From Candidatus Curtissbacteria bacterium (lineage in GTDB: Bacteria; Patescibacteriota; Microgenomatia; Curtissbacterales; GWA2-41-24), in NCBI GenBank assembly GCA_024654445.1, contig JANLHP010000017.1, positions 97,009-144,523 of the forward strand: a stretch of DNA of 47,515 nucleotides, given 5' to 3'. The notes below the pieces were generated by a model that did not search any database, was not told where the DNA came from, and saw only the letters and a program-made list of their open reading frames with translations. Positions 1 to 47,515 of the stretch are shown here, piece by piece; the stretch's first letter is position 1, and each line of letters begins with the position of its first letter. The position numbers and the translations under genes were made by a program.

Positions 1-983
1 TTTCCTAAATGGTCGATATCGTCGACTTTGCCTCTTTTGGCGACGAGTTCAAAAAGGTAGGCAATAGATGCGACAAAATCTTCGGCAGAGAGGGTGTACG
101 CTTCTTCTCCAGTTCGGTTTTCTTCTTTGCCAATTTTCTTTTTAATCGGCGCCAAGCGTTTTTCAACCTTGTACCTACCGACTTTGCCAAGAGAATATCT
201 GCGAGGGCTAAAAAACATGTTTTCCAAAAGAACTTTAGCGTTGTCTAGGATTACGTGGTCTCCTGGCCTCATTCTGCGATAAATTTCCAGGAGCGCTTCG
301 TCTTGATTCGCAGTTGGATCTTTTGCAAAAGTGTTTTCCAAAACGTTTCGAAATTCTTCGTCTTTGACAAAATTAAAGAGCTCCCAGATTTGTTCATTTG
401 TGCCAAATCCAATTGCTCGAAGAAAAGTTGTGACCGGGAATTTTCTTCTGCGGTCGATTTTAACTGTCAAAATGTCGTTTTTGGTGATTGCAAATTCCAG
501 CCAAGAACCAAGAAGCGGACGGATTTCGCAACTGTAAAGGATTTTTCCGGTTGAAGGGTCGATTTCCGCGCTGTAATAGACACCTGGGGCGCGAACCAAC
601 TGGTTAACAACTGCTCTTTCGATTCCGTTTACAATAAAGGAACCTTTTTCGAGCATCATTGGCAAATCGCACAAGAATACTTCCTGACTGATTTTTTGGC
701 CGGTTTGTTTGTTTAAAACTGTTGCTTCTACTTTTATAGGGAGATCGTATGTTACGCCTTTTTCGATTGCTTCTTCGGGGGTTCTTTTTGCTTTACCAAA
801 GCTGTAATTGCCGAATGTGAGTGTAAAGTTTTTAGCTGTAAAATCGTCGATCGGGGAAACTTCTGCAAGAACGTCGCTGATGCCTTTTTCCAAAAATTTG
901 GCAAAAGATTCCCTCTGGACTTCTACTAAGTCCAAGGGTGGTAACTTAGCAGTAATTGGTTTACCCCAGGAGATTCTTTGCAC
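1..983 (-). CDS. rpoB: RNA polymerase beta subunit, N-terminal part (runs off the window)
   Basis: The frame is open from a GTG at 983 to the window edge and gives the first 327 residues of RpoB, the catalytic beta subunit of RNA polymerase. Early residues read LPPLDLVEVQRESFAKFLEKG, the usual N-terminal beta motif. Near residues 112-133 the lobe segment FIVNGIERAVVNQLVRAPG is present. The GTG is chosen because an in-frame TAA lies 8 codons upstream and no ATG lies between. It has no good Shine-Dalgarno, and the stop of an open frame overlaps it (TAGTG). A strong promoter and a structured leader of about 180 nt lie upstream (1027-1199). No rplJ/rplL genes precede it, unlike the common rplJL-rpoBC order. 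Confidence 0.96.
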   Translation of the reverse strand, partial: MQRISWGKPITAKLPPLDLVEVQRESFAKFLEKGISDVLAEVSPIDDFTAKNFTLTFGNYSFGKAKRTPEEAIEKGVTYDLPIKVEATVLNKQTGQKISQEVFLCDLPMMLEKGSFIVNGIERAVVNQLVRAPGVYYSAEIDPSTGKILYSCEIRPLLGSWLEFAITKNDILTVKIDRRRKFPVTTFLRAIGFGTNEQIWELFNFVKDEEFRNVLENTFAKDPTANQDEALLEIYRRMRPGDHVILDNAKVLLENMFFSPRRYSLGKVGRYKVEKRLAPIKKKIGKEENRTGEEAYTLSAEDFVASIAYLFELVAKRGKVDDIDHLG

Positions 984-1026
984 TATTTTATAAGCTTGTT
1001 TAGGTTAAGTTCGAATTTGGCAGTTT

Positions 1027-1137
1027 CTACAAGTAGCTTACGCTGTTTTGTAGAGGATCAAACAAGACGGCTGTCTCCAAATCAAGTTGAGGATGATCCA
1101 CAGGGCTTCTTACACGACAAAAACCAAGAAGGTACAT
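1027..1137 (-). CDS. 36-residue upstream ORF in the rpoB leader (possible leader peptide)
   Basis: ATG at 1137 follows a perfect AAGGAGG (1143-1149) by 5 nt. The frame encodes 36 residues, MYLLGFCRVR to NSVSYL, and stops with TAG at 1027, 43 nt before the rpoB GTG. It is the first ORF downstream of the strong promoter at 1171-1199. The peptide has no recognisable domain. Translation signals this strong are rare in the window, so it may be a real leader peptide that couples translation to rpoB expression. It could also be a chance ORF behind a ribosome-binding structure. Coding potential is unproven. Confidence 0.45.
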   Translation of the reverse strand: MYLLGFCRVRSPVDHPQLDLETAVLFDPLQNSVSYL

Positions 1138-1149
1138 TAATACCTCCTT
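1126..1149 (-). promoter_or_regulatory. Hairpin hiding the Shine-Dalgarno of the rpoB leader ORF
   Basis: In the minus-strand RNA, AAGGAGGTA pairs with TACCTTCTT (9 bp, one G-U) around the 6-nt loop TTAATG. The ribosome-binding site lies in the stem and the ATG in the loop, so the fold would control initiation at 1137. Confidence 0.55.
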
Positions 1150-1170
1150 GTAAAGGTGTTTGTAGATCAA

Positions 1171-1199
1171 TTTATATCACTGGAAAGAAAGTTTGTCAA
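1171..1199 (-). promoter_or_regulatory. Promoter of rpoB leader (TTGACA-17-TATAAA)
   Basis: On the minus strand a perfect -35 TTGACA (1194-1199) is followed after 17 nt by TATAAA (1171-1176). This matches the housekeeping sigma consensus. Transcription would start near 1164, about 180 nt before the rpoB GTG. Confidence 0.8.
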
Positions 1200-1230
1200 G
1201 AGTTTGAAATGAATGCAACAATAAAAAAAT

Positions 1231-1488
1231 CTAAAGGAATACGATGGTTAATTCTGTAAGTGCACCTTCACCTTCCCTTTGAACGAAAAGTTTCGTTCCC
1301 GATCTTAGTTCTTGAATCATTAATTCTGCAAAGTTTAGCCTTTGTCTTGCTTCAGCAGACACGCTTGTTTCTTTTTCTTCCGCTGCTCTTTCGATTGGCG
1401 CTACCTCTTTATGTGTTAAATTGAGATTAAAAGGTATACGTGTGTCTATTTTATAATGTGATGCTTTTCTTCCAGCTCTCTCCGCCAT
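1231..1488 (-). CDS. Hypothetical protein, 85 aa
   Basis: I do not recognise this 85-residue protein. It is basic at the N-terminus (MAERAGRKASHYK), then carries a strand-like piece (DTRIPFNLNL) followed by two helices (THKEVAPIERAAEEKETSVSAEARQRL). That arrangement loosely recalls ribbon-helix-helix proteins but is not diagnostic. It has no membrane segment. A TATTAT box (1496-1501) ends 7 nt before the ATG and no Shine-Dalgarno is present, so the mRNA may be leaderless, as for many genes here. It ends just upstream of the rpoB promoter. Confidence 0.5.
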   Translation of the reverse strand: MAERAGRKASHYKIDTRIPFNLNLTHKEVAPIERAAEEKETSVSAEARQRLNFAELMIQELRSGTKLFVQREGEGALTELTIVFL

Positions 1489-1524
1489 TTGCGAAATAAT
1501 ACATCTAAGAACTGATTAAATCAA

Positions 1525-2517
1525 TTACAGATAATTTTGGATGTTTTGGTTGTGTTGGTCGACGGTTTCAGCGTAGTGGATTTTGCCATCCGCGTCGTGG
1601 AGATAATATAAGTAATCTGTTTCTTGAGGGTTAGCAGCAGCGCGAATTGATTCGATTCCAGGATTGGAAATTGGGGCGGGCGGAAGTCCTGGGTTGCGAT
1701 AAGTGTTGTAGACGGAGCGAACAGATTGATAATCATCGACCGTGATTTGAGGCCACCATTTGCCATTTGCGCTGTCGTAACCTTTTGCGTATTGAACCGT
1801 CGCGTCTACCTGAAGCGCGATTCCCGCATTAAGACGGTTAATGAGAATTCCCGAAATAGTCGCTCGTTCTTCGTTTGTTTTTGCTTCTCTCTCTATCAAA
1901 GACGCGAGTGTTACAACTTCTTCGAGTGTTAAGTTATTTTCCGCCCCTTTTTCTAGGAGGTCCTCCCCTACTTTTTCGTCAAAAGTTCTCCTGAGTCTGT
2001 CCGCCACTTCCCTCGAGTTGGCATCTTTGGCAATAAGATAAGTGTCCGGGAACATGTATCCTTCGTCTGCAAATTCTGTGAATTGTTCCTTGTCGAATTG
2101 ATATGTTGACGTGCTGTCTGGATCTTTTAATTTACTCTCGATAAGTTCCGCTATTTCCTCTTCCCTTAAACCTTCTGGAATCGTTATCCACAGGTCGATC
2201 GCGCCATGCGTTAGGCTTTGGGCGATTTCTTTTGCCGACATATTTCTTGTGAAGATAAAATCTCCCGCTTGGATGCTTTTTGTGATACCCATTTGCGCAA
2301 CAAGAAGTCTAAAGGTGAAAGCATTTCTTACTAAATTTTCTTCTTTAAGATTTGCCGCAATTTGGGTAACTGGTTGCCCTGGTGTAATTCTAAAGGGGAC
2401 TTGTTCGGCACTGGTGGAAACCGGCTTCAAGCTTTGGTTGTAGAGCAAAAGAGCAATGAGAGGAACTAAAATTAAAACGATAAGAAGTGGGATAAAAAGT
2501 GTTTTGCTTTTAATCAT
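1525..2517 (-). CDS. mltG: Endolytic murein transglycosylase MltG (YceG-like)
   Basis: MltG cleaves nascent peptidoglycan strands at the outer face of the membrane and so sets glycan chain length. The 330 residues show one N-terminal membrane anchor (about 7-27), a LysM-like region (42-110), and the catalytic domain. The motif LASLIEREA carries the expected catalytic Glu209. QVDATVQYA, YNTYRNPGLPPAPISNPG and the closing YYLHDADGKIHYAET are family signatures. Length matches the family. The start ATG overlaps the stop of the upstream zinc-ribbon gene (TAATG), so the two are translationally coupled. Confidence 0.95.
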   Translation of the reverse strand: MIKSKTLFIPLLIVLILVPLIALLLYNQSLKPVSTSAEQVPFRITPGQPVTQIAANLKEENLVRNAFTFRLLVAQMGITKSIQAGDFIFTRNMSAKEIAQSLTHGAIDLWITIPEGLREEEIAELIESKLKDPDSTSTYQFDKEQFTEFADEGYMFPDTYLIAKDANSREVADRLRRTFDEKVGEDLLEKGAENNLTLEEVVTLASLIEREAKTNEERATISGILINRLNAGIALQVDATVQYAKGYDSANGKWWPQITVDDYQSVRSVYNTYRNPGLPPAPISNPGIESIRAAANPQETDYLYYLHDADGKIHYAETVDQHNQNIQNYL

Positions 2518-2717
2518 TAAGCCTCCTGAAAACTTGCCCGGTGATATCTTCCTTTTCTTTTATCGAAAATGAAAATTCTGCCGCACCTGCAAGTTACTTT
2601 TTGAGAATTGTCCTGTCTTTCGACTTTTGCAGCGTGGGATAAATTTCTGCCACAACCCACACATTTTCCTTGAAGAAGAATCCACGCTTGGACAGGAGCT
2701 AGCATACGTTTGATCAT
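2517..2717 (-). CDS. Small zinc-ribbon protein, 66 aa
   Basis: This short basic protein has a CxxC pair (Cys19, Cys22, in KCVGCGRN) and a CxC pair (Cys43, Cys45, in VTCRCGR), which together could hold one zinc ion. The end is basic and aromatic (FDKRKGRYHR), suggesting nucleic-acid contact, but the function is unknown. Its stop overlaps the mltG start, so it heads a two-gene unit. A palindromic repeat separates it from ruvX. The start is ambiguous: ATG at codon 1 lies directly in a TATTATG box, and a second Met is at codon 5. Confidence 0.6.
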   Translation of the reverse strand: MIKRMLAPVQAWILLQGKCVGCGRNLSHAAKVERQDNSQKVTCRCGRIFIFDKRKGRYHRASFQEA

Positions 2718-2728
2718 AATAGGTTCTC

Positions 2729-2794
2729 TGTCATTCCGGCTTGTCCAGAATCAGATTCTGGATGCGTTCCCTTCGGTTACTTACCAGAATGACA
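2729..2794. repeat. Palindromic repeat with TGTCATTCYGG ends
   Basis: This 66-bp element starts with TGTCATTCCGG and ends with CCAGAATGACA, inverted termini matching at 10 of 11 positions. Inside is the perfect palindrome CCAGAATC-A-GATTCTGG. It begins directly after the ruvX stop codon. The same type of ends recurs at 31033-31097 and inside lepA at 34937-35005. Confidence 0.8.
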
Positions 2795-3193
2795 TTATAG
2801 CAATGACGTGTTATCGGCATCTAGATAACTTTGTAAAATTAGGGCAGCTGCTACTTCGTGTTCTTTGGTAGCCCTTTTTAACTTTGGTACATTTTGTTTA
2901 ACCATATATTCGCGGGCCTGTCTAGATGTTAAAGTTTCGTCCCATAAAATAATTTCGACATTGGGATTTTTTTCTTTTAAATTTTTAGCGAAGTTTTCAA
3001 AGAAGATTTTTATTTTGCCTTCGACAAAACCGATGACAATTGTTTCCGCGCCTTCTTCTTTAATTAGAGCTGATATTTTTTCGAGTGCTTCTTTTTGAGA
3101 TTTGTGGGTTAATGTTTTATAAGGAGACGCGAAAGCGCCTTGTGAAGTTGCAATACCAGTTGTTGATTTTCCAAGATCAATTCCTAAGATCAT
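2795..3193 (-). CDS. ruvX: Putative pre-16S rRNA nuclease / Holliday junction resolvase YqgF family
   Basis: The 132-residue protein has the RNase H-like fold motifs of the YqgF/RuvX family: GIDLGKSTTGIA with Asp6, IVIGFVEG near residue 55, LWDETLTSRQA with Asp85 and Glu86, and the C-terminal HEVAAALILQSYLD. In the last motif an acidic residue usually follows His/Asp; here it is Glu113. Family members process the 16S rRNA 5' end and were also proposed as resolvases. The start ATG overlaps the purD stop by 4 nt, so the genes are co-transcribed. The gene ends at a palindromic repeat. Confidence 0.92.
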   Translation of the reverse strand: MILGIDLGKSTTGIATSQGAFASPYKTLTHKSQKEALEKISALIKEEGAETIVIGFVEGKIKIFFENFAKNLKEKNPNVEIILWDETLTSRQAREYMVKQNVPKLKRATKEHEVAAALILQSYLDADNTSLL

Positions 3194-4398
3194 TTTTTGC
3201 CAATATCCGTTCTGTATTGCATCCCGTCGAAGTGGACGCCTTCCGGACCAATTTGAGAATATGCTTTTTGGCGTGCTTCTTCCAACGTTGGCCCGACCGC
3301 AGTTACTCCCAAAACTCTTCCACCATTTGTAAATGTTTTTCCGTCTTCAACTTTTGTCGCAGCGTGGAAAAAGTAAACATCTGGATCCTCGATTTTTTCC
3401 AGCCCATAAATCTCATCACCCGTGCGGGTAGTCGCAGGATATCCAGCGGTTGCCAGCACTACGCAAACAGCAAATCCATCTCTGAAAGAAACGATGTCTG
3501 GTGTTAGTGTTCCGTCTGCACATGCTTTGAGTGCCCTGTAGAAATCTCCGTCAAAAAGCATCACTTGAGCTTGCGTTTCCGGATCATCGAATCGGCTATT
3601 GTATTCAATGACTTTTGGCCCTTCAGATGTAAGCATTAACTGAATGTAAAGTGCACCTTGATATAAAATTCCATCTTGATTCAATCCGTCTATTGTTGGC
3701 TTAACAATTTCTTCGTAAATTTTTTCTTGGTCTGGAAGTTCGGCTGGGGCGAAAGCTCCCATGCCCCCAGTGTTGGGGCCTTGGTCGTTGTCGAATATAC
3801 GTTTGTGATCTTGGGCAGGAAGAAGCGGGATAATTGTTGTGCCGTCGGTTAGGCAAATAAGAGATACCTCTCTTCCGCGTAATCTTTCCTGGACTACAAC
3901 AGTATCGTGAGTCCCAAACTCTTTGCATTTGAAGATTCTTGCAAGAGCAGCTTCGGCTTCTTCTTTTGATTCGGGAAGTAGTACACCTTTTCCGAGTGTA
4001 AGACCGTTTGCTTTGATTACTATGTCTTTTGGATTTTGATTTTGAACATACTCAAGTGCTTCTTCGTAACTTGTGAAGGATTGAGATTTCGGGTGAGGGA
4101 TGTTGTGCCGGTCCGCAAAATTGTCGGCATATTCTTTGTCCCACTCAATTCTAGACGCGTCTTTTCTTGGGCCGAATGCTTTCAAGTCTCGTTCTTGGGC
4201 TTGATCAACGATGCCAGCGGCGAGCGGGTCTTCCGGGCCAACTACCACAAGGTCAATTTCGTTTTCCTTATAGAAAGCGCTTAATGATTCAGCAGTGACA
4301 TTTCGGGGAAGGGAAAACACATCTGCCGTTTCAGATAATTTCCAACTGAGCGCATCTTCTCTGCCGCCGTTTCCGACAACTACGACTCTTTCCGGCAT
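3190..4398 (-). CDS. purD: Phosphoribosylamine-glycine ligase (GAR synthetase)
   Basis: PurD joins glycine to 5-phosphoribosylamine with ATP, the second step of purine synthesis. The N-terminal Rossmann part (VVVVGNGGREDALSWKL), the ATP-grasp region (VIKANGLTLGKGV) and the family signature NDQGPNTGGMGAFAP are all present, in about 402 residues. I place the start at the ATG at 4398. A longer reading would use TTG two codons upstream, but a TACAAT box (4405-4410) ends 6 nt before the ATG. No other purine gene is in the window. Many CPR genomes lack the pathway, so an isolated purD is notable. Confidence 0.93.
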   Translation of the reverse strand: MPERVVVVGNGGREDALSWKLSETADVFSLPRNVTAESLSAFYKENEIDLVVVGPEDPLAAGIVDQAQERDLKAFGPRKDASRIEWDKEYADNFADRHNIPHPKSQSFTSYEEALEYVQNQNPKDIVIKANGLTLGKGVLLPESKEEAEAALARIFKCKEFGTHDTVVVQERLRGREVSLICLTDGTTIIPLLPAQDHKRIFDNDQGPNTGGMGAFAPAELPDQEKIYEEIVKPTIDGLNQDGILYQGALYIQLMLTSEGPKVIEYNSRFDDPETQAQVMLFDGDFYRALKACADGTLTPDIVSFRDGFAVCVVLATAGYPATTRTGDEIYGLEKIEDPDVYFFHAATKVEDGKTFTNGGRVLGVTAVGPTLEEARQKAYSQIGPEGVHFDGMQYRTDIGKK

Positions 4399-4418
4399 GG
4401 ACAAATTGTAACAGAAAG

Positions 4419-5135
4419 TTAAATTAAACTTGTTATAACAACGAGGCGTTTGATGCTGGTTCCGGGAGGAACGCAGGTCATGAGGGTTAGGTTGTGTCCG
4501 CGCTGGGAAATTGGTGCAAGGACAGAAACGTCGTGCGGATCGACAACTTTCGCGTACTGGACGACAAAGTGAAGATGCTGACCTTCTATTTCGACATATA
4601 CATCATCGCCGACTTCCAATTCGGGCAGTTTTGTAAAAATCGTTCTGTAATTTTCGGGGTCGTTAAATTGCGGGAGAACCGAGTGGCCGGTTATAAAACT
4701 GTTCCCTAATTCGCCCGGAAGAGCAGAGCCTGGGAAGTGCGAAAGCTGCTCGTAAAATTTTAAGCTGTCTACTTTAACCTTTGCTTCGCTTATTTTAAGT
4801 TTGGGAATTGTAAGGGAAAACTCGTCTGGCTTTTCACCTGTCGGAACATAGTTCGTCGTAAAGTAAGAAAAGCCATCTTCGTCCTTTGCGACCTGCACGT
4901 TTTCTGAAAGAAAAGATTGATCTGCTAGAACTTGAGATTGAGGAACAGGAGCATGTTCTACTCCTTTTGTGAGTTTTGGCAATGTTACAAATTGCCAAGC
5001 CAAATAAGGCCAAACGGCAAATACAATTGCAAAAAGGCCAAATGCGGAGATGATGAGCGCAAATGCTCTGTTTCTTTTCCGCTTTAGGATGCGTTTTAGA
5101 GCTGTGTCTTCCTTAATGTATACAGCGAGAGACAT
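4419..5135 (-). CDS. Sortase (transpeptidase, class D/E-like)
   Basis: Sortases cut surface proteins at an LPxTG-like motif and attach them to the wall. The 238 residues start with a basic cytosolic stretch and a membrane helix (about 24-46), then the sortase beta-barrel. The catalytic triad is visible: His151 in ITGHSVL, Cys221 in LMTCVPPGTS and Arg230 in KRLVV. The pattern Cys-Val-Pro-Pro-Gly-Thr fits class D or E better than class A. A likely minimal substrate with an LPSAG motif is encoded at 37841-38074. It follows the 739-residue membrane protein gene with a 45-nt gap. Confidence 0.92.
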   Translation of the reverse strand: MSLAVYIKEDTALKRILKRKRNRAFALIISAFGLFAIVFAVWPYLAWQFVTLPKLTKGVEHAPVPQSQVLADQSFLSENVQVAKDEDGFSYFTTNYVPTGEKPDEFSLTIPKLKISEAKVKVDSLKFYEQLSHFPGSALPGELGNSFITGHSVLPQFNDPENYRTIFTKLPELEVGDDVYVEIEGQHLHFVVQYAKVVDPHDVSVLAPISQRGHNLTLMTCVPPGTSIKRLVVITSLI

Positions 5136-5180
5136 GATAAAGGTTATGAGTTATAAGCAAAGCTTTTCTTCGAATAAGTT

Positions 5181-7400
5181 TTAAGTCTCAATCTTAAACG
5201 TGATTTTATCTTTAACCCTTGGGATTGATGAGAATATTGGAATATTTGGAGAAAAGTTAACGGAAACGTCCGAAACGTCTGGTAATTGTTTTATTATTCC
5301 CCTTGTATCCTTGACGCTTTTGCCCTTTATCTTTTCTTTAAGGTCACCTTCATCAAATTTGGGGGTGAGGTTTGCTTTAAACCTTCCCGAAAGTTGGGTT
5401 CCGTTGGTACCGGCCTTCAGTTGCAGATTATTTATTTCTATATTTTCCGGTCTAATTTCAAGATTGTTTGGCGCTTCTTCTTTAAAATTTTCGGCGAGAA
5501 GGTTTTTTAAATCGTCTTCGCTATAAGTGATAGCTTTGGCTTCAACAGATAAATCCAAGTTCAACAGCGATGCTTCCTCGTCTAATTTTTTATCAAAATT
5601 TCTATTTTTAACTGTAGTAGTTATTGCATCGTCTGTTATTTTGGCGCCGGCTGCTTTTGCTTGGAGGTCTTCTCTGGCTTTTTGAGTAAGCACTTTTATG
5701 AGCTCGCTTTCAAGCTTGCTCATATCTTGTTGTGTTACTACCGTTACTTGCCTTTCTGACCCACCTGAAAAAGCGGCACTGTTTACCGCTGAGTAAGAAA
5801 GCGAGTCAAACTCTGGAAAAGTTACGTCGCTGCCGCCCCCGATGTTGCCCGCGGTCCCTACTTCTTGTGCCGTAACTTTAGCAGCAGATTGACCCGGTGA
5901 TTGTGCGCTTCTGGATGCAACTTGTACGTCATTGTCGAGAGTGAACTTTATCCCACCGCTAGTTATAATTGATGTCTTTTGGGCAAAAGTCTTTGAAGCA
6001 GTAGTCCAGTTGAAAACTGTAATTTCGCCTTTTGCAGGATCTCCCACTTTTTTAGATCCTGTTGTCACGCCTTTTTGGCTCGCTTGAGCTTCGGTACTAA
6101 CGGTTTGTGCGGGGATTTGAGACCTTGCTGCATCCAAGCTTCCACCTTCAACTGCAGTTGCCGCAAATTCTTTTTCAAAATCGCTGCCGTTTACTTTAAT
6201 TACAACCTCTGCCTTTGTAAGAGTTTGGGCTGCGGCGTAAGAAGCCGTTATTAAAAACAACAAGATGACTCCACCTATGATTGCTGCCTTTTTGCCTGAC
6301 GGCATTTTAAAGTGGAACAGATGGGTAAAGTTTGTAAGAAAAATTAATGGGTTTTTTCGGGGTTTTTGTTCGTGTTGTGGTGGCTGCATCATCTGACTAT
6401 TTTGCTCGTGAACTGCGTACTCTTCGTGCCTAGTTACTGGCCTTAATTCTTCGCTGGGCGATGCGTCGCTTTTGTCCGAATCTACTTTTTCTTCGAGGGG
6501 TTCGCTTTCTGTTGGCTTTCGAGTGTCACTTAAAAGAATGTCTTCGCCTTCTATAAAGCCGAGTTCGTCTGGTTCTTTTTGTACTTTTTCTTCCACTACT
6601 TCATCTGCGTCTTCCCGCTGTTTTTCGCCTGCTAAATCTGCTGCTCCAGCTGCTTGATTTATTGGGTCATGACCTAAAATATCGGCAGCTTGCGCGTAAC
6701 AGACGGCCCTTGCAAGTTCCGCATCGTCGAGAAAATCTATCTTTGGTTCGTGGACAAATATATCCTTCCATTTATTTTTAGTAATTTTTTCTGCAATTTC
6801 GGTTGATTCGTTTATGCCGTAGGCAACAATTTTTGCAGGCAGCTGTTTATCTTCTTCTTTAAGGTTTTTTATTAGTGTTGTTATTTTTTCGATATTTACT
6901 GGGGATTTGGATATTGTTGATTTGACAACTTTATCACCCTCTAACAAATGGACTTCAACAAAATCGCCGAAAATGCCGATAAGAACTGCGTGGGGGGTAA
7001 TTGATTCTTCAGATTTTAAAAGATGATTTACACTAGATGCAATCGAAACGAATGCCTGAGGATCGAGTTCGAGTTCCTGGGAAAGTTTTTTAAGTAGTTT
7101 TGTTGTACTGTCCTGAAGTGTCGAATTTTCAAGATAAGATTCCGAGAGTCCGAAAACGGCCTTGGTGATATCTACCTTTGCCTGCTTGCCGGCAGCGTCG
7201 ATTGCGATTGCAGCTTGATGAACTAGAACTTCTTGGCTTTGAAAGTTCTTCTGCCCAAAACCCAGGGTCATTATTTCGTCTTCTTTGAATTTCCAGATTG
7301 ATGCCAGAATTCTGTCGGGAGTTAAAACTAATGAAAGATAGTTTTCTTCTTGCGAATTGTCTCTTTTAAGCAGATTTCCAAGGACTTTTAGCGGACCCAT
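5181..7400 (-). CDS. Membrane protein: cytosolic actin-fold-like domain plus baseplate-J-like ectodomain
   Basis: The 739 residues fall into four parts. Residues 15-250 alternate strands and helices like the PilM/FtsA actin-like (ASKHA) fold, for example SLVLTPDRILASIW and AVLIGIFGDFVEVHLLEG; this fold call is tentative. Residues 255-350 form a charged, disordered linker. One membrane helix lies at about 371-391. The outer part (392-739) resembles baseplate-J-like domains: KGEITVFNWT, then GIKFTLDNDVQV, then VTAQEVGTAGNIGGG. The order suggests an envelope-spanning protein that links a cytosolic nucleotide-binding-like domain to a surface assembly. Its partner is unknown. A TATAAT box (7412-7417) lies 11 nt before the ATG. 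Confidence 0.75.
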   Translation of the reverse strand: MGPLKVLGNLLKRDNSQEENYLSLVLTPDRILASIWKFKEDEIMTLGFGQKNFQSQEVLVHQAAIAIDAAGKQAKVDITKAVFGLSESYLENSTLQDSTTKLLKKLSQELELDPQAFVSIASSVNHLLKSEESITPHAVLIGIFGDFVEVHLLEGDKVVKSTISKSPVNIEKITTLIKNLKEEDKQLPAKIVAYGINESTEIAEKITKNKWKDIFVHEPKIDFLDDAELARAVCYAQAADILGHDPINQAAGAADLAGEKQREDADEVVEEKVQKEPDELGFIEGEDILLSDTRKPTESEPLEEKVDSDKSDASPSEELRPVTRHEEYAVHEQNSQMMQPPQHEQKPRKNPLIFLTNFTHLFHFKMPSGKKAAIIGGVILLFLITASYAAAQTLTKAEVVIKVNGSDFEKEFAATAVEGGSLDAARSQIPAQTVSTEAQASQKGVTTGSKKVGDPAKGEITVFNWTTASKTFAQKTSIITSGGIKFTLDNDVQVASRSAQSPGQSAAKVTAQEVGTAGNIGGGSDVTFPEFDSLSYSAVNSAAFSGGSERQVTVVTQQDMSKLESELIKVLTQKAREDLQAKAAGAKITDDAITTTVKNRNFDKKLDEEASLLNLDLSVEAKAITYSEDDLKNLLAENFKEEAPNNLEIRPENIEINNLQLKAGTNGTQLSGRFKANLTPKFDEGDLKEKIKGKSVKDTRGIIKQLPDVSDVSVNFSPNIPIFSSIPRVKDKITFKIET

Positions 7401-7456
7401 AACACGAAGTCATTATATATCAAAATTAAGTACTGTTATAACGGATTGACAGAAAA

Positions 7457-7476
7457 CTGCGATTTAAAAATCGCAG
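7457..7476. repeat. Perfect 9-bp inverted repeat
   Basis: CTGCGATTT and AAATCGCAG flank a 2-nt centre, between the proline-rich gene and the 739-residue gene on the minus strand. No T-run follows on either strand, so I do not call it a terminator. Confidence 0.5.
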
Positions 7477-7499
7477 GTCTGATGTCAAACGGCTACATA

Positions 7500-7528
7500 C
7501 TTCTCCAGAAGTATAAATGCTGGAGAAG
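7500..7528 (-). repeat. Hairpin after the proline-rich gene
   Basis: CTTCTCCAG pairs with CTGGAGAAG (9 bp, 11-nt loop). It directly follows the stop codon of the 239-residue gene. On the minus strand no T-run follows, so it may be a processing or stability element rather than a terminator. Confidence 0.5.
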
Positions 7529-7529
7529 T

Positions 7530-8249
7530 TTATTGAGCTGAGCCTGTTGATTCGGAAGCTCCTCCGGTTGCTACAGGAAGATCAGAAAAACCGCCTGTTG
7601 TTCTTACTGGTTGAGGCGTAGGTAACTGCACTTCTGCATCTTGATTTGCATTTGGTGTACCGTCACTTCTTAAAACAAAGAACCAGACAGCTCCAAGGAT
7701 AAGAGCCAGAATTGCAATAACAACTAAGGCAATGGTCACGATTCTCATTTTGCTTCCTCCGCCCTCTGGCATCTGGTGTTCTGCAGTTGGAAGTTGCGGG
7801 TTTGGGTCTGTAAATGGGGTTGGGTCTGGTCCCGCGGGAGGCGTGGGTTCTGGTGGCGGGAAGGCAGTGCCAGGGCCTTGAGGTGGAGGGGCGTCTGTTG
7901 CAAGATTAAGGCCGCTAGGCATAATTGATTCTTCCGGCAGTGGGGCCGGAATTGGATCTGCTGGAGCAGTTGAGACTTCCGGCATCGGTGGCGGTGGTGG
8001 AGCTTGAGGCGCTGTTTCCATGGACGGAGGTGGATCAATTGGAGGTGTAGAAAAAGGAGGTTCAGGCGACGGTGGTTGTTTGAAAACGTCATTTGATAGA
8101 GTATCTGCCGATGCTTGGGCAAATTGCCCAGGTTCTATTGGGCTTGGACCTGTAGGTGGGGGTGAGCCTGGTTCAATTGGTGGTGCGGGCTGAGGGTCAG
8201 CCGGTGCGGGATTTGGATTTTGGTTATCGTCTCTCTGGGCAGGGTCCAT
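7530..8249 (-). CDS. Proline-rich membrane protein with one helix near the C-terminus
   Basis: This 239-residue protein has a long low-complexity N-terminal arm rich in Pro, Ala and Glu (residues 10-160, with repeated PPP and PAPP tracts). It then has a Gly-rich linker, one strong membrane helix (about 168-193) and a short Thr/Gly/Ser-rich tail. With no signal peptide, the proline arm should be cytosolic and the tail outside. Such arms often bind protein partners or act as spacers. It lies between alaS and the baseplate-J-like gene. I cannot assign a function. Confidence 0.7.
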   Translation of the reverse strand: MDPAQRDDNQNPNPAPADPQPAPPIEPGSPPPTGPSPIEPGQFAQASADTLSNDVFKQPPSPEPPFSTPPIDPPPSMETAPQAPPPPPMPEVSTAPADPIPAPLPEESIMPSGLNLATDAPPPQGPGTAFPPPEPTPPAGPDPTPFTDPNPQLPTAEHQMPEGGGSKMRIVTIALVVIAILALILGAVWFFVLRSDGTPNANQDAEVQLPTPQPVRTTGGFSDLPVATGGASESTGSAQ

Positions 8250-8258
8250 AAAGTTACT

Positions 8259-8289
8259 TTAAGGAGACAACCTACGGTTTTCTCCTTAA
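8259..8289. repeat. Inverted repeat in the leader of the proline-rich gene
   Basis: TTAAGGAGA and TCTCCTTAA form a 9-bp stem around a 13-nt loop, 10 nt upstream of the minus-strand ATG at 8249. The 5' arm contains AAGGAG, but it is too far from the ATG to serve as its Shine-Dalgarno. Confidence 0.5.
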
Positions 8290-8310
8290 TATTCCTCTTT
8301 TCTTAAAAGG

Positions 8311-8347
8311 TCAATTTTGAACTAGCAAAAGCCAGATTCAAAATTGA
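8311..8347 (-). terminator. Likely alaS terminator hairpin
   Basis: TCAATTTTGAA pairs with TTCAAAATTGA (11 bp, 15-nt loop) just after the alaS stop codon. On the minus strand it is followed by CCTTTT, a weak T-run. Confidence 0.6.
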
Positions 8348-8349
8348 TT

Positions 8350-10125
8350 TTAGTTATTATCAGATATTGTAGCATAGATTCTTCTGACTCCAGAACCCGT
8401 GGATTCTTCTTTTATTATTTTAAAATATTTGAGCTTTCCCGTGCTTTCCGCGTGGGGTCCTCCGCAAAATTCCTTAGAGTATGCTTCTTCTACTTTGTCG
8501 GAATTGCCCATGTAATATATATTTACCAAATCGCCGTACTTTTCATCAAATAAGCCGATTGCACCAAGTTCATCAGCAGCTGCTTTGGGCATAACTTCTT
8601 TGTGGACAGTCAGGTTTTGCTGGATTTTATCGTTGACGATTGTCTCGACTTCTTTTATTTGTTCGTCGGTCATTTTTGCGTCGTGAGTAAAATCGAACCT
8701 TAATCTTTCGTCTGTTATATGCGAACCGGTTTGATGAGCATGCGTGCCCAAAACATCTCGGAGTGCTTGATGGAGAAGGTGGGTTGCGGTATGAAGTTTG
8801 GCGGCTTGGTCGGATTGTGTTGTAAGGCCTCCTTTAGTTTTTTCTCCGGCTTTTCTTGAAAGTTCCTGGTGAGATTTGAGCTCTTTTTCAAAACCGGGCA
8901 CATCGACTTCTTTTTCAGCGTCGGCTGCAAGTTCCATTGTAAGTTCGATTGGAAAGCCGAAGTTTTGGTAAAGGTCGAAAGCAACTTTGCCAGAGATGTC
9001 GCCTTGGATTTTTTCAAATTCTCTTATACCGCTTTCTAGCGCTTTTTTGAATTTTTGCTCTTCTTTTTGAAGTTCCCCTACTATCGACTCCTGGAATTCT
9101 TGAAGTTTGGGGTAAAAATCGCCGTAAATGTCAATTGTGGTTTTAACGAGTCTTCCCAAAAAATCTTCTTTTATTTTAAGAAGTGAAGCGTGACGAATTG
9201 CGCGTCTTATAAGTCTTCGTGGTATGTATCCCCTATCAACATTACTTGGCGTTACTCCGTCTGAGATTAGGAAAATTGCCGAGCGCATATGATCAGCGAC
9301 GATGCGGGCTGATTTAGGATTAAATGCTTCTGATAACTCCTCTATTTGCTTCATTAAAGGAAGAAATACGTCCGTTTCAAAAACGGAAGGAGCTTTATTT
9401 AGGATGGCAAGAATTCGTTCGAGGCCCATACCGGTATCGACGTTTCTTTGGGCAAGTGGTTTGTAGGTTCCGTCTGCTTGCTTATCGTATTCCATGAAAA
9501 CATCGTTCCAGATTTCGACAAACCGTTCTCCGTCGCGGTCGGGGTCTTGGCCGTTTAAAGGACCGCCGACTACGTCGTAAAACATTTCGGTATCCGGACC
9601 ACATGGGCCCGTTGGACCAACTGGTCCCCACCAATTATTTTTCTTAGGGAATTTAAAGATATGACCTTCACTCATGCCGAGACTGATCCAAATGTCATAA
9701 GATTCTTGGTCAAACGGAGCATCTTCATCGCCGGCAAAGACAGAGACGTAGATTCTTTTGGCGTCGAGTTTTAGATGATTAATTAAAAAATCGTAGGACC
9801 AGGAAATTGCTTCTTCCTTCCAGTAATCACCAAGTGACCAGTTGCCAAGCATCTCGAAAAATGTGTTGTGGGTTGTGTCCCCTACTTCATCTATGTCATC
9901 TGTGCGCAGACATTTTTGGACGTTAACCAATCGTTTTCCTCCCGGGTGAGGTTGGCCTAATAAATAAGGAATGAGCGGATGCATTCCGGCTGTAGTGAAC
10001 ATAACACGCTGAGTACCAGCAAGCTCCACGTCTTCTTTTGGAACGAGTGATGCTGACGGGATTATTGTGTGCCCTTTTTCTTCAAAAAACTTAAGGAAAT
10101 TTTGTCTTAGTTCTGCTGATTTCAT
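8350..10125 (-). CDS. alaS: Alanine-tRNA ligase, short form
   Basis: AlaRS charges tRNA-Ala. The N-terminal catalytic core is complete: the start reads SAELRQNFLKFFEEKGH, then QKCLRTDDIDEVG, FFEMLGNWSLGDY and VDTGMGLERI. The editing domain has the zinc motif HTATH and the later pair in EFCGGPHAESTG. The protein ends at TGSGVRRIYA, so the C-terminal DHHA1/C-Ala part found in the usual 850-880-residue enzymes is absent. Short AlaRS forms are known from CPR bacteria. A TATAAT box (10133-10138) ends 7 nt before the ATG, with no Shine-Dalgarno. Confidence 0.97.
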   Translation of the reverse strand: MKSAELRQNFLKFFEEKGHTIIPSASLVPKEDVELAGTQRVMFTTAGMHPLIPYLLGQPHPGGKRLVNVQKCLRTDDIDEVGDTTHNTFFEMLGNWSLGDYWKEEAISWSYDFLINHLKLDAKRIYVSVFAGDEDAPFDQESYDIWISLGMSEGHIFKFPKKNNWWGPVGPTGPCGPDTEMFYDVVGGPLNGQDPDRDGERFVEIWNDVFMEYDKQADGTYKPLAQRNVDTGMGLERILAILNKAPSVFETDVFLPLMKQIEELSEAFNPKSARIVADHMRSAIFLISDGVTPSNVDRGYIPRRLIRRAIRHASLLKIKEDFLGRLVKTTIDIYGDFYPKLQEFQESIVGELQKEEQKFKKALESGIREFEKIQGDISGKVAFDLYQNFGFPIELTMELAADAEKEVDVPGFEKELKSHQELSRKAGEKTKGGLTTQSDQAAKLHTATHLLHQALRDVLGTHAHQTGSHITDERLRFDFTHDAKMTDEQIKEVETIVNDKIQQNLTVHKEVMPKAAADELGAIGLFDEKYGDLVNIYYMGNSDKVEEAYSKEFCGGPHAESTGKLKYFKIIKEESTGSGVRRIYATISDNN

Positions 10126-10132
10126 CAGTCTA

Positions 10133-10138
10133 ATTATA
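10133..10138 (-). promoter_or_regulatory. -10 box of alaS
   Basis: Perfect TATAAT on the minus strand, 7 nt before the alaS ATG. This implies a leaderless or nearly leaderless mRNA. Confidence 0.6.
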
Positions 10139-10177
10139 TATCAGACGATCCTCATAGCCGAGAAATTATATAGAGAA

Positions 10178-10613
10178 ATGACAAGAGAGAGACCGTCAGA
10201 TTTAGATGTTCAGCGAGTTGCAAGACGTAATTGGTCAAATCATTGCCCTGGGGTTGATGGCATTATAAACGATCACATAAATCAGCATGGTGGAAATTTG
10301 CGTAGCGGGGAATTTGGCTTACCTTCGAGGTCATACACGTGGTACGAAGGGAAAGTTGGGCATTCTGTGAGAATGCTTTTAGACATGGCAGATAAACCCC
10401 CGGTTAAAAGTTTGGGGAGCCGTCTGGCAGGATGACGAGAATAATTTAGTCAGATACTTATCAGAAGCTGAAGACCGAGTCCTGGAAACACCAGTAACTG
10501 CTGATACTTTTAGAGGTACTTTTGATCAAATACTAGCGCAGATCGAAGATCAATCCCATGGAATTTTAGAACATGGAAAGCAGGTACCACTTACTCCGAG
10601 ACCTTCTCGATGA
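10178..10613 (+). pseudogene. Hypothetical ORF broken by a +1 frameshift at a C5 run
   Basis: From ATG 10178 the first frame runs 85 codons to TGA at 10433-10435. The +1 frame is open from about 10398 to TGA 10611-10613 and continues as protein-like sequence (LKVWGAVWQDDENNLVRYLSEAEDRVLE). The frames meet at CCCCC (10397-10401). One C fewer would join them into one protein of about 144 residues. It may be a sequencing or assembly error in a homopolymer, a recent mutation, or a slippery site. No domain is recognisable. It diverges from alaS and has its own TTATAT box 6 nt before the ATG. Confidence 0.6.
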
Positions 10614-10632
10614 TTAAAAAGTCTGGGAAGAG

Positions 10633-10974
10633 TTAGGATTCGTGGGCATGTTGAGGAGAGCGGTGGAAAAAGCGGCGGCCTTTTTTCTGGAGGTTTTCGA
10701 TGTGGGCAGGTGTAATTTCCCTGAGTTCTTCTATTTGATCTTCAACTTCCTCAGATACCTGTGAAAGCTGAGACTCTATTTTTTCTGTTGTCTGCTCTAT
10801 TGCTTCTTGAGCTTGGTCGGCGTTTTCCTGGATTTGTTCTAGGATTTTCTTTCCTTCTTCCAAAAGCTGATCGCGTATTTTTTTACCATTTTCGTTTGTA
10901 AACAAATAAGTTAGGGCCGCACCAATGGCTACCCCAAGTATCAAATTGGAAGGGTTACTGTTGCTGTTGCTCAT
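10633..10974 (-). CDS. YtxH-like membrane-anchored coiled-coil protein
   Basis: The 113 residues begin with a short membrane helix (NLILGVAIGAALTYLFTNENGKKIRDQL), which matches the YtxH-type start. A long amphipathic helix rich in Glu and Gln follows (about 30-95), and the tail is basic and His-rich. YtxH-like proteins are small envelope proteins often induced by stress; their mechanism is unclear. The gene overlaps the upstream DUF948-like gene by 20 nt, and the two are often neighbours, so a joint envelope role is likely. Confidence 0.8.
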   Translation of the reverse strand: MSNSNSNPSNLILGVAIGAALTYLFTNENGKKIRDQLLEEGKKILEQIQENADQAQEAIEQTTEKIESQLSQVSEEVEDQIEELREITPAHIENLQKKGRRFFHRSPQHAHES

Positions 10975-11245
10975 TCTTTTTTGATGGTGATTTTTTTCCT
11001 TTTGGTTTATTTAAGATGTGGGCAATGCCAGCACCTGCAGTTAGTGCAGTAAAAAAGTTGCCTGCAGAATCTATCGGTTTTTTAACTTGCGAAACAAGAT
11101 CGTCGGCGTCGTCGAAAAGTCTGTTCATGCGCCAGAGAGTTTTTCTCATGTCTTTCAGCACGAAAAATACTTGGAATCCAAGAGCTGCAAGAAAAACGGC
11201 AAGAACAACTATCACAGTTAGGAGAATTGTTTGAGTTATGTCCAT
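10955..11245 (-). CDS. DUF948-like membrane protein, 96 aa
   Basis: One N-terminal membrane helix (about 7-29, ILLTVIVVLAVFLAALGFQVFFVL) is followed by a helix with polar heptads (MRKTLWRMNRLFDDADDLVSQVKKPID) and a second weakly hydrophobic Gly/Ala stretch. The tail is Lys/Gln-rich. This resembles the small DUF948 proteins found beside YtxH genes, which is also its context here (20-nt overlap with the YtxH-like gene). The function is unknown. Confidence 0.7.
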   Translation of the reverse strand: MDITQTILLTVIVVLAVFLAALGFQVFFVLKDMRKTLWRMNRLFDDADDLVSQVKKPIDSAGNFFTALTAGAGIAHILNKPKGKKSPSKKNEQQQQ

Positions 11246-11304
11246 ATAGGCAGATTTGTTCTAAAGGTATACTTTAAATCGGTTTCCTTTGTCAATCAGC
11301 GCAT

Positions 11305-11931
11305 TTATCTGGCCAAGCGGACAATCCTTGTAACTTTAGCCTTTGGGGAGAGGCGGCGAGAGGCGACAATTTCTATTGTGTTTCTCCCCTCTTCAAGCTT
11401 AATTTGGGTTGAGAATTTGCCTTCTGGATCCACGGGGATTATTTCGCCTTCAATAGAGACTGTTGCTTCTGTTTGGGTTTTGCCCGCAACCTCAATAACC
11501 GATGCAGTGGTTGTTATGTCGTCTTGAGGAGATGTTATTTCAAGCTTTGGTGTCGAAAGAAAGGAAGTGTACTGTATAAGGAGATAGGCAATAAAAGCGA
11601 TGGCCAACATCGCAAAAAGTCCTGGCAAGATTTTTTCGGGTGTAAACATAAATCTTTTTCTTTTGGTGGGAAGAATTTTTTTGGTCGGGTATTTTTTTTC
11701 GTCATATTCGGCACGATAAAGAGCCAGTAAATGCTTGTCGTCGAGCCCAAGCATGTCGGCGTAGCTTCTAATAAATCCCCTAACGTATGCCGGCTCCGGT
11801 AGGGATTCCCATCTTCCTTCTTCCAGTGCTTCTATAAATTCCTTTTTAAGTAGTAGCTTTGATGCTATTTCTTCTTGTGATAGACGTTTTTGCTCGCGGG
11901 TTGTTCTTAAAAGTTCGCCTAACGTTCTCAT
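11305..11931 (-). CDS. RodZ-like protein: HTH domain, membrane helix, Ig-like ectodomain
   Basis: Residues 1-75 form a Cro/C1-type helix-turn-helix of the RodZ kind (LGELLRTTREQKRLSQEEIASKLLL, then YVRGFIRSYADMLGLD). A basic linker, a membrane helix (about 101-122) and an Ig-like beta domain follow (LEITSPQDDITTTASVIEVAGKT). RodZ couples the MreB cytoskeleton to the wall machinery. No mreB gene is in the window, so the partner is not shown. The gene starts 7 nt downstream of the ftsK stop and is probably co-transcribed with ftsK. Confidence 0.85.
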   Translation of the reverse strand: MRTLGELLRTTREQKRLSQEEIASKLLLKKEFIEALEEGRWESLPEPAYVRGFIRSYADMLGLDDKHLLALYRAEYDEKKYPTKKILPTKRKRFMFTPEKILPGLFAMLAIAFIAYLLIQYTSFLSTPKLEITSPQDDITTTASVIEVAGKTQTEATVSIEGEIIPVDPEGKFSTQIKLEEGRNTIEIVASRRLSPKAKVTRIVRLAR

Positions 11932-11938
11932 TTCAAAA

Positions 11939-14035
11939 TTACGATTCCTGCGGAGGTTCTTGTTGTGATTGGAGATATTCTTCTGCGTTTTTAACTAAAA
12001 CGTCGCGCGGCTTGGAGCCTTCTCCGGGTCCAATTATACCCGCTGATTCGAGTTCATCAATTAATCTTGCCGCTCTTGCATAACCCACTCGAAGTCTTCT
12101 TTGCAGCAGAGACGCGGATGCGCGGTCGTACTGGCAAACGGTTCTGACTGCTTCTTCGAATAGTTCATCCTGTTCGCCTGTGTCTCTGGCACCACCCCTT
12201 TGGCCGATTGGCATTTGGGTAACTTCTTCAGTGTACTCTGGAGCAAAGCCGGAACTCTTTAGGAAATCGATTAAATTTCTTATTTCGCTGTCTGAAACGT
12301 AAACGCCTTGAATTCTCTGCGGCTTGGAAGCGTCTGGAGGAACGTACAACATGTCACCTTTGCCTAAAAGTTTTTCGGCTCCTGGCTGGTCGATAACAAC
12401 GCGCGAGTCGATCATCGAAGAAACGTTGAATGCGATTCTTGCTGGAATGTTTGCTTTGATAAGCCCTGTTATGACGTCGACGGAAGGTCTTTGGGTGGCG
12501 ACGACAAGATGAATTCCTGTTGCTCTTGCCATCGCGGCCAATCTGACGATCGCGTCTTCGACCTCGACAGGGGCAAATTCCATCAGGTTGTGAAGCTCAT
12601 CTATTATGATCACTATATAAGGAAGGGCTTGAAAGCCTGACAGTTCGTTGTACCCTGCGATATTTCTTACTTGAGCTTCGCGGAATAACTTGTAGCGTCT
12701 GTCCATTTCTTGCATGGCCCATTTAAGGGCAGAGAGAATTTTGTCCGGTTCGACAATTACTGGGGTCAGAAGGTGCGGGATATCGTTGTATTCCGAAAGC
12801 TCGACTCGTTTAGGATCAACAAGAATTAATTTTACTTCCTGCGGGCTTGCACGAAATAGAATCGTTGCAATCAGAGCGTTCATAAGAACAGATTTACCGG
12901 ATCCAGTTGTTCCTGCAATTAAAAGATGGGGCATTTTAGCAATGTCTGCAACTTGTGGGTTGCCGGAAACATCCAGACCCAAACCTATTGCAGTTTTGGA
13001 TCTGTTGCTTCTCATCTCGTCGGAAGACAGAACAGCTTTTAGGGAAACAACTTCGGGTGAAATGTTTGGTATTTCGATACCGACTAATGATTTTCCGGGA
13101 ATTGGTGCTTCTATTCGTACGTTTCCGGTTGACGTTGCAAGCGCGAGCGCGAGGTCGTTTTGTAAAGTTAAAATTTTGGAAAGCTTCGTTCCCATCGGGA
13201 TTTTCATTGCGTATTGAGTAATGGTCGGGCCCAAATTAACTTCGGTTACTTCTGCGGAAATCCCAAAACTTTCGAGGGTTTTTTCGATAGTTTGGGCATT
13301 TTGTTTAAGATTGCCGCGGTTGGCAGAAGATTCTTTTGGTGTTGAAAGCAGGGAAAGAGGAGGATATTGCCAGATTCTCGTTTCTCCGGGAGAATTAACG
13401 ACGATACTTTCCGTTAAGCCCATTTGGACGTCGTCTCTTTTTGGAACGCCTCTTGGTCTATAAGAGTCGTCAGGGCCTCGTGTCACAAAACCACCTTTTG
13501 ATCTAAAGACGGTCGATTTTATTGCCTTTAGGACATTTCGGATTTTGCTAAAAATCGCAACGATCGTTGCGATTGCCTTATCGACGCTGGTGTTAAAAGT
13601 AATAATAAGTGAAATTAAAGTTGCAAATAAAAGAACAAAAAACGCGCCTGGCGCAGTGATAAGTGATTTAAAAACTACCCAGATAGAAGTTCCGGCGACA
13701 CCGGCTGATTCTTCGGAAGCGATGGCAACTAATCCAAGAAGGGAAAGAAAAACTCCGCTTAAACCTAAAAGTACGTTTAGTTTCGCGAAGCGGCCACCAA
13801 TTGCAAGGAGCGGAAGACTGAATACGGTAAGAAGGACAGGAATTAGAACGATACCAACACCAAATATTCTGTAAAGTGAATTTTTGACATCGAGTAGAGT
13901 TCCTGCGCTTGTAAAAAAAGAGATAAAGATTAAGACAGAAGAAGCAAGAAGCGAAAATCCAATTATGTTTGTGATCGTTTTCTTTTCTAGAGCCAAGGGC
14001 GGCTGTTTGGATCTTCTTCTGTATCTTCTTGGCAT
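11939..14035 (-). CDS. ftsK: DNA translocase FtsK/SpoIIIE
   Basis: FtsK pumps DNA through the closing septum. The 698 residues carry four or five N-terminal membrane helices (about 21-150) and a short linker. The motor follows, with Walker A GTTGSGKS (375-382), Walker B IIIIDELHNLM and the ATQRP motif. The C-terminal winged-helix gamma domain (DELFEEAVRTVCQYDRASASLLQRRLRVGYARAARLIDELE) reads KOPS-like sequences in the family. A TATAAT box (14044-14049) ends 8 nt before the ATG, with no Shine-Dalgarno. It heads a run with the RodZ-like gene. Confidence 0.97.
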   Translation of the reverse strand: MPRRYRRRSKQPPLALEKKTITNIIGFSLLASSVLIFISFFTSAGTLLDVKNSLYRIFGVGIVLIPVLLTVFSLPLLAIGGRFAKLNVLLGLSGVFLSLLGLVAIASEESAGVAGTSIWVVFKSLITAPGAFFVLLFATLISLIITFNTSVDKAIATIVAIFSKIRNVLKAIKSTVFRSKGGFVTRGPDDSYRPRGVPKRDDVQMGLTESIVVNSPGETRIWQYPPLSLLSTPKESSANRGNLKQNAQTIEKTLESFGISAEVTEVNLGPTITQYAMKIPMGTKLSKILTLQNDLALALATSTGNVRIEAPIPGKSLVGIEIPNISPEVVSLKAVLSSDEMRSNRSKTAIGLGLDVSGNPQVADIAKMPHLLIAGTTGSGKSVLMNALIATILFRASPQEVKLILVDPKRVELSEYNDIPHLLTPVIVEPDKILSALKWAMQEMDRRYKLFREAQVRNIAGYNELSGFQALPYIVIIIDELHNLMEFAPVEVEDAIVRLAAMARATGIHLVVATQRPSVDVITGLIKANIPARIAFNVSSMIDSRVVIDQPGAEKLLGKGDMLYVPPDASKPQRIQGVYVSDSEIRNLIDFLKSSGFAPEYTEEVTQMPIGQRGGARDTGEQDELFEEAVRTVCQYDRASASLLQRRLRVGYARAARLIDELESAGIIGPGEGSKPRDVLVKNAEEYLQSQQEPPQES

Positions 14036-14043
14036 TATCTTCT

Positions 14044-14049
14044 ATTATA
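14044..14049 (-). promoter_or_regulatory. -10 box of ftsK
   Basis: Perfect TATAAT, 8 nt before the ftsK ATG on the minus strand. Confidence 0.6.
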
Positions 14050-14076
14050 CTTAAATTTTGATGGCTTGTCTACTAT

Positions 14077-14123
14077 AGGATACACTTCGTGTATCCTGTG
14101 GTGCTCGTTCTGCAATGCAGAAC
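14077..14123. repeat. Two adjacent hairpins between the Lon-like gene and ftsK
   Basis: AGGATACAC-TTC-GTGTATCCT (14077-14097, 9-bp stem) is followed by the palindrome GTTCTGCAATGCAGAAC (14107-14123). A TTCTGCA/TGCAGAA core also sits in the dnaJ 3' element (27488-27526), so the two may share a repeat module. No T-run follows on either strand. Confidence 0.6.
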
Positions 14124-14139
14124 TGCGCGCGTAAGGTCT

Positions 14140-15183
14140 TTAGTAGGTCGGCAAGTACTCTTTAACATTTTCTTGGGTCAGTTGAACTGAGGTGGTTTTC
14201 CCTTCCAGTTTCGACTTTGCGACTTTTCTGCAGATACCATTTATTGTTCGATCTAGTGTTCTCATACCAGCATCGTAACCAAGGGGTCTTACGATATGCG
14301 ACCAAACTCCTTCATCAAAAACAATTTCGGTATTTTTAAGACCGGACGCTTGGATTGCTCTTGGAAGTAAGTAGTTTTTGCCGATTATTATTTTTTGTTC
14401 ATCTGTGTACGACGGCATTTCGACTACTTCAAGTCTATCCAAAACTGCAGTTGCAATACCGGCTGTGTTATTTGCAGTTGTTATAAAAAATACTTGTGAA
14501 AGATCGACTGGGTGGTCGATGTAGTGGTCGAGAAAATTACTGTTTTGCTCTGGGTCGAGAAGTTCTACTAAAACTCCCATAATATCTGCTTTTGCTTCGT
14601 CGGTTACCCTGTCGATTTCGTCAAGCAGAATGACAGGATTTTTAGAGTTTACTCTTCTTAAAACTTTAACTATTTGTCCGGGTTCGGCATCTGGATGCGA
14701 GCGTGCTCTTCCTCGTAGTTGAAGTGCGTCGCCCATACCACCCATCGGGATTCTGCCTATTTGTCTTCCTAAGGCACTGGCAATTGAATATGCCATGGTT
14801 GTTTTACCCGTACCAACTAAACCGAGAAGAAGTAGGGCCGGAGCCTTTGTTGATGTTGCGCCTTCTTTTGACTTGAGATTTTCAATCGAAATGAATTCCA
14901 AGAGGCGCTCTTTTATATTCTCTAGGCCGTAATGGTTTTGATCCAAAACACGTTTTGCATTTTCTAAAGAAAGATTATCTGGAGTGGCGTTCGTCCAAGG
15001 AAGAGAGACTATCCAGTCTAAATATCTTGCCGCAGAATCGTATTCCTGGGAATAACTTTCTGCGCTTGCAAGCCTTGTTAGCCTGTCTATAAGCGCTCGC
15101 GCTTTTATTTTGAGATCTTGGGGGACGTTACTTTTTGAAAGTTTGTCCTCAAGAAGTTTAATATCGTCGTACTGGGCAGGCAT
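14140..15183 (-). CDS. Lon-like AAA+ ATPase without the protease domain
   Basis: The 347 residues align in my reading with the central part of Lon: YLDWIVSLPW, HYGLENIKERLLEF, Walker A GLVGTGKT (121-128), Walker B VILLDE (184-189), LLDPEQN, an arginine finger in LDRLEV (Arg250) and the sensor-2-like GMRTLDR. The large N-terminal substrate domain of Lon is missing, and so is the whole C-terminal Ser-Lys protease domain. The protein ends naturally at the lid region. It may be an unfoldase or chaperone acting alone or with a separate peptidase. A GATAAT box lies 6 nt before the ATG. Confidence 0.9.
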   Translation of the reverse strand: MPAQYDDIKLLEDKLSKSNVPQDLKIKARALIDRLTRLASAESYSQEYDSAARYLDWIVSLPWTNATPDNLSLENAKRVLDQNHYGLENIKERLLEFISIENLKSKEGATSTKAPALLLLGLVGTGKTTMAYSIASALGRQIGRIPMGGMGDALQLRGRARSHPDAEPGQIVKVLRRVNSKNPVILLDEIDRVTDEAKADIMGVLVELLDPEQNSNFLDHYIDHPVDLSQVFFITTANNTAGIATAVLDRLEVVEMPSYTDEQKIIIGKNYLLPRAIQASGLKNTEIVFDEGVWSHIVRPLGYDAGMRTLDRTINGICRKVAKSKLEGKTTSVQLTQENVKEYLPTY

Positions 15184-15222
15184 AGTTACATTATCTTAGT
15201 AATCGAGGATAGATTCCAGTCA

Positions 15223-16194
15223 CTAGAGAGTTTCCAAAGATCCGGATAGTCTATTTTGGGAAATTATTATCCTTGCTTCTTTAATTTTTGAAATAAATGG
15301 TTTTATTTTAGACGCGCTACTTGTCACGAGCTCGATGCTGTCACTGTTTGAATCTTTGCTATTTGAAATAAGAATCGCGGTCGAAATAGGTTCAAATTCA
15401 CCCTCCAGGAAACCCTTTGAACTTTCTCCCTCTTTGTACATTTTTGTTATCTCTTTTGCTGTGTCTAGGGACGATGTTAAAAAGGTAAGGTCTTCTGCTT
15501 CAAAAAGCACCAGGGTAGCTTCTTTGTTGTCACCAGGTAACTTGAGGAGGTGATAGTTTACTTCATTGTCTGATTCTGTCTTGTACAACTCTTGTTGTTC
15601 TGTTTCTGAGACTATACCTGCGAGGGTCGAAAAGTCTATCGATGTTTGTGATTTTTGGGCAATTACAAAATTTCTGTTTTCGCCGAAGGCTATGAAAAAC
15701 TGACCACTTTCGCTTTTAAAATTGGCATTCAGCCAATCTTCAAGATTTTGTTGGAGTTTAAAATTTTTAGAAACGATACCGTTAAAATTTTCCGCAAAAA
15801 TTGCGATGTTTGTGTTTTGTGGAATTTTTACATTTTTAGGAGGGATGAAGTGCTTACCTTTGAATTGTTGGTTTTCTGTTGAAAAGCTAAGACGGTTATT
15901 TAGGAAACTTAAGTTAATTGTAAGAGGTGAAGTGAAAGCAAGTTTGGTAGAGGTTGCGCTGTCGAGTTCAAACTGGATACCGTCTGTTGTGTTTGCTGGG
16001 AGGTTAAGCTTTTCTAGAAGTTTTTGAGCTTCGTCCTTGTCTTGATTTTTGATATCAAAGGCAAGAGAAAATTTATTTTTTTCAGAATTTAAGTAAGCCT
16101 TACTTGTTGTTTTGGGTTTAACAAGAAATAATGATAGGATGACAATACCTGTTACAAGAAGGATGCCCAAAACTAATTTTGGGTATTTTTTCAT
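15223..16194 (-). CDS. Membrane-anchored extracytoplasmic protein, 323 aa, unknown
   Basis: I do not recognise a family. An N-terminal KKYPK followed by a hydrophobic helix (about 7-26) gives a signal anchor, and the remaining 295 residues should lie outside. The body is mixed alpha/beta with many Asn, Ser and Lys, and contains repeated pieces of the type LSFLNNRLSFST and LVLFEAEDLTFLTSSLDTAKE. The latter recalls DUF3352-type lipoprotein-like folds, but weakly. It starts 3 nt after the pnp stop, so it is probably on the pnp transcript. Confidence 0.65.
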   Translation of the reverse strand: MKKYPKLVLGILLVTGIVILSLFLVKPKTTSKAYLNSEKNKFSLAFDIKNQDKDEAQKLLEKLNLPANTTDGIQFELDSATSTKLAFTSPLTINLSFLNNRLSFSTENQQFKGKHFIPPKNVKIPQNTNIAIFAENFNGIVSKNFKLQQNLEDWLNANFKSESGQFFIAFGENRNFVIAQKSQTSIDFSTLAGIVSETEQQELYKTESDNEVNYHLLKLPGDNKEATLVLFEAEDLTFLTSSLDTAKEITKMYKEGESSKGFLEGEFEPISTAILISNSKDSNSDSIELVTSSASKIKPFISKIKEARIIISQNRLSGSLETL

Positions 16195-16197
16195 TTT

Positions 16198-18390
16198 TTA
16201 AAATCTTTTGGGTCGTCTGTCTCTGCTTGGGCCTCGTCTGTCGCCTCCTGGCCTTGGACCCCTGCTGTCTCTACTCGGACCGCGGTCTGGGTCTCCTTCC
16301 AAATTCATCGAAAGGTTAACACGTCCCATATCGTCTATTTCGGCAACTCTTACTTTAACAATATCCCCAACTTTGACTACGTCTTCTACTTTTTCTACTC
16401 TGTGAGGGGCAAGTTTTGAAATGTGAACCAGTCCTTCTTTGCCCGGCAGCATTTCGACCATTGCGCCAAAAGGAAGAATTCGCTTAACTGGCCCTTCAAA
16501 AATTTCGCCCGGTTGAGGTTCTTTGACAATACCTTCCACCCATTCGGCTGCTTTTTGTGCGGCTTCCGCGTCTATTGAGCTTATTGAGACTGTTCCGTCG
16601 TCTTCGATATCAACCGATGCGCCGGTCGTGTCGATTATTTTGTTTATTATTCTGCCACCCGAGCCGATAACTTCCCCGATTTTGGAAGGATCGATTTTGA
16701 CCAAAATAACGGTCGGAGCATACTGCGAAACCTTTTCTCTTGATTTTGGAATTGCGGCGTTCATGATTTCCAATATTGCGCCTCTGGCTGTTTTTGCTTT
16801 TTGGAGCGCTTCGGCAAGAACATCTGGGTGAACGCCGTCGAGTTTAATGTCCATCTGGATTGCGGTGACGCCGTTTTTGGTACCGGCTACTTTAAAGTCC
16901 ATGTCGCCTTGAGAATCTTCTTGGTAGGCGATGTCGGTAAGAAGAACGTACTTTGATTTATCGGCTTTGTCCGTTATTAGGCCGATTGAAATACCCGTGA
17001 CCGATTCTTTAATAGGAACGCCTGCGTCCATAAGGCCGAGAGTTGACCCACTGGCTGCTGCCATCGAGGTCGACCCTGCTGAGGAAAGGACCTCGGAAAC
17101 TATTCTTATGGTGTAAGGGAATTCGTCCGGGGATGGTAAAGTTGGAACCAAAGCTTTTTCCGCAAGTGCTCCGTGGCCAATTTCTCTTCTGCCCGGGCCC
17201 ATTAGTCTTCTGACTTCTCCGACAGAAAATGGCGGAAAATTGTAGTGGTGCATATATCTTTTTCTCTCTTCTTTGTTCATGCCGTCTATAAGTTGTTCGA
17301 GAGACGGCGAACCCAGTGTGACTATTGAAAGGACTTGGGTTTCTCCTCTTTGAAAAAGACCGGATCCATGAGTTCTGGGAAGAACTCCAACTTTGGCTGT
17401 AATTTTTCGCAGTTCGTCTGGTTTTCTACCGTCAATACGGATTTTCTTTGTAAGAACCTGGTTCCTGAGAAAATCGGCAACGGCCCCGTCAAGGATGTTG
17501 GCAAGTACCTTTTGAGACAAACCTTCAATCGGCGCGTCTTCTTTTAAGAATTCTTCTTTAAGCTTATCGAGGGCTTCGCCGAACCAGCGCTCGTCTTGGG
17601 CGACACCAGGTTTTTCTAAGTCTTTGATAATGTTTTTTTCGATCGCGTCCCTGACTTGCTTCAGCAAGGTTTCTTCAAGCGTTTTGGCTTCGTATTCCTG
17701 CTTGGGTTTCCCTACTTCTTTTACTAAGTCTTCGATCAATTTAATTACTTCGCGGCCTGCTTCGACGCCGTATTTTATGGCACCGGCCATTTTGTCTTCA
17801 GCAACTTGGTTTCCGCCGGCTTCGATCATGACCACTTCATCGTTTCTCGAGACAAGCACGAGATCTAGATCGGAGAACTTCTTCTCTTCTTCTGTTGGGT
17901 TTGAAAAGTAATCGTTATCTTTTTGGCCAACACGGATTGCACCTATTGGACCGTTCCAAGGAATGTCAGAGATTGAAAGTGCTGCGGAGGCCGCAATTAG
18001 AGAAAGAACGTCGGGGTCGTTTTCTTGGTCAATTGAAAGGACGGTAACTATCACCTGAACTTCTTGATTATAGTCATTGGGGAAAAGCGGTCTTATTGAT
18101 CTGTCGATAAGGCGGGAAGTCAAAATTGCTTCTTCAGAAGGTCTGCCTTCGCGCTTGATGAAGCGTGAACTGTGAATCTTTCCACCCGCGTAGAGTTTTT
18201 CTTCGTAATCAACGGCCAGAGGGAAATATCCGAGATCGACGGAGGATTTTTGAGAAACAGCGGTTGCCAAAACGACGGTGTCGCCGTATTGAGCGAGAAC
18301 TGAACCATTGGCGTGGCCTGCCAGCTCTCCAGTTTCGAGAACGAGTTTTTTGCCTGCTAATTCTAATTCTTTACGTACAACTTTTGCCAT
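16198..18390 (-). CDS. pnp: Polyribonucleotide nucleotidyltransferase (PNPase)
   Basis: PNPase degrades RNA 3' to 5' with phosphate and can add tails. The 730 residues contain both RNase PH-like halves (SSVDLGYFPLAVDYEEKLYAGGK and IRIDGRKPDELRKI, with GSGLFQRGETQ). The KH domain follows (IGEVIGSGGRIINKI), then the S1 domain (GEIFEGPVKRILPFGAMVEMLPGKEGLVHIS). The tail is Arg/Gly/Pro-rich, as in other RNA-binding proteins. Its own promoter (18505-18533) and a long leader hairpin (18422-18477) precede it. The order rpsO-pnp is the widely conserved one. Confidence 0.98.
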   Translation of the reverse strand: MAKVVRKELELAGKKLVLETGELAGHANGSVLAQYGDTVVLATAVSQKSSVDLGYFPLAVDYEEKLYAGGKIHSSRFIKREGRPSEEAILTSRLIDRSIRPLFPNDYNQEVQVIVTVLSIDQENDPDVLSLIAASAALSISDIPWNGPIGAIRVGQKDNDYFSNPTEEEKKFSDLDLVLVSRNDEVVMIEAGGNQVAEDKMAGAIKYGVEAGREVIKLIEDLVKEVGKPKQEYEAKTLEETLLKQVRDAIEKNIIKDLEKPGVAQDERWFGEALDKLKEEFLKEDAPIEGLSQKVLANILDGAVADFLRNQVLTKKIRIDGRKPDELRKITAKVGVLPRTHGSGLFQRGETQVLSIVTLGSPSLEQLIDGMNKEERKRYMHHYNFPPFSVGEVRRLMGPGRREIGHGALAEKALVPTLPSPDEFPYTIRIVSEVLSSAGSTSMAAASGSTLGLMDAGVPIKESVTGISIGLITDKADKSKYVLLTDIAYQEDSQGDMDFKVAGTKNGVTAIQMDIKLDGVHPDVLAEALQKAKTARGAILEIMNAAIPKSREKVSQYAPTVILVKIDPSKIGEVIGSGGRIINKIIDTTGASVDIEDDGTVSISSIDAEAAQKAAEWVEGIVKEPQPGEIFEGPVKRILPFGAMVEMLPGKEGLVHISKLAPHRVEKVEDVVKVGDIVKVRVAEIDDMGRVNLSMNLEGDPDRGPSRDSRGPRPGGDRRGPSRDRRPKRF

Positions 18391-18421
18391 TTACTAAAAG
18401 GAATGAAACAAGAAGAGGGGA

Positions 18422-18477
18422 GTTAGAAATCGGATACTGAGAATCAATTTATTGATTCGAAGTACTCAACTTCCAAC
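18422..18477 (-). promoter_or_regulatory. Long leader hairpin upstream of pnp
   Basis: In the minus-strand RNA a 7-bp perfect core (GAATCAA/TTGATTC, loop TAAA) is extended by an outer stem of about 19 positions that pair mostly by Watson-Crick or G-U. It lies about 30 nt after the predicted start and 32 nt before the pnp ATG. In E. coli a pnp leader hairpin is cut by RNase III and used for autoregulation. An analogous role here is inference. Confidence 0.65.
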
Positions 18478-18504
18478 AGCCCTATTTCTTTTAATTCCAA
18501 GGTA

Positions 18505-18533
18505 ATTATATCTTATAGTCACTTATTTTGCAA
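18505..18533 (-). promoter_or_regulatory. Promoter of pnp (TTGCAA-17-TATAAT)
   Basis: The minus strand has TTGCAA (18528-18533), a 17-nt spacer and a perfect TATAAT (18505-18510). It gives a leader of about 110 nt, unlike most genes here. Confidence 0.75.
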
Positions 18534-18570
18534 GGGTTGAGGGCTGTGTGAGTTGGGGAAGATGAATGGC

Positions 18571-18604
18571 CATCATAAATTTTGCAATTGCGAAATTTAT
18601 GATG
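18571..18604 (+). terminator. 34-bp near-perfect palindrome followed by T5 on the plus strand
   Basis: Twelve bases, CATCATAAATTT and AAATTTATGATG, pair around TGCAATTGCG, with one T/G mismatch near the centre. TTTTT follows only on the plus strand (18605-18609), although every nearby gene is on the minus strand. It may stop antisense transcription, or it may be a protein-binding palindrome. Confidence 0.5.
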
Positions 18605-18666
18605 TTTTTAGGGTTTGTGTTAAAAACTTGTACAACCCGGTTTGTATTAGGTAGACAAGCTGACTG

Positions 18667-18742
18667 ATCAAGGTCTTTCCTTGATTCCTAGAAGGGTGGG
18701 ATCCTTACGTTTAAGGTCTCACCTTAACAAGGATGAGACCTT
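18667..18742. repeat. Hairpin cluster downstream of rpsO
   Basis: Two hairpins lie in the 405-bp gap between rpsO and pnp: ATCAAGG/CCTTGAT (18667-18685) and AAGGTCTCA/TGAGACCTT (18713-18742). The 15-mer CAAGGATGAGACCTT of the second also occurs in the hairpin at 28483-28536. The rest of the gap holds the pnp promoter and leader and the palindrome at 18571. I see no gene in it. Confidence 0.6.
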
Positions 18743-18796
18743 TTCAAAAACAAGTGCCAAGGATCAGTATTAAGGGGGAGCAAGGATATTTCCTTT

Positions 18797-19063
18797 TTAC
18801 TTGGATAATCCCAATTTACCAATAATATCTTTATATCTGTCTGGGGCTTTGCGGGTTAAGTAATGAAGGAGTCGTCTGCGTTTGTTGATCATGGAAAGCA
18901 AGCCTCGCCTTGAGTGGTCGTCGTGGCCGTGAGATTTAAGGTGGTCACTGACGTTTTGTATACGCTGGGTTAAAAGCGCGACTTGAACCTCTGGAGAGCC
19001 TGTGTCTCCTGCATGAGTTGCAAATTTGTCTATTACTGATTTTTTTGCAGTTGCCGATGCCAT
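18797..19063 (-). CDS. rpsO: 30S ribosomal protein S15
   Basis: The 88 residues match S15 in length and motifs: [51 protein letters not shown]15 binds 16S rRNA in the central domain of the small subunit. A clear promoter (TTGACC-17-TATACT, 19075-19103) lies immediately upstream, so transcription would start only about 5 nt before the ATG. In many bacteria S15 represses its own translation through a leader fold. No such leader is possible from this promoter. Confidence 0.98.
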
Positions 19064-19074
19064 ATTGGATTGTA

Positions 19075-19103
19075 AGTATATCTTATGAGCCTGAAATGGT
19101 CAA
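19075..19103 (-). promoter_or_regulatory. Promoter of rpsO (TTGACC-17-TATACT)
   Basis: TTGACC (19098-19103), a 17-nt spacer and TATACT (19075-19080) on the minus strand. The -10 box ends 11 nt before the rpsO ATG, leaving at most about 5 nt of leader. Confidence 0.75.
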
Positions 19104-19105
19104 AC

Positions 19106-20122
19106 TTATTCTTTGTTTTCGCCGAAAGATTTTGAACCTCGGTAGATCTTTGGGGGCTTAAGCCATTCGTTGGGATCCCTCGAGCCTTGAGGCTCCCCTT
19201 CTACTTCTTCTATAGATTTATTGCTGCCTGTTGTCGGGTACTGCATCGTGTTTTGCGGCCTGGGAAACTGAGGTGGGCGCTGGAATCTGGGGTCTGGTTG
19301 TAGTCTGGGCTGCTGTGGAATTTGATGCTGTTGTCTTTGCTCTGTCCGGATTTGCCTTTCCGGAATTTGAGGTTTTGCAGCAGTTTGTGCAAGGCTGGCT
19401 TTACCCGCGCCAAATTTAATTAGCCACGAAGCCGCGTCGAATGTGAGTGGAGAAGCGAGGTTGGGTGAGAAATTGTTGGTAGAGTCTTGAATGCCGGAGT
19501 AAAAATTAAAGGCTATATCTTCGTCTACGGGGAGGGAGAGTTCCTGGGCCATTTTTGCGGTCACTTCGCTAACGCCCGAGGAAACTGGACTGACAAAATC
19601 AACTTGAGCAAATTTTTGGCTCACTTCTTTATTGCTGACATTAATTATTGTGGCTTCTGAGTCAATTTGTTGTTCACGAGTAACTTTTTCTCTCAACTCT
19701 TGAGAGCTGTTAAAGCCTATCGCGAAGACTAAATCAGCAGGAGAACTAGTGTATTCAAGGGAAACTTGCTCTTCGGTTATGGGTTTTGATCCGGGAAGTG
19801 GGTGAACTACGATTTTGAGCCTGGTTCCCTCGAGGGAGTAAGAAACTCGCTCTACAGTGTCAACAGCATCCTCTACTACGATCACAGGCGTTTTTGTGCT
19901 TCCTTTTTTGCCTACTTTGTCGACTCCATAGAGTCGTTGAGCATCGCCTACCGAGGGGTCTTTAGCCGCAATTTGGGCTTTTTTGCCGAGTTTAGCAAGA
20001 GAAAGATAAAGTCCGAGTCCGGCCGCAAGGCCGTCAAACCCAAGATTAGGGGAAACGGCGATTAAAATATTTTGGGCTTCGGTTATGTCTTCCAGTACTT
20101 TATTTTTCAGGTTCGGATCCAT
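19106..20122 (-). CDS. DHH-family-like protein with degenerate metal motif and proline/glutamine-rich tail
   Basis: Position in the infB-rpsO interval and the N-terminal pattern suggest a relative of NrnA/RecJ-like DHH phosphoesterases. However, the first motif, normally of the type NPDGDALGS, reads NLGFDGLAAG (26-35), and no DHH triad is visible. The core (20-240) alternates strands and helices. Residues 245-300 are rich in Gln, Pro and Arg (QRQQHQIPQQP), probably disordered, and the tail is charged. It may be a non-catalytic, perhaps RNA-binding, descendant. It starts 11 nt after the infB stop. Confidence 0.65.
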   Translation of the reverse strand: MDPNLKNKVLEDITEAQNILIAVSPNLGFDGLAAGLGLYLSLAKLGKKAQIAAKDPSVGDAQRLYGVDKVGKKGSTKTPVIVVEDAVDTVERVSYSLEGTRLKIVVHPLPGSKPITEEQVSLEYTSSPADLVFAIGFNSSQELREKVTREQQIDSEATIINVSNKEVSQKFAQVDFVSPVSSGVSEVTAKMAQELSLPVDEDIAFNFYSGIQDSTNNFSPNLASPLTFDAASWLIKFGAGKASLAQTAAKPQIPERQIRTEQRQQHQIPQQPRLQPDPRFQRPPQFPRPQNTMQYPTTGSNKSIEEVEGEPQGSRDPNEWLKPPKIYRGSKSFGENKE

Positions 20123-20133
20123 GCTATTTTGTA

Positions 20134-21570
20134 CTATGGGCCGAAAGATTCTAATGTATCACCCTCTTGAAAGTCAAGTTCGCCTGAAAATGCGATTCCA
20201 CATTCCTGGCCGGCAAGAACAGAAGGGAAATCTTTTTTGAACTTTTTAATAGTTGCGATTTTTGCCGTTGCTACCTGATTTTCGTTTCGCATTAGAGCGA
20301 CTTGGTCACCGACGGTGAACTTCCCTTTTGTGACTTTTGTGCCGGCGATTTTCTTACCTTCGATTACAAAACTCGCAATTATTGTTCCCCTGCCTACTAC
20401 TTTAGACTGAACTTTGGCCTGTTCGAACCCTTCGGCTACGCCCTCCATATCTTCCAAAAGCTTATATATGACATCGTAGCTTTTAATTAAAACGCCGTCC
20501 CGTTCAGCTTTAGAAATTACAGAACTTGGAGTTTTAATATTAAAAGTAATTATCGGCGCGCCTGCAGTTTTAGCAAAATCAATATCTTTTTCGCTTACGT
20601 CTCCGGTCGCGGACGAAAGAACAAGGATGGTTTTGGGGAGATTTTCTAAAATTGCTTCCAAGCTTCCCCTAACGTCAGCTTTAATAATCAGTTTAAATTT
20701 GCTCTTTGCATCTTGGGCTTTGGCGATTATGTCAGCAAATGAAACTGGAGATAATTCTTCTTGAATTGCAGCTACGATTTGGTCTTTTACAATACTGCCG
20801 ACTTCGAGAGTCTTTTTAAAGCCGAGTATCTCGACGGGGTCGCCGGGAAGTGCCTCTTTTAGATTTTTGCCTCCGTCATCAACAAGCGCTTTGACGGTAA
20901 TTGTGTCAGAATCAACAATAATTTTTTGCCCAATTTTTAGCGTGCCGCGGTTTACAATCACAGTTACAATTGGTCCCCTTCTTTTATCCATGAATGACTC
21001 AACGACGAAGGCTTCAAGAGGCTCTGATGGCAGGAATGGCTGCGGGTTAAGATCCCAAACCAAAAGGATAAGTTCGAGAAGTTCGTTAATGCCTTGAGCT
21101 TTTGGGGCTGCGACTTCGACGACCGGAACGTCTCCACCGTAACCCTCTACTGTTACTTCTTGTGTTTGCAGTTCTTTTTTGGCTTTTTCTACATTAACGT
21201 TTGGGAGGTCGACTTTAGTAATTGCGACGATAATGGGTTTATCTGCACTTTTTATATGCTTTATAGCCTCAACTGTTTGAGGTTTAACGCCATCGTTTGC
21301 GGCAACTGTCAAAACGACAATGTCGGCAGCGAGGGCTCCACGGGAGCGCATTTTCTCGAATGCTGCGTGGCCAGGCGTATCGATAAAAGTAATGGGCTTG
21401 CCTTCAAATTCTATTTTGTAGGCGCCGATGTGCTGCGTGATTCCGCCGTGCTCGCGTGCAACGACGTTTGTTTTTCTGATTGCGTCAAGAAGGGTAGTTT
21501 TACCGTGATCGACGTGACCCATAATGGTCACGATCGGCGGTCTTGTTAATGATGTGTTGTCTTTTTGCAT
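20134..21570 (-). CDS. infB: Translation initiation factor IF-2, short form
   Basis: IF-2 is the GTPase that places initiator tRNA on the ribosome. The G-domain motifs are complete: GHVDHGKTT (18-26), the switch piece [21 protein letters not shown] and TKVD. Domain II and the C1 and C2 domains follow, with C2 ending in [21 protein letters not shown]. The protein starts only about 10 residues before the G domain, so the long N-terminal extension of most bacterial IF-2 proteins is absent. It lies 34 nt downstream of nusA, as in most bacteria. Confidence 0.97.
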
Positions 21571-21604
21571 TTTTAATTGTTAGCGTTCCCGGCAATGCTT
21601 TCAT

Positions 21605-22966
21605 TTAAGCAGGCTTTTGGCCGTCGTCTTCATCTGGGTCTTGTGACTCAGTGTTTCCGTTTGTCGGAATGTCAGATTTGTCAGACTTCTCTGTATTGTC
21701 CGACTCATCGGCAGTCTCGCTCTCTGATTTTGCTGATTTATCTGATCCGCTGGTTTTCTGATTCTCTGAATCTTCCGAGGTTTCTGATTCATCTGATGTT
21801 TTTGGTTCTGGCTGAGCTTTATCGTCGCCTGGAGGTGCCGGTTGAGCTGCTGGTTCTGCGGCCGCGCTTGTAGTTTCTTCTGTCCCTGCTTCTTTGGGTG
21901 CTTTTGTTTCCCTTTGGTCCATTGACTTTTCTGCCTCTTTTGGCTTTTTTGGCTCAGTTACCCCCAAAGCTTTTTTCGCTTCTTCTTGAGCTGCCTTTTC
22001 TTTTGCTTCTACCTCTCGCGGCGAACCACTTTTACCTTGAATGTCTATTTTGTAACCGGTCAACTTCGCGGCTAGTCTTACGTTTTGGCCTTCTCTTCCG
22101 ATTGCCAAAGACAATTGATCGTCTGGTGCTGTAACTACTGCGGTCTTTTCTTCTTCATTTACGGTTACCTGAAGCTCTTTTGCGGGTGAAAGAGCGGCTT
22201 TAATAAATTCTGCAGGGTCCTCTTGATACGCGATGATATCTATTTTTTCGTCGCCTAACTCGTTCATAACAGCTTGGACCCTGACGCCTTTTTGGCCTAC
22301 GCAAGAACCAACTGGATCGACACCCATTTGGCTTGATGCGACTGCGATTTTAGACCTAGATCCGCCTTCTCTGGCGATTGCTTTAATTTCGACGCTGGCG
22401 GAAGAAATTTCGGGAACTTCCTGCTTAAAAAGAGCAGCCAGTAGACCTGGAGCGCTTCTGGAAACAATTATTTCTTCGCCTCGTGGGCCTTCTTTTATGC
22501 CAACTACGTAGAACTTTAGCCTTTGGTTTACCAAATAGTGTTCGCTATGAGATTGTTCGGGTGGAGGCATAATCCCTTCGGCTTTGCCAAGATTTACGGT
22601 AATAATCGGGCCAGAAATTCTCTGAATTATTCCGGAAACGACTGTGTCGATTTTTGCCGAATATTCCTCCATAATGGCGTTTTTTTCTGCTTCTCTTATT
22701 CGCTGCAGGATAACTTGTTTTGCCGTTTGGGCGGCAATTCTTCCAAAACCGGCGGGGGTTACGTCTTTTTTGCCTTTTTTTAGGGCAACTTCACCCGTAT
22801 TTGAGTCGAGTTCGACGTCTATTCCTTCGGGGTCACTGTAGTCTTTGCGGTAGGCTGCTAAAATCGCCTGTTTTATTGAATCGATAACCACTTCAGGTTC
22901 TACTCCGCGTTCGGAGCAAACCTGATTTAGTGCGCTTGCAAATTCTGTTCGTGCTTGAATAGCCAT
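21605..22966 (-). CDS. nusA: Transcription termination/antitermination factor NusA with long acidic tail
   Basis: NusA binds RNA polymerase and nascent RNA and sets pausing and termination. The N-terminal polymerase-binding domain (1-125), the S1 domain (VSGIIQRISGPIITVNLGKAEGIMP) and two KH domains (VGSCVGQKGVRVQAVMNELGDEKIDII and LAIGREGQNVRLAAKLTG) are present. After about residue 320 comes a low-complexity tail of about 130 residues rich in Lys, Glu, Ser and Asp. This replaces the usual C-terminus and looks disordered. A promoter and a terminator-like hairpin lie in its leader. Confidence 0.96.
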   Translation of the reverse strand: MAIQARTEFASALNQVCSERGVEPEVVIDSIKQAILAAYRKDYSDPEGIDVELDSNTGEVALKKGKKDVTPAGFGRIAAQTAKQVILQRIREAEKNAIMEEYSAKIDTVVSGIIQRISGPIITVNLGKAEGIMPPPEQSHSEHYLVNQRLKFYVVGIKEGPRGEEIIVSRSAPGLLAALFKQEVPEISSASVEIKAIAREGGSRSKIAVASSQMGVDPVGSCVGQKGVRVQAVMNELGDEKIDIIAYQEDPAEFIKAALSPAKELQVTVNEEEKTAVVTAPDDQLSLAIGREGQNVRLAAKLTGYKIDIQGKSGSPREVEAKEKAAQEEAKKALGVTEPKKPKEAEKSMDQRETKAPKEAGTEETTSAAAEPAAQPAPPGDDKAQPEPKTSDESETSEDSENQKTSGSDKSAKSESETADESDNTEKSDKSDIPTNGNTESQDPDEDDGQKPA

Positions 22967-23003
22967 TTTAGTTGTTGATCGTTGATAGTTTAGTCATGAA
23001 TTC

Positions 23004-23026
23004 AAAAAAAGGCGCTAAGTGCGCCT
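23004..23026 (-). terminator. Terminator-like hairpin inside the nusA leader (candidate attenuator)
   Basis: On the minus strand AGGCGC-ACTTA-GCGCCT is followed by a run of T (23004-23010). It lies about 30 nt after the predicted start of the promoter at 23061-23089 and 38 nt before the nusA ATG. Its position makes it an attenuator, not an end-of-gene terminator. Confidence 0.7.
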
Positions 23027-23060
23027 AAAACTCTTTCCTCAGCTTTAAAATGCTATGCGA

Positions 23061-23089
23061 ATGATAGCAAAATGAAAAAGGAGAGTCAA
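23061..23089 (-). promoter_or_regulatory. Promoter of the nusA operon (TTGACT-17-TATCAT)
   Basis: TTGACT (23084-23089), 17 nt and TATCAT (23061-23066) on the minus strand. A GGAGAGTCA/TGACTCTCC hairpin (23080-23102) overlaps the -35 region. The leader is about 88 nt. Confidence 0.7.
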
Positions 23090-23139
23090 CAAATGACTCT
23101 CCAAGAACAATTCTTGTTTAAAAAGAATTAAATAAACTT

Positions 23140-23168
23140 CCCCGGACTTTAGTCCGGGGTATTTTTTT
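23140..23168 (+). terminator. Strong hairpin CCCCGGAC/GTCCGGGG with T7
   Basis: A perfect 8-bp GC-rich stem with loop TTTA is followed by TATTTTTTT on the plus strand. On the minus strand the downstream side is moderately T-rich, so it may also end the DUF378 transcript. With the next hairpin it makes up most of the 276-bp gap between nusA and the DUF378 gene. Confidence 0.75.
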
Positions 23169-23190
23169 CTTCGCTAGATTCAGCTTTCAT

Positions 23191-23211
23191 CCCTGGGCTT
23201 AAAAGCCAGGG
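23191..23211. repeat. Hairpin CCCTGG/CCAGGG downstream of the DUF378 gene
   Basis: A 6-bp stem with an inner CTT/AAG helix, 32 nt after the DUF378 stop on the minus strand. It is similar in layout to the hairpin at 23140-23159, so both may belong to one palindrome family. Confidence 0.5.
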
Positions 23212-23242
23212 TTTTCTCGCTCAAAATAATTACGGTTTTCGT

Positions 23243-23443
23243 TTACTTTTTAGGCATCATGGTAACACCAACGTATACCGCTGATACACCAACTAATATG
23301 TAAACAATTCTTACTAATGAAGGCATGGCACCTAATACTGTTTCAACTAGGTTTATGTCCAAAAGTCCAACTAAACCCCAGTTCACACCACCTACAACCG
23401 TAAGAACGAAGGCAACCATATTTACGAGTTTTGTCGAGTTCAT
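23243..23443 (-). CDS. DUF378 family small membrane protein
   Basis: The 66-residue protein has two membrane helices (LVNMVAFVLTVVGGVNWGLVGLLDI and LVRIVYILVGVSAVYVGVTMM). The GGVNWGLVGL segment and the RIVYILVGVSAVY end are typical of DUF378. The function is unknown. The start is taken at the ATG at 23443, because GGAGG precedes it by 9 nt. A reading from a GTG three codons upstream would start inside the Shine-Dalgarno. It is one of the few genes here with a clear Shine-Dalgarno. Confidence 0.88.
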   Translation of the reverse strand: MNSTKLVNMVAFVLTVVGGVNWGLVGLLDINLVETVLGAMPSLVRIVYILVGVSAVYVGVTMMPKK

Positions 23444-23519
23444 TAAAATCACCTCCTCTATTAAAGGGATGAGGACAACTTAAGTTTATGAGAGTCGAAA
23501 AATTTAGTCAATGATGCTT

Positions 23520-23525
23520 TACAAT
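23520..23525 (+). promoter_or_regulatory. -10 box of the UDG-like gene
   Basis: TACAAT, 7 nt before the GTG start. Confidence 0.5.
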
Positions 23526-23532
23526 ATTAGGC

Positions 23533-24141
23533 GTGACGAAGACTAACACAGAGATGATGAAGAAGATCAGGGACGATATCCTTGATTTAAAGGAATCTCC
23601 CCTTTATGAATATAGGGTCAAAAATCATTATTTTCCGGTTTTGGGAGAAGGAAATCATAATGCTGATATTGTTTTTATCGGAGAAGCACCGGGAGAAAAA
23701 GAGGCTTTGACCGGGAGGCCGTTTTGTGGTCCGGCGGGCAGAATCCTGGATGAGTTGCTTGAGGGGATCGGCTTGGATAGACAGGACGTTTATATTTCGA
23801 ATGTCGTAAAGGACAGGCCACCAAATAATCGTGATCCACTGCCTGCTGAAATTGAGCTTTATTCGCCCTTTTTGTATCGACAGCTTGAGGTGCTTAAGCC
23901 TAAAGTTATCGCGGCTTTGGGTAGGTTTTCAACCAAATATATTTTGGAAAAGTTTGGTTTGCCGGAAGCAACGCAGACAATCACTCAACTACACGGAAAA
24001 GTGATCGATGTGAAAGTTCCGTGGGGCAAAGCTAAAATTATTCCTCTTTACCACCCGGCAGTCGCGCTTTACAGCGGTGGTTCCAAAAAAGTTTTAGTCG
24101 AAGATTTTAAGGTTATTGCTAAGTTCGGGAAGAAAGGGTAA
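23533..24141 (+). CDS. Uracil-DNA glycosylase superfamily, family-4-like, lacking Fe-S cysteines
   Basis: Family-4 enzymes remove uracil from DNA and hold a [4Fe-4S] cluster with four cysteines. The body matches: FIGEAPGEKEALTGRPFCGPAGRILDELL (about 48-76), VKDRPPNNRDP and the C-terminal LYHPA. All four cluster positions are changed: Leu19 and Ser22 in place of the CxxC before PL, Asp94 in VKDRPP, and Ser111 in YSPFL. Cys65 is the only cysteine in 202 residues. The GTG start lies 7 nt after TACAAT; ATGs at 23554 and 23557 are alternatives. It may be a cluster-free UDG or another base-excision activity. Confidence 0.88.
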   Translation: MTKTNTEMMKKIRDDILDLKESPLYEYRVKNHYFPVLGEGNHNADIVFIGEAPGEKEALTGRPFCGPAGRILDELLEGIGLDRQDVYISNVVKDRPPNNRDPLPAEIELYSPFLYRQLEVLKPKVIAALGRFSTKYILEKFGLPEATQTITQLHGKVIDVKVPWGKAKIIPLYHPAVALYSGGSKKVLVEDFKVIAKFGKKG

Positions 24142-24174
24142 ATCCACTTCTAGTAATACTGCCTCTCTTTTCTA

Positions 24175-24180
24175 TATAAT
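24175..24180 (+). promoter_or_regulatory. -10 box of the 101-aa gene
   Basis: Perfect TATAAT, 8 nt before the ATG at 24189. Confidence 0.6.
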
Positions 24181-24188
24181 TCTAGTTT

Positions 24189-24494
24189 ATGAGCGCTGAA
24201 CGAAAAACAAGTCAAACTCTTCCTGTACTGCACGCGCTGGTGCCTGGAGAAATTTTGGTTCAATCTAGGGATGATGTTTCACATGTGGACAACTTGAAGC
24301 AAGACGCCCAAAATTACTTGGACGGTCAGCCTGGCATTTTAGATCACGCGAAAGAAAAAGGTAAAGATATTATTGCCAGGACTTCATCTCACGGGAAGGT
24401 AATATTGATTGGCGTAGGAGTAGCGGCGTTTGCAGGTACAGCAGGAGCAATTTTAATTTATAGGCATGAACACGACAAATCAGTAGAAACTTAG
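24189..24494 (+). CDS. Hypothetical protein, 101 aa, with C-terminal membrane helix
   Basis: The family is not recognised. Residues 1-70 are soluble (VLHALVPGEILVQSRDDVSHVDNLKQDAQNYLDGQ), followed by one membrane helix (about 71-92, VILIGVGVAAFAGTAGAILIYR) and a short polar tail. This is the layout of a tail-anchored protein with the large part in the cytosol. It is convergent with the 53-residue minus-strand gene, and their ends overlap by 4 nt. A TATAAT box ends 8 nt before the ATG, with no Shine-Dalgarno. Confidence 0.65.
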   Translation: MSAERKTSQTLPVLHALVPGEILVQSRDDVSHVDNLKQDAQNYLDGQPGILDHAKEKGKDIIARTSSHGKVILIGVGVAAFAGTAGAILIYRHEHDKSVET

Positions 24495-24652
24495 TAGCCT
24501 GGAATGCTAGGTGCTCCGGAACCGGAGAGGAAGAAATAGTAAACTGCTGCGTAAACAAGACCCCCGATTATTAAATAAATAACAACCCATTGCCAAAGAG
24601 GCCTTTTCCCGTAGCCTTTTTTCTCTGGGGTTGTTGTTTGTTCGTCTGCCAT
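24491..24652 (-). CDS. Small membrane protein, 53 aa (KGYGKRPLWQW type)
   Basis: This gene starts at the ATG at 24652 and ends with TAA at 24491. The 53 residues read as a charged N-terminus with KKGYGKRPLWQW, one membrane helix (WVVIYLIIGGLVYAAVYYFFL) and a Gly/Ser/Pro tail. The even hydrophobicity and the aromatic/basic interface before the helix support a real gene. The function is unknown. A TATTCT box lies 10 nt before the ATG. Its end overlaps the end of the 101-residue plus-strand gene by 4 nt. Confidence 0.75.
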   Translation of the reverse strand: MADEQTTTPEKKGYGKRPLWQWVVIYLIIGGLVYAAVYYFFLSGSGAPSIPGY

Positions 24653-24692
24653 ATCTAATTTAAGAATAGAACTAGTTTGATTCTAAGTCAAA

Positions 24693-25196
24693 TTAAGTTT
24701 GGACTGTGAGTGGCAGTTGCCCTGAAAGTACTTTTTCCACAACTGCTCGGGGTTCAAGCCTTGCCAGCTCACGAGGGTCAGCAATGTGAAATGTATCGAG
24801 TATTTGGCGCGGTTCTTCGACGCTGAACACTTGCTCGTCAACTTGCCCTACGGGTCCCGCGCATCTTGCTATAAGTACGTCTGCCAAAAGCTGTTGTGTT
24901 TTCGGGTTTTTAACAACGGAAAATGTTGTAAGTTTAGGTTTTAATTCGGCTGGAAAATGCCTTCTTGCATTTTCTCCATCCTCGAGTTTTAGTTGCAGCT
25001 CTCTGATTTTTGGAAAATACTGGGGGTGGTTGTGAGCGGCTGCTTGCCAACTTTCTTCTGTTCCTTCCTGGTATGCATGCAGCACGTCCTGGGCTACCGC
25101 CTCTAACGGTTCGGGGTTTTCGGGAGTTTTACGAGCTTCCCTTCCTATTGCTTTTTTAAAGAGAACGCCTATCTGGCCACCTATTTCCACGGGCAT
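24693..25196 (-). CDS. Tandem paralogue B, 167 aa, unknown family
   Basis: The 167-residue soluble, helical protein is a diverged copy of the upstream 190-residue protein. Shared points are KIRELQ...L against KILELQQAL, LLADVLIARCAGPVGQVDEQV against LLIDILWARSTSSEGRLNRRV, and the C-terminal VVEKVLSGQLPLTVQT against VIAYVLTGRLKLTTQT. It has no membrane helix or catalytic motif. The ATG directly follows the TAG of the paralogue (TAGATG), so the two are translationally coupled and may form a heteromer. I do not recognise the family. Confidence 0.7.
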   Translation of the reverse strand: MPVEIGGQIGVLFKKAIGREARKTPENPEPLEAVAQDVLHAYQEGTEESWQAAAHNHPQYFPKIRELQLKLEDGENARRHFPAELKPKLTTFSVVKNPKTQQLLADVLIARCAGPVGQVDEQVFSVEEPRQILDTFHIADPRELARLEPRAVVEKVLSGQLPLTVQT

Positions 25197-25769
25197 CTAT
25201 AAATTAAGTATACTGCGATTATTGTCGGTGTACGAGTGGTCAGTTTGAGTAGTAAGTTTTAGTCTCCCTGTAAGTACGTACGCGATAACTGTTTCGGGTT
25301 TTATATCCTTTAGTTCATTACTGTTTCTGATTCCCATTTCATTGAACATAGTTCTTGATTCGACAATTCTATCTACCCTTCGGTTAAGTCGACCTTCCGA
25401 ACTTGTGGATCTTGCCCAGAGAATATCGATTAAGAGATGGGGAGCGTAAGCAAATCTGGTTCCAGGGAAATAATTCTGAACAAGATTTCTCAAGTCTTCG
25501 GGAGCGTTTTCTTGTGCAGTTTGAGCTTTCTTTAAGGCTTGTTGTAATTCCAAGATTTTTTCTGAATAAACTGGGTTATTTTTGGCTGTTTCTGTCCACC
25601 GATGGTTGTTTGTAACTTCATCTAATTCTTCGATATCTCTTAAATGAAATTCTAAACGGTAAACAGTAAAGACGCTTTTTGCCGCTTTGATTAAATCGCT
25701 TCTTTGCGGCGCTTCCGGATTGCTTGTGCTTTTGAAGCTTCTGACGAATTCTCCAATTCTTTCAAGCAT
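25197..25769 (-). CDS. Tandem paralogue A, 190 aa, unknown family
   Basis: First gene of the pair. The 190 residues are mainly helical and charged (DLIKAAKSVFTVYRLEFHLRDIEELDE, then KILELQQALKKAQTAQE), with a conserved-looking second half (LLIDILWARSTSSEGRLNRRVDRIVE, LKDIKPETVIAYVLTGRLKLTTQT). It differs from paralogue B by an extra C-terminal extension of about 15 residues. No signal peptide, membrane helix or known motif is present. It lies among tiny membrane-protein genes, which does not suggest a pathway. Confidence 0.7.
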   Translation of the reverse strand: MLERIGEFVRSFKSTSNPEAPQRSDLIKAAKSVFTVYRLEFHLRDIEELDEVTNNHRWTETAKNNPVYSEKILELQQALKKAQTAQENAPEDLRNLVQNYFPGTRFAYAPHLLIDILWARSTSSEGRLNRRVDRIVESRTMFNEMGIRNSNELKDIKPETVIAYVLTGRLKLTTQTDHSYTDNNRSILNL

Positions 25770-25835
25770 TTATTGGTGTGGATAATACTCCTTGGATAAT
25801 TTCCTTGTCAAACTTGGAATTGGGGGCAGGTGTGC

Positions 25836-25841
25836 TATACT
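25836..25841 (+). promoter_or_regulatory. -10 box of the 66-aa gene (with TTGGAA -35)
   Basis: TATACT, 9 nt before the ATG at 25851. TTGGAA at 25814-25819 gives a 16-nt spacer. Confidence 0.55.
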
Positions 25842-25850
25842 AAATTCGAA

Positions 25851-26051
25851 ATGACAGAAACAGGAGAAAGCTCACCAGGCGTCGCAACACCAGAACCAAC
25901 AGTAGCGGAACCTGTGGTTCCTGCTCAAAACACTGAAGCCCCTAAAGAACCTTCTGGGCTGGGAGCATTTATTGCTAAAGCTCGAGCTGCTCTTCATCTA
26001 GGACCAAAGCCAGAAGCACCAGTTCCTCCAGCAAATCCACAAGCTAAATAA
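25851..26051 (+). CDS. Small proline/alanine-rich protein, 66 aa
   Basis: Low-complexity protein rich in Pro, Ala, Glu and Val (EPTVAEPVVPAQNTEAPKEP) around one short amphipathic helix (LGAFIAKARAALHL). The end is again proline-rich. It has no membrane helix. The start is set at the ATG at 25851, 9 nt after TATACT; a reading seven codons longer would overlap the promoter. Its end overlaps the minus-strand 55-residue gene by 8 nt. The function is unknown. Confidence 0.6.
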   Translation: MTETGESSPGVATPEPTVAEPVVPAQNTEAPKEPSGLGAFIAKARAALHLGPKPEAPVPPANPQAK

Positions 26052-26211
26052 TTTTTTGGGAACTAGTTTTGTTTTTTCTTCCCCAGTAGAAAATAATTAC
26101 AAATATTAGCACCGCGGAAAAGATAATTAGAATTACAATTGCTCCGGTTACGCCAATAATTCCAACAAGTTTTAAAACTCCTGTAATTATTTGCCCAAAT
26201 GCTTCCCTCAC
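26044..26211 (-). CDS. Small membrane protein, 55 aa, GTG start
   Basis: GTG at 26211 opens a 55-codon frame with TAG at 26044. The peptide has an amphipathic start (REAFGQIITGVLKLVGIIG), a long hydrophobic helix (VTGAIVILIIFSAVLIFVIIFYW) and a basic tail (GRKNK). A perfect TATAAT (26218-26223) ends 6 nt before the GTG and overlaps the stop codon of the upstream 58-residue gene. It is a probable one-helix membrane protein of unknown role. Start choice rests on the promoter spacing. Confidence 0.65.
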   Translation of the reverse strand: MREAFGQIITGVLKLVGIIGVTGAIVILIIFSAVLIFVIIFYWGRKNKTSSQKII

Positions 26212-26217
26212 GCAAAA

Positions 26218-26223
26218 ATTATA
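26218..26223 (-). promoter_or_regulatory. -10 box of the 55-aa gene
   Basis: Perfect TATAAT on the minus strand, 6 nt before the GTG. It overlaps by 1 nt the sequence adjoining the stop codon (26224-26226) of the gene upstream. Confidence 0.55.
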
Positions 26224-26400
26224 TCACCGGGAGAATTGAGAGTGTGGTCGTCTGAAACTTAGCCAGACTATGTTGATGAGAGAGTGAGTTATTATTGCCA
26301 CAATTAGTCCAAAGTTGACCATTGACCACCATGGTTCAAATCTTGAAGTATAACGAGAGAAATTGAGATTTTTAGACCACAGAATTGTGGCATTTTTCAT
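26224..26400 (-). CDS. Small membrane protein, 58 aa
   Basis: ATG at 26400 to TGA at 26224. The peptide has a polar, aromatic N-terminal half (MKNATILWSKNLNFSRYTSRFEPWW) followed by one membrane helix (MVNFGLIVAIITHSLINIVWLSF) and a basic tail (RRPHSQFSR). Trp-Trp at the interface and the positive end after the helix fit a real membrane protein. A TATAAT box (26409-26414) lies 8 nt before the ATG, with no Shine-Dalgarno. The function is unknown. Confidence 0.65.
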   Translation of the reverse strand: MKNATILWSKNLNFSRYTSRFEPWWSMVNFGLIVAIITHSLINIVWLSFRRPHSQFSR

Positions 26401-26408
26401 TTTGGAAA

Positions 26409-26414
26409 ATTATA
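26409..26414 (-). promoter_or_regulatory. -10 box of the 58-aa gene
   Basis: Perfect TATAAT on the minus strand, 8 nt before the ATG at 26400. Confidence 0.55.
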
Positions 26415-26470
26415 GCATTAGACTATTGAGTGAAGTGGCAACTGTTTCATGAATGGTTGTATGATTGAGG

Positions 26471-26476
26471 TATAAT
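26471..26476 (+). promoter_or_regulatory. -10 box of the DUF5678-like gene
   Basis: Perfect TATAAT, 8 nt before the ATG at 26485. Confidence 0.6.
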
Positions 26477-26484
26477 TTATTCCT

Positions 26485-26679
26485 ATGGCTATTGACTGGT
26501 CGACAATTTTTAAAAAATATAGGGGTAAATGGATTGCTCTTAAGGACGATGAGAAAACTGTAATTGCTGCTGGCGAAACTGCAGTTAAGGCTCTTGAATC
26601 TGCAAAGAAGAAAGGTCACCAAAATCCAATTTTGGTGGAAATGCCAAAACACCTCGTGCCATTAACGTTGCAAACATAG
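26485..26679 (+). CDS. DUF5678-like small protein, 64 aa
   Basis: The segment YRGKWIALKDDEKTVIAAGETAVKALESAKKKGHQNPILVEMPK has the shape of DUF5678: Gly-Lys-Trp-x-Ala-Leu, a strand ending in an A/G-rich turn, a helix, then Pro-Ile-Leu before a hydrophobic strand. Members are small and of unknown function. The protein is soluble. A TATAAT box ends 8 nt before the ATG. A further TATAAT (26684-26689) follows the stop, but I cannot tie it to a gene. Confidence 0.75.
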   Translation: MAIDWSTIFKKYRGKWIALKDDEKTVIAAGETAVKALESAKKKGHQNPILVEMPKHLVPLTLQT

Positions 26680-26755
26680 GGTATAATATAAGTGCAAGTA
26701 AGTCCCTATGTGTGGGGTTCCGGATGGTTCCTCATAAAAGCACATGGGGCATTGT

Positions 26756-27394
26756 TTATTTAAATAGACCATTTTCCTCGACTATTTTTTTCTTAATCAC
26801 ATCATAATAAATACCATCTAATTTTTCATACTTTCTAAAAATAGCCCAACTAACAAAATCCGTTGCCTGCAGAGATTTTTCTTCTGATGGAGATTTTATC
26901 TGAACGCTTATTTTGACTTTGTGATTATCAATGGTTTGTTTCTCGATATAATCTTTAAAATTTTCATTAAGAAATTTATTTGTTTCTCTTTTTGCTGCTA
27001 TAAAAGTTACATTTTTATTGGTATCAACCAGCTTTTTGGTCATGATTCTGTCAAGTAAAATATTGGTAACATAATTGTAAAGAACATGTTTTTGTTGCCT
27101 TAGCCTCGTATAGACTTTTTCTTTGTTCAAATAAATAGTCATTATTGTGATCTCTTTTTTATTTAAGAGTTTGAGAAGACTTAATCGGGTTCTGGGTTTT
27201 TCTTTGTAAGAGTGGAGCACGCCACCGCTTAATTTTTTAACTTTTTTCCTAAGTTGTGAATGCACTTTCTTGACTACTTTTTCAAGAGGCTTTTTGTCTT
27301 CGATTGAAACAGCAGTGATGACGAAAAATTTTGAATTTTTCTTTTTCGAGTTAAATCCCAAGTCTCCTGATTCATCCAAGAATATATAAGCCAT
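26756..27394 (-). CDS. DUF3800 domain protein
   Basis: The start MAYIFLDESGDLGF and the late motif LQATDFVSWAIFRKYEKLDGIYYDVIKKKIV are characteristic of DUF3800, a family with an RNase H-like fold; Asp7, Glu8, Asp11 and the late Asp are candidate metal ligands. Members are often found on mobile elements or near defence genes, and their activity is not established. The 212 residues are very rich in Lys, Ile and Asn and look more AT-rich than the neighbouring chaperone genes, which suggests transfer from outside. Confidence 0.85.
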   Translation of the reverse strand: MAYIFLDESGDLGFNSKKKNSKFFVITAVSIEDKKPLEKVVKKVHSQLRKKVKKLSGGVLHSYKEKPRTRLSLLKLLNKKEITIMTIYLNKEKVYTRLRQQKHVLYNYVTNILLDRIMTKKLVDTNKNVTFIAAKRETNKFLNENFKDYIEKQTIDNHKVKISVQIKSPSEEKSLQATDFVSWAIFRKYEKLDGIYYDVIKKKIVEENGLFK

Positions 27395-27449
27395 GATCAG
27401 TCTTGTGTATTAGTCTCTTCCTAACTTATGATCAATGATTTTAGGAGTT

Positions 27450-27526
27450 TTCTAACTCTTCCAAGAGTTCTTTTTTCCCTTCGACTGCGTTCTGCAAAAT
27501 TGCAGAACTTCGCTCAGGATAGATTA
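27450..27526. repeat. Palindromic element and relic of a second dnaJ 3' end
   Basis: The element 27480-27526 has the form CCTTCGACTGCG-TTCTGCA-AATT-TGCAGAA-CTTCGCTCAGGA. Downstream on the minus strand, 27450-27482 reads KKRTLGRVRKLL or, in another frame, KELLEELENS and a stop. The second reading closely matches the C-terminus of DnaJ ([11 protein letters not shown]). The relic also folds into AACTCTT/AAGAGTT followed by CTTTTTT on the plus strand. Confidence 0.6.
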
Positions 27527-28368
27527 TCTAACTCCTCGAGTAATCTTTTTTGCTCTTTGGATAATCTAGTTGGGACTTTGAGGCGGACGATGACGTAGTG
27601 GTCGCCTTTGGCGGGGCCGCTGACGCGTTTAATTCCTTGACCTTTAAGACGGATTTGAGTTCCGGGTTGGGTGCCTGCTGGAACTCGTATTTTAACGTTG
27701 CCGTCGACTGTTTCTATTTTGGCTTCTGTTCCAAGGGCGAGTTCTGTAAACGAAAATTGTTTTTCGCTGATAACGTCTGCTGCGCGTCTTTGAAATTTAG
27801 GATGAGAACCAACTTGAACTACTAAAATAAAATCTTTGAATTGGATTTCGGAACCGTTGTCAACGCCGGGGGGGATTTTTATTTTTTGTCTTTTGCCATT
27901 TACTTCGATTTCTTTTTCCGCTCCATGAATCGCGTCCATAAAGTCGACGTTTACTAAATAGCGGGGGAGCCGTGCTTGTCGTCCAAAAGGTGATCTTTCA
28001 CCGAAGATACTTTCGAAAATATCAAATGGGTCGGAAAATCCGCTGAAGTCGAATCCTGCTCCATCGCCCTGTCCCATATTGCTCCAGCTGTAGGTTTGGT
28101 AACCGCCCCGTCCTTGCCCAGCACCACCGAAACCGCCGCCCGGTTCAAAGGCGCTATGGCCATATTGGTCGTAGGCGCTTTTCTTCTGCGGGTCAGAAAG
28201 TACCTGGTACGCTTCGTTAATTTGTTTGAATTTTTCCTCGGCGCCTGAAGTTTTGTCGACGTCGGGGTGATGCTTGCGCGCTTTGGTGCGGTATGCCTTT
28301 TTTATTTCTTCTGCACTAGCGCTTTTATTGACGCCAAGGATTTCATAGTAGTCTTCTTTACTGGCCAT
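27514..28368 (-). CDS. dnaJ: DnaJ-type co-chaperone without zinc domain (type II)
   Basis: DnaJ proteins stimulate DnaK ATPase and deliver substrates. The J domain is at 5-70 with HPD at 34-36. A Gly/Phe-rich region follows (75-115), then the two C-terminal beta domains ([16 protein letters not shown] to [13 protein letters not shown]). The CxxCxGxG zinc repeats of type I DnaJ are absent, so it resembles CbpA. The 284 residues end where a palindromic repeat supplies the stop. A TATAAT box (28377-28382) lies 8 nt before the ATG, so it may be transcribed apart from dnaK. Confidence 0.93.
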
Positions 28369-28376
28369 AGCTTCAT

Positions 28377-28382
28377 ATTATA
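28377..28382 (-). promoter_or_regulatory. -10 box of dnaJ
   Basis: Perfect TATAAT on the minus strand, 8 nt before the dnaJ ATG. Confidence 0.6.
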
Positions 28383-28390
28383 CAAGTATG

Positions 28391-28482
28391 ATTTAAGGTG
28401 GCATCCTTGAGTCATCGAAAGTCATTCGACTCTGAGGGATGAGCTTTCAAGCTCAGACTCGAAGAGGTGCCCTACCTTAAAT
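28391..28482. repeat. Large compound hairpin between dnaJ and the DUF6941-like gene
   Basis: ATTTAAGGT and ACCTTAAAT close a 92-bp element. Inside are GAGTC/GACTC and GAGCTT/AAGCTC stems. Confidence 0.6.
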
Positions 28483-28536
28483 CTTAAAAGTTCAAGGATG
28501 AGACCTTAATACAAGGATCTCACCTTTAACTTTTAG
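28483..28536. repeat. Long hairpin sharing the CAAGGATGAGACCTT core
   Basis: CTTAAAAGTT plus AAGGATGAGA pairs with the opposite arm TCTCACCTT plus AACTTTTAG, giving about 18-20 bp with small interruptions. It overlaps the stop codon of the 143-residue gene and shares a 15-mer with the hairpin at 18713-18742. It could act as that gene's 3' structure. Confidence 0.65.
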
Positions 28537-28964
28537 TTGCCTACTTTGTTGCCTTGGAGATCTTGTCCTTGGTAGGTTGGAGTAGTTTTATTGACTTTAA
28601 ATTCCAGTCCCCCTACTTTTTGACCTTCTGTCAGTATTTCTACTTTGTAAGTACCCGTGAGAGGGAGTGGAAAATTGACAAGTTCTGTAATCAGATTGGC
28701 GCGACCGTTTGGACCAAGCGCTACTTTTAGTTCTTTGTCTGGGAAAGATTGGTCCGTTTCTTGTGGTGGGGTAAGTTTGAGTAAGATATCGTATTCTTTG
28801 CCCGCGTCGCCGACGAGAACAGCAACCAAAAACATTTTTGGCCAAGAAGTTGGAAGATCGGTTACAAAGAACTGGTCAAAAATTCCAAGGATCGAAAGTG
28901 TTTGTTCACGAGAAACCATCGCGTAATCGCAAAGAACGAAAATCTCGGTTGTTAAGCTTTGCAT
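28533..28964 (-). CDS. DUF6941-like conserved hypothetical, 143 aa
   Basis: The start FVLCDYAMVSREQTLSILGIFDQFF resembles the DUF6941 type, in which a beta-sandwich begins with this CDYA...LSILGIFD pattern. The rest alternates strands (FLVAVLVGDAGKEYDILLKLTPP, GTYKVEILTEGQKVGGLEFKV). It is soluble and without a catalytic motif. The function is unknown. It sits between dnaK and dnaJ, but an AT-rich repeat of about 90 bp separates it from dnaK, so a chaperone role cannot be assumed. The stop codon lies inside a hairpin. Confidence 0.75.
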   Translation of the reverse strand: MQSLTTEIFVLCDYAMVSREQTLSILGIFDQFFVTDLPTSWPKMFLVAVLVGDAGKEYDILLKLTPPQETDQSFPDKELKVALGPNGRANLITELVNFPLPLTGTYKVEILTEGQKVGGLEFKVNKTTPTYQGQDLQGNKVGN

Positions 28965-28971
28965 AAATTTC

Positions 28972-29055
28972 TAATTCTTAATTTCTAATCAAATCCCAAT
29001 TTTAAAATTTCTAAATAATTTAGAACAATTAGGTCAATTAGAAATTAGGTTAATT
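28972..29055. repeat. AT-rich spacer with repeated TTAGAAATT units
   Basis: On the minus strand units such as TTAGAAATTTT, TTAGAAATTAAG and TTAGAAATTTATG recur between dnaK and the next gene. The low-complexity pattern looks like a small tandem or dispersed repeat rather than a regulator. Confidence 0.55.
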
Positions 29056-29057
29056 CT

Positions 29058-30965
29058 CTACTCCTTTACGACTTCGCCTTCCTGGACGTCTCCGTCCGCT
29101 TTAGGCTGGCCGTTTTCCGGTGGAGTTTGGTCGTTGGCTTCGGTTGTTTGCCCCTCTGTGCCAGGTGCTTGTTGGCCTTGGTACATAGATTCGCCTATCT
29201 TTGATAGTACGGCTGAGAGTTCGTCTGTTTTTGCTTTGACTTCTTCGATTGACCCAGATGATTGAACTTCTTTGACGGCTTTAATTTTTTCTTCGACTTC
29301 GGTTCTGATTTCTGCTGGAACTTTGTCTCCCCCGTCTTTGAGCGCTTTTTCGGCTTGGTAAGTTAAGGAGTCTGCTTTGTTTCTTGTTTCGATTTCTTCT
29401 TTTTTGGCTTCGTCTTCTTTGGCGTGTTCTTCGGCCTCTTTGGTCATCCTTTGAATCTCTTCGTCGGTTAGACCAGTAGATCCGGTAATTTTTATTGACT
29501 GTTCTTTGCCGGTTGCTTTGTCTTTTGCTTTAACATTTAGGATTCCATTTGCATCAAGGTCGAATGTGACTTCGACTTGTGGCATACCCCTGGGTGAAGG
29601 CGGAATGCCGTCTAAAATGAAGCGGCCGAGAGATTTGTTGTCTGCTGCCATTGGCCGCTCACCCTGCAGAACGTTAATTTCGACGGATGTTTGGTTGTCG
29701 GCAGCCGTTGAGAATACTTCTGTTTTAGATGTTGGGACGGTTGTGTTTCTTGTGATAAGTGGTGTTGAAACTGCGCCTAATGTTTCGATACCCAAAGTTA
29801 GCGGGGTAACATCCAAAAGAACCATTTCTTTCATTTCGCCGGTCAAAACAGCGCCTTGGACTGCGGCTCCGATCGCGACAACTTCGTCAGGGTTCAAGCC
29901 TTTGTGTGGTTCTTTACCAAAGAATTCTTTAACTTTCTGTGACACGAGCGGCATTCTGGTCATACCACCGACAAGAATTACTTCATCGATTTTGCTGTTT
30001 TCGAGTTTGGCGTCTTTGAGAGCATCTTTTACAGGACCAAAAGTTTTTTCGACTAATTCACCGACGATCGATTCTAACTTCGCGCGTGAAAGTTTTAGCT
30101 GCAAATGTTTTGGACCGGCTGCGTCTGCTGTGAGGTAGGGGATCGAAATTTCAGTTTCAGTTGTAGACGAAAGCTCGATCTTTGCTTTTTCGGCAGCATC
30201 TCTAAGTCTTTGCAGAGCTTGTCTGTCTTCTTTAACGTCGACGCCTGATTCTTTTTTGAACTCGTCTGCCAAAAATTCGAGGATTTTTTGGTCAAAATCG
30301 TCTCCACCAAGGTGAGTATCACCATTTGTTGCCTTAACTTCGAAAACGCCTTCACCCAGCTCGAGGATTGAAATATCGAAAGTTCCGCCACCAAGATCGT
30401 AAACCGCGATTGTGTGCGCGTGGGCTTTGTCGAGACCATAAGCAAGCGCGGCTGCTGTCGGTTCGTTGATGATTCTTTCTACTTCAAGACCAGCAATTTC
30501 GCCAGCTTGTTTGGTTGCCTGTCTTTGTGAATCGTCGAAGTAGGCGGGAACAGTAATAACTGCTTTTTCGACTTTTTCACCGAGGTAGCTTTCAGCGTCC
30601 GCCTTGATCTTTTGAAGGATCATTGCCGAAATTTCTTGTGGAGTGTAATCTTTGCCTTCGACCGAAACGATAGCCATGCCATCGCGGCCTTCTTTGACTT
30701 CGTATGGGAGCCATTTAATGTCTCTTTGAACTTCGGGGTCTTTATATTTGCGACCCATTAATCTTTTAATTGAAAAAATTGTTGTTTTGGGGTTTACGAC
30801 CATCTGGCGCTTAGCAACATCCCCAACGATGTGTTTTTCGGGGTCGACGACAGACGGAATTATGTTTCTGCCTTCCGCGCTGTGGATTACTTTTGGTTTC
30901 CCAGCTTCGACTACAGAAACTACTGAATTTGTTGTTCCTAAATCTATTCCTACTACTTTGCTCAT
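29058..30965 (-). CDS. dnaK: Chaperone DnaK (Hsp70)
   Basis: DnaK binds exposed hydrophobic peptides in an ATP-driven cycle with GrpE and DnaJ. The protein starts [21 protein letters not shown] take the ATG at 30965, because the longer reading adds 17 residues unlike any Hsp70. The signatures [17 protein letters not shown] and [11 protein letters not shown] are present, then the substrate domain ([12 protein letters not shown]) and lid. The tail is rich in Gln, Gly and Glu and ends in EGEVVKE. About 635 residues is the standard length. It is part of the hrcA-grpE-dnaK order. Confidence 0.98.
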
Positions 30966-31032
30966 GTTATTGTTCGAATGAAATAAGAGAGCTTGTTTTG
31001 TTCGCTTCGCTCTCAAAATGAGAACTTACCTT

Positions 31033-31097
31033 TGTCATTCCGGACTTGATCCGGAATCTATTTATATTATAGATCCTTCGCTTCGCTCAGGATGACA
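31033..31097. repeat. Palindromic repeat between dnaK and grpE
   Basis: This 65-bp element begins TGTCATTCCGG and ends CAGGATGACA, with inner pairs CCGG-ACTTGAT-CCGG and TCTAT/ATAGA. It also contains the CTTCGCTTCGCTCAGGATGA motif seen inside lepA. It is the same class as 2729-2794. Confidence 0.8.
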
Positions 31098-31111
31098 CTT
31101 CTCGACTCGTT

Positions 31112-31675
31112 TCACTCGCTCGAAGAATATTCTTCGGTTGCCTCCTTTTTCTCTATTCGTTGATTATTTTCTTCTTTTTGACTTCGGCCTATCGCCACTT
31201 GCGCCGGTCTTAGGACCTTATCATTTATTTTATAACCTTTTCTTAAAACCTTCACCACTTTATCCCCTCGACTTCGCTCGGGGCCTTTGGCGTTCTCTAA
31301 TTCTACAACCTCAATTGCTTCATGTTCGTTTGGGTCAAATTGTGTTCCTTCTGCTTGTATTTCTTCGACGCCTTCTTGCCTTAAAACTTCTTTAAATTGG
31401 CTAATTACCATTTCGAGGCCTTTGTCGTTCAAGTGTTTCTGAGCATTTTCCAAGTTATCGAGAACGGGTAAAAGTTTTTCGATAACCAGGGCCGATGTTA
31501 AAGTCCCGAGCAGTCGTCTTTCTTCATCGATTCTTCGCTCTAAGTTCTGATAATCGGCGAGTGCCCGCTTCAGTTGACCTTCGAGTTGTGATACTTGTGG
31601 GTCAACTAATTCTTTCTCGTCTTTTACCTTTTTGTCCGTGTTATCGTTTTTGACAGTCTTTTTGTTTTTACTCAT
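31112..31675 (-). CDS. grpE: Nucleotide exchange factor GrpE with repeat-derived segment
   Basis: GrpE exchanges ADP on DnaK. The 187 residues have the charged N-terminus, the long dimer helix (SQLEGQLKRALADYQNLERRIDEERR) and the beta domain (GTQFDPNEHEAIEVVE, VVKVLRKGYKINDKVLRPAQVAIG). In the beta domain the loop reads AKGPERSRGDK, where the DNA is the palindrome CCCCTCGACTTCGCTCGGGG (31264-31283), a short version of the dispersed repeat. The last codons (EEYSSSE) and stop are also made of repeat-like GAGCGAGTGAAACGAG sequence. hrcA lies 6 nt upstream. Confidence 0.95.
   Translation of the reverse strand: MSKNKKTVKNDNTDKKVKDEKELVDPQVSQLEGQLKRALADYQNLERRIDEERRLLGTLTSALVIEKLLPVLDNLENAQKHLNDKGLEMVISQFKEVLRQEGVEEIQAEGTQFDPNEHEAIEVVELENAKGPERSRGDKVVKVLRKGYKINDKVLRPAQVAIGRSQKEENNQRIEKKEATEEYSSSE
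31264..31283. repeat. Palindromic repeat inside grpE
   Basis: CCCCTCGACTTCGCTCGGGG, in frame, encodes PERSRG in GrpE. It is related to the CTTCGCT repeat family seen between genes. Confidence 0.7.
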
Positions 31676-31681
31676 ACTTTT

Positions 31682-32404
31682 TTAAACTCCGGAAATTTGT
31701 GACAAAAGCTGCGAAAAGTATCTCATTGTCGGAATAACGACCGGATAGTTAAGCCTGGACGGGCCAATTATCGCGATTACTCCTCTGTGATTTGGCATTT
31801 CGTAGCGACTGACTACAAATCCGCAAGGTTCAAGATAGGGTAGACCTAATTCTTCTCCAAACAAAATTTTAATTTGATCTTCGGTTGCTAACTGTCCGAA
31901 GATTTGGGCTAGAATTTCAACTTTGTCGAGCATCGCAAGAACAGTTCTGGTTATATCGATGTCGTAAAATTCCGGCATATCCAGAATATTTGCCATTCCT
32001 GCAGCGTAAACGTCGTTTTCTTCGTTTGTTACCAAGGCCAAAGAATGCGTTTGGTTGGCAAGAACTCTTGCAGTTTGGCTCAAAATCTGGTCTAAGCGCT
32101 TATTTGGCTCTGAAAGTTCCTCTTTTATAGAAACTTCGTCTTTTAATGAAAGCGCTTTTTCTTCCATCAACTGATCGACAAAAAACTTCATTCCTGTCGA
32201 TGTCGGTATTCTGCCTGCAGAAGTATGAGGCTGGCGAAGGTAACCAAGACTAGTTAATTTCACCATCTCGTTTCTGATGGTAGCCGGAGAAACTCCAAGT
32301 CGAGTTTCTTTTTCTACGGTTTCAGATCCGACAGGTTCGGCGGTTTCGATGTACTTTTCTATAACCGCTCTAAGCAAATGTTTTTGCCTATCAGTTAAGT
32401 CCAT
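31682..32404 (-). CDS. hrcA: Heat-inducible repressor HrcA, short form
   Basis: HrcA represses chaperone genes by binding CIRCE. The N-terminal winged helix is clear (LTDRQKHLLRAVIEKYIETAEPVGSETV, GVSPATIRNEMVKLTSLGYLRQPHTSAGRIPT). The C-terminal part holds GVIAIIGPSRLNYPVVIPTMRYFSQLL. At 240 residues it is about 100 shorter than usual, through loss in the middle inserted domain. Its own promoter overlaps a CIRCE-like palindrome (32511-32538), which fits autoregulation of hrcA-grpE-dnaK. Confidence 0.95.
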   Translation of the reverse strand: MDLTDRQKHLLRAVIEKYIETAEPVGSETVEKETRLGVSPATIRNEMVKLTSLGYLRQPHTSAGRIPTSTGMKFFVDQLMEEKALSLKDEVSIKEELSEPNKRLDQILSQTARVLANQTHSLALVTNEENDVYAAGMANILDMPEFYDIDITRTVLAMLDKVEILAQIFGQLATEDQIKILFGEELGLPYLEPCGFVVSRYEMPNHRGVIAIIGPSRLNYPVVIPTMRYFSQLLSQISGV

Positions 32405-32510
32405 GGTAGTTGCAACTACTAACGAATATGAACGAATAAATCACTAATTCGAGCGAATATTCGTACAAATTAGGTCGGTTTTGTACACATCCGTTAAATG
32501 ACGTTAGTCA

Positions 32511-32538
32511 TTAGCAGACAGTGTACTACGACTGCTAA
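32511..32538 (-). promoter_or_regulatory. CIRCE-like operator upstream of hrcA
   Basis: TTAGCAG and CTGCTAA are separated by 14 nt. Classical CIRCE has TTAGCAC and GTGCTAA separated by 13. The site covers the -10 box (32520-32525) and most of the promoter spacer, an ideal repressor position. Confidence 0.7.
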
Positions 32539-32548
32539 AAGTTGTCAA
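32520..32548 (-). promoter_or_regulatory. Promoter of hrcA-grpE-dnaK (TTGACA-17-TACACT)
   Basis: TTGACA (32543-32548), 17 nt and TACACT (32520-32525) on the minus strand. The leader is about 110 nt and contains an AATGAC/GTCATT hairpin and CGAATATTCG. Confidence 0.75.
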
Positions 32549-32829
32549 GAGATTTTTCTTCCACGGGCTCGCTTTATCTTTCTGAAGGCTTCTGCGAGCG
32601 GACCGTGTATTTCTCGTTCTATTAAATATATAGCCCGTTCGTGACCAATGGGGCTTCCAGTAGCTTCTTGAATTACTTTGTTGATGGCAGGGTCAGTTTC
32701 TTCGTGCATCCGAAGATCTTGTATCCTCTGAAAACCTTCCGGGTCGCGTTGGCGGGAGAGTATTTGTTGCCATTCGGATATTGCTCTCGGGCCATCTCTC
32801 TTGTTAACCGGCCTCGGTCTTTCGCTCAT
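32545..32829 (-). CDS. Hypothetical protein, 94 aa
   Basis: Small, basic, helical protein without recognisable domain (ERPRPVNKRDGPRAISEWQQILSRQRDPEGFQRIQDLRM, then INKVIQEATGSPIGHERAIYLIEREIHGPLAEAF). The start is set at the ATG at 32829, 10 nt after a TACAAT box; a GTG three codons upstream is a weaker choice. The second half faintly resembles the end of the 75-residue protein at 32957-33184. Its 3' end reaches into the -35 box of the hrcA promoter. Confidence 0.55.
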   Translation of the reverse strand: MSERPRPVNKRDGPRAISEWQQILSRQRDPEGFQRIQDLRMHEETDPAINKVIQEATGSPIGHERAIYLIEREIHGPLAEAFRKIKRARGRKIS

Positions 32830-32878
32830 AATCGGCACAATTGTAGGTTTTTGTGGTTAGTTTAATCAAGTCGGGCAG

Positions 32879-32931
32879 CTAAATCTTTAAGACGGCGAGG
32901 AAGGCTTCTTGAGGGATGTCGACGTTTCCAA
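32879..32931 (-). pseudogene. Second copy of the lepA 3' end
   Basis: On the minus strand 17 codons read GNVDIPQEAFLAVLKI and TAG, the exact LepA C-terminus. The block 32898-32929 is identical over 32 nt to 33757-33788 in lepA. The last six codons differ from lepA at five synonymous positions (CTC/CTA, GCC/GCA, GTC/GTT, AAG/AAA, ATT/ATA), with a different stop codon (TAG against TGA). It therefore derives from a diverged lepA and is not a fresh copy. Confidence 0.85.
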
Positions 32932-32956
32932 TGGGTCGAATGGTCAAGAGGTTGGA

Positions 32957-33184
32957 TTAGTCGTACCAAATGTTTCTTTTGAGGATATTTATTGCTTCGC
33001 TTCTAGACACAGAATGCGTTTCATCGGCGGGAATTCCTTTGACAGTTTCCTGCAAATGGCGCATTTGGTGAATTTTTAGAGCCCCCCGCTTAATAGGTAA
33101 GCTTGGATCTATTTCTTTTGCAATTAAATCCTCTACACTCCTTGCAGTAGTGCGTGCGTCCGCGCCTGATTCTTTTTCAGCCAT
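32957..33184 (-). CDS. Hypothetical protein, 75 aa
   Basis: Small soluble protein with charged helices (ARTTARSVEDLIAKEIDPSLPIKRGALKIHQMRHLQETVKG) and an end SRSEAINILKRNIWYD. I do not recognise the family. It lies inside the segment flanked by the two lepA 3' ends. A TATAAT box (33194-33199) ends 9 nt before the ATG, so it has its own promoter and probably a leaderless mRNA. Confidence 0.55.
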   Translation of the reverse strand: MAEKESGADARTTARSVEDLIAKEIDPSLPIKRGALKIHQMRHLQETVKGIPADETHSVSRSEAINILKRNIWYD

Positions 33185-33193
33185 AAGTTGCGT

Positions 33194-33199
33194 ATTATA
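33194..33199 (-). promoter_or_regulatory. -10 box of the 75-aa gene
   Basis: Perfect TATAAT on the minus strand, 9 nt before the ATG at 33184. Confidence 0.55.
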
Positions 33200-33252
33200 G
33201 GGTAAAGTAGGGTGAAATGCAACTATAGGGTAATTCAGTAGGATTTACAGCG

Positions 33253-33741
33253 TTATATCCCGAAGTATTCGAGTTCGTAGGTTTTGCCGTTTTCCAGCAT
33301 GTGGGATTTATGAATTTTCAGTTCTCTTTTTGGTTTTAAGAAAAACTCTTGGACCATCGCAAAGTCGCTCGGGATTACTTTTTCTTTATTTTCCAGAAGC
33401 TCTTCTTTTGTGAACCAGCGAATGGCGCCCTCCCCCATTTCTTTTGATGTATCTTGTTTGGGCTGAGTTTCGCAAATCCACATTAAATAATGGCCTGTTA
33501 CTTTTTTGTTTTTGTCGTAAAGGATCTCTACAACTATTCCACAAACTGCGACGAATTTTACATCGAGGTCTGTTTCTTCCTTTACTTCTCTTATAATCGC
33601 GTCTTCGATATGCTCTCCATATTCAATCTTGCCTCCGACCAGGCTCCACAGACCCTCGTAAGGAGGCTTAATTCTCCTGATTAACAAAAATTTATCGTTG
33701 AAAGTTACGGGGCTTGCGACAATGTTGACAATTGGGATCAT
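33253..33741 (-). CDS. NUDIX hydrolase
   Basis: The Nudix box is at 37-59: GGKIEYGEHIEDAIIREVKEETDL. It fits Gx5Ex7REVxEE, the metal and diphosphate site, with the usual final Gly replaced by Asp. The protein would hydrolyse a nucleoside diphosphate linked to some group; the substrate cannot be told. The C-terminal extension (KPKRELKIHKSHMLENGKTYELEYFGI) is unusual. The ATG overlaps the lepA stop by 4 nt (ATATGA), so it is coupled to lepA, yet the lepA 3'-end duplication suggests this neighbourhood is recent. Confidence 0.92.
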   Translation of the reverse strand: MIPIVNIVASPVTFNDKFLLIRRIKPPYEGLWSLVGGKIEYGEHIEDAIIREVKEETDLDVKFVAVCGIVVEILYDKNKKVTGHYLMWICETQPKQDTSKEMGEGAIRWFTKEELLENKEKVIPSDFAMVQEFFLKPKRELKIHKSHMLENGKTYELEYFGI

Positions 33742-35618
33742 ATTTTTAAAACTGCTAGGAAGGCTTCTTGAGGGATGTCGACGTTTCCGAACCTTCTCAT
33801 TCGCTTTTTACCTTTTTTCTGTTTCTCCAAAAGCTTCATCTTTCGGGTGACGTCTCCGCCATAAAGTTTTTGCGTGACGTCTTTTCTAAAAGATGCGACA
33901 GTTTCGCGGGCAACAATCGTGCCTCCGACTGCTGCTTGGATTGGAACCGCGATTTGTTGCCTGGGAATTGCATCCTTTAGTCGTTCAACTAGTTTCCTGC
34001 CGATTTCTGCCGCTTTTTCTTTGGGAACTATTTGCGAAAGACCTTCTACGCTTTCATGATTTACAAGAATGTCGAGTTTTGAAAGATTGGCAGGTCGATA
34101 ATCTGTGACTTCAAAGTCCATAGAAGCGTAACCGGAAGTAGAACTTTTTAAATTGTCGTAAAAACCAATTATGATTTCGAGAAGCGGCATGTTTGCTTCT
34201 ATTTTGGAAAGGTTACCGATGTTTTCGAAATTTACTATCTCTCCTCTTCTATCGTGGACTAAGTTGGAGATAATTCCATAATATTTTTCCGGGGTAAAAA
34301 GTGTAACTTTTGCGTATGGTTCTTTGACGTCTTTAGCCGCTGGGTCAAATTCCTGCGGTTTGTTGACGAGTTCGTCGCCTATCATGAAATTGACGGAGGG
34401 AGAGGTCGCGATAATGTCCAGATCGTATTCCCGCTCTAGCCTTTCTTGAGTAATTTGTGCGTGCAACAAGCCTAAAAATCCTACGCGGAATCCTTGGCCG
34501 AGGCTTGTTGATGATTCGGGTGCAAAGCTAAGTGAAGCGTCATTGAGTTTGAGTTTTTCGATGCCGTCTTTGAGTTTGGATAAATCTGCTGTATCTGTCG
34601 GGAAAAGTGAAAGAAAAACAACGGGTTTTGCCTCTTGATAACCCGGAAGCGCTTTTTGTGGCTCGCTGGCTAAAGTGACAGTATCGCCTACTTTTACGCT
34701 TTGAAGGTCTTTGGTGTTGGTGACAATGAAGCCGACTTGGCCAGCTGTAATTTCTTCTACGAACGTGGGTTTAGGAGAAAGATAACCGATTTGTAAAATA
34801 GTCGCTTTTTTGCCGGTTGCAACAAAAGCTGCTTCGTCCCCTACTTTCAAGCTTCCCCCAAATAAGCGCACCGAGGCGATTACTCCCTTATAGGGGTCGA
34901 GAGAAGAATCAAAAATAAGTGCCTGCAGTCCTTTGTTGTCATCCTGAGGCCGTAGGCCGAAGGATCTCTTTTTAGTTTGAGATTCTTCGCTTCGCTCAGA
35001 ATGACGAGAGGAGGAGTTTGGTTCTGGAACTTTTTTAATTATTTCCGCAATTACTGCTTCAACATTTTCTCCGGTTTTGGCGGAAACTTTTATTATTTCT
35101 TCTTTAGTGAATCCTAGACCTATCAGCTCTTCTTCCGTCTTTTCGACTTCTGCTTGAGGAGAGTCGATTTTATTAATGACCGGAATGAGCGTTAGATTTG
35201 CGTCCAGTGCGAGATTAAAGTTGGAAAGCGTTTGCGCTTGAACACCTTGCGTTGCGTCGACAATTAGGACTGCTCCCTCGACAGAGGCTAGAGAACGCGA
35301 TACTTCGTAGCCGAAATCGACGTGTCCGGGAGTGTCGATGAGGTTCAAAATGAAATTTTGAACCGGTTGTCGGTTCACGGTTGTCGGTTCACGGTTGTCT
35401 TCATTTGTTTTACCGTTAACTGTTGACTGTCTACTGTAAACAAGTCTGATAGCTTTGAGTTTGATCGTGATGCCGTGTTCTCTCTCTAGTTCTAAGCTAT
35501 CCAGCAGTTGTTCCTGGTGACCAGCTTTTATCGCGCCGCAGATTTCCATAATACGGTCGGCAAGCGTCGACTTGCCATGGTCTATGTGGGCAATGATTGC
35601 GAAATTGCGGATCTCCAT
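33738..35618 (-). CDS. lepA: Elongation factor 4 (LepA) carrying two repeat-derived insertions
   Basis: LepA is a ribosome-bound GTPase. G-domain motifs AHIDHGKSTLADRI (10-23), DTPGHVDFGYEV and NKID are intact, as are the C-terminal KLYGGDVTRKMKLLEKQKKGKKRMR and GNVDIPQEAFLAVLKI. Two stretches are foreign. Residues 62-86 (SRQSTVNGKTNEDNREPTT) replace a short loop before NLIDTPG. Residues about 202-229 (SSRHSERSEESQTKKRSFG) lengthen the linker before LQALIFDS. Both are translated palindromic or tandem repeats (35362-35444; 34937-35005) that keep frame. Length is 626 residues, against about 600 usual. Confidence 0.96.
   Translation of the reverse strand: MEIRNFAIIAHIDHGKSTLADRIMEICGAIKAGHQEQLLDSLELEREHGITIKLKAIRLVYSRQSTVNGKTNEDNREPTTVNRQPVQNFILNLIDTPGHVDFGYEVSRSLASVEGAVLIVDATQGVQAQTLSNFNLALDANLTLIPVINKIDSPQAEVEKTEEELIGLGFTKEEIIKVSAKTGENVEAVIAEIIKKVPEPNSSSRHSERSEESQTKKRSFGLRPQDDNKGLQALIFDSSLDPYKGVIASVRLFGGSLKVGDEAAFVATGKKATILQIGYLSPKPTFVEEITAGQVGFIVTNTKDLQSVKVGDTVTLASEPQKALPGYQEAKPVVFLSLFPTDTADLSKLKDGIEKLKLNDASLSFAPESSTSLGQGFRVGFLGLLHAQITQERLEREYDLDIIATSPSVNFMIGDELVNKPQEFDPAAKDVKEPYAKVTLFTPEKYYGIISNLVHDRRGEIVNFENIGNLSKIEANMPLLEIIIGFYDNLKSSTSGYASMDFEVTDYRPANLSKLDILVNHESVEGLSQIVPKEKAAEIGRKLVERLKDAIPRQQIAVPIQAAVGGTIVARETVASFRKDVTQKLYGGDVTRKMKLLEKQKKGKKRMRRFGNVDIPQEAFLAVLKI
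34937..35005. repeat. Palindromic repeat inside lepA (HSERSEES type)
   Basis: About 69 bp with GTCATCCTGAG and CTCAGAATGAC ends (10 of 11 inverted match), in frame. It belongs to the same class as 2729-2794 and 31033-31097, which lie between genes. Confidence 0.85.
35362..35444. repeat. Tandem and inverted GGTTCACGGTTGTC repeat inside lepA
   Basis: GTCGGTTCACGGTT recurs in tandem, followed by ACCGTTAACTGTTGACTGTCTACTGT-type sequence that is partly its inverse. It is in frame in lepA and encodes residues of about 62-86. Confidence 0.75.
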
Positions 35619-35647
35619 GAAGGTCAGTTTATCAGATAAGGACGTGG

Positions 35648-37312
35648 CTATCTATTTTCCTGTGCTTCGATGGAAGTTGGAGCCGGGTTTGCCAGCTTAT
35701 TGGGGAAGGAAACTATCTTTTTGCCCAGGCCCCAGAAAATTTGAACTTCCTGGACTTTTAGGAGCCAGGAGAAAAAGATGTAAACGGAAAGGCCGACCAA
35801 TGATGCTACCCCTGTTAGAAGAATAAGTCCAAACGTTCGTGTAGTGTCGAAAACTAATTGGTCGAGAAGTTTCATTGGAATATAAAGAGAAATAGCCGTC
35901 AGAATAGTAATAAATATCATTTTGAGTGCGGGAACAAGAAGTTCTTTTTTATTGAAATTGACTTTTCGGTCTAAAAGATAAAGGAGAGTAAGAGCGTTTA
36001 AAATATTGGCGACAGAATAGTTGATCGCGAGATACATTATAGAAAGGTTGAGCACTTTAATTAGAAACAGGTTCAATATGATACTTAACGTAACGATGAC
36101 AGCCGTGACTTTTACGGGTGTAATGCTGTCTCTGATTGCGTAAAAACTTCGAGTTAAAAGAAGACTTGCGGCTTGAGCAACTATTCCAACCGAAAAAGCG
36201 ATCAGGGTTCTACCGGTTAAAACTGTTAGGTCCCAAGGGAAATCTTTGGCACCAAAAGCGAGCCTGACTGCCGGGATTCTAAGAATGGCGAGGATTGCTG
36301 CTGCTGGTAAAACCAAAAAAAGTATTTGGTGAAAGGAATTTAAAAAGATTTTTTTAAACTGTTCTTTTCTTTGAGCGTTGAATTCGATCGAGAGTGATGG
36401 CAGTGCGGCTTGAGCAATCGAAGCCGCGAATAAGGCTGTTGGGACAACCTGAAGTACCTGGGCGAAGTTGTATGCTGTTACGGAACCAATTGTGACGATG
36501 GAAGCAAGAGCAATATTAACAACATCTGCTGCACGAATTAAGGCAAGGGCAAGAGATCGTGGCCACATAAGAGAAAACATTTCTTTAACATCTTTATTTT
36601 TAAAATCTATTTTTGGCTTGTATCTAAAACCTAATGACAGCGCCAGAGGCAGCTGGAAAAGTAAGTGCAGAATAGCTCCAATAATCATGCCGATGGCTGG
36701 ACCAAAAATGCCAAACATTGGCGTTAAAAATATGATTCCGAATATTATTCCGACGTTATAAAGGATTGAAGCGAGGGCGGGAATTAAAAATCTTTGATGA
36801 GACTGCAAAATTCCGGTTAAAAAAATCGAGATTACAAAAAAGAATTGTGCAAGAATCATTATTCTTAGAAGATTGGCAATAAGTCCTTGAGTCTCTGGCG
36901 TGTTTTCAACTACACCTGGCGCTATAACGGGCGCGATAAAGTTTGCGAGTGCAATGATAATGACTGCAAAAACTGCAAAAATTACCACCCCGATTGTGAT
37001 CATATTTGAAGAAAGCTCCCAGGCCTTCTCGATTTTGTCGCGAGAAAGATATTGGGAAAATATAGGGATGAAAGCTAGGGCAATTGTGCCTAGAATTAGT
37101 ACTTCAAAAATGGCGTCGGGTAAGATCGAAGCCGCAATAAAACTATCCAGAAGGTGGATATCGTCACCAAAGCGAGATGCGAGTAAACGGTACCTAACCA
37201 GTCCGAGAATTCTAGAAATTGCGACCGAAAAAGCGATTACGAAGGCTGCAGAGAGGATATCTTCTTGTCGTTTTTTGAAAATACTGGCGCCGTTTTTAAA
37301 TATTTCGAGCAT
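35648..37312 (-). CDS. murJ: Lipid II flippase MurJ (MviN family)
   Basis: MurJ moves lipid II across the membrane for peptidoglycan synthesis. The 554 residues hold about 14 membrane helices and the family motifs near the start: SAAFVIAFSVAISRILGLVRYRLLASRFG, then ASILPDAIFEVLILGTIALAFIPIFS. The mid part RSFYAIRDSITPVKVTAVIV is also typical. The basic N-terminus (KKRQED) is cytosolic. It starts upstream of lepA with a 29-nt gap, and its promoter region is shared with the divergent rpsT. Confidence 0.96.
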   Translation of the reverse strand: MLEIFKNGASIFKKRQEDILSAAFVIAFSVAISRILGLVRYRLLASRFGDDIHLLDSFIAASILPDAIFEVLILGTIALAFIPIFSQYLSRDKIEKAWELSSNMITIGVVIFAVFAVIIIALANFIAPVIAPGVVENTPETQGLIANLLRIMILAQFFFVISIFLTGILQSHQRFLIPALASILYNVGIIFGIIFLTPMFGIFGPAIGMIIGAILHLLFQLPLALSLGFRYKPKIDFKNKDVKEMFSLMWPRSLALALIRAADVVNIALASIVTIGSVTAYNFAQVLQVVPTALFAASIAQAALPSLSIEFNAQRKEQFKKIFLNSFHQILFLVLPAAAILAILRIPAVRLAFGAKDFPWDLTVLTGRTLIAFSVGIVAQAASLLLTRSFYAIRDSITPVKVTAVIVTLSIILNLFLIKVLNLSIMYLAINYSVANILNALTLLYLLDRKVNFNKKELLVPALKMIFITILTAISLYIPMKLLDQLVFDTTRTFGLILLTGVASLVGLSVYIFFSWLLKVQEVQIFWGLGKKIVSFPNKLANPAPTSIEAQENR

Positions 37313-37387
37313 AATTTACAGCCCCAATCCACAGCGAATTGGGTGAATTGGAAGATAGCTTCTAAAAATCATCTTGAATCGTCCTAT

Positions 37388-37417
37388 TTGACAGTGCAAT
37401 TAGTATTCGATTAGAAT
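37388..37417 (+). promoter_or_regulatory. Candidate distal promoter of rpsT (TTGACA-18-TAGAAT)
   Basis: TTGACA (37388-37393) and TAGAAT (37412-37417) with an 18-nt spacer. A second -10 (TATATT, 37439-37444) lies 7 nt before the ATG, so either promoter could be used. Confidence 0.6.
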
Positions 37418-37451
37418 CGCAGTGAAGCCAAACTCGATTATATTATCTTAG

Positions 37452-37733
37452 ATGCCAGTAATAAAACAAGCGATAAAAAAGGTCAGACAAGACAAGCGCA
37501 AGGCGCAAATAAACTTAAAGGTGAAAAGCACGTTTAAGAGCGCTATTCGCGCTTTTAGAAAACACCCGTCGAAAGAGGGGCTTACTCTTGTGTTTAAAAG
37601 CTTAGACAGAGCAGCTAAAACTAACGTTATTCATGCCAATAAGGCTGCTAGGCTTAAATCAAGACTGTCTAAACTTGTTCAAAGTTCTGATAAAAAAGTT
37701 GAGCCCAAAGTTAAAGCTGCAACAGCAAAATAA
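37452..37733 (+). CDS. rpsT: 30S ribosomal protein S20
   Basis: S20 binds the 5' domain and helix 44 of 16S rRNA. The 93 residues are highly basic, with the family pattern PVIKQAIKKVRQDKRKAQINLKVKSTFKSAIRAF and TNVIHANKAARLKSRLSKLV. It is monocistronic and divergent from murJ. TATATT ends 7 nt before the ATG and there is no Shine-Dalgarno. Confidence 0.95.
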   Translation: MPVIKQAIKKVRQDKRKAQINLKVKSTFKSAIRAFRKHPSKEGLTLVFKSLDRAAKTNVIHANKAARLKSRLSKLVQSSDKKVEPKVKAATAK

Positions 37734-37789
37734 TTCTTCGCTTAAATTGGGGTTGACAAGCCAAGCACGTTCATATTACTGTTATAAGT

Positions 37790-37811
37790 GAGCTTGTTTT
37801 CTCGCAAGCTC
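37790..37811 (+). repeat. Hairpin GAGCTTG/CAAGCTC between rpsT and the LPSAG gene
   Basis: 7-bp stem with 8-nt loop. It lies in the leader of the sortase-substrate gene, downstream of a TTGACA (37753-37758). No T-run follows. Confidence 0.45.
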
Positions 37812-37840
37812 GAAAATAAGAGAGGTTAATTTCGCCTGAT

Positions 37841-38074
37841 ATGACAAAGCTTGCCCGATTACTCGGCTTCGGTTCATCATTTTCCTTATTTTTAGTTTCC
37901 GCAGAAAATGTTCTTGCGCAAACTTCTGCTGCAACGTCGTCTGCTGCAAAAGGCGGAACAAGTAGTTCTCTTCCAAGTGCAGGCTCGACAGAGCTTACAT
38001 ATTTAATTTTCGTTACTGGAGTGCTTCTGTTCGTTGTCGGAACTTTGAAGTTCGCACTCAGCTACCGAGACTAA
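37841..38074 (+). CDS. Minimal sortase substrate with LPSAG sorting signal, 77 aa
   Basis: The 77 residues have the full layout of a wall-anchored protein and little else. A signal peptide (1-26, cleavage probable after VLA) is followed by a Ser/Thr/Ala/Gly linker of 17 residues, LPSAG at 44-48, a hydrophobic helix (51-68) and a short charged tail (KFALSYRD). The mature wall-bound peptide would be only about 20 residues. It may be a spacer or glycosylated stub, or a helper to the sortase. The sortase at 4419-5135 is the candidate enzyme. Confidence 0.8.
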   Translation: MTKLARLLGFGSSFSLFLVSAENVLAQTSAATSSAAKGGTSSSLPSAGSTELTYLIFVTGVLLFVVGTLKFALSYRD

Positions 38075-38137
38075 ATTTCTTCTTAATTTTTTAATCTATT
38101 TGCAAAATTAAATCGTTCAGCTTTAAAATGCTGCTTA

Positions 38138-38375
38138 ATGGAAGAGAGATTAAGTGATAACTCTCAAGAATCTGAAAGTCCTTGGTCTCCAAGGATGCTT
38201 GGTTTTATTGCAGTAAGCTGGTTTCTGTCGGAAGCAGCTGTGCTAGGCGCAGCTGTTGTGTCCTCTGACAACGAATCTACAAGGCTGGTAGCTCTTGCTG
38301 GTTGCTACTAGCACACCCGCTTTAATGCTCTTAGTAAATGGACTTTCGAGACTCGAGAGGCATCGAGAAGAATAA
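38138..38375 (+). pseudogene. Small membrane protein ORF interrupted by a +1 frameshift
   Basis: From ATG 38138 (8 nt after TAAAAT) the frame encodes 57 residues with one hydrophobic helix (MLGFIAVSWFLSEAAVLGAAVV) and stops with TAG at 38309-38311. The +1 frame continues with a plausible second helix (LLVATSTPALMLLVNGL) and tail RLERHREE to TAA at 38373-38375. The frames meet in GCTCTTGCTGGTTGCT (about 38291-38306), a repetitive stretch. An intact ancestor would be a two-helix protein of about 78 residues. A sequencing error cannot be excluded. Confidence 0.55.
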
Positions 38376-38378
38376 TTT

Positions 38379-39527
38379 TTAATTTTCCTGTTCTTCTAAT
38401 TTAAACACTTCACCTTGAACGTATTCGGAAAGTTCTGTCCAGTTGGCATCTTTGGGAATTATTACCGACTGACCACCATAGTTTTGAGGTAAACCGAATT
38501 CCAAAACGCTTTCTTCACGTCCTGCGTCCAAAACGATTGCCCTGATTTTATTAGGATCTATTTTTTGGCTTAATTTAACGAAAAGCGGTACGTCTTCGTT
38601 TTTAATGTTAGTGTCTATTGATTGATCGAACGTTCCGATAAGGTCAATTATCGTTTTTGGGTTGGTGAGAGTTCCTGTAGAGAATACTTTTTCGCGGAAA
38701 GCTAAAATTACTTTTTGTTGACGAGCGGACCTTGCAAAATCTGACCCTTCACCGTTGGTGCCGTGACGAGATCTTACAAACTTGAGTGCTGTGACGCCAT
38801 CCATCTGCGTTGGCCCTTTTTTAAAGCTTAGAGTTTCGTAGCGGCACACAAATGGGCTACCATCGTCCGTAATATCAATAAGTGGAATCGCGGCTCCCGT
38901 TGCATCCTTAACGACTTGCTCTTTTACCCCATCTTTTTCCTGCTCTTCTATGGTTAATCCGCAGAGGTCGTCTTCTTTGCCTGGAATCGGATATCGTGGG
39001 TCTACAAATGAATTCTCGACATTAATGTCGAGGCCTTCTACTAAATTGACTGCTTTGATAAATCCGTTGAAGTCAACACGCGCCGCGTAATGAATAGGTA
39101 GCCCCATTAAAACGGACACATTTTCCTCGGCAAGCTCCAAGCCGTTTTCGTCATCTTCTTGGCCAATTGCGTAAATGTGATTTATCTTGTAAGACACGTC
39201 GGGTACCCAAAGATCGCGAGGAATTGATATCAAGGCGACGTCAGAACCATCTTTTTTAACAGAAGCCAAAATAATTGTGTCTGTGAGGTCGGGACCGTCG
39301 TGCCCAACTCCGCCAATTCCCAAAAGAAGAACATTAATTCGGTCGTTGTCGGACTTTAACCCTGAATCGGTAATTAGCTGAACTACTGTTTGGGGACCCT
39401 TGAAAAAATATTTTCCGAGGTCGAAATACTTTATTAGAGCAAAAAATAAAGCCGCAACGATTGTGACAATTATCAGAATTTTGACCACAGAAAAACTCTT
39501 TTGCGGCTTTTGGCTGTACTTTCGCAT
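38379..39527 (-). CDS. LytR-CpsA-Psr (LCP) family wall-polymer transferase
   Basis: LCP enzymes attach anionic polymers or glycans to peptidoglycan. The 382 residues have a basic start, one membrane helix (about 16-35) and the LCP domain: NVLLLGIGGVGHDGPDLTDTIILASV, then DVALISIPRDLWV, KINHIYAIG and LKFVRSRHGTNGEGSDFARSARQQ. The Arg and Asp residues that bind the polyprenyl pyrophosphate are in place (SIPRD, R-S-R-H). A family-typical insertion with a Cys pair (DDLCGLTIEEQ, PFVCRYETL) could form a disulfide. Its start overlaps tpiA by 1 nt. Confidence 0.95.
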   Translation of the reverse strand: MRKYSQKPQKSFSVVKILIIVTIVAALFFALIKYFDLGKYFFKGPQTVVQLITDSGLKSDNDRINVLLLGIGGVGHDGPDLTDTIILASVKKDGSDVALISIPRDLWVPDVSYKINHIYAIGQEDDENGLELAEENVSVLMGLPIHYAARVDFNGFIKAVNLVEGLDINVENSFVDPRYPIPGKEDDLCGLTIEEQEKDGVKEQVVKDATGAAIPLIDITDDGSPFVCRYETLSFKKGPTQMDGVTALKFVRSRHGTNGEGSDFARSARQQKVILAFREKVFSTGTLTNPKTIIDLIGTFDQSIDTNIKNEDVPLFVKLSQKIDPNKIRAIVLDAGREESVLEFGLPQNYGGQSVIIPKDANWTELSEYVQGEVFKLEEQEN

Positions 39528-40189
39528 TAAAGGCTTATTGCTTCTATTATCGCTATAAATTTTGCGCTTTCAAGACTGTCGGTCCCTACGAGCAATCCAT
39601 CGATTATGTCTTCTTTTAAAAAGGCTCTCGCGTTTTGGGCATTTACCGAACCGCCATAAATTACAGTGTGTTGACCGTTCGATTTAATAACGCTAGCAAC
39701 TCTTTGAGCATTTTGAGGAGAATCTGGCTCCCCTGTTCCTATTGCCGCTATAGGTTCGAATGCCACTATTCCGGTTCCTTCTGGAATCGGCGAATTTTCG
39801 TCAGGGACGCAATAAATTGGCTTTAGCCCAGCAGCAAGTGTATTTTTGACCTTTTTTTCGAGTGTATCTTCATCTTCTTTAAAATTGCCGCGTCTTTCCG
39901 AATGACCAACTATTGCATACTCACAAAGGCCAACTATTTGGCTTGCTGCGACTTCTCCGGTGTAAGGCCCAGCTTCAAAAGCGGAGACATCTTGGCTTCC
40001 GAGCGTAATTTTTAATCCTTCTTGGTCAATTTTTTGTTTAGCTGCTGATAAAAATGGGAGGGTCGGACAAACTACAATTGTTCCTGGGTAGCCTTGAGCG
40101 TTTTTGCCAACTTCTTCAATCCATGCTGACATTTCGTCCCAGCTTTTATTGGCCTTGAGGTTTGCGACAAGCAAAGGAAAATCACTCAT
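39527..40189 (-). CDS. tpiA: Triosephosphate isomerase, short (archaeal-length) form
   Basis: TIM interconverts dihydroxyacetone phosphate and glyceraldehyde 3-phosphate. The catalytic residues are visible: Asn10 and Lys12 (ANLKANK), His96 (VGHSERR) and Glu145 (AFEPIAAIGTG), with the phosphate-binding VIYGGSVN. At 220 residues it is about 30 shorter than common bacterial TIMs and closer to archaeal ones. It overlaps trxA by 8 nt and the LCP gene by 1 nt, so the three are one operon. Confidence 0.95.
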   Translation of the reverse strand: MSDFPLLVANLKANKSWDEMSAWIEEVGKNAQGYPGTIVVCPTLPFLSAAKQKIDQEGLKITLGSQDVSAFEAGPYTGEVAASQIVGLCEYAIVGHSERRGNFKEDEDTLEKKVKNTLAAGLKPIYCVPDENSPIPEGTGIVAFEPIAAIGTGEPDSPQNAQRVASVIKSNGQHTVIYGGSVNAQNARAFLKEDIIDGLLVGTDSLESAKFIAIIEAISL

Positions 40190-40445
40190 TTTTCAAAAGG
40201 GCTTTTAGCAGATTCTCTTTCGAAGTAGCGCCGACTATCCTTTCTATTTCGCGGCCGTCCTTTTCTACAACGTAGGTTGGGATAGACATGACGCCATATT
40301 TTATGGTTATATCCTGGTTTTCATCGACGTTAATTTTTTCGACTTCAACTTTGCCGGAAAGTTCTCGTTCCAGTTCTTCAAGAACCGGCTCCATGAATTT
40401 GCACGGGCCACACCATTCGGCCCAGAAGTCTAACAATTTGACCAT
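40182..40445 (-). CDS. trxA: Thioredoxin
   Basis: The 87 residues have the active site WCGPC at 11-15, the cis-proline motif SIPTYVV and the GATSKENLLKAL end. The usual first strand and helix before the active site are shortened, since most thioredoxins have WCGPC at about 30. It reduces protein disulfides. It heads the trxA-tpiA-LCP operon, where the LCP protein has a possible disulfide. TATAAT (40454-40459) lies 8 nt before the ATG. Confidence 0.95.
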   Translation of the reverse strand: MVKLLDFWAEWCGPCKFMEPVLEELERELSGKVEVEKINVDENQDITIKYGVMSIPTYVVEKDGREIERIVGATSKENLLKALLKNE

Positions 40446-40453
40446 GTCTAGGT

Positions 40454-40459
40454 ATTATA
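40454..40459 (-). promoter_or_regulatory. -10 box of trxA operon
   Basis: Perfect TATAAT on the minus strand, 8 nt before the trxA ATG. Confidence 0.6.
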
Positions 40460-40571
40460 TATCAGCACGAATTGTGAAATCGATATCTTGACAACATCAG
40501 AAAGGTTGCGAAGGAGATAAAAGAGTCGAAAGAGCCGGATGTCATTATAACAATGTAAAATATAAAAACTT

Positions 40572-42404
40572 ATGAAAGATTTACTTTCGGATTTAGACAA
40601 ATCTCAACAAGAGGCAGTAAAGCAGACTGACGGAGCTGTTTTGATTTTGGCAGGGGCCGGCAGTGGAAAAACGCGAGTTTTAACTTATAAGATCGCGTAT
40701 CTTATCAGCCTTGGGGTGAAACCTCACGAAATTTTAGCGGTTACGTTTACAAATAAAGCGGCCAATGAAATGAAGGAGAGAGTATTTAGGTTAGTGGGTA
40801 AAAGGGATAGTGGGATGGTGGGAGAAGATAAGTCCAACAATCCTACCATCCTACAATCCGACATGCCTTATGTAGGTACTTTTCACTCCTTTTGCGCGCG
40901 GTTACTTCGAACGGATGGAAAATTTATCGGAATTCCAAGTGGTTACTTAATTTTTGACAGCGACGACAGTTTGTCGCTTGTTAAAAGAATTATGAAAGAT
41001 GCAAATATTTCTTCTAAAAGCTTTAAACCGCATTCTATTTTAAATTCTATTTCTTCTGCTAAAAACGAACTCCTTTCCCCTGCCGATTACGCGCAGTTTG
41101 CGAGAGGGTATTTTGCGGAAACGGTCTCCAGAGTTTATGAGATTTACCAAAAAGAACTTGAGGATATGAACGCTTGCGACTTCGATGATTTGCTAACACA
41201 AACGGTCAGGTTATTTAGAACCAACCCTAATGTCCTTGAGAAATGGGCTGGTAGATTTAAATATGTTTTGGTCGACGAGTATCAGGACGTTAATACGTCG
41301 CAGTACACCTTGACTAAGCTGCTTTCGAGCGCTTACGGAAATTTGACGGTAGTTGGGGACGCGTCGCAAGCAATTTATTCTTTCAGGGGAGCAGATTTTA
41401 GAAATATTTTGAATTTTAAAAGGGATTTTCCGGGAGCTGTTATTTTTAATTTGGAACAGAATTACCGAAGCACGCAAAATATTTTAAATGCTGCAAACAC
41501 AATTATTTCTCACAACAGTTCTCATCCGGTTTTAAAGCTCTGGACGCAAAACGACGAGGGGGAAAAGATCACTATTTATGCTGCACAGAACGAGGTCGAC
41601 GAAGCGAATTTTGTTGTGGAGCGGGTTTTGACGTCCGGGAAACCACTCTCTGCTTTTGCTGTTTTATATCGAACAAATGCGCAATCTAGAACAATCGAGG
41701 AGGCACTTTTACACGCCAATATTCCCTACCGACTTTATGGCGGAGTGAGTTTCTACGCAAGAAAAGAGGTAAAGGACGTGATGGCTTATTTAAGGTTGAT
41801 TCAAAATCCAAAAGATAAAGTTTCTAAAAACAGGGTCGAAAAATTGGGTAAGAGAAGATTCAATAAGTTTCAGGAGATGGTTGATGCTTTGGAAGGGAAA
41901 GTTCCTAAGCCGATGGACTTAATTGATCTGGTTCTTGATTCTACGGATTATATTTTGACGATTGACGACGGAACGGAACAAGGGTTGATGAGAGTTGAAA
42001 ATGTTAAGGAGTTGAAATCGGTTGCTGCCGACTTTGAAAACCTGTCAAACTTTTTGGAAAGTGTAACTTTAATGGAAGGAAGAGTCGCGCCAGGTAAATC
42101 TTACGAGGAAAAAGGGTCTACTGATGCCGTTACCTTGATGACTATCCATGCCGCCAAAGGGTTGGAGTTTGAAAACGTTTTTTTGGTTGGGATGGAAGAG
42201 GGAATTTTCCCGCATTCAAGAAGTATGCTGGACGGAGATCAATTGGAGGAAGAAAGACGACTGGCTTATGTGGGGATGACGAGAGCCAGAGAAAAGCTTT
42301 ATCTTACTTACGCGACAAACAGGTTATATTTCGGAATAATGGGTTCTAATATGGTTTCGAGATTCGTCGTTGATATTCCTCAAGAGCTAGTAATTGCTGT
42401 CTAA
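40572..42404 (+). CDS. UvrD/PcrA-type DNA helicase with repeat-derived insertion
   Basis: Superfamily 1A 3'-5' helicase. The motifs are ILAGAGSGKTRVL (25-37), TFTNKAANEMKER, GTFHSFCARLLR, LVDEYQDVN, VVGDASQAIYSFRGA, LEQNYRST, LMTIHAAKGLEF and LAYVGMTRAREKLYL. At 610 residues it is shorter than the usual 700-750, with a reduced 2B domain and tail. Residues about 77-97 (KRDSGMVGEDKSNNPTILQ) are extra in domain 1A, just before the GTFHSF motif. The DNA there is an inverted repeat (40805-40859). The start is the ATG at 40572. Confidence 0.94.
   Translation: MKDLLSDLDKSQQEAVKQTDGAVLILAGAGSGKTRVLTYKIAYLISLGVKPHEILAVTFTNKAANEMKERVFRLVGKRDSGMVGEDKSNNPTILQSDMPYVGTFHSFCARLLRTDGKFIGIPSGYLIFDSDDSLSLVKRIMKDANISSKSFKPHSILNSISSAKNELLSPADYAQFARGYFAETVSRVYEIYQKELEDMNACDFDDLLTQTVRLFRTNPNVLEKWAGRFKYVLVDEYQDVNTSQYTLTKLLSSAYGNLTVVGDASQAIYSFRGADFRNILNFKRDFPGAVIFNLEQNYRSTQNILNAANTIISHNSSHPVLKLWTQNDEGEKITIYAAQNEVDEANFVVERVLTSGKPLSAFAVLYRTNAQSRTIEEALLHANIPYRLYGGVSFYARKEVKDVMAYLRLIQNPKDKVSKNRVEKLGKRRFNKFQEMVDALEGKVPKPMDLIDLVLDSTDYILTIDDGTEQGLMRVENVKELKSVAADFENLSNFLESVTLMEGRVAPGKSYEEKGSTDAVTLMTIHAAKGLEFENVFLVGMEEGIFPHSRSMLDGDQLEEERRLAYVGMTRAREKLYLTYATNRLYFGIMGSNMVSRFVVDIPQELVIAV
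40805..40859. repeat. Palindromic repeat inside the UvrD-type helicase
   Basis: GGATAGTGGGATGGTGGGA pairs imperfectly with TCCTACCATCCTACAATCC (about 16 of 19) around a 17-nt centre. The tract is in frame. It differs in sequence from the TGTCATTC class, so at least three repeat families entered genes here. Confidence 0.75.
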
Positions 42405-42991
42405 TAATTTTTCCTCGAGATTGCGTTTGCAGTAAAGCGTCTTGAGGACGCCGGACGAACGTTTAATAGCAGAGAGCCGTGAGCCATTGACCATTCAAAC
42501 AATTGAATGAGGTTTCTTCCCATTAGAGATGGGAGTTCCTCATTAAATGTGGTATCCGGCACAAGGACGTTTACTGATGATTGGAGAAGAGCTTGTCTTA
42601 CACGTGTTTCGTCACCCGAAAGAAAAGTTCCGATAAAAGAAAACCTTAATTTGGCGGGCCTGGAATCCATCCTGAAATCTCCGGTACCTAAGGTCTTATT
42701 CCCAGTTGTAGTTCTGTAACTGATACTCAACGCCTCGGCGTCGCGGCCGTTGATAATTGTTGCGCCAGCTCCCGTGTCGAACAGAAAATTGACGGTGTGC
42801 CCTCTTCCGTTTTTCTGGTTTCGAGCATGAACAGTGACCATCGGCCATTCTGAAGCATAACTCGAAAAGAATCCGGGAACTGAAGGAATTAGGGGATCTA
42901 TCGCTCGGCCTACATAGTATGACTCTGGGTCGAAGTCTCTGTCTGTTGCGACAAACAGATCTGGTGTAGGGATAATTAACTCAGCAGCCAT
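42401..42991 (-). CDS. Retropepsin-like aspartic protease domain protein
   Basis: The core VNFLFDTGAGATIINGRDAEAL (68-89) holds the DTGA catalytic triad start (Asp72), and the later LPSLMGRNLIQLFEW matches the conserved ILG-R/N helix of retropepsin-like proteases. These work as dimers, so one catalytic Asp per chain is expected. The 196-residue protein has no signal peptide or helix, so it should be cytosolic. Its target is unknown. A TATAAT box (42999-43004) ends 7 nt before the ATG. It overlaps the helicase gene end by 4 nt, tail to tail. Confidence 0.82.
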   Translation of the reverse strand: MAAELIIPTPDLFVATDRDFDPESYYVGRAIDPLIPSVPGFFSSYASEWPMVTVHARNQKNGRGHTVNFLFDTGAGATIINGRDAEALSISYRTTTGNKTLGTGDFRMDSRPAKLRFSFIGTFLSGDETRVRQALLQSSVNVLVPDTTFNEELPSLMGRNLIQLFEWSMAHGSLLLNVRPASSRRFTANAISRKNY

Positions 42992-42998
42992 TTTGCAA

Positions 42999-43004
42999 AT
43001 TATA
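42999..43004 (-). promoter_or_regulatory. -10 box of the retropepsin-like gene
   Basis: Perfect TATAAT on the minus strand, 7 nt before the ATG. Confidence 0.6.
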
Positions 43005-43034
43005 GAAGAAATGGTTTATTTGTTAAACTAAATT

Positions 43035-43616
43035 ATGAATTTAAGAAATTTTTCTATTGTTATTTCTCGTATTTTTGATTTTTGGTTTTGGTCCCCTATT
43101 GTTATGTTTTCTGTGTTTACCACAGGGCTTACCAGTCAACAAATAACTCTTCTTGTGCCATTATTGTTAACTCTAAATTTGATAGTGCCAGTAGGCATTT
43201 TCTTGTATCTTCTGAAATCGGGGCGCGTCACTGATATCGATATGACAAAGAGAGAAGAAAGGCACATTGTGTGGGGAGTCGCTACTTTGAGTTTTTTACT
43301 TTCAACAACTTTAGTTTATTTTCTCGCAAATTACCTTTTTTTCGTAATAAGTTTTACTGTATTTATCGTCACTCTGACCTTATTTATTATAACTTTTAAA
43401 TGGAAGATAAGTGTTCACGTCATTACCAATACCACATCTGTTTTTGTTATAAACTATCTTTTTGATTGGAAGTTGTTGTGGCTTTTTGCGGTAGTCCCAG
43501 TGGTTGCGTTTGCAAGATTTTATCTTAAGAAGCATACGCTATCTCAGATTTTGGCTGGTTTCGCTGTTGGAATAATCGAACCTTATATAATTCTGGAGGT
43601 TTTTGGCCTGATGTAG
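43035..43616 (+). CDS. PAP2-like membrane phosphatase
   Basis: The 193 residues have about six membrane helices and the three PAP2-type motifs in reduced form: KREER (72-76), SVH (His128) and R-x5-H (Arg161 to His167, ARFYLKKHTLSQILAGFAVG). Such enzymes often dephosphorylate undecaprenyl pyrophosphate and recycle the lipid carrier. The SGH of the second motif is SVH here, so activity is not certain. A TAAACT box lies 5 nt before the ATG. It fits the envelope cluster with FemX. Confidence 0.75.
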   Translation: MNLRNFSIVISRIFDFWFWSPIVMFSVFTTGLTSQQITLLVPLLLTLNLIVPVGIFLYLLKSGRVTDIDMTKREERHIVWGVATLSFLLSTTLVYFLANYLFFVISFTVFIVTLTLFIITFKWKISVHVITNTTSVFVINYLFDWKLLWLFAVVPVVAFARFYLKKHTLSQILAGFAVGIIEPYIILEVFGLM

Positions 43617-43632
43617 ACTCTCTTAATTCTGC

Positions 43633-43638
43633 TAGAAT
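43633..43638 (+). promoter_or_regulatory. -10 box of the ferric-reductase-like gene
   Basis: TAGAAT, 6 nt before the ATG at 43645. Confidence 0.5.
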
Positions 43639-43644
43639 CTTTGT

Positions 43645-44307
43645 ATGGAGCTACAACAATCTTGGCAAGATAGATTTTATATCGCTGTTGCCAAAAAGAG
43701 TCCTTCTGTTATTCCCCTATTTAAATATTTATACCTTGTAATACTTTTTATTTCTGTTGGTCTTGGGACGTATTTTGAAAAATCGGTTGGGCCATATTTT
43801 CAAACGTTTTATGACTTGGGTAGGACAATGGGGCAGGCGGCGATCATTTTGCTTGGAATTGTCGTCCTCCCTGGAATTTTGGGCAGGTTTGGAATCGAAA
43901 TAAGAATAACAAGAATAATTACAGTTTTTAGAAGACAGCTTGGAATCTTAGTATTTATTCTGGCTTTTTCGCATTTTTACTTAGTGAGGTTTATGCCATG
44001 GGTCACTGGACTATTTCCCTTTTGGACTGTATGGCAATTGTTTGAATACTTGGGGGCTGCTGCATTAAGTCTTTTGTTTGTAATGTTTTTAACTTCAAAT
44101 AACTACAGTATGAGAACACTGGGCAGATGGTGGAAAAGGACTCATCGGATTGTGTATGTAGTCCTGTGGTTATTAGTTCTTCACACTGGTTTGCAAAGAA
44201 TTAGCATTTGGTCTGTTTTTATTTTTATTTTTGCTGCTCTTGAAGTCGCTTCGCTTCTTTACGCTCGATTTAAATCTAAGTCTCAACCTGAACAATTAAA
44301 ATCATGA
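43645..44307 (+). CDS. Ferric-reductase-like heme-binding membrane protein
   Basis: Six membrane helices in 220 residues. The helices carry RRQLGILVFILAFSHFYLVRF and RTHRIVYVVLWLLVLHTGL, the paired-histidine heme pattern of ferric reductase-like (MsrQ/YedZ-type) membrane domains. No flavin or NAD domain is attached. It could pass electrons across the membrane to an unidentified partner, since no msrP is in the window. The gene overlaps femX by 4 nt (ATGA). Confidence 0.82.
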   Translation: MELQQSWQDRFYIAVAKKSPSVIPLFKYLYLVILFISVGLGTYFEKSVGPYFQTFYDLGRTMGQAAIILLGIVVLPGILGRFGIEIRITRIITVFRRQLGILVFILAFSHFYLVRFMPWVTGLFPFWTVWQLFEYLGAAALSLLFVMFLTSNNYSMRTLGRWWKRTHRIVYVVLWLLVLHTGLQRISIWSVFIFIFAALEVASLLYARFKSKSQPEQLKS

Positions 44308-45311
44308 CTGTTCGTGAACTAACAGACAAGGATAAATCCGTCTACAATAAAGTTGTTTCCCATATTATCCAATCTTGGGAGTGGGGAGAGTTTAGAAAAA
44401 AGACTGGCGTCGATCTTGCGCGAGTGGGTCAATTTGACGGTAAAAAGTTGGTTTCCGCTTATCAATTAACCTTTCACTCAGTCCCTTACACAAACCAAAC
44501 GATTGGATATTTTCCCAAAGGGTCCATGCCAACCAAATGGATGGTTGATAGTTTGTCGCGGCTTGGTAGGGAAAAGAATGCTGCTTTTATTAAGATTGAG
44601 CCGGATGTTGAAACAAGAAATCAGCAACAAGAAAACAGCAAGCTGGAAGGGCTGGGGTTGGTCAAATCCAAAAAATCGCTTTTTACAAAATACAATTTTA
44701 TTTTGGACCTTACGAAGGGTGAGGAAGAGTTAATGCGCGCGATGCACTCAAAGACGCGCTACAACATAAAAGTTGCACAGAAAAAAGGTGTCGAGGTTTA
44801 TACAACGGACGCGGACGCGGATTTTGAAACTTACTTAAATTTATATTTTGAAACGACAAAAAGGCAGAAATATTTTGGCCACACACCACACTATCACAAA
44901 CTTGCATGGGAGACGTTAAAAGCTGCAGGAATGGCAAAGATATTAATCGCCAAATACAAAGGTAAACCACTGACTGCGTGGATGCTTCTTAATTTTGGAA
45001 ATACACTTTATTATCCTTACGGGGGGTCGTCCATAGAACACAGAGAGGTGATGGCTTCTAATTTGGTCGCGTGGGAAGCAATCAAGTTAGGGCGCAGTCT
45101 GGGGCTTAAAAACTTCGACATGTGGGGGGCATTGGGACCCGATGCCGACCCTAAAGATCCATGGTACGGCTTTCATAGATTTAAGGCTGGATATGCTCCA
45201 AAACACGTGGAATACGTAGGAACCTGGGATCTTGTTTTGAAACCTGCTGTTTACAGTACTTTAAATATCGCAGAGAAAATAAGATGGATTTTCTTGAGAG
45301 CTACAAGGTGA
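44304..45311 (+). CDS. FemA/FemB-type peptidyltransferase (FemX-like)
   Basis: Fem proteins add amino acids from aminoacyl-tRNA to the lipid II stem peptide, building the interpeptide bridge. The 335 residues have the double-GNAT layout with IIQSWEWGEFRKKTG at the start, KTRYNIKVAQKKGVEV in the middle and a strong late motif (TLYYPYGGSS, NLVAWEAIKLGRSLGLKNFDMWGA, WYGFHRFKAGYAPKHVEYVG). The long coiled-coil arm of FemA is absent. It follows the ferric-reductase-like gene with a 4-nt overlap. Confidence 0.94.
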   Translation: MTVRELTDKDKSVYNKVVSHIIQSWEWGEFRKKTGVDLARVGQFDGKKLVSAYQLTFHSVPYTNQTIGYFPKGSMPTKWMVDSLSRLGREKNAAFIKIEPDVETRNQQQENSKLEGLGLVKSKKSLFTKYNFILDLTKGEEELMRAMHSKTRYNIKVAQKKGVEVYTTDADADFETYLNLYFETTKRQKYFGHTPHYHKLAWETLKAAGMAKILIAKYKGKPLTAWMLLNFGNTLYYPYGGSSIEHREVMASNLVAWEAIKLGRSLGLKNFDMWGALGPDADPKDPWYGFHRFKAGYAPKHVEYVGTWDLVLKPAVYSTLNIAEKIRWIFLRATR

Positions 45312-45436
45312 TATTTACGCGTTTTTTGAGATCAAAATGAGGCTAGAAAGTCTTAATGTGACAGTCTAAACCCTTACCAAATTCTTGCAATCTTCACATC
45401 TAAAACATATGCTTCTTCCTTTAGAATAGGCAAGTC

Positions 45437-45880
45437 ATGAAATACGTTACCCAGACTGATTTATGGAGATACTACGAAGTACCTAAGATGAGGGCTAAAT
45501 CGGGTGATGCAGATACCAAAGTGAGACTTTTAGGCAGGTTTAAGCAAGTTTATCCCATAAGCCTCTTTCCGGGTGAAATAGTGGTTGAACCTGGAAGAGT
45601 TGTGTGGATTAAAAGAAACGGTCCTTGGCAAGATGAAATTATAACTATTATGGCTTCTGATATTGCAACGGTTTACGCGTCGAGCGGATTATTTTTCGGC
45701 AGAGTCCATATAAAAAGTACAACCGGAGGACCGGAAATATTTCTGGATAAGATAGCGCGGCGTGACGCTTACGAAGTACGCAATTTAGTCGAAGGAATTG
45801 CATTGGGCTACAGGGACAATCCTAGAGTGGATTATCAGAATGTGACGGCAGGCAGACAACAGTTATTAGAAGCAGTATAA
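45437..45880 (+). CDS. PH-like paralogue 1, 147 aa
   Basis: Unknown soluble protein, with a core about 95 residues long shared with the next gene: ISLFPGEIVVEPGRVVWIKRNGPW, then MASDIATVYASSGLFFGRVHI and the helix RRDAYEVRNLVEGIALGYR. The alternation of seven strands and one closing helix is like a bacterial PH-type domain; this is inference from pattern only. TAGAAT (45422-45427) ends 9 nt before the ATG. It lies 17 nt before its paralogue, so the two are co-transcribed. Confidence 0.7.
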   Translation: MKYVTQTDLWRYYEVPKMRAKSGDADTKVRLLGRFKQVYPISLFPGEIVVEPGRVVWIKRNGPWQDEIITIMASDIATVYASSGLFFGRVHIKSTTGGPEIFLDKIARRDAYEVRNLVEGIALGYRDNPRVDYQNVTAGRQQLLEAV

Positions 45881-45897
45881 ATTGCGGAGGTATGAAT

Positions 45898-46470
45898 ATG
45901 GCCAGAGGTTATACGTTTATTAATCAAGGTTTTCTAAAACAAAATGGGAGCGGCCATGCACCCGCTGATTTGGGGTGGGAAGACGAGGAAACTAAAGCAG
46001 CGAGAGAGGGTGAAAAAGACTTTATTAAAGAGTCTGTTAAGGAGGAGGAAAAGGTCGAGCAGAAAGTTAATGACTTAGTAGAAAAATCGGACAAATGCCT
46101 TGTCCATATAAGAGGAATTTTCCCTTTTGATTTTTTCCCTGATGAGGTGACTGTCGATATGAATAAGGTGAATTTTGTAAGTAATAGCCTTTTAACGAAA
46201 CGCGTACACAGTGTTTTTATCAAAGATGTTTCGGATGTTTTTACAACGGACGGAATATTTTTTTCCAGATTAAGTGTCGTTGACGAGGGATTCATAGAAA
46301 ACGAAATCGCAGTTAACTTTTTACATAAATCTGATGCAAACCGCGCCAGAAGAATTATTCAGGGATTAGTTGTCGCTGCTAAACAGGATATTGATATGTC
46401 GAAGTTCGGGCCAGGTCATTTCGATAAACAGAAGTTGGATTCACTGGGTCAGGCAAAAGGTGCAGAGTAA
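45898..46470 (+). CDS. PH-like paralogue 2 with N-terminal charged arm, 190 aa
   Basis: The start is set at the ATG at 45898 because GGAGG (45886-45890) is 7 nt upstream; the ATG at 45892 is too close. Residues 1-80 form a charged helical arm (EETKAAREGEKDFIKESVKEEEKVEQKVNDL). The rest repeats the fold of the previous protein: FPFDFFPDEVTVDMNKVNFV, VFIKDVSDVFTTDGIFFSRLSVVD and the helix DANRARRIIQGLVVAAKQ. It is a tandem duplication with a new arm. Function unknown. Confidence 0.72.
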   Translation: MARGYTFINQGFLKQNGSGHAPADLGWEDEETKAAREGEKDFIKESVKEEEKVEQKVNDLVEKSDKCLVHIRGIFPFDFFPDEVTVDMNKVNFVSNSLLTKRVHSVFIKDVSDVFTTDGIFFSRLSVVDEGFIENEIAVNFLHKSDANRARRIIQGLVVAAKQDIDMSKFGPGHFDKQKLDSLGQAKGAE

Positions 46471-46613
46471 CTAAACTACGTACAGAAAAACTCCATTTTC
46501 AACTTTAGTTGGTTTTTTGTTTGGGAATGGGTTGGTGTTGACCCGCTGAATTTTAGCACTCACCTTTTCACTATTATTCATAGACGGCTTGTGCTGCAAT
46601 TTCGCGGGGCAAG
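46471..46613. other. Convergent gap with possible terminator
   Basis: The 143-bp gap between the PH-like pair (plus) and the methyltransferase (minus) has AACTAAA (46469-46475) and TTTAGTT (46504-46510), followed by GGTTTTTTG. This could end the plus-strand transcript, though the 28-nt loop is long. Nothing else is visible. Confidence 0.4.
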
Positions 46614-47138
46614 CTACTTAATGTACAAGAAAATATTATTCTCCGATTTAATCGGTTGATTAGAAGGAAATTGATTTGTATTTACTATTATGCGTGTCCC
46701 TTTTTTACTATTCTTATAAACAAAATCTTCAAATTTTTGCATTGTTCTTTTGCGTCCGTAGACAAAAACTACGTCTGCAATTTTCAAATCTGCCTTCCAG
46801 AGATCTGAGCGCTTTACAATTATTTGGGCGGAGGCACCTTTTGCTTTTGCGCGAATTTTTGTAATTGCAATCAAAAATGGATTCAACTCATAACCAATTG
46901 CAGCAGCTCCTTTTTTGGCGGATGCGAGGAGCAATCTTCCGTCACCGGATCCAAGATCGATAGCAGTTTGGTTTTTTTTAAGATCCGCGAATTTCATTAT
47001 TGTTTCTATCTTTTTTTTGTCGGTCGCAACGTAAGGAAGATCTAAAAATAAATCAAACATAAAAAGAAAAGACGAAAGGATCACAAAAAGAAGAGCAAAA
47101 ATAACAACTATTAAAATTAAGGCGGCTATTACTTCCAT
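46614..47138 (-). CDS. Membrane-anchored SAM-dependent methyltransferase
   Basis: The 174 residues start with one membrane helix (about 4-32). Then follow a cytosolic Rossmann methyltransferase with DLGSGDGRLLLASAKKGAAAIGYELNP (61-87, SAM-binding motif I and the following acidic Glu) and IADVVFVYG as motif IV. The order matches small archaeal-type protein lysine methyltransferases (aKMT/Dot1-like), usually without an anchor. The substrate is unknown. The ATG overlaps the stop of the nuclease gene by 1 nt. Confidence 0.85.
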   Translation of the reverse strand: MEVIAALILIVVIFALLFVILSSFLFMFDLFLDLPYVATDKKKIETIMKFADLKKNQTAIDLGSGDGRLLLASAKKGAAAIGYELNPFLIAITKIRAKAKGASAQIIVKRSDLWKADLKIADVVFVYGRKRTMQKFEDFVYKNSKKGTRIIVNTNQFPSNQPIKSENNIFLYIK

Positions 47139-47515
47139 TAACTTTTAGCTAAGGAGAATGGGCAAATATCCTTGAATGAGCAAAACTGACAAGTAAAAGA
47201 GCCCTCCTTGGGATTTGCGTTGAATTTGCCTGCTCTTATACCAGATGCCGTTACTTCCAGGGCACTTATGGCTTCGGATATTATAGACTGTGCGGGTTTA
47301 ATAGTTGAAATCATTCCGTTTTCTAGGAAGTATATACCGATTTCATCAGGAAGTTTGCCATACTTTTTAAAGTAATAAAGAGTGTAAATTTTGAGCTGGA
47401 TAGATTGTTTAACGTGATTCGTGCCCTTTTTTTCGTCAACATTTTCTGTAGATTTGAAATCGATGAGTCTAACTCTATCGCCTCTTTGCAAAAAATCAAT
47501 TCTTCCCCTAACAAT
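47138..47515 (-). CDS. PD-(D/E)XK nuclease C-terminal part with Cys cluster (continues past the window)
   Basis: The frame is open from the window edge through 125 residues to the TAA at 47138-47140. GRIDFLQRGDRVRLIDFKS holds the catalytic Asp and Asp-x-Lys of the PD-(D/E)XK fold, followed by Q-x-x-I/L-Y (QLKIYTLYYFKKYGKLP). The tail TCQFCSFKDICPF gives C-x2-C-x5-C, as in the iron-sulfur clasp of AddB-type and Cas4-like nucleases. It is therefore probably the end of an AddAB/UvrD-type repair nuclease. The upstream part is outside the window. Confidence 0.85.
   Translation of the reverse strand: MVRGRIDFLQRGDRVRLIDFKSTENVDEKKGTNHVKQSIQLKIYTLYYFKKYGKLPDEIGIYFLENGMISTIKPAQSIISEAISALEVTASGIRAGKFNANPKEGSFTCQFCSFKDICPFSLAKS

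Follow-up and report, generated by a model that had tools for sequence, protein, structure and literature searches.

How bacteria adjust their content of RNA polymerase (RNAP) is a long-standing question, and most of the work on it concerns a few model species. In Escherichia coli the leader of greA, termed GraL, carries an intrinsic terminator approximately 19 nt after the transcription start site, which polymerases read through in part and via which the gene is autoregulated (PMC6829880). The rimP-leader of rimP-nusA-infB operons is a short conserved terminator hairpin with no visible antiterminator, for which feedback by NusA has been proposed; the paper that describes it makes no mention of rpoB (PMC2965389). 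According to a review, Bacillus subtilis NusA controls its own synthesis through attenuation in the nusA leader (PMC12288461). Closer to the genes for the large RNAP subunits, the E. coli rplL-rpoB attenuator is characterised as a terminator upstream of rpoBC whose variable read-through sets the synthesis of the beta and beta' subunits (Newman et al. 1982, as cited in PMC6181997), and the L10 leader, or rplJL attenuator, is presented as a leader RNA that attenuates the transcription of a conserved gene-expression operon (PMC4538822).

Here we report on the leader of rpoB in a stretch of DNA of 47,515 nucleotides, hereafter the window, and on its counterparts in related genomes. We propose, with a probability of roughly 0.6, that a hairpin in this leader, P1, attenuates transcription of the rpoBC unit from a promoter-proximal position, whereby termination itself is what we infer from the sequences. 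No description of this leader was found in Rfam or in open-access papers, which constitutes weak evidence given that the subscription literature lay mostly outside the scope of the search. The genome is that of a member of Candidatus Curtissbacteria, the group to which the relatives of the encoded protein also belong and which we take to be part of the class Microgenomatia.

The rpoB leader and its hairpin in the window

The window contains the 5' part of rpoB on the minus strand (3..983, with a GTG start codon at 983-981), and rpoC is the next gene, beyond the window. Upstream of rpoB, and likewise on the minus strand, are a -35 element TTGACA (1194..1199) and, across a 17-nt spacer, the -10 element TATAAA (1171..1176), which together make up the promoter that the earlier note had described. 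An automatic promoter scan demanding a T at position 6 of the -10 element misses this TATAAA. Judging from the position of the -10 element the transcription start site would lie near 1163, and the leader up to the GTG at 983 would therefore measure approximately 180 nt (984..1163, minus strand), in agreement with the length proposed before. Further upstream, an 85-codon ORF without a Pfam match (1231-1488, minus strand) is located between mltG (YceG-like, 1525-2517) and rpoB.

The hairpin P1 (1125..1150, minus strand) resides between the predicted rpoB promoter and the start codon. Its sequence, CAAGGAGGTAT-TAAT-GTACCTTCTTG, is terminator-like, and its assignment draws on its fold, on class-wide covariation and on held-out matches to a covariance model. 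In the window P1 comprises 11 pairs including 2 G-U pairs (-13.5 kcal/mol), and the 60-nt segment that harbours it folds better than dinucleotide shuffles both in the window (z = -3.6) and over 13 relatives (mean z -3.7). P1 is followed by the T-tract TTTTT (1119..1123, minus strand), which is mirrored by T enrichment in the relatives, and directly thereafter by the motif GTYGTG/T (1113..1118, minus strand). The terminator-like character of the tail after P1, GTTTTTGTCGTG, was absent from the earlier note. On a terminator score of the d'Aubenton-Carafa type, calculated with our own implementation of the published formula, the P1 of the window attains only a moderate value of -21.4, with one G interposed between the stem and the T-tract.

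Conservation across Microgenomatia and the parallel at nusA

We located rpoB in 103 of 109 relatives and extracted 90 leaders. An automatic search recovered the succession of promoter, hairpin, T-tract and rpoB in approximately 85 of these 90, and a few more were recognised by eye; the predicted near-consensus promoter occupies the same place 5' of the hairpin in most of the 90 relatives. In this conserved design approximately 14-20 nt separate the promoter from the hairpin, which the U-tract follows, and the hairpin ends at a fixed place (median +41, interquartile range 36-45). At offsets 1-5 behind the stem the fraction of T reaches 0.72-0.76; it drops to approximately 0.3 further downstream, and T is elevated solely within the first 12 nt or so. 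As a separate observation, an element TTGAATA or TTTAATA recurs near +5 to +14, just after the -10 element, in several Microgenomatia families (leaders L014-L034).

The stem reads GGGGUAY/GUACCUU in the Curtissbacteria, whereas the homologous hairpin of other families, GGCGUAC..GUACGCUU, retains the U-tract and is devoid of a Shine-Dalgarno (SD) sequence or an ORF. In 32 sequences taken from genomes of these other families, 98.4% of cells form the stem AGGCGUAC/GUACGCUU, compared to 29-53% for slid-helix controls. The earlier note had suggested covariation of the hairpin in relatives as a check, and the P1 helix does covary: 3 of its 8 pairs show two-sided changes in the 32 sequences. The presence of a conserved G-U pair argues for a function as RNA rather than as a DNA operator. 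More distant families exhibit the same design with unrelated stems, such as GCCGGU..ACCGGU or UAGGCGGC..GUCGCCUG, and so do four Levybacteria records outside the set, again with other stem sequences. The design is not general in the other classes of the phylum, where 6 of 30 rpoB leaders conform to it versus 5 of 150 shuffles, and the rpoB leaders of Chloroflexota and WOR-3 are mostly not terminator-like.

The hairpin and U-tract characteristic of a promoter-proximal intrinsic terminator are moderate in the window and, as a set, surpass the controls: 54 of the 90 rpoB leaders score above -15, compared to 9 of the 71 control leaders, which follow exact consensus promoters mostly of the same family and class (Fisher p = 7e-10, albeit with a possible bias in that the controls are exact consensus matches and the rpoB promoters are the best pick within 330 nt). 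The same threshold is exceeded by 2 of 90 dinucleotide shuffles. A covariance model, R1, was built from the 32 sequences, and in a search of 101 relatives all 31 matches with E < 0.01 fall on rpoB leaders. In a class sample of 280 genomes, 35 loci were checked by tblastn, and rpoB is directly downstream at 34 of them (33 of 34 among the loci held out of training). Since the matches nearly all adjoin rpoB, the sequence family of the hairpin belongs to rpoB, and we rejected the notion of a multi-gene regulon. The sole checked held-out match (E < 0.01) away from rpoB, L362 (G246:C7:292174), is the second one in a genome that also carries a match at its rpoB leader.

A comparable arrangement is found at nusA (21605..22966, minus strand; Pfam NusA_N and KH_5). 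Here the promoter TTGACT-17-TATCAT (23061..23089, minus strand) is separated from the gene by a strong intrinsic-terminator-like hairpin, GGCGC-ACTTA-GCGCC followed by TTTTTTT (23004..23025, minus strand). Promoter-proximal terminator-like hairpins precede nusA in 26 of 30 Microgenomatia relatives, outside the Curtissbacteria mostly in the form GGTGGG..CCCACC with T5-7, and the nusA terminator is stronger than its rpoB counterpart. The earlier note regarded most other genes of the window as seemingly leaderless; nusA, at least, has a leader that resembles the one of rpoB. In a survey covering 380 kb of this genome a terminator-like hairpin was present within 80 nt of only 5 of 54 strong promoters, namely those of rpoB, nusA, rpsB (by way of a small ORF), one gene that is M23-peptidase-like and one unassigned gene, the last two of which were judged by sequence only. 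We considered rpsB as a third class-wide case and rejected it, because the feature occurs in 3 of 30 relatives and in Curtissbacteria only. Several Curtissbacteria (L142, 1504-1600; L177; L300; L307) have a promoter upstream of rpsB and, behind it, a terminator-like hairpin accompanied by TTTTTTTG; in L142 and L177 a small ORF is situated before rpsB.

Alternative roles of the hairpin

P1 could alternatively stabilise the 5' end of the mRNA or provide a processing site, and the U-tract would then be incidental or engaged with the 5' end through an outer stem, P0. Several Curtissbacteria allow such pairing, of up to 9 pairs, between ACAAC at the 5' end and a GUUGU that comes behind the U-tract, and in some genomes P0 is striking; across the class, however, outer pairing does not exceed the level seen with shuffled flanks, and P0 was rejected as a candidate. 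The narrow confinement of the T enrichment behind the stem likewise speaks against this role, which we regard as unlikely.

We attach an equally low probability to the possibility that a dedicated repressor or antiterminator binds the RNA at the hairpin and acts on translation or on read-through; such a factor might be a ribosomal protein or RNAP itself. Recognition of this kind would be consistent with the top of the stem, GUAC/GUAC, being conserved in sequence across families, but the distant families preserve the design and not the sequence, and the curated covariance models of Rfam yielded chance-level matches only for the rpoB leader. The Curtissbacteria additionally possess a putative P2/P3 domain (1055..1099, minus strand), in which the P2 arms GGATCA (1099-1094) and TGATCC (1060-1055) would enclose a conserved CAACTTGATTT and an inner hairpin AGAC/GTCT (1076-1065); the family consensus is GGAUNA..UNAUCC with a conserved CAACUAGAUUU. 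Such a domain might serve as a protein binding site, yet the helix P2 fares poorly in statistical terms (mean z -1.1, a mean rank of 4.8 of 12 in a swap test, and covariation that is not significant), and we consider the domain tentative. The conserved block CCTGTGGATNATCCCAACAACTAGATTT occurs 25-70 nt after the hairpin in Curtissbacteria only (1055-1099 in the window, and leaders L003-L013), and its first part (TGTGGATNA) resembles a DnaA box in reverse.

The earlier note had envisaged that ribosome availability is sensed by translation of a 36-codon ORF whose SD sequence is locked in the hairpin, and that rpoB is controlled in this manner. The components are present in the window as described: an SD-like AAGGAGG (1143..1149, minus strand) lies within the 5' arm of P1, an ATG spans the loop, and the ORF (1027..1137, minus strand; no Pfam match) comprises 36 codons and terminates 43 nt before the GTG of rpoB. 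Their conservation is a different matter, as among the 13 Curtissbacteria the hairpin is kept whereas the full AAGGAGG is found in 4, the ATG in 1, and the reading frame is not maintained. Ten other Curtissbacteria carry a TTG within or next to the loop, which could be taken in favour of initiation at this site, but the frames that it opens vary from 8 to 30 codons, lose register with one another and have no peptide in common other than that encoded by the hairpin; in one exception (L008) the TTG frame continues into rpoB. The distances between conserved RNA blocks in the 13 genomes occupy all three residue classes modulo 3, and a conserved small ORF with an SD sequence, the hallmark of a leader peptide (uORF), was not found among them. 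Because the ATG, the SD sequence and the frame are not kept, and because the hairpins of other families do without an SD sequence, the 36-codon ORF is most likely incidental and probably not a gene, and ribosome sensing through it is very improbable. The conserved design of promoter, a short spacer, hairpin and U-tract points to transcription attenuation instead. What persists of the original proposal is the notion that the leader has been selected, which the conserved hairpin supports, and that it most likely regulates RNAP synthesis; what falls is the locked ORF as the sensor.

The least credible reading is that P1, being terminator-like and intergenic, merely terminates transcription from the upstream gene, since the rpoB promoter precedes the hairpin in practically all relatives and the upstream neighbour of rpoB in family f23 (G053, G036) is the divergent nusA, which rules out upstream termination as its general purpose.

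A putative attenuator of rpoBC and its described counterparts

The preferred reading, attenuation at P1, can be rendered as a sequence of events. Transcription would initiate at a strong sigma-70-type promoter, and after approximately 14 nt RNAP would transcribe P1 and subsequently the U-tract that ends near +45. At this point a fraction of the polymerases would pause or terminate and give rise to a leader RNA of approximately 45 nt, while the remainder would read through into rpoB and rpoC, so that the fraction reading through would set the synthesis of beta and beta'. RNAP production is thus probably tuned by the frequency of read-through past P1. Both the occurrence of termination or pausing at P1 and its size are deduced from the arrangement of the elements; since many rpoB hairpins are weaker than those of nusA and the score in the window is moderate, pausing or an effect on RNA stability may be at work in place of termination. 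An antiterminator hairpin, CCUU-N3-AAGG, would overlap the 5' arm of P1 and its positions look conserved in Curtissbacteria, but its folding energies are not better than those of shuffles.

The likeliest modulator would be the state of RNAP and NusA, because it is the elongation complex itself that decides between termination and read-through and because nusA has the stronger promoter-proximal terminator; an excess of polymerase and NusA would result in more termination. The proposal that NusA or another factor is the sensor at the rpoB leader is speculative, as it relies on the parallel with nusA. It can be extended, tentatively, to a coupled feedback in Microgenomatia, a possibility to which we give clearly less credence than to attenuation as such, in which the terminators of rpoBC and nusA are both read by the RNAP-NusA complex and rising levels of the complex lower read-through at both. 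In one relative (L252, 6487-17991) rpoC comes next after rpoB, and beyond a gap there is a fusA-like gene in the same orientation; an influence of the leader might therefore extend to translation genes further downstream.

The Microgenomatia, an entire class of genome-reduced and mostly uncultured bacteria, appear to have set one terminator directly after a dedicated rpoB promoter and a second one after the nusA promoter, with few further components. If true, this would represent a minimal self-referential control circuit that lends itself to in vitro tests with purified polymerase. The combination of promoter and hairpin moreover offers a compact landmark for annotating rpoB leaders in Microgenomatia.

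In comparison with the systems described above, the L10 leader differs in that at rpoB here there is neither an Rfam match to it nor rplJL directly upstream. The E. coli rpoBC attenuator shares with the Microgenomatia leader the placement of a terminator upstream of rpoBC and the proposed control by read-through; in contrast, it is located, as far as the citing source relates, inside an operon that rpoB shares with ribosomal protein genes, between these and rpoB, rather than directly behind a dedicated rpoB promoter. The rimP-leader (GGGc..gCCC before rimP or nusA) finds its likeness in the nusA leaders of Microgenomatia (GGUGGG..CCCACC with U6), whereas the rpoB hairpin, with its stem GGCGUAC/GUACGCUU or GGGGUAC/GUACCUU, differs from it in both stem and gene. 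GraL acts at a different gene, one that encodes an RNAP factor, and bears no sequence relation to the rpoB leader, where regulation is putative; in geometry the two are nearly the same.
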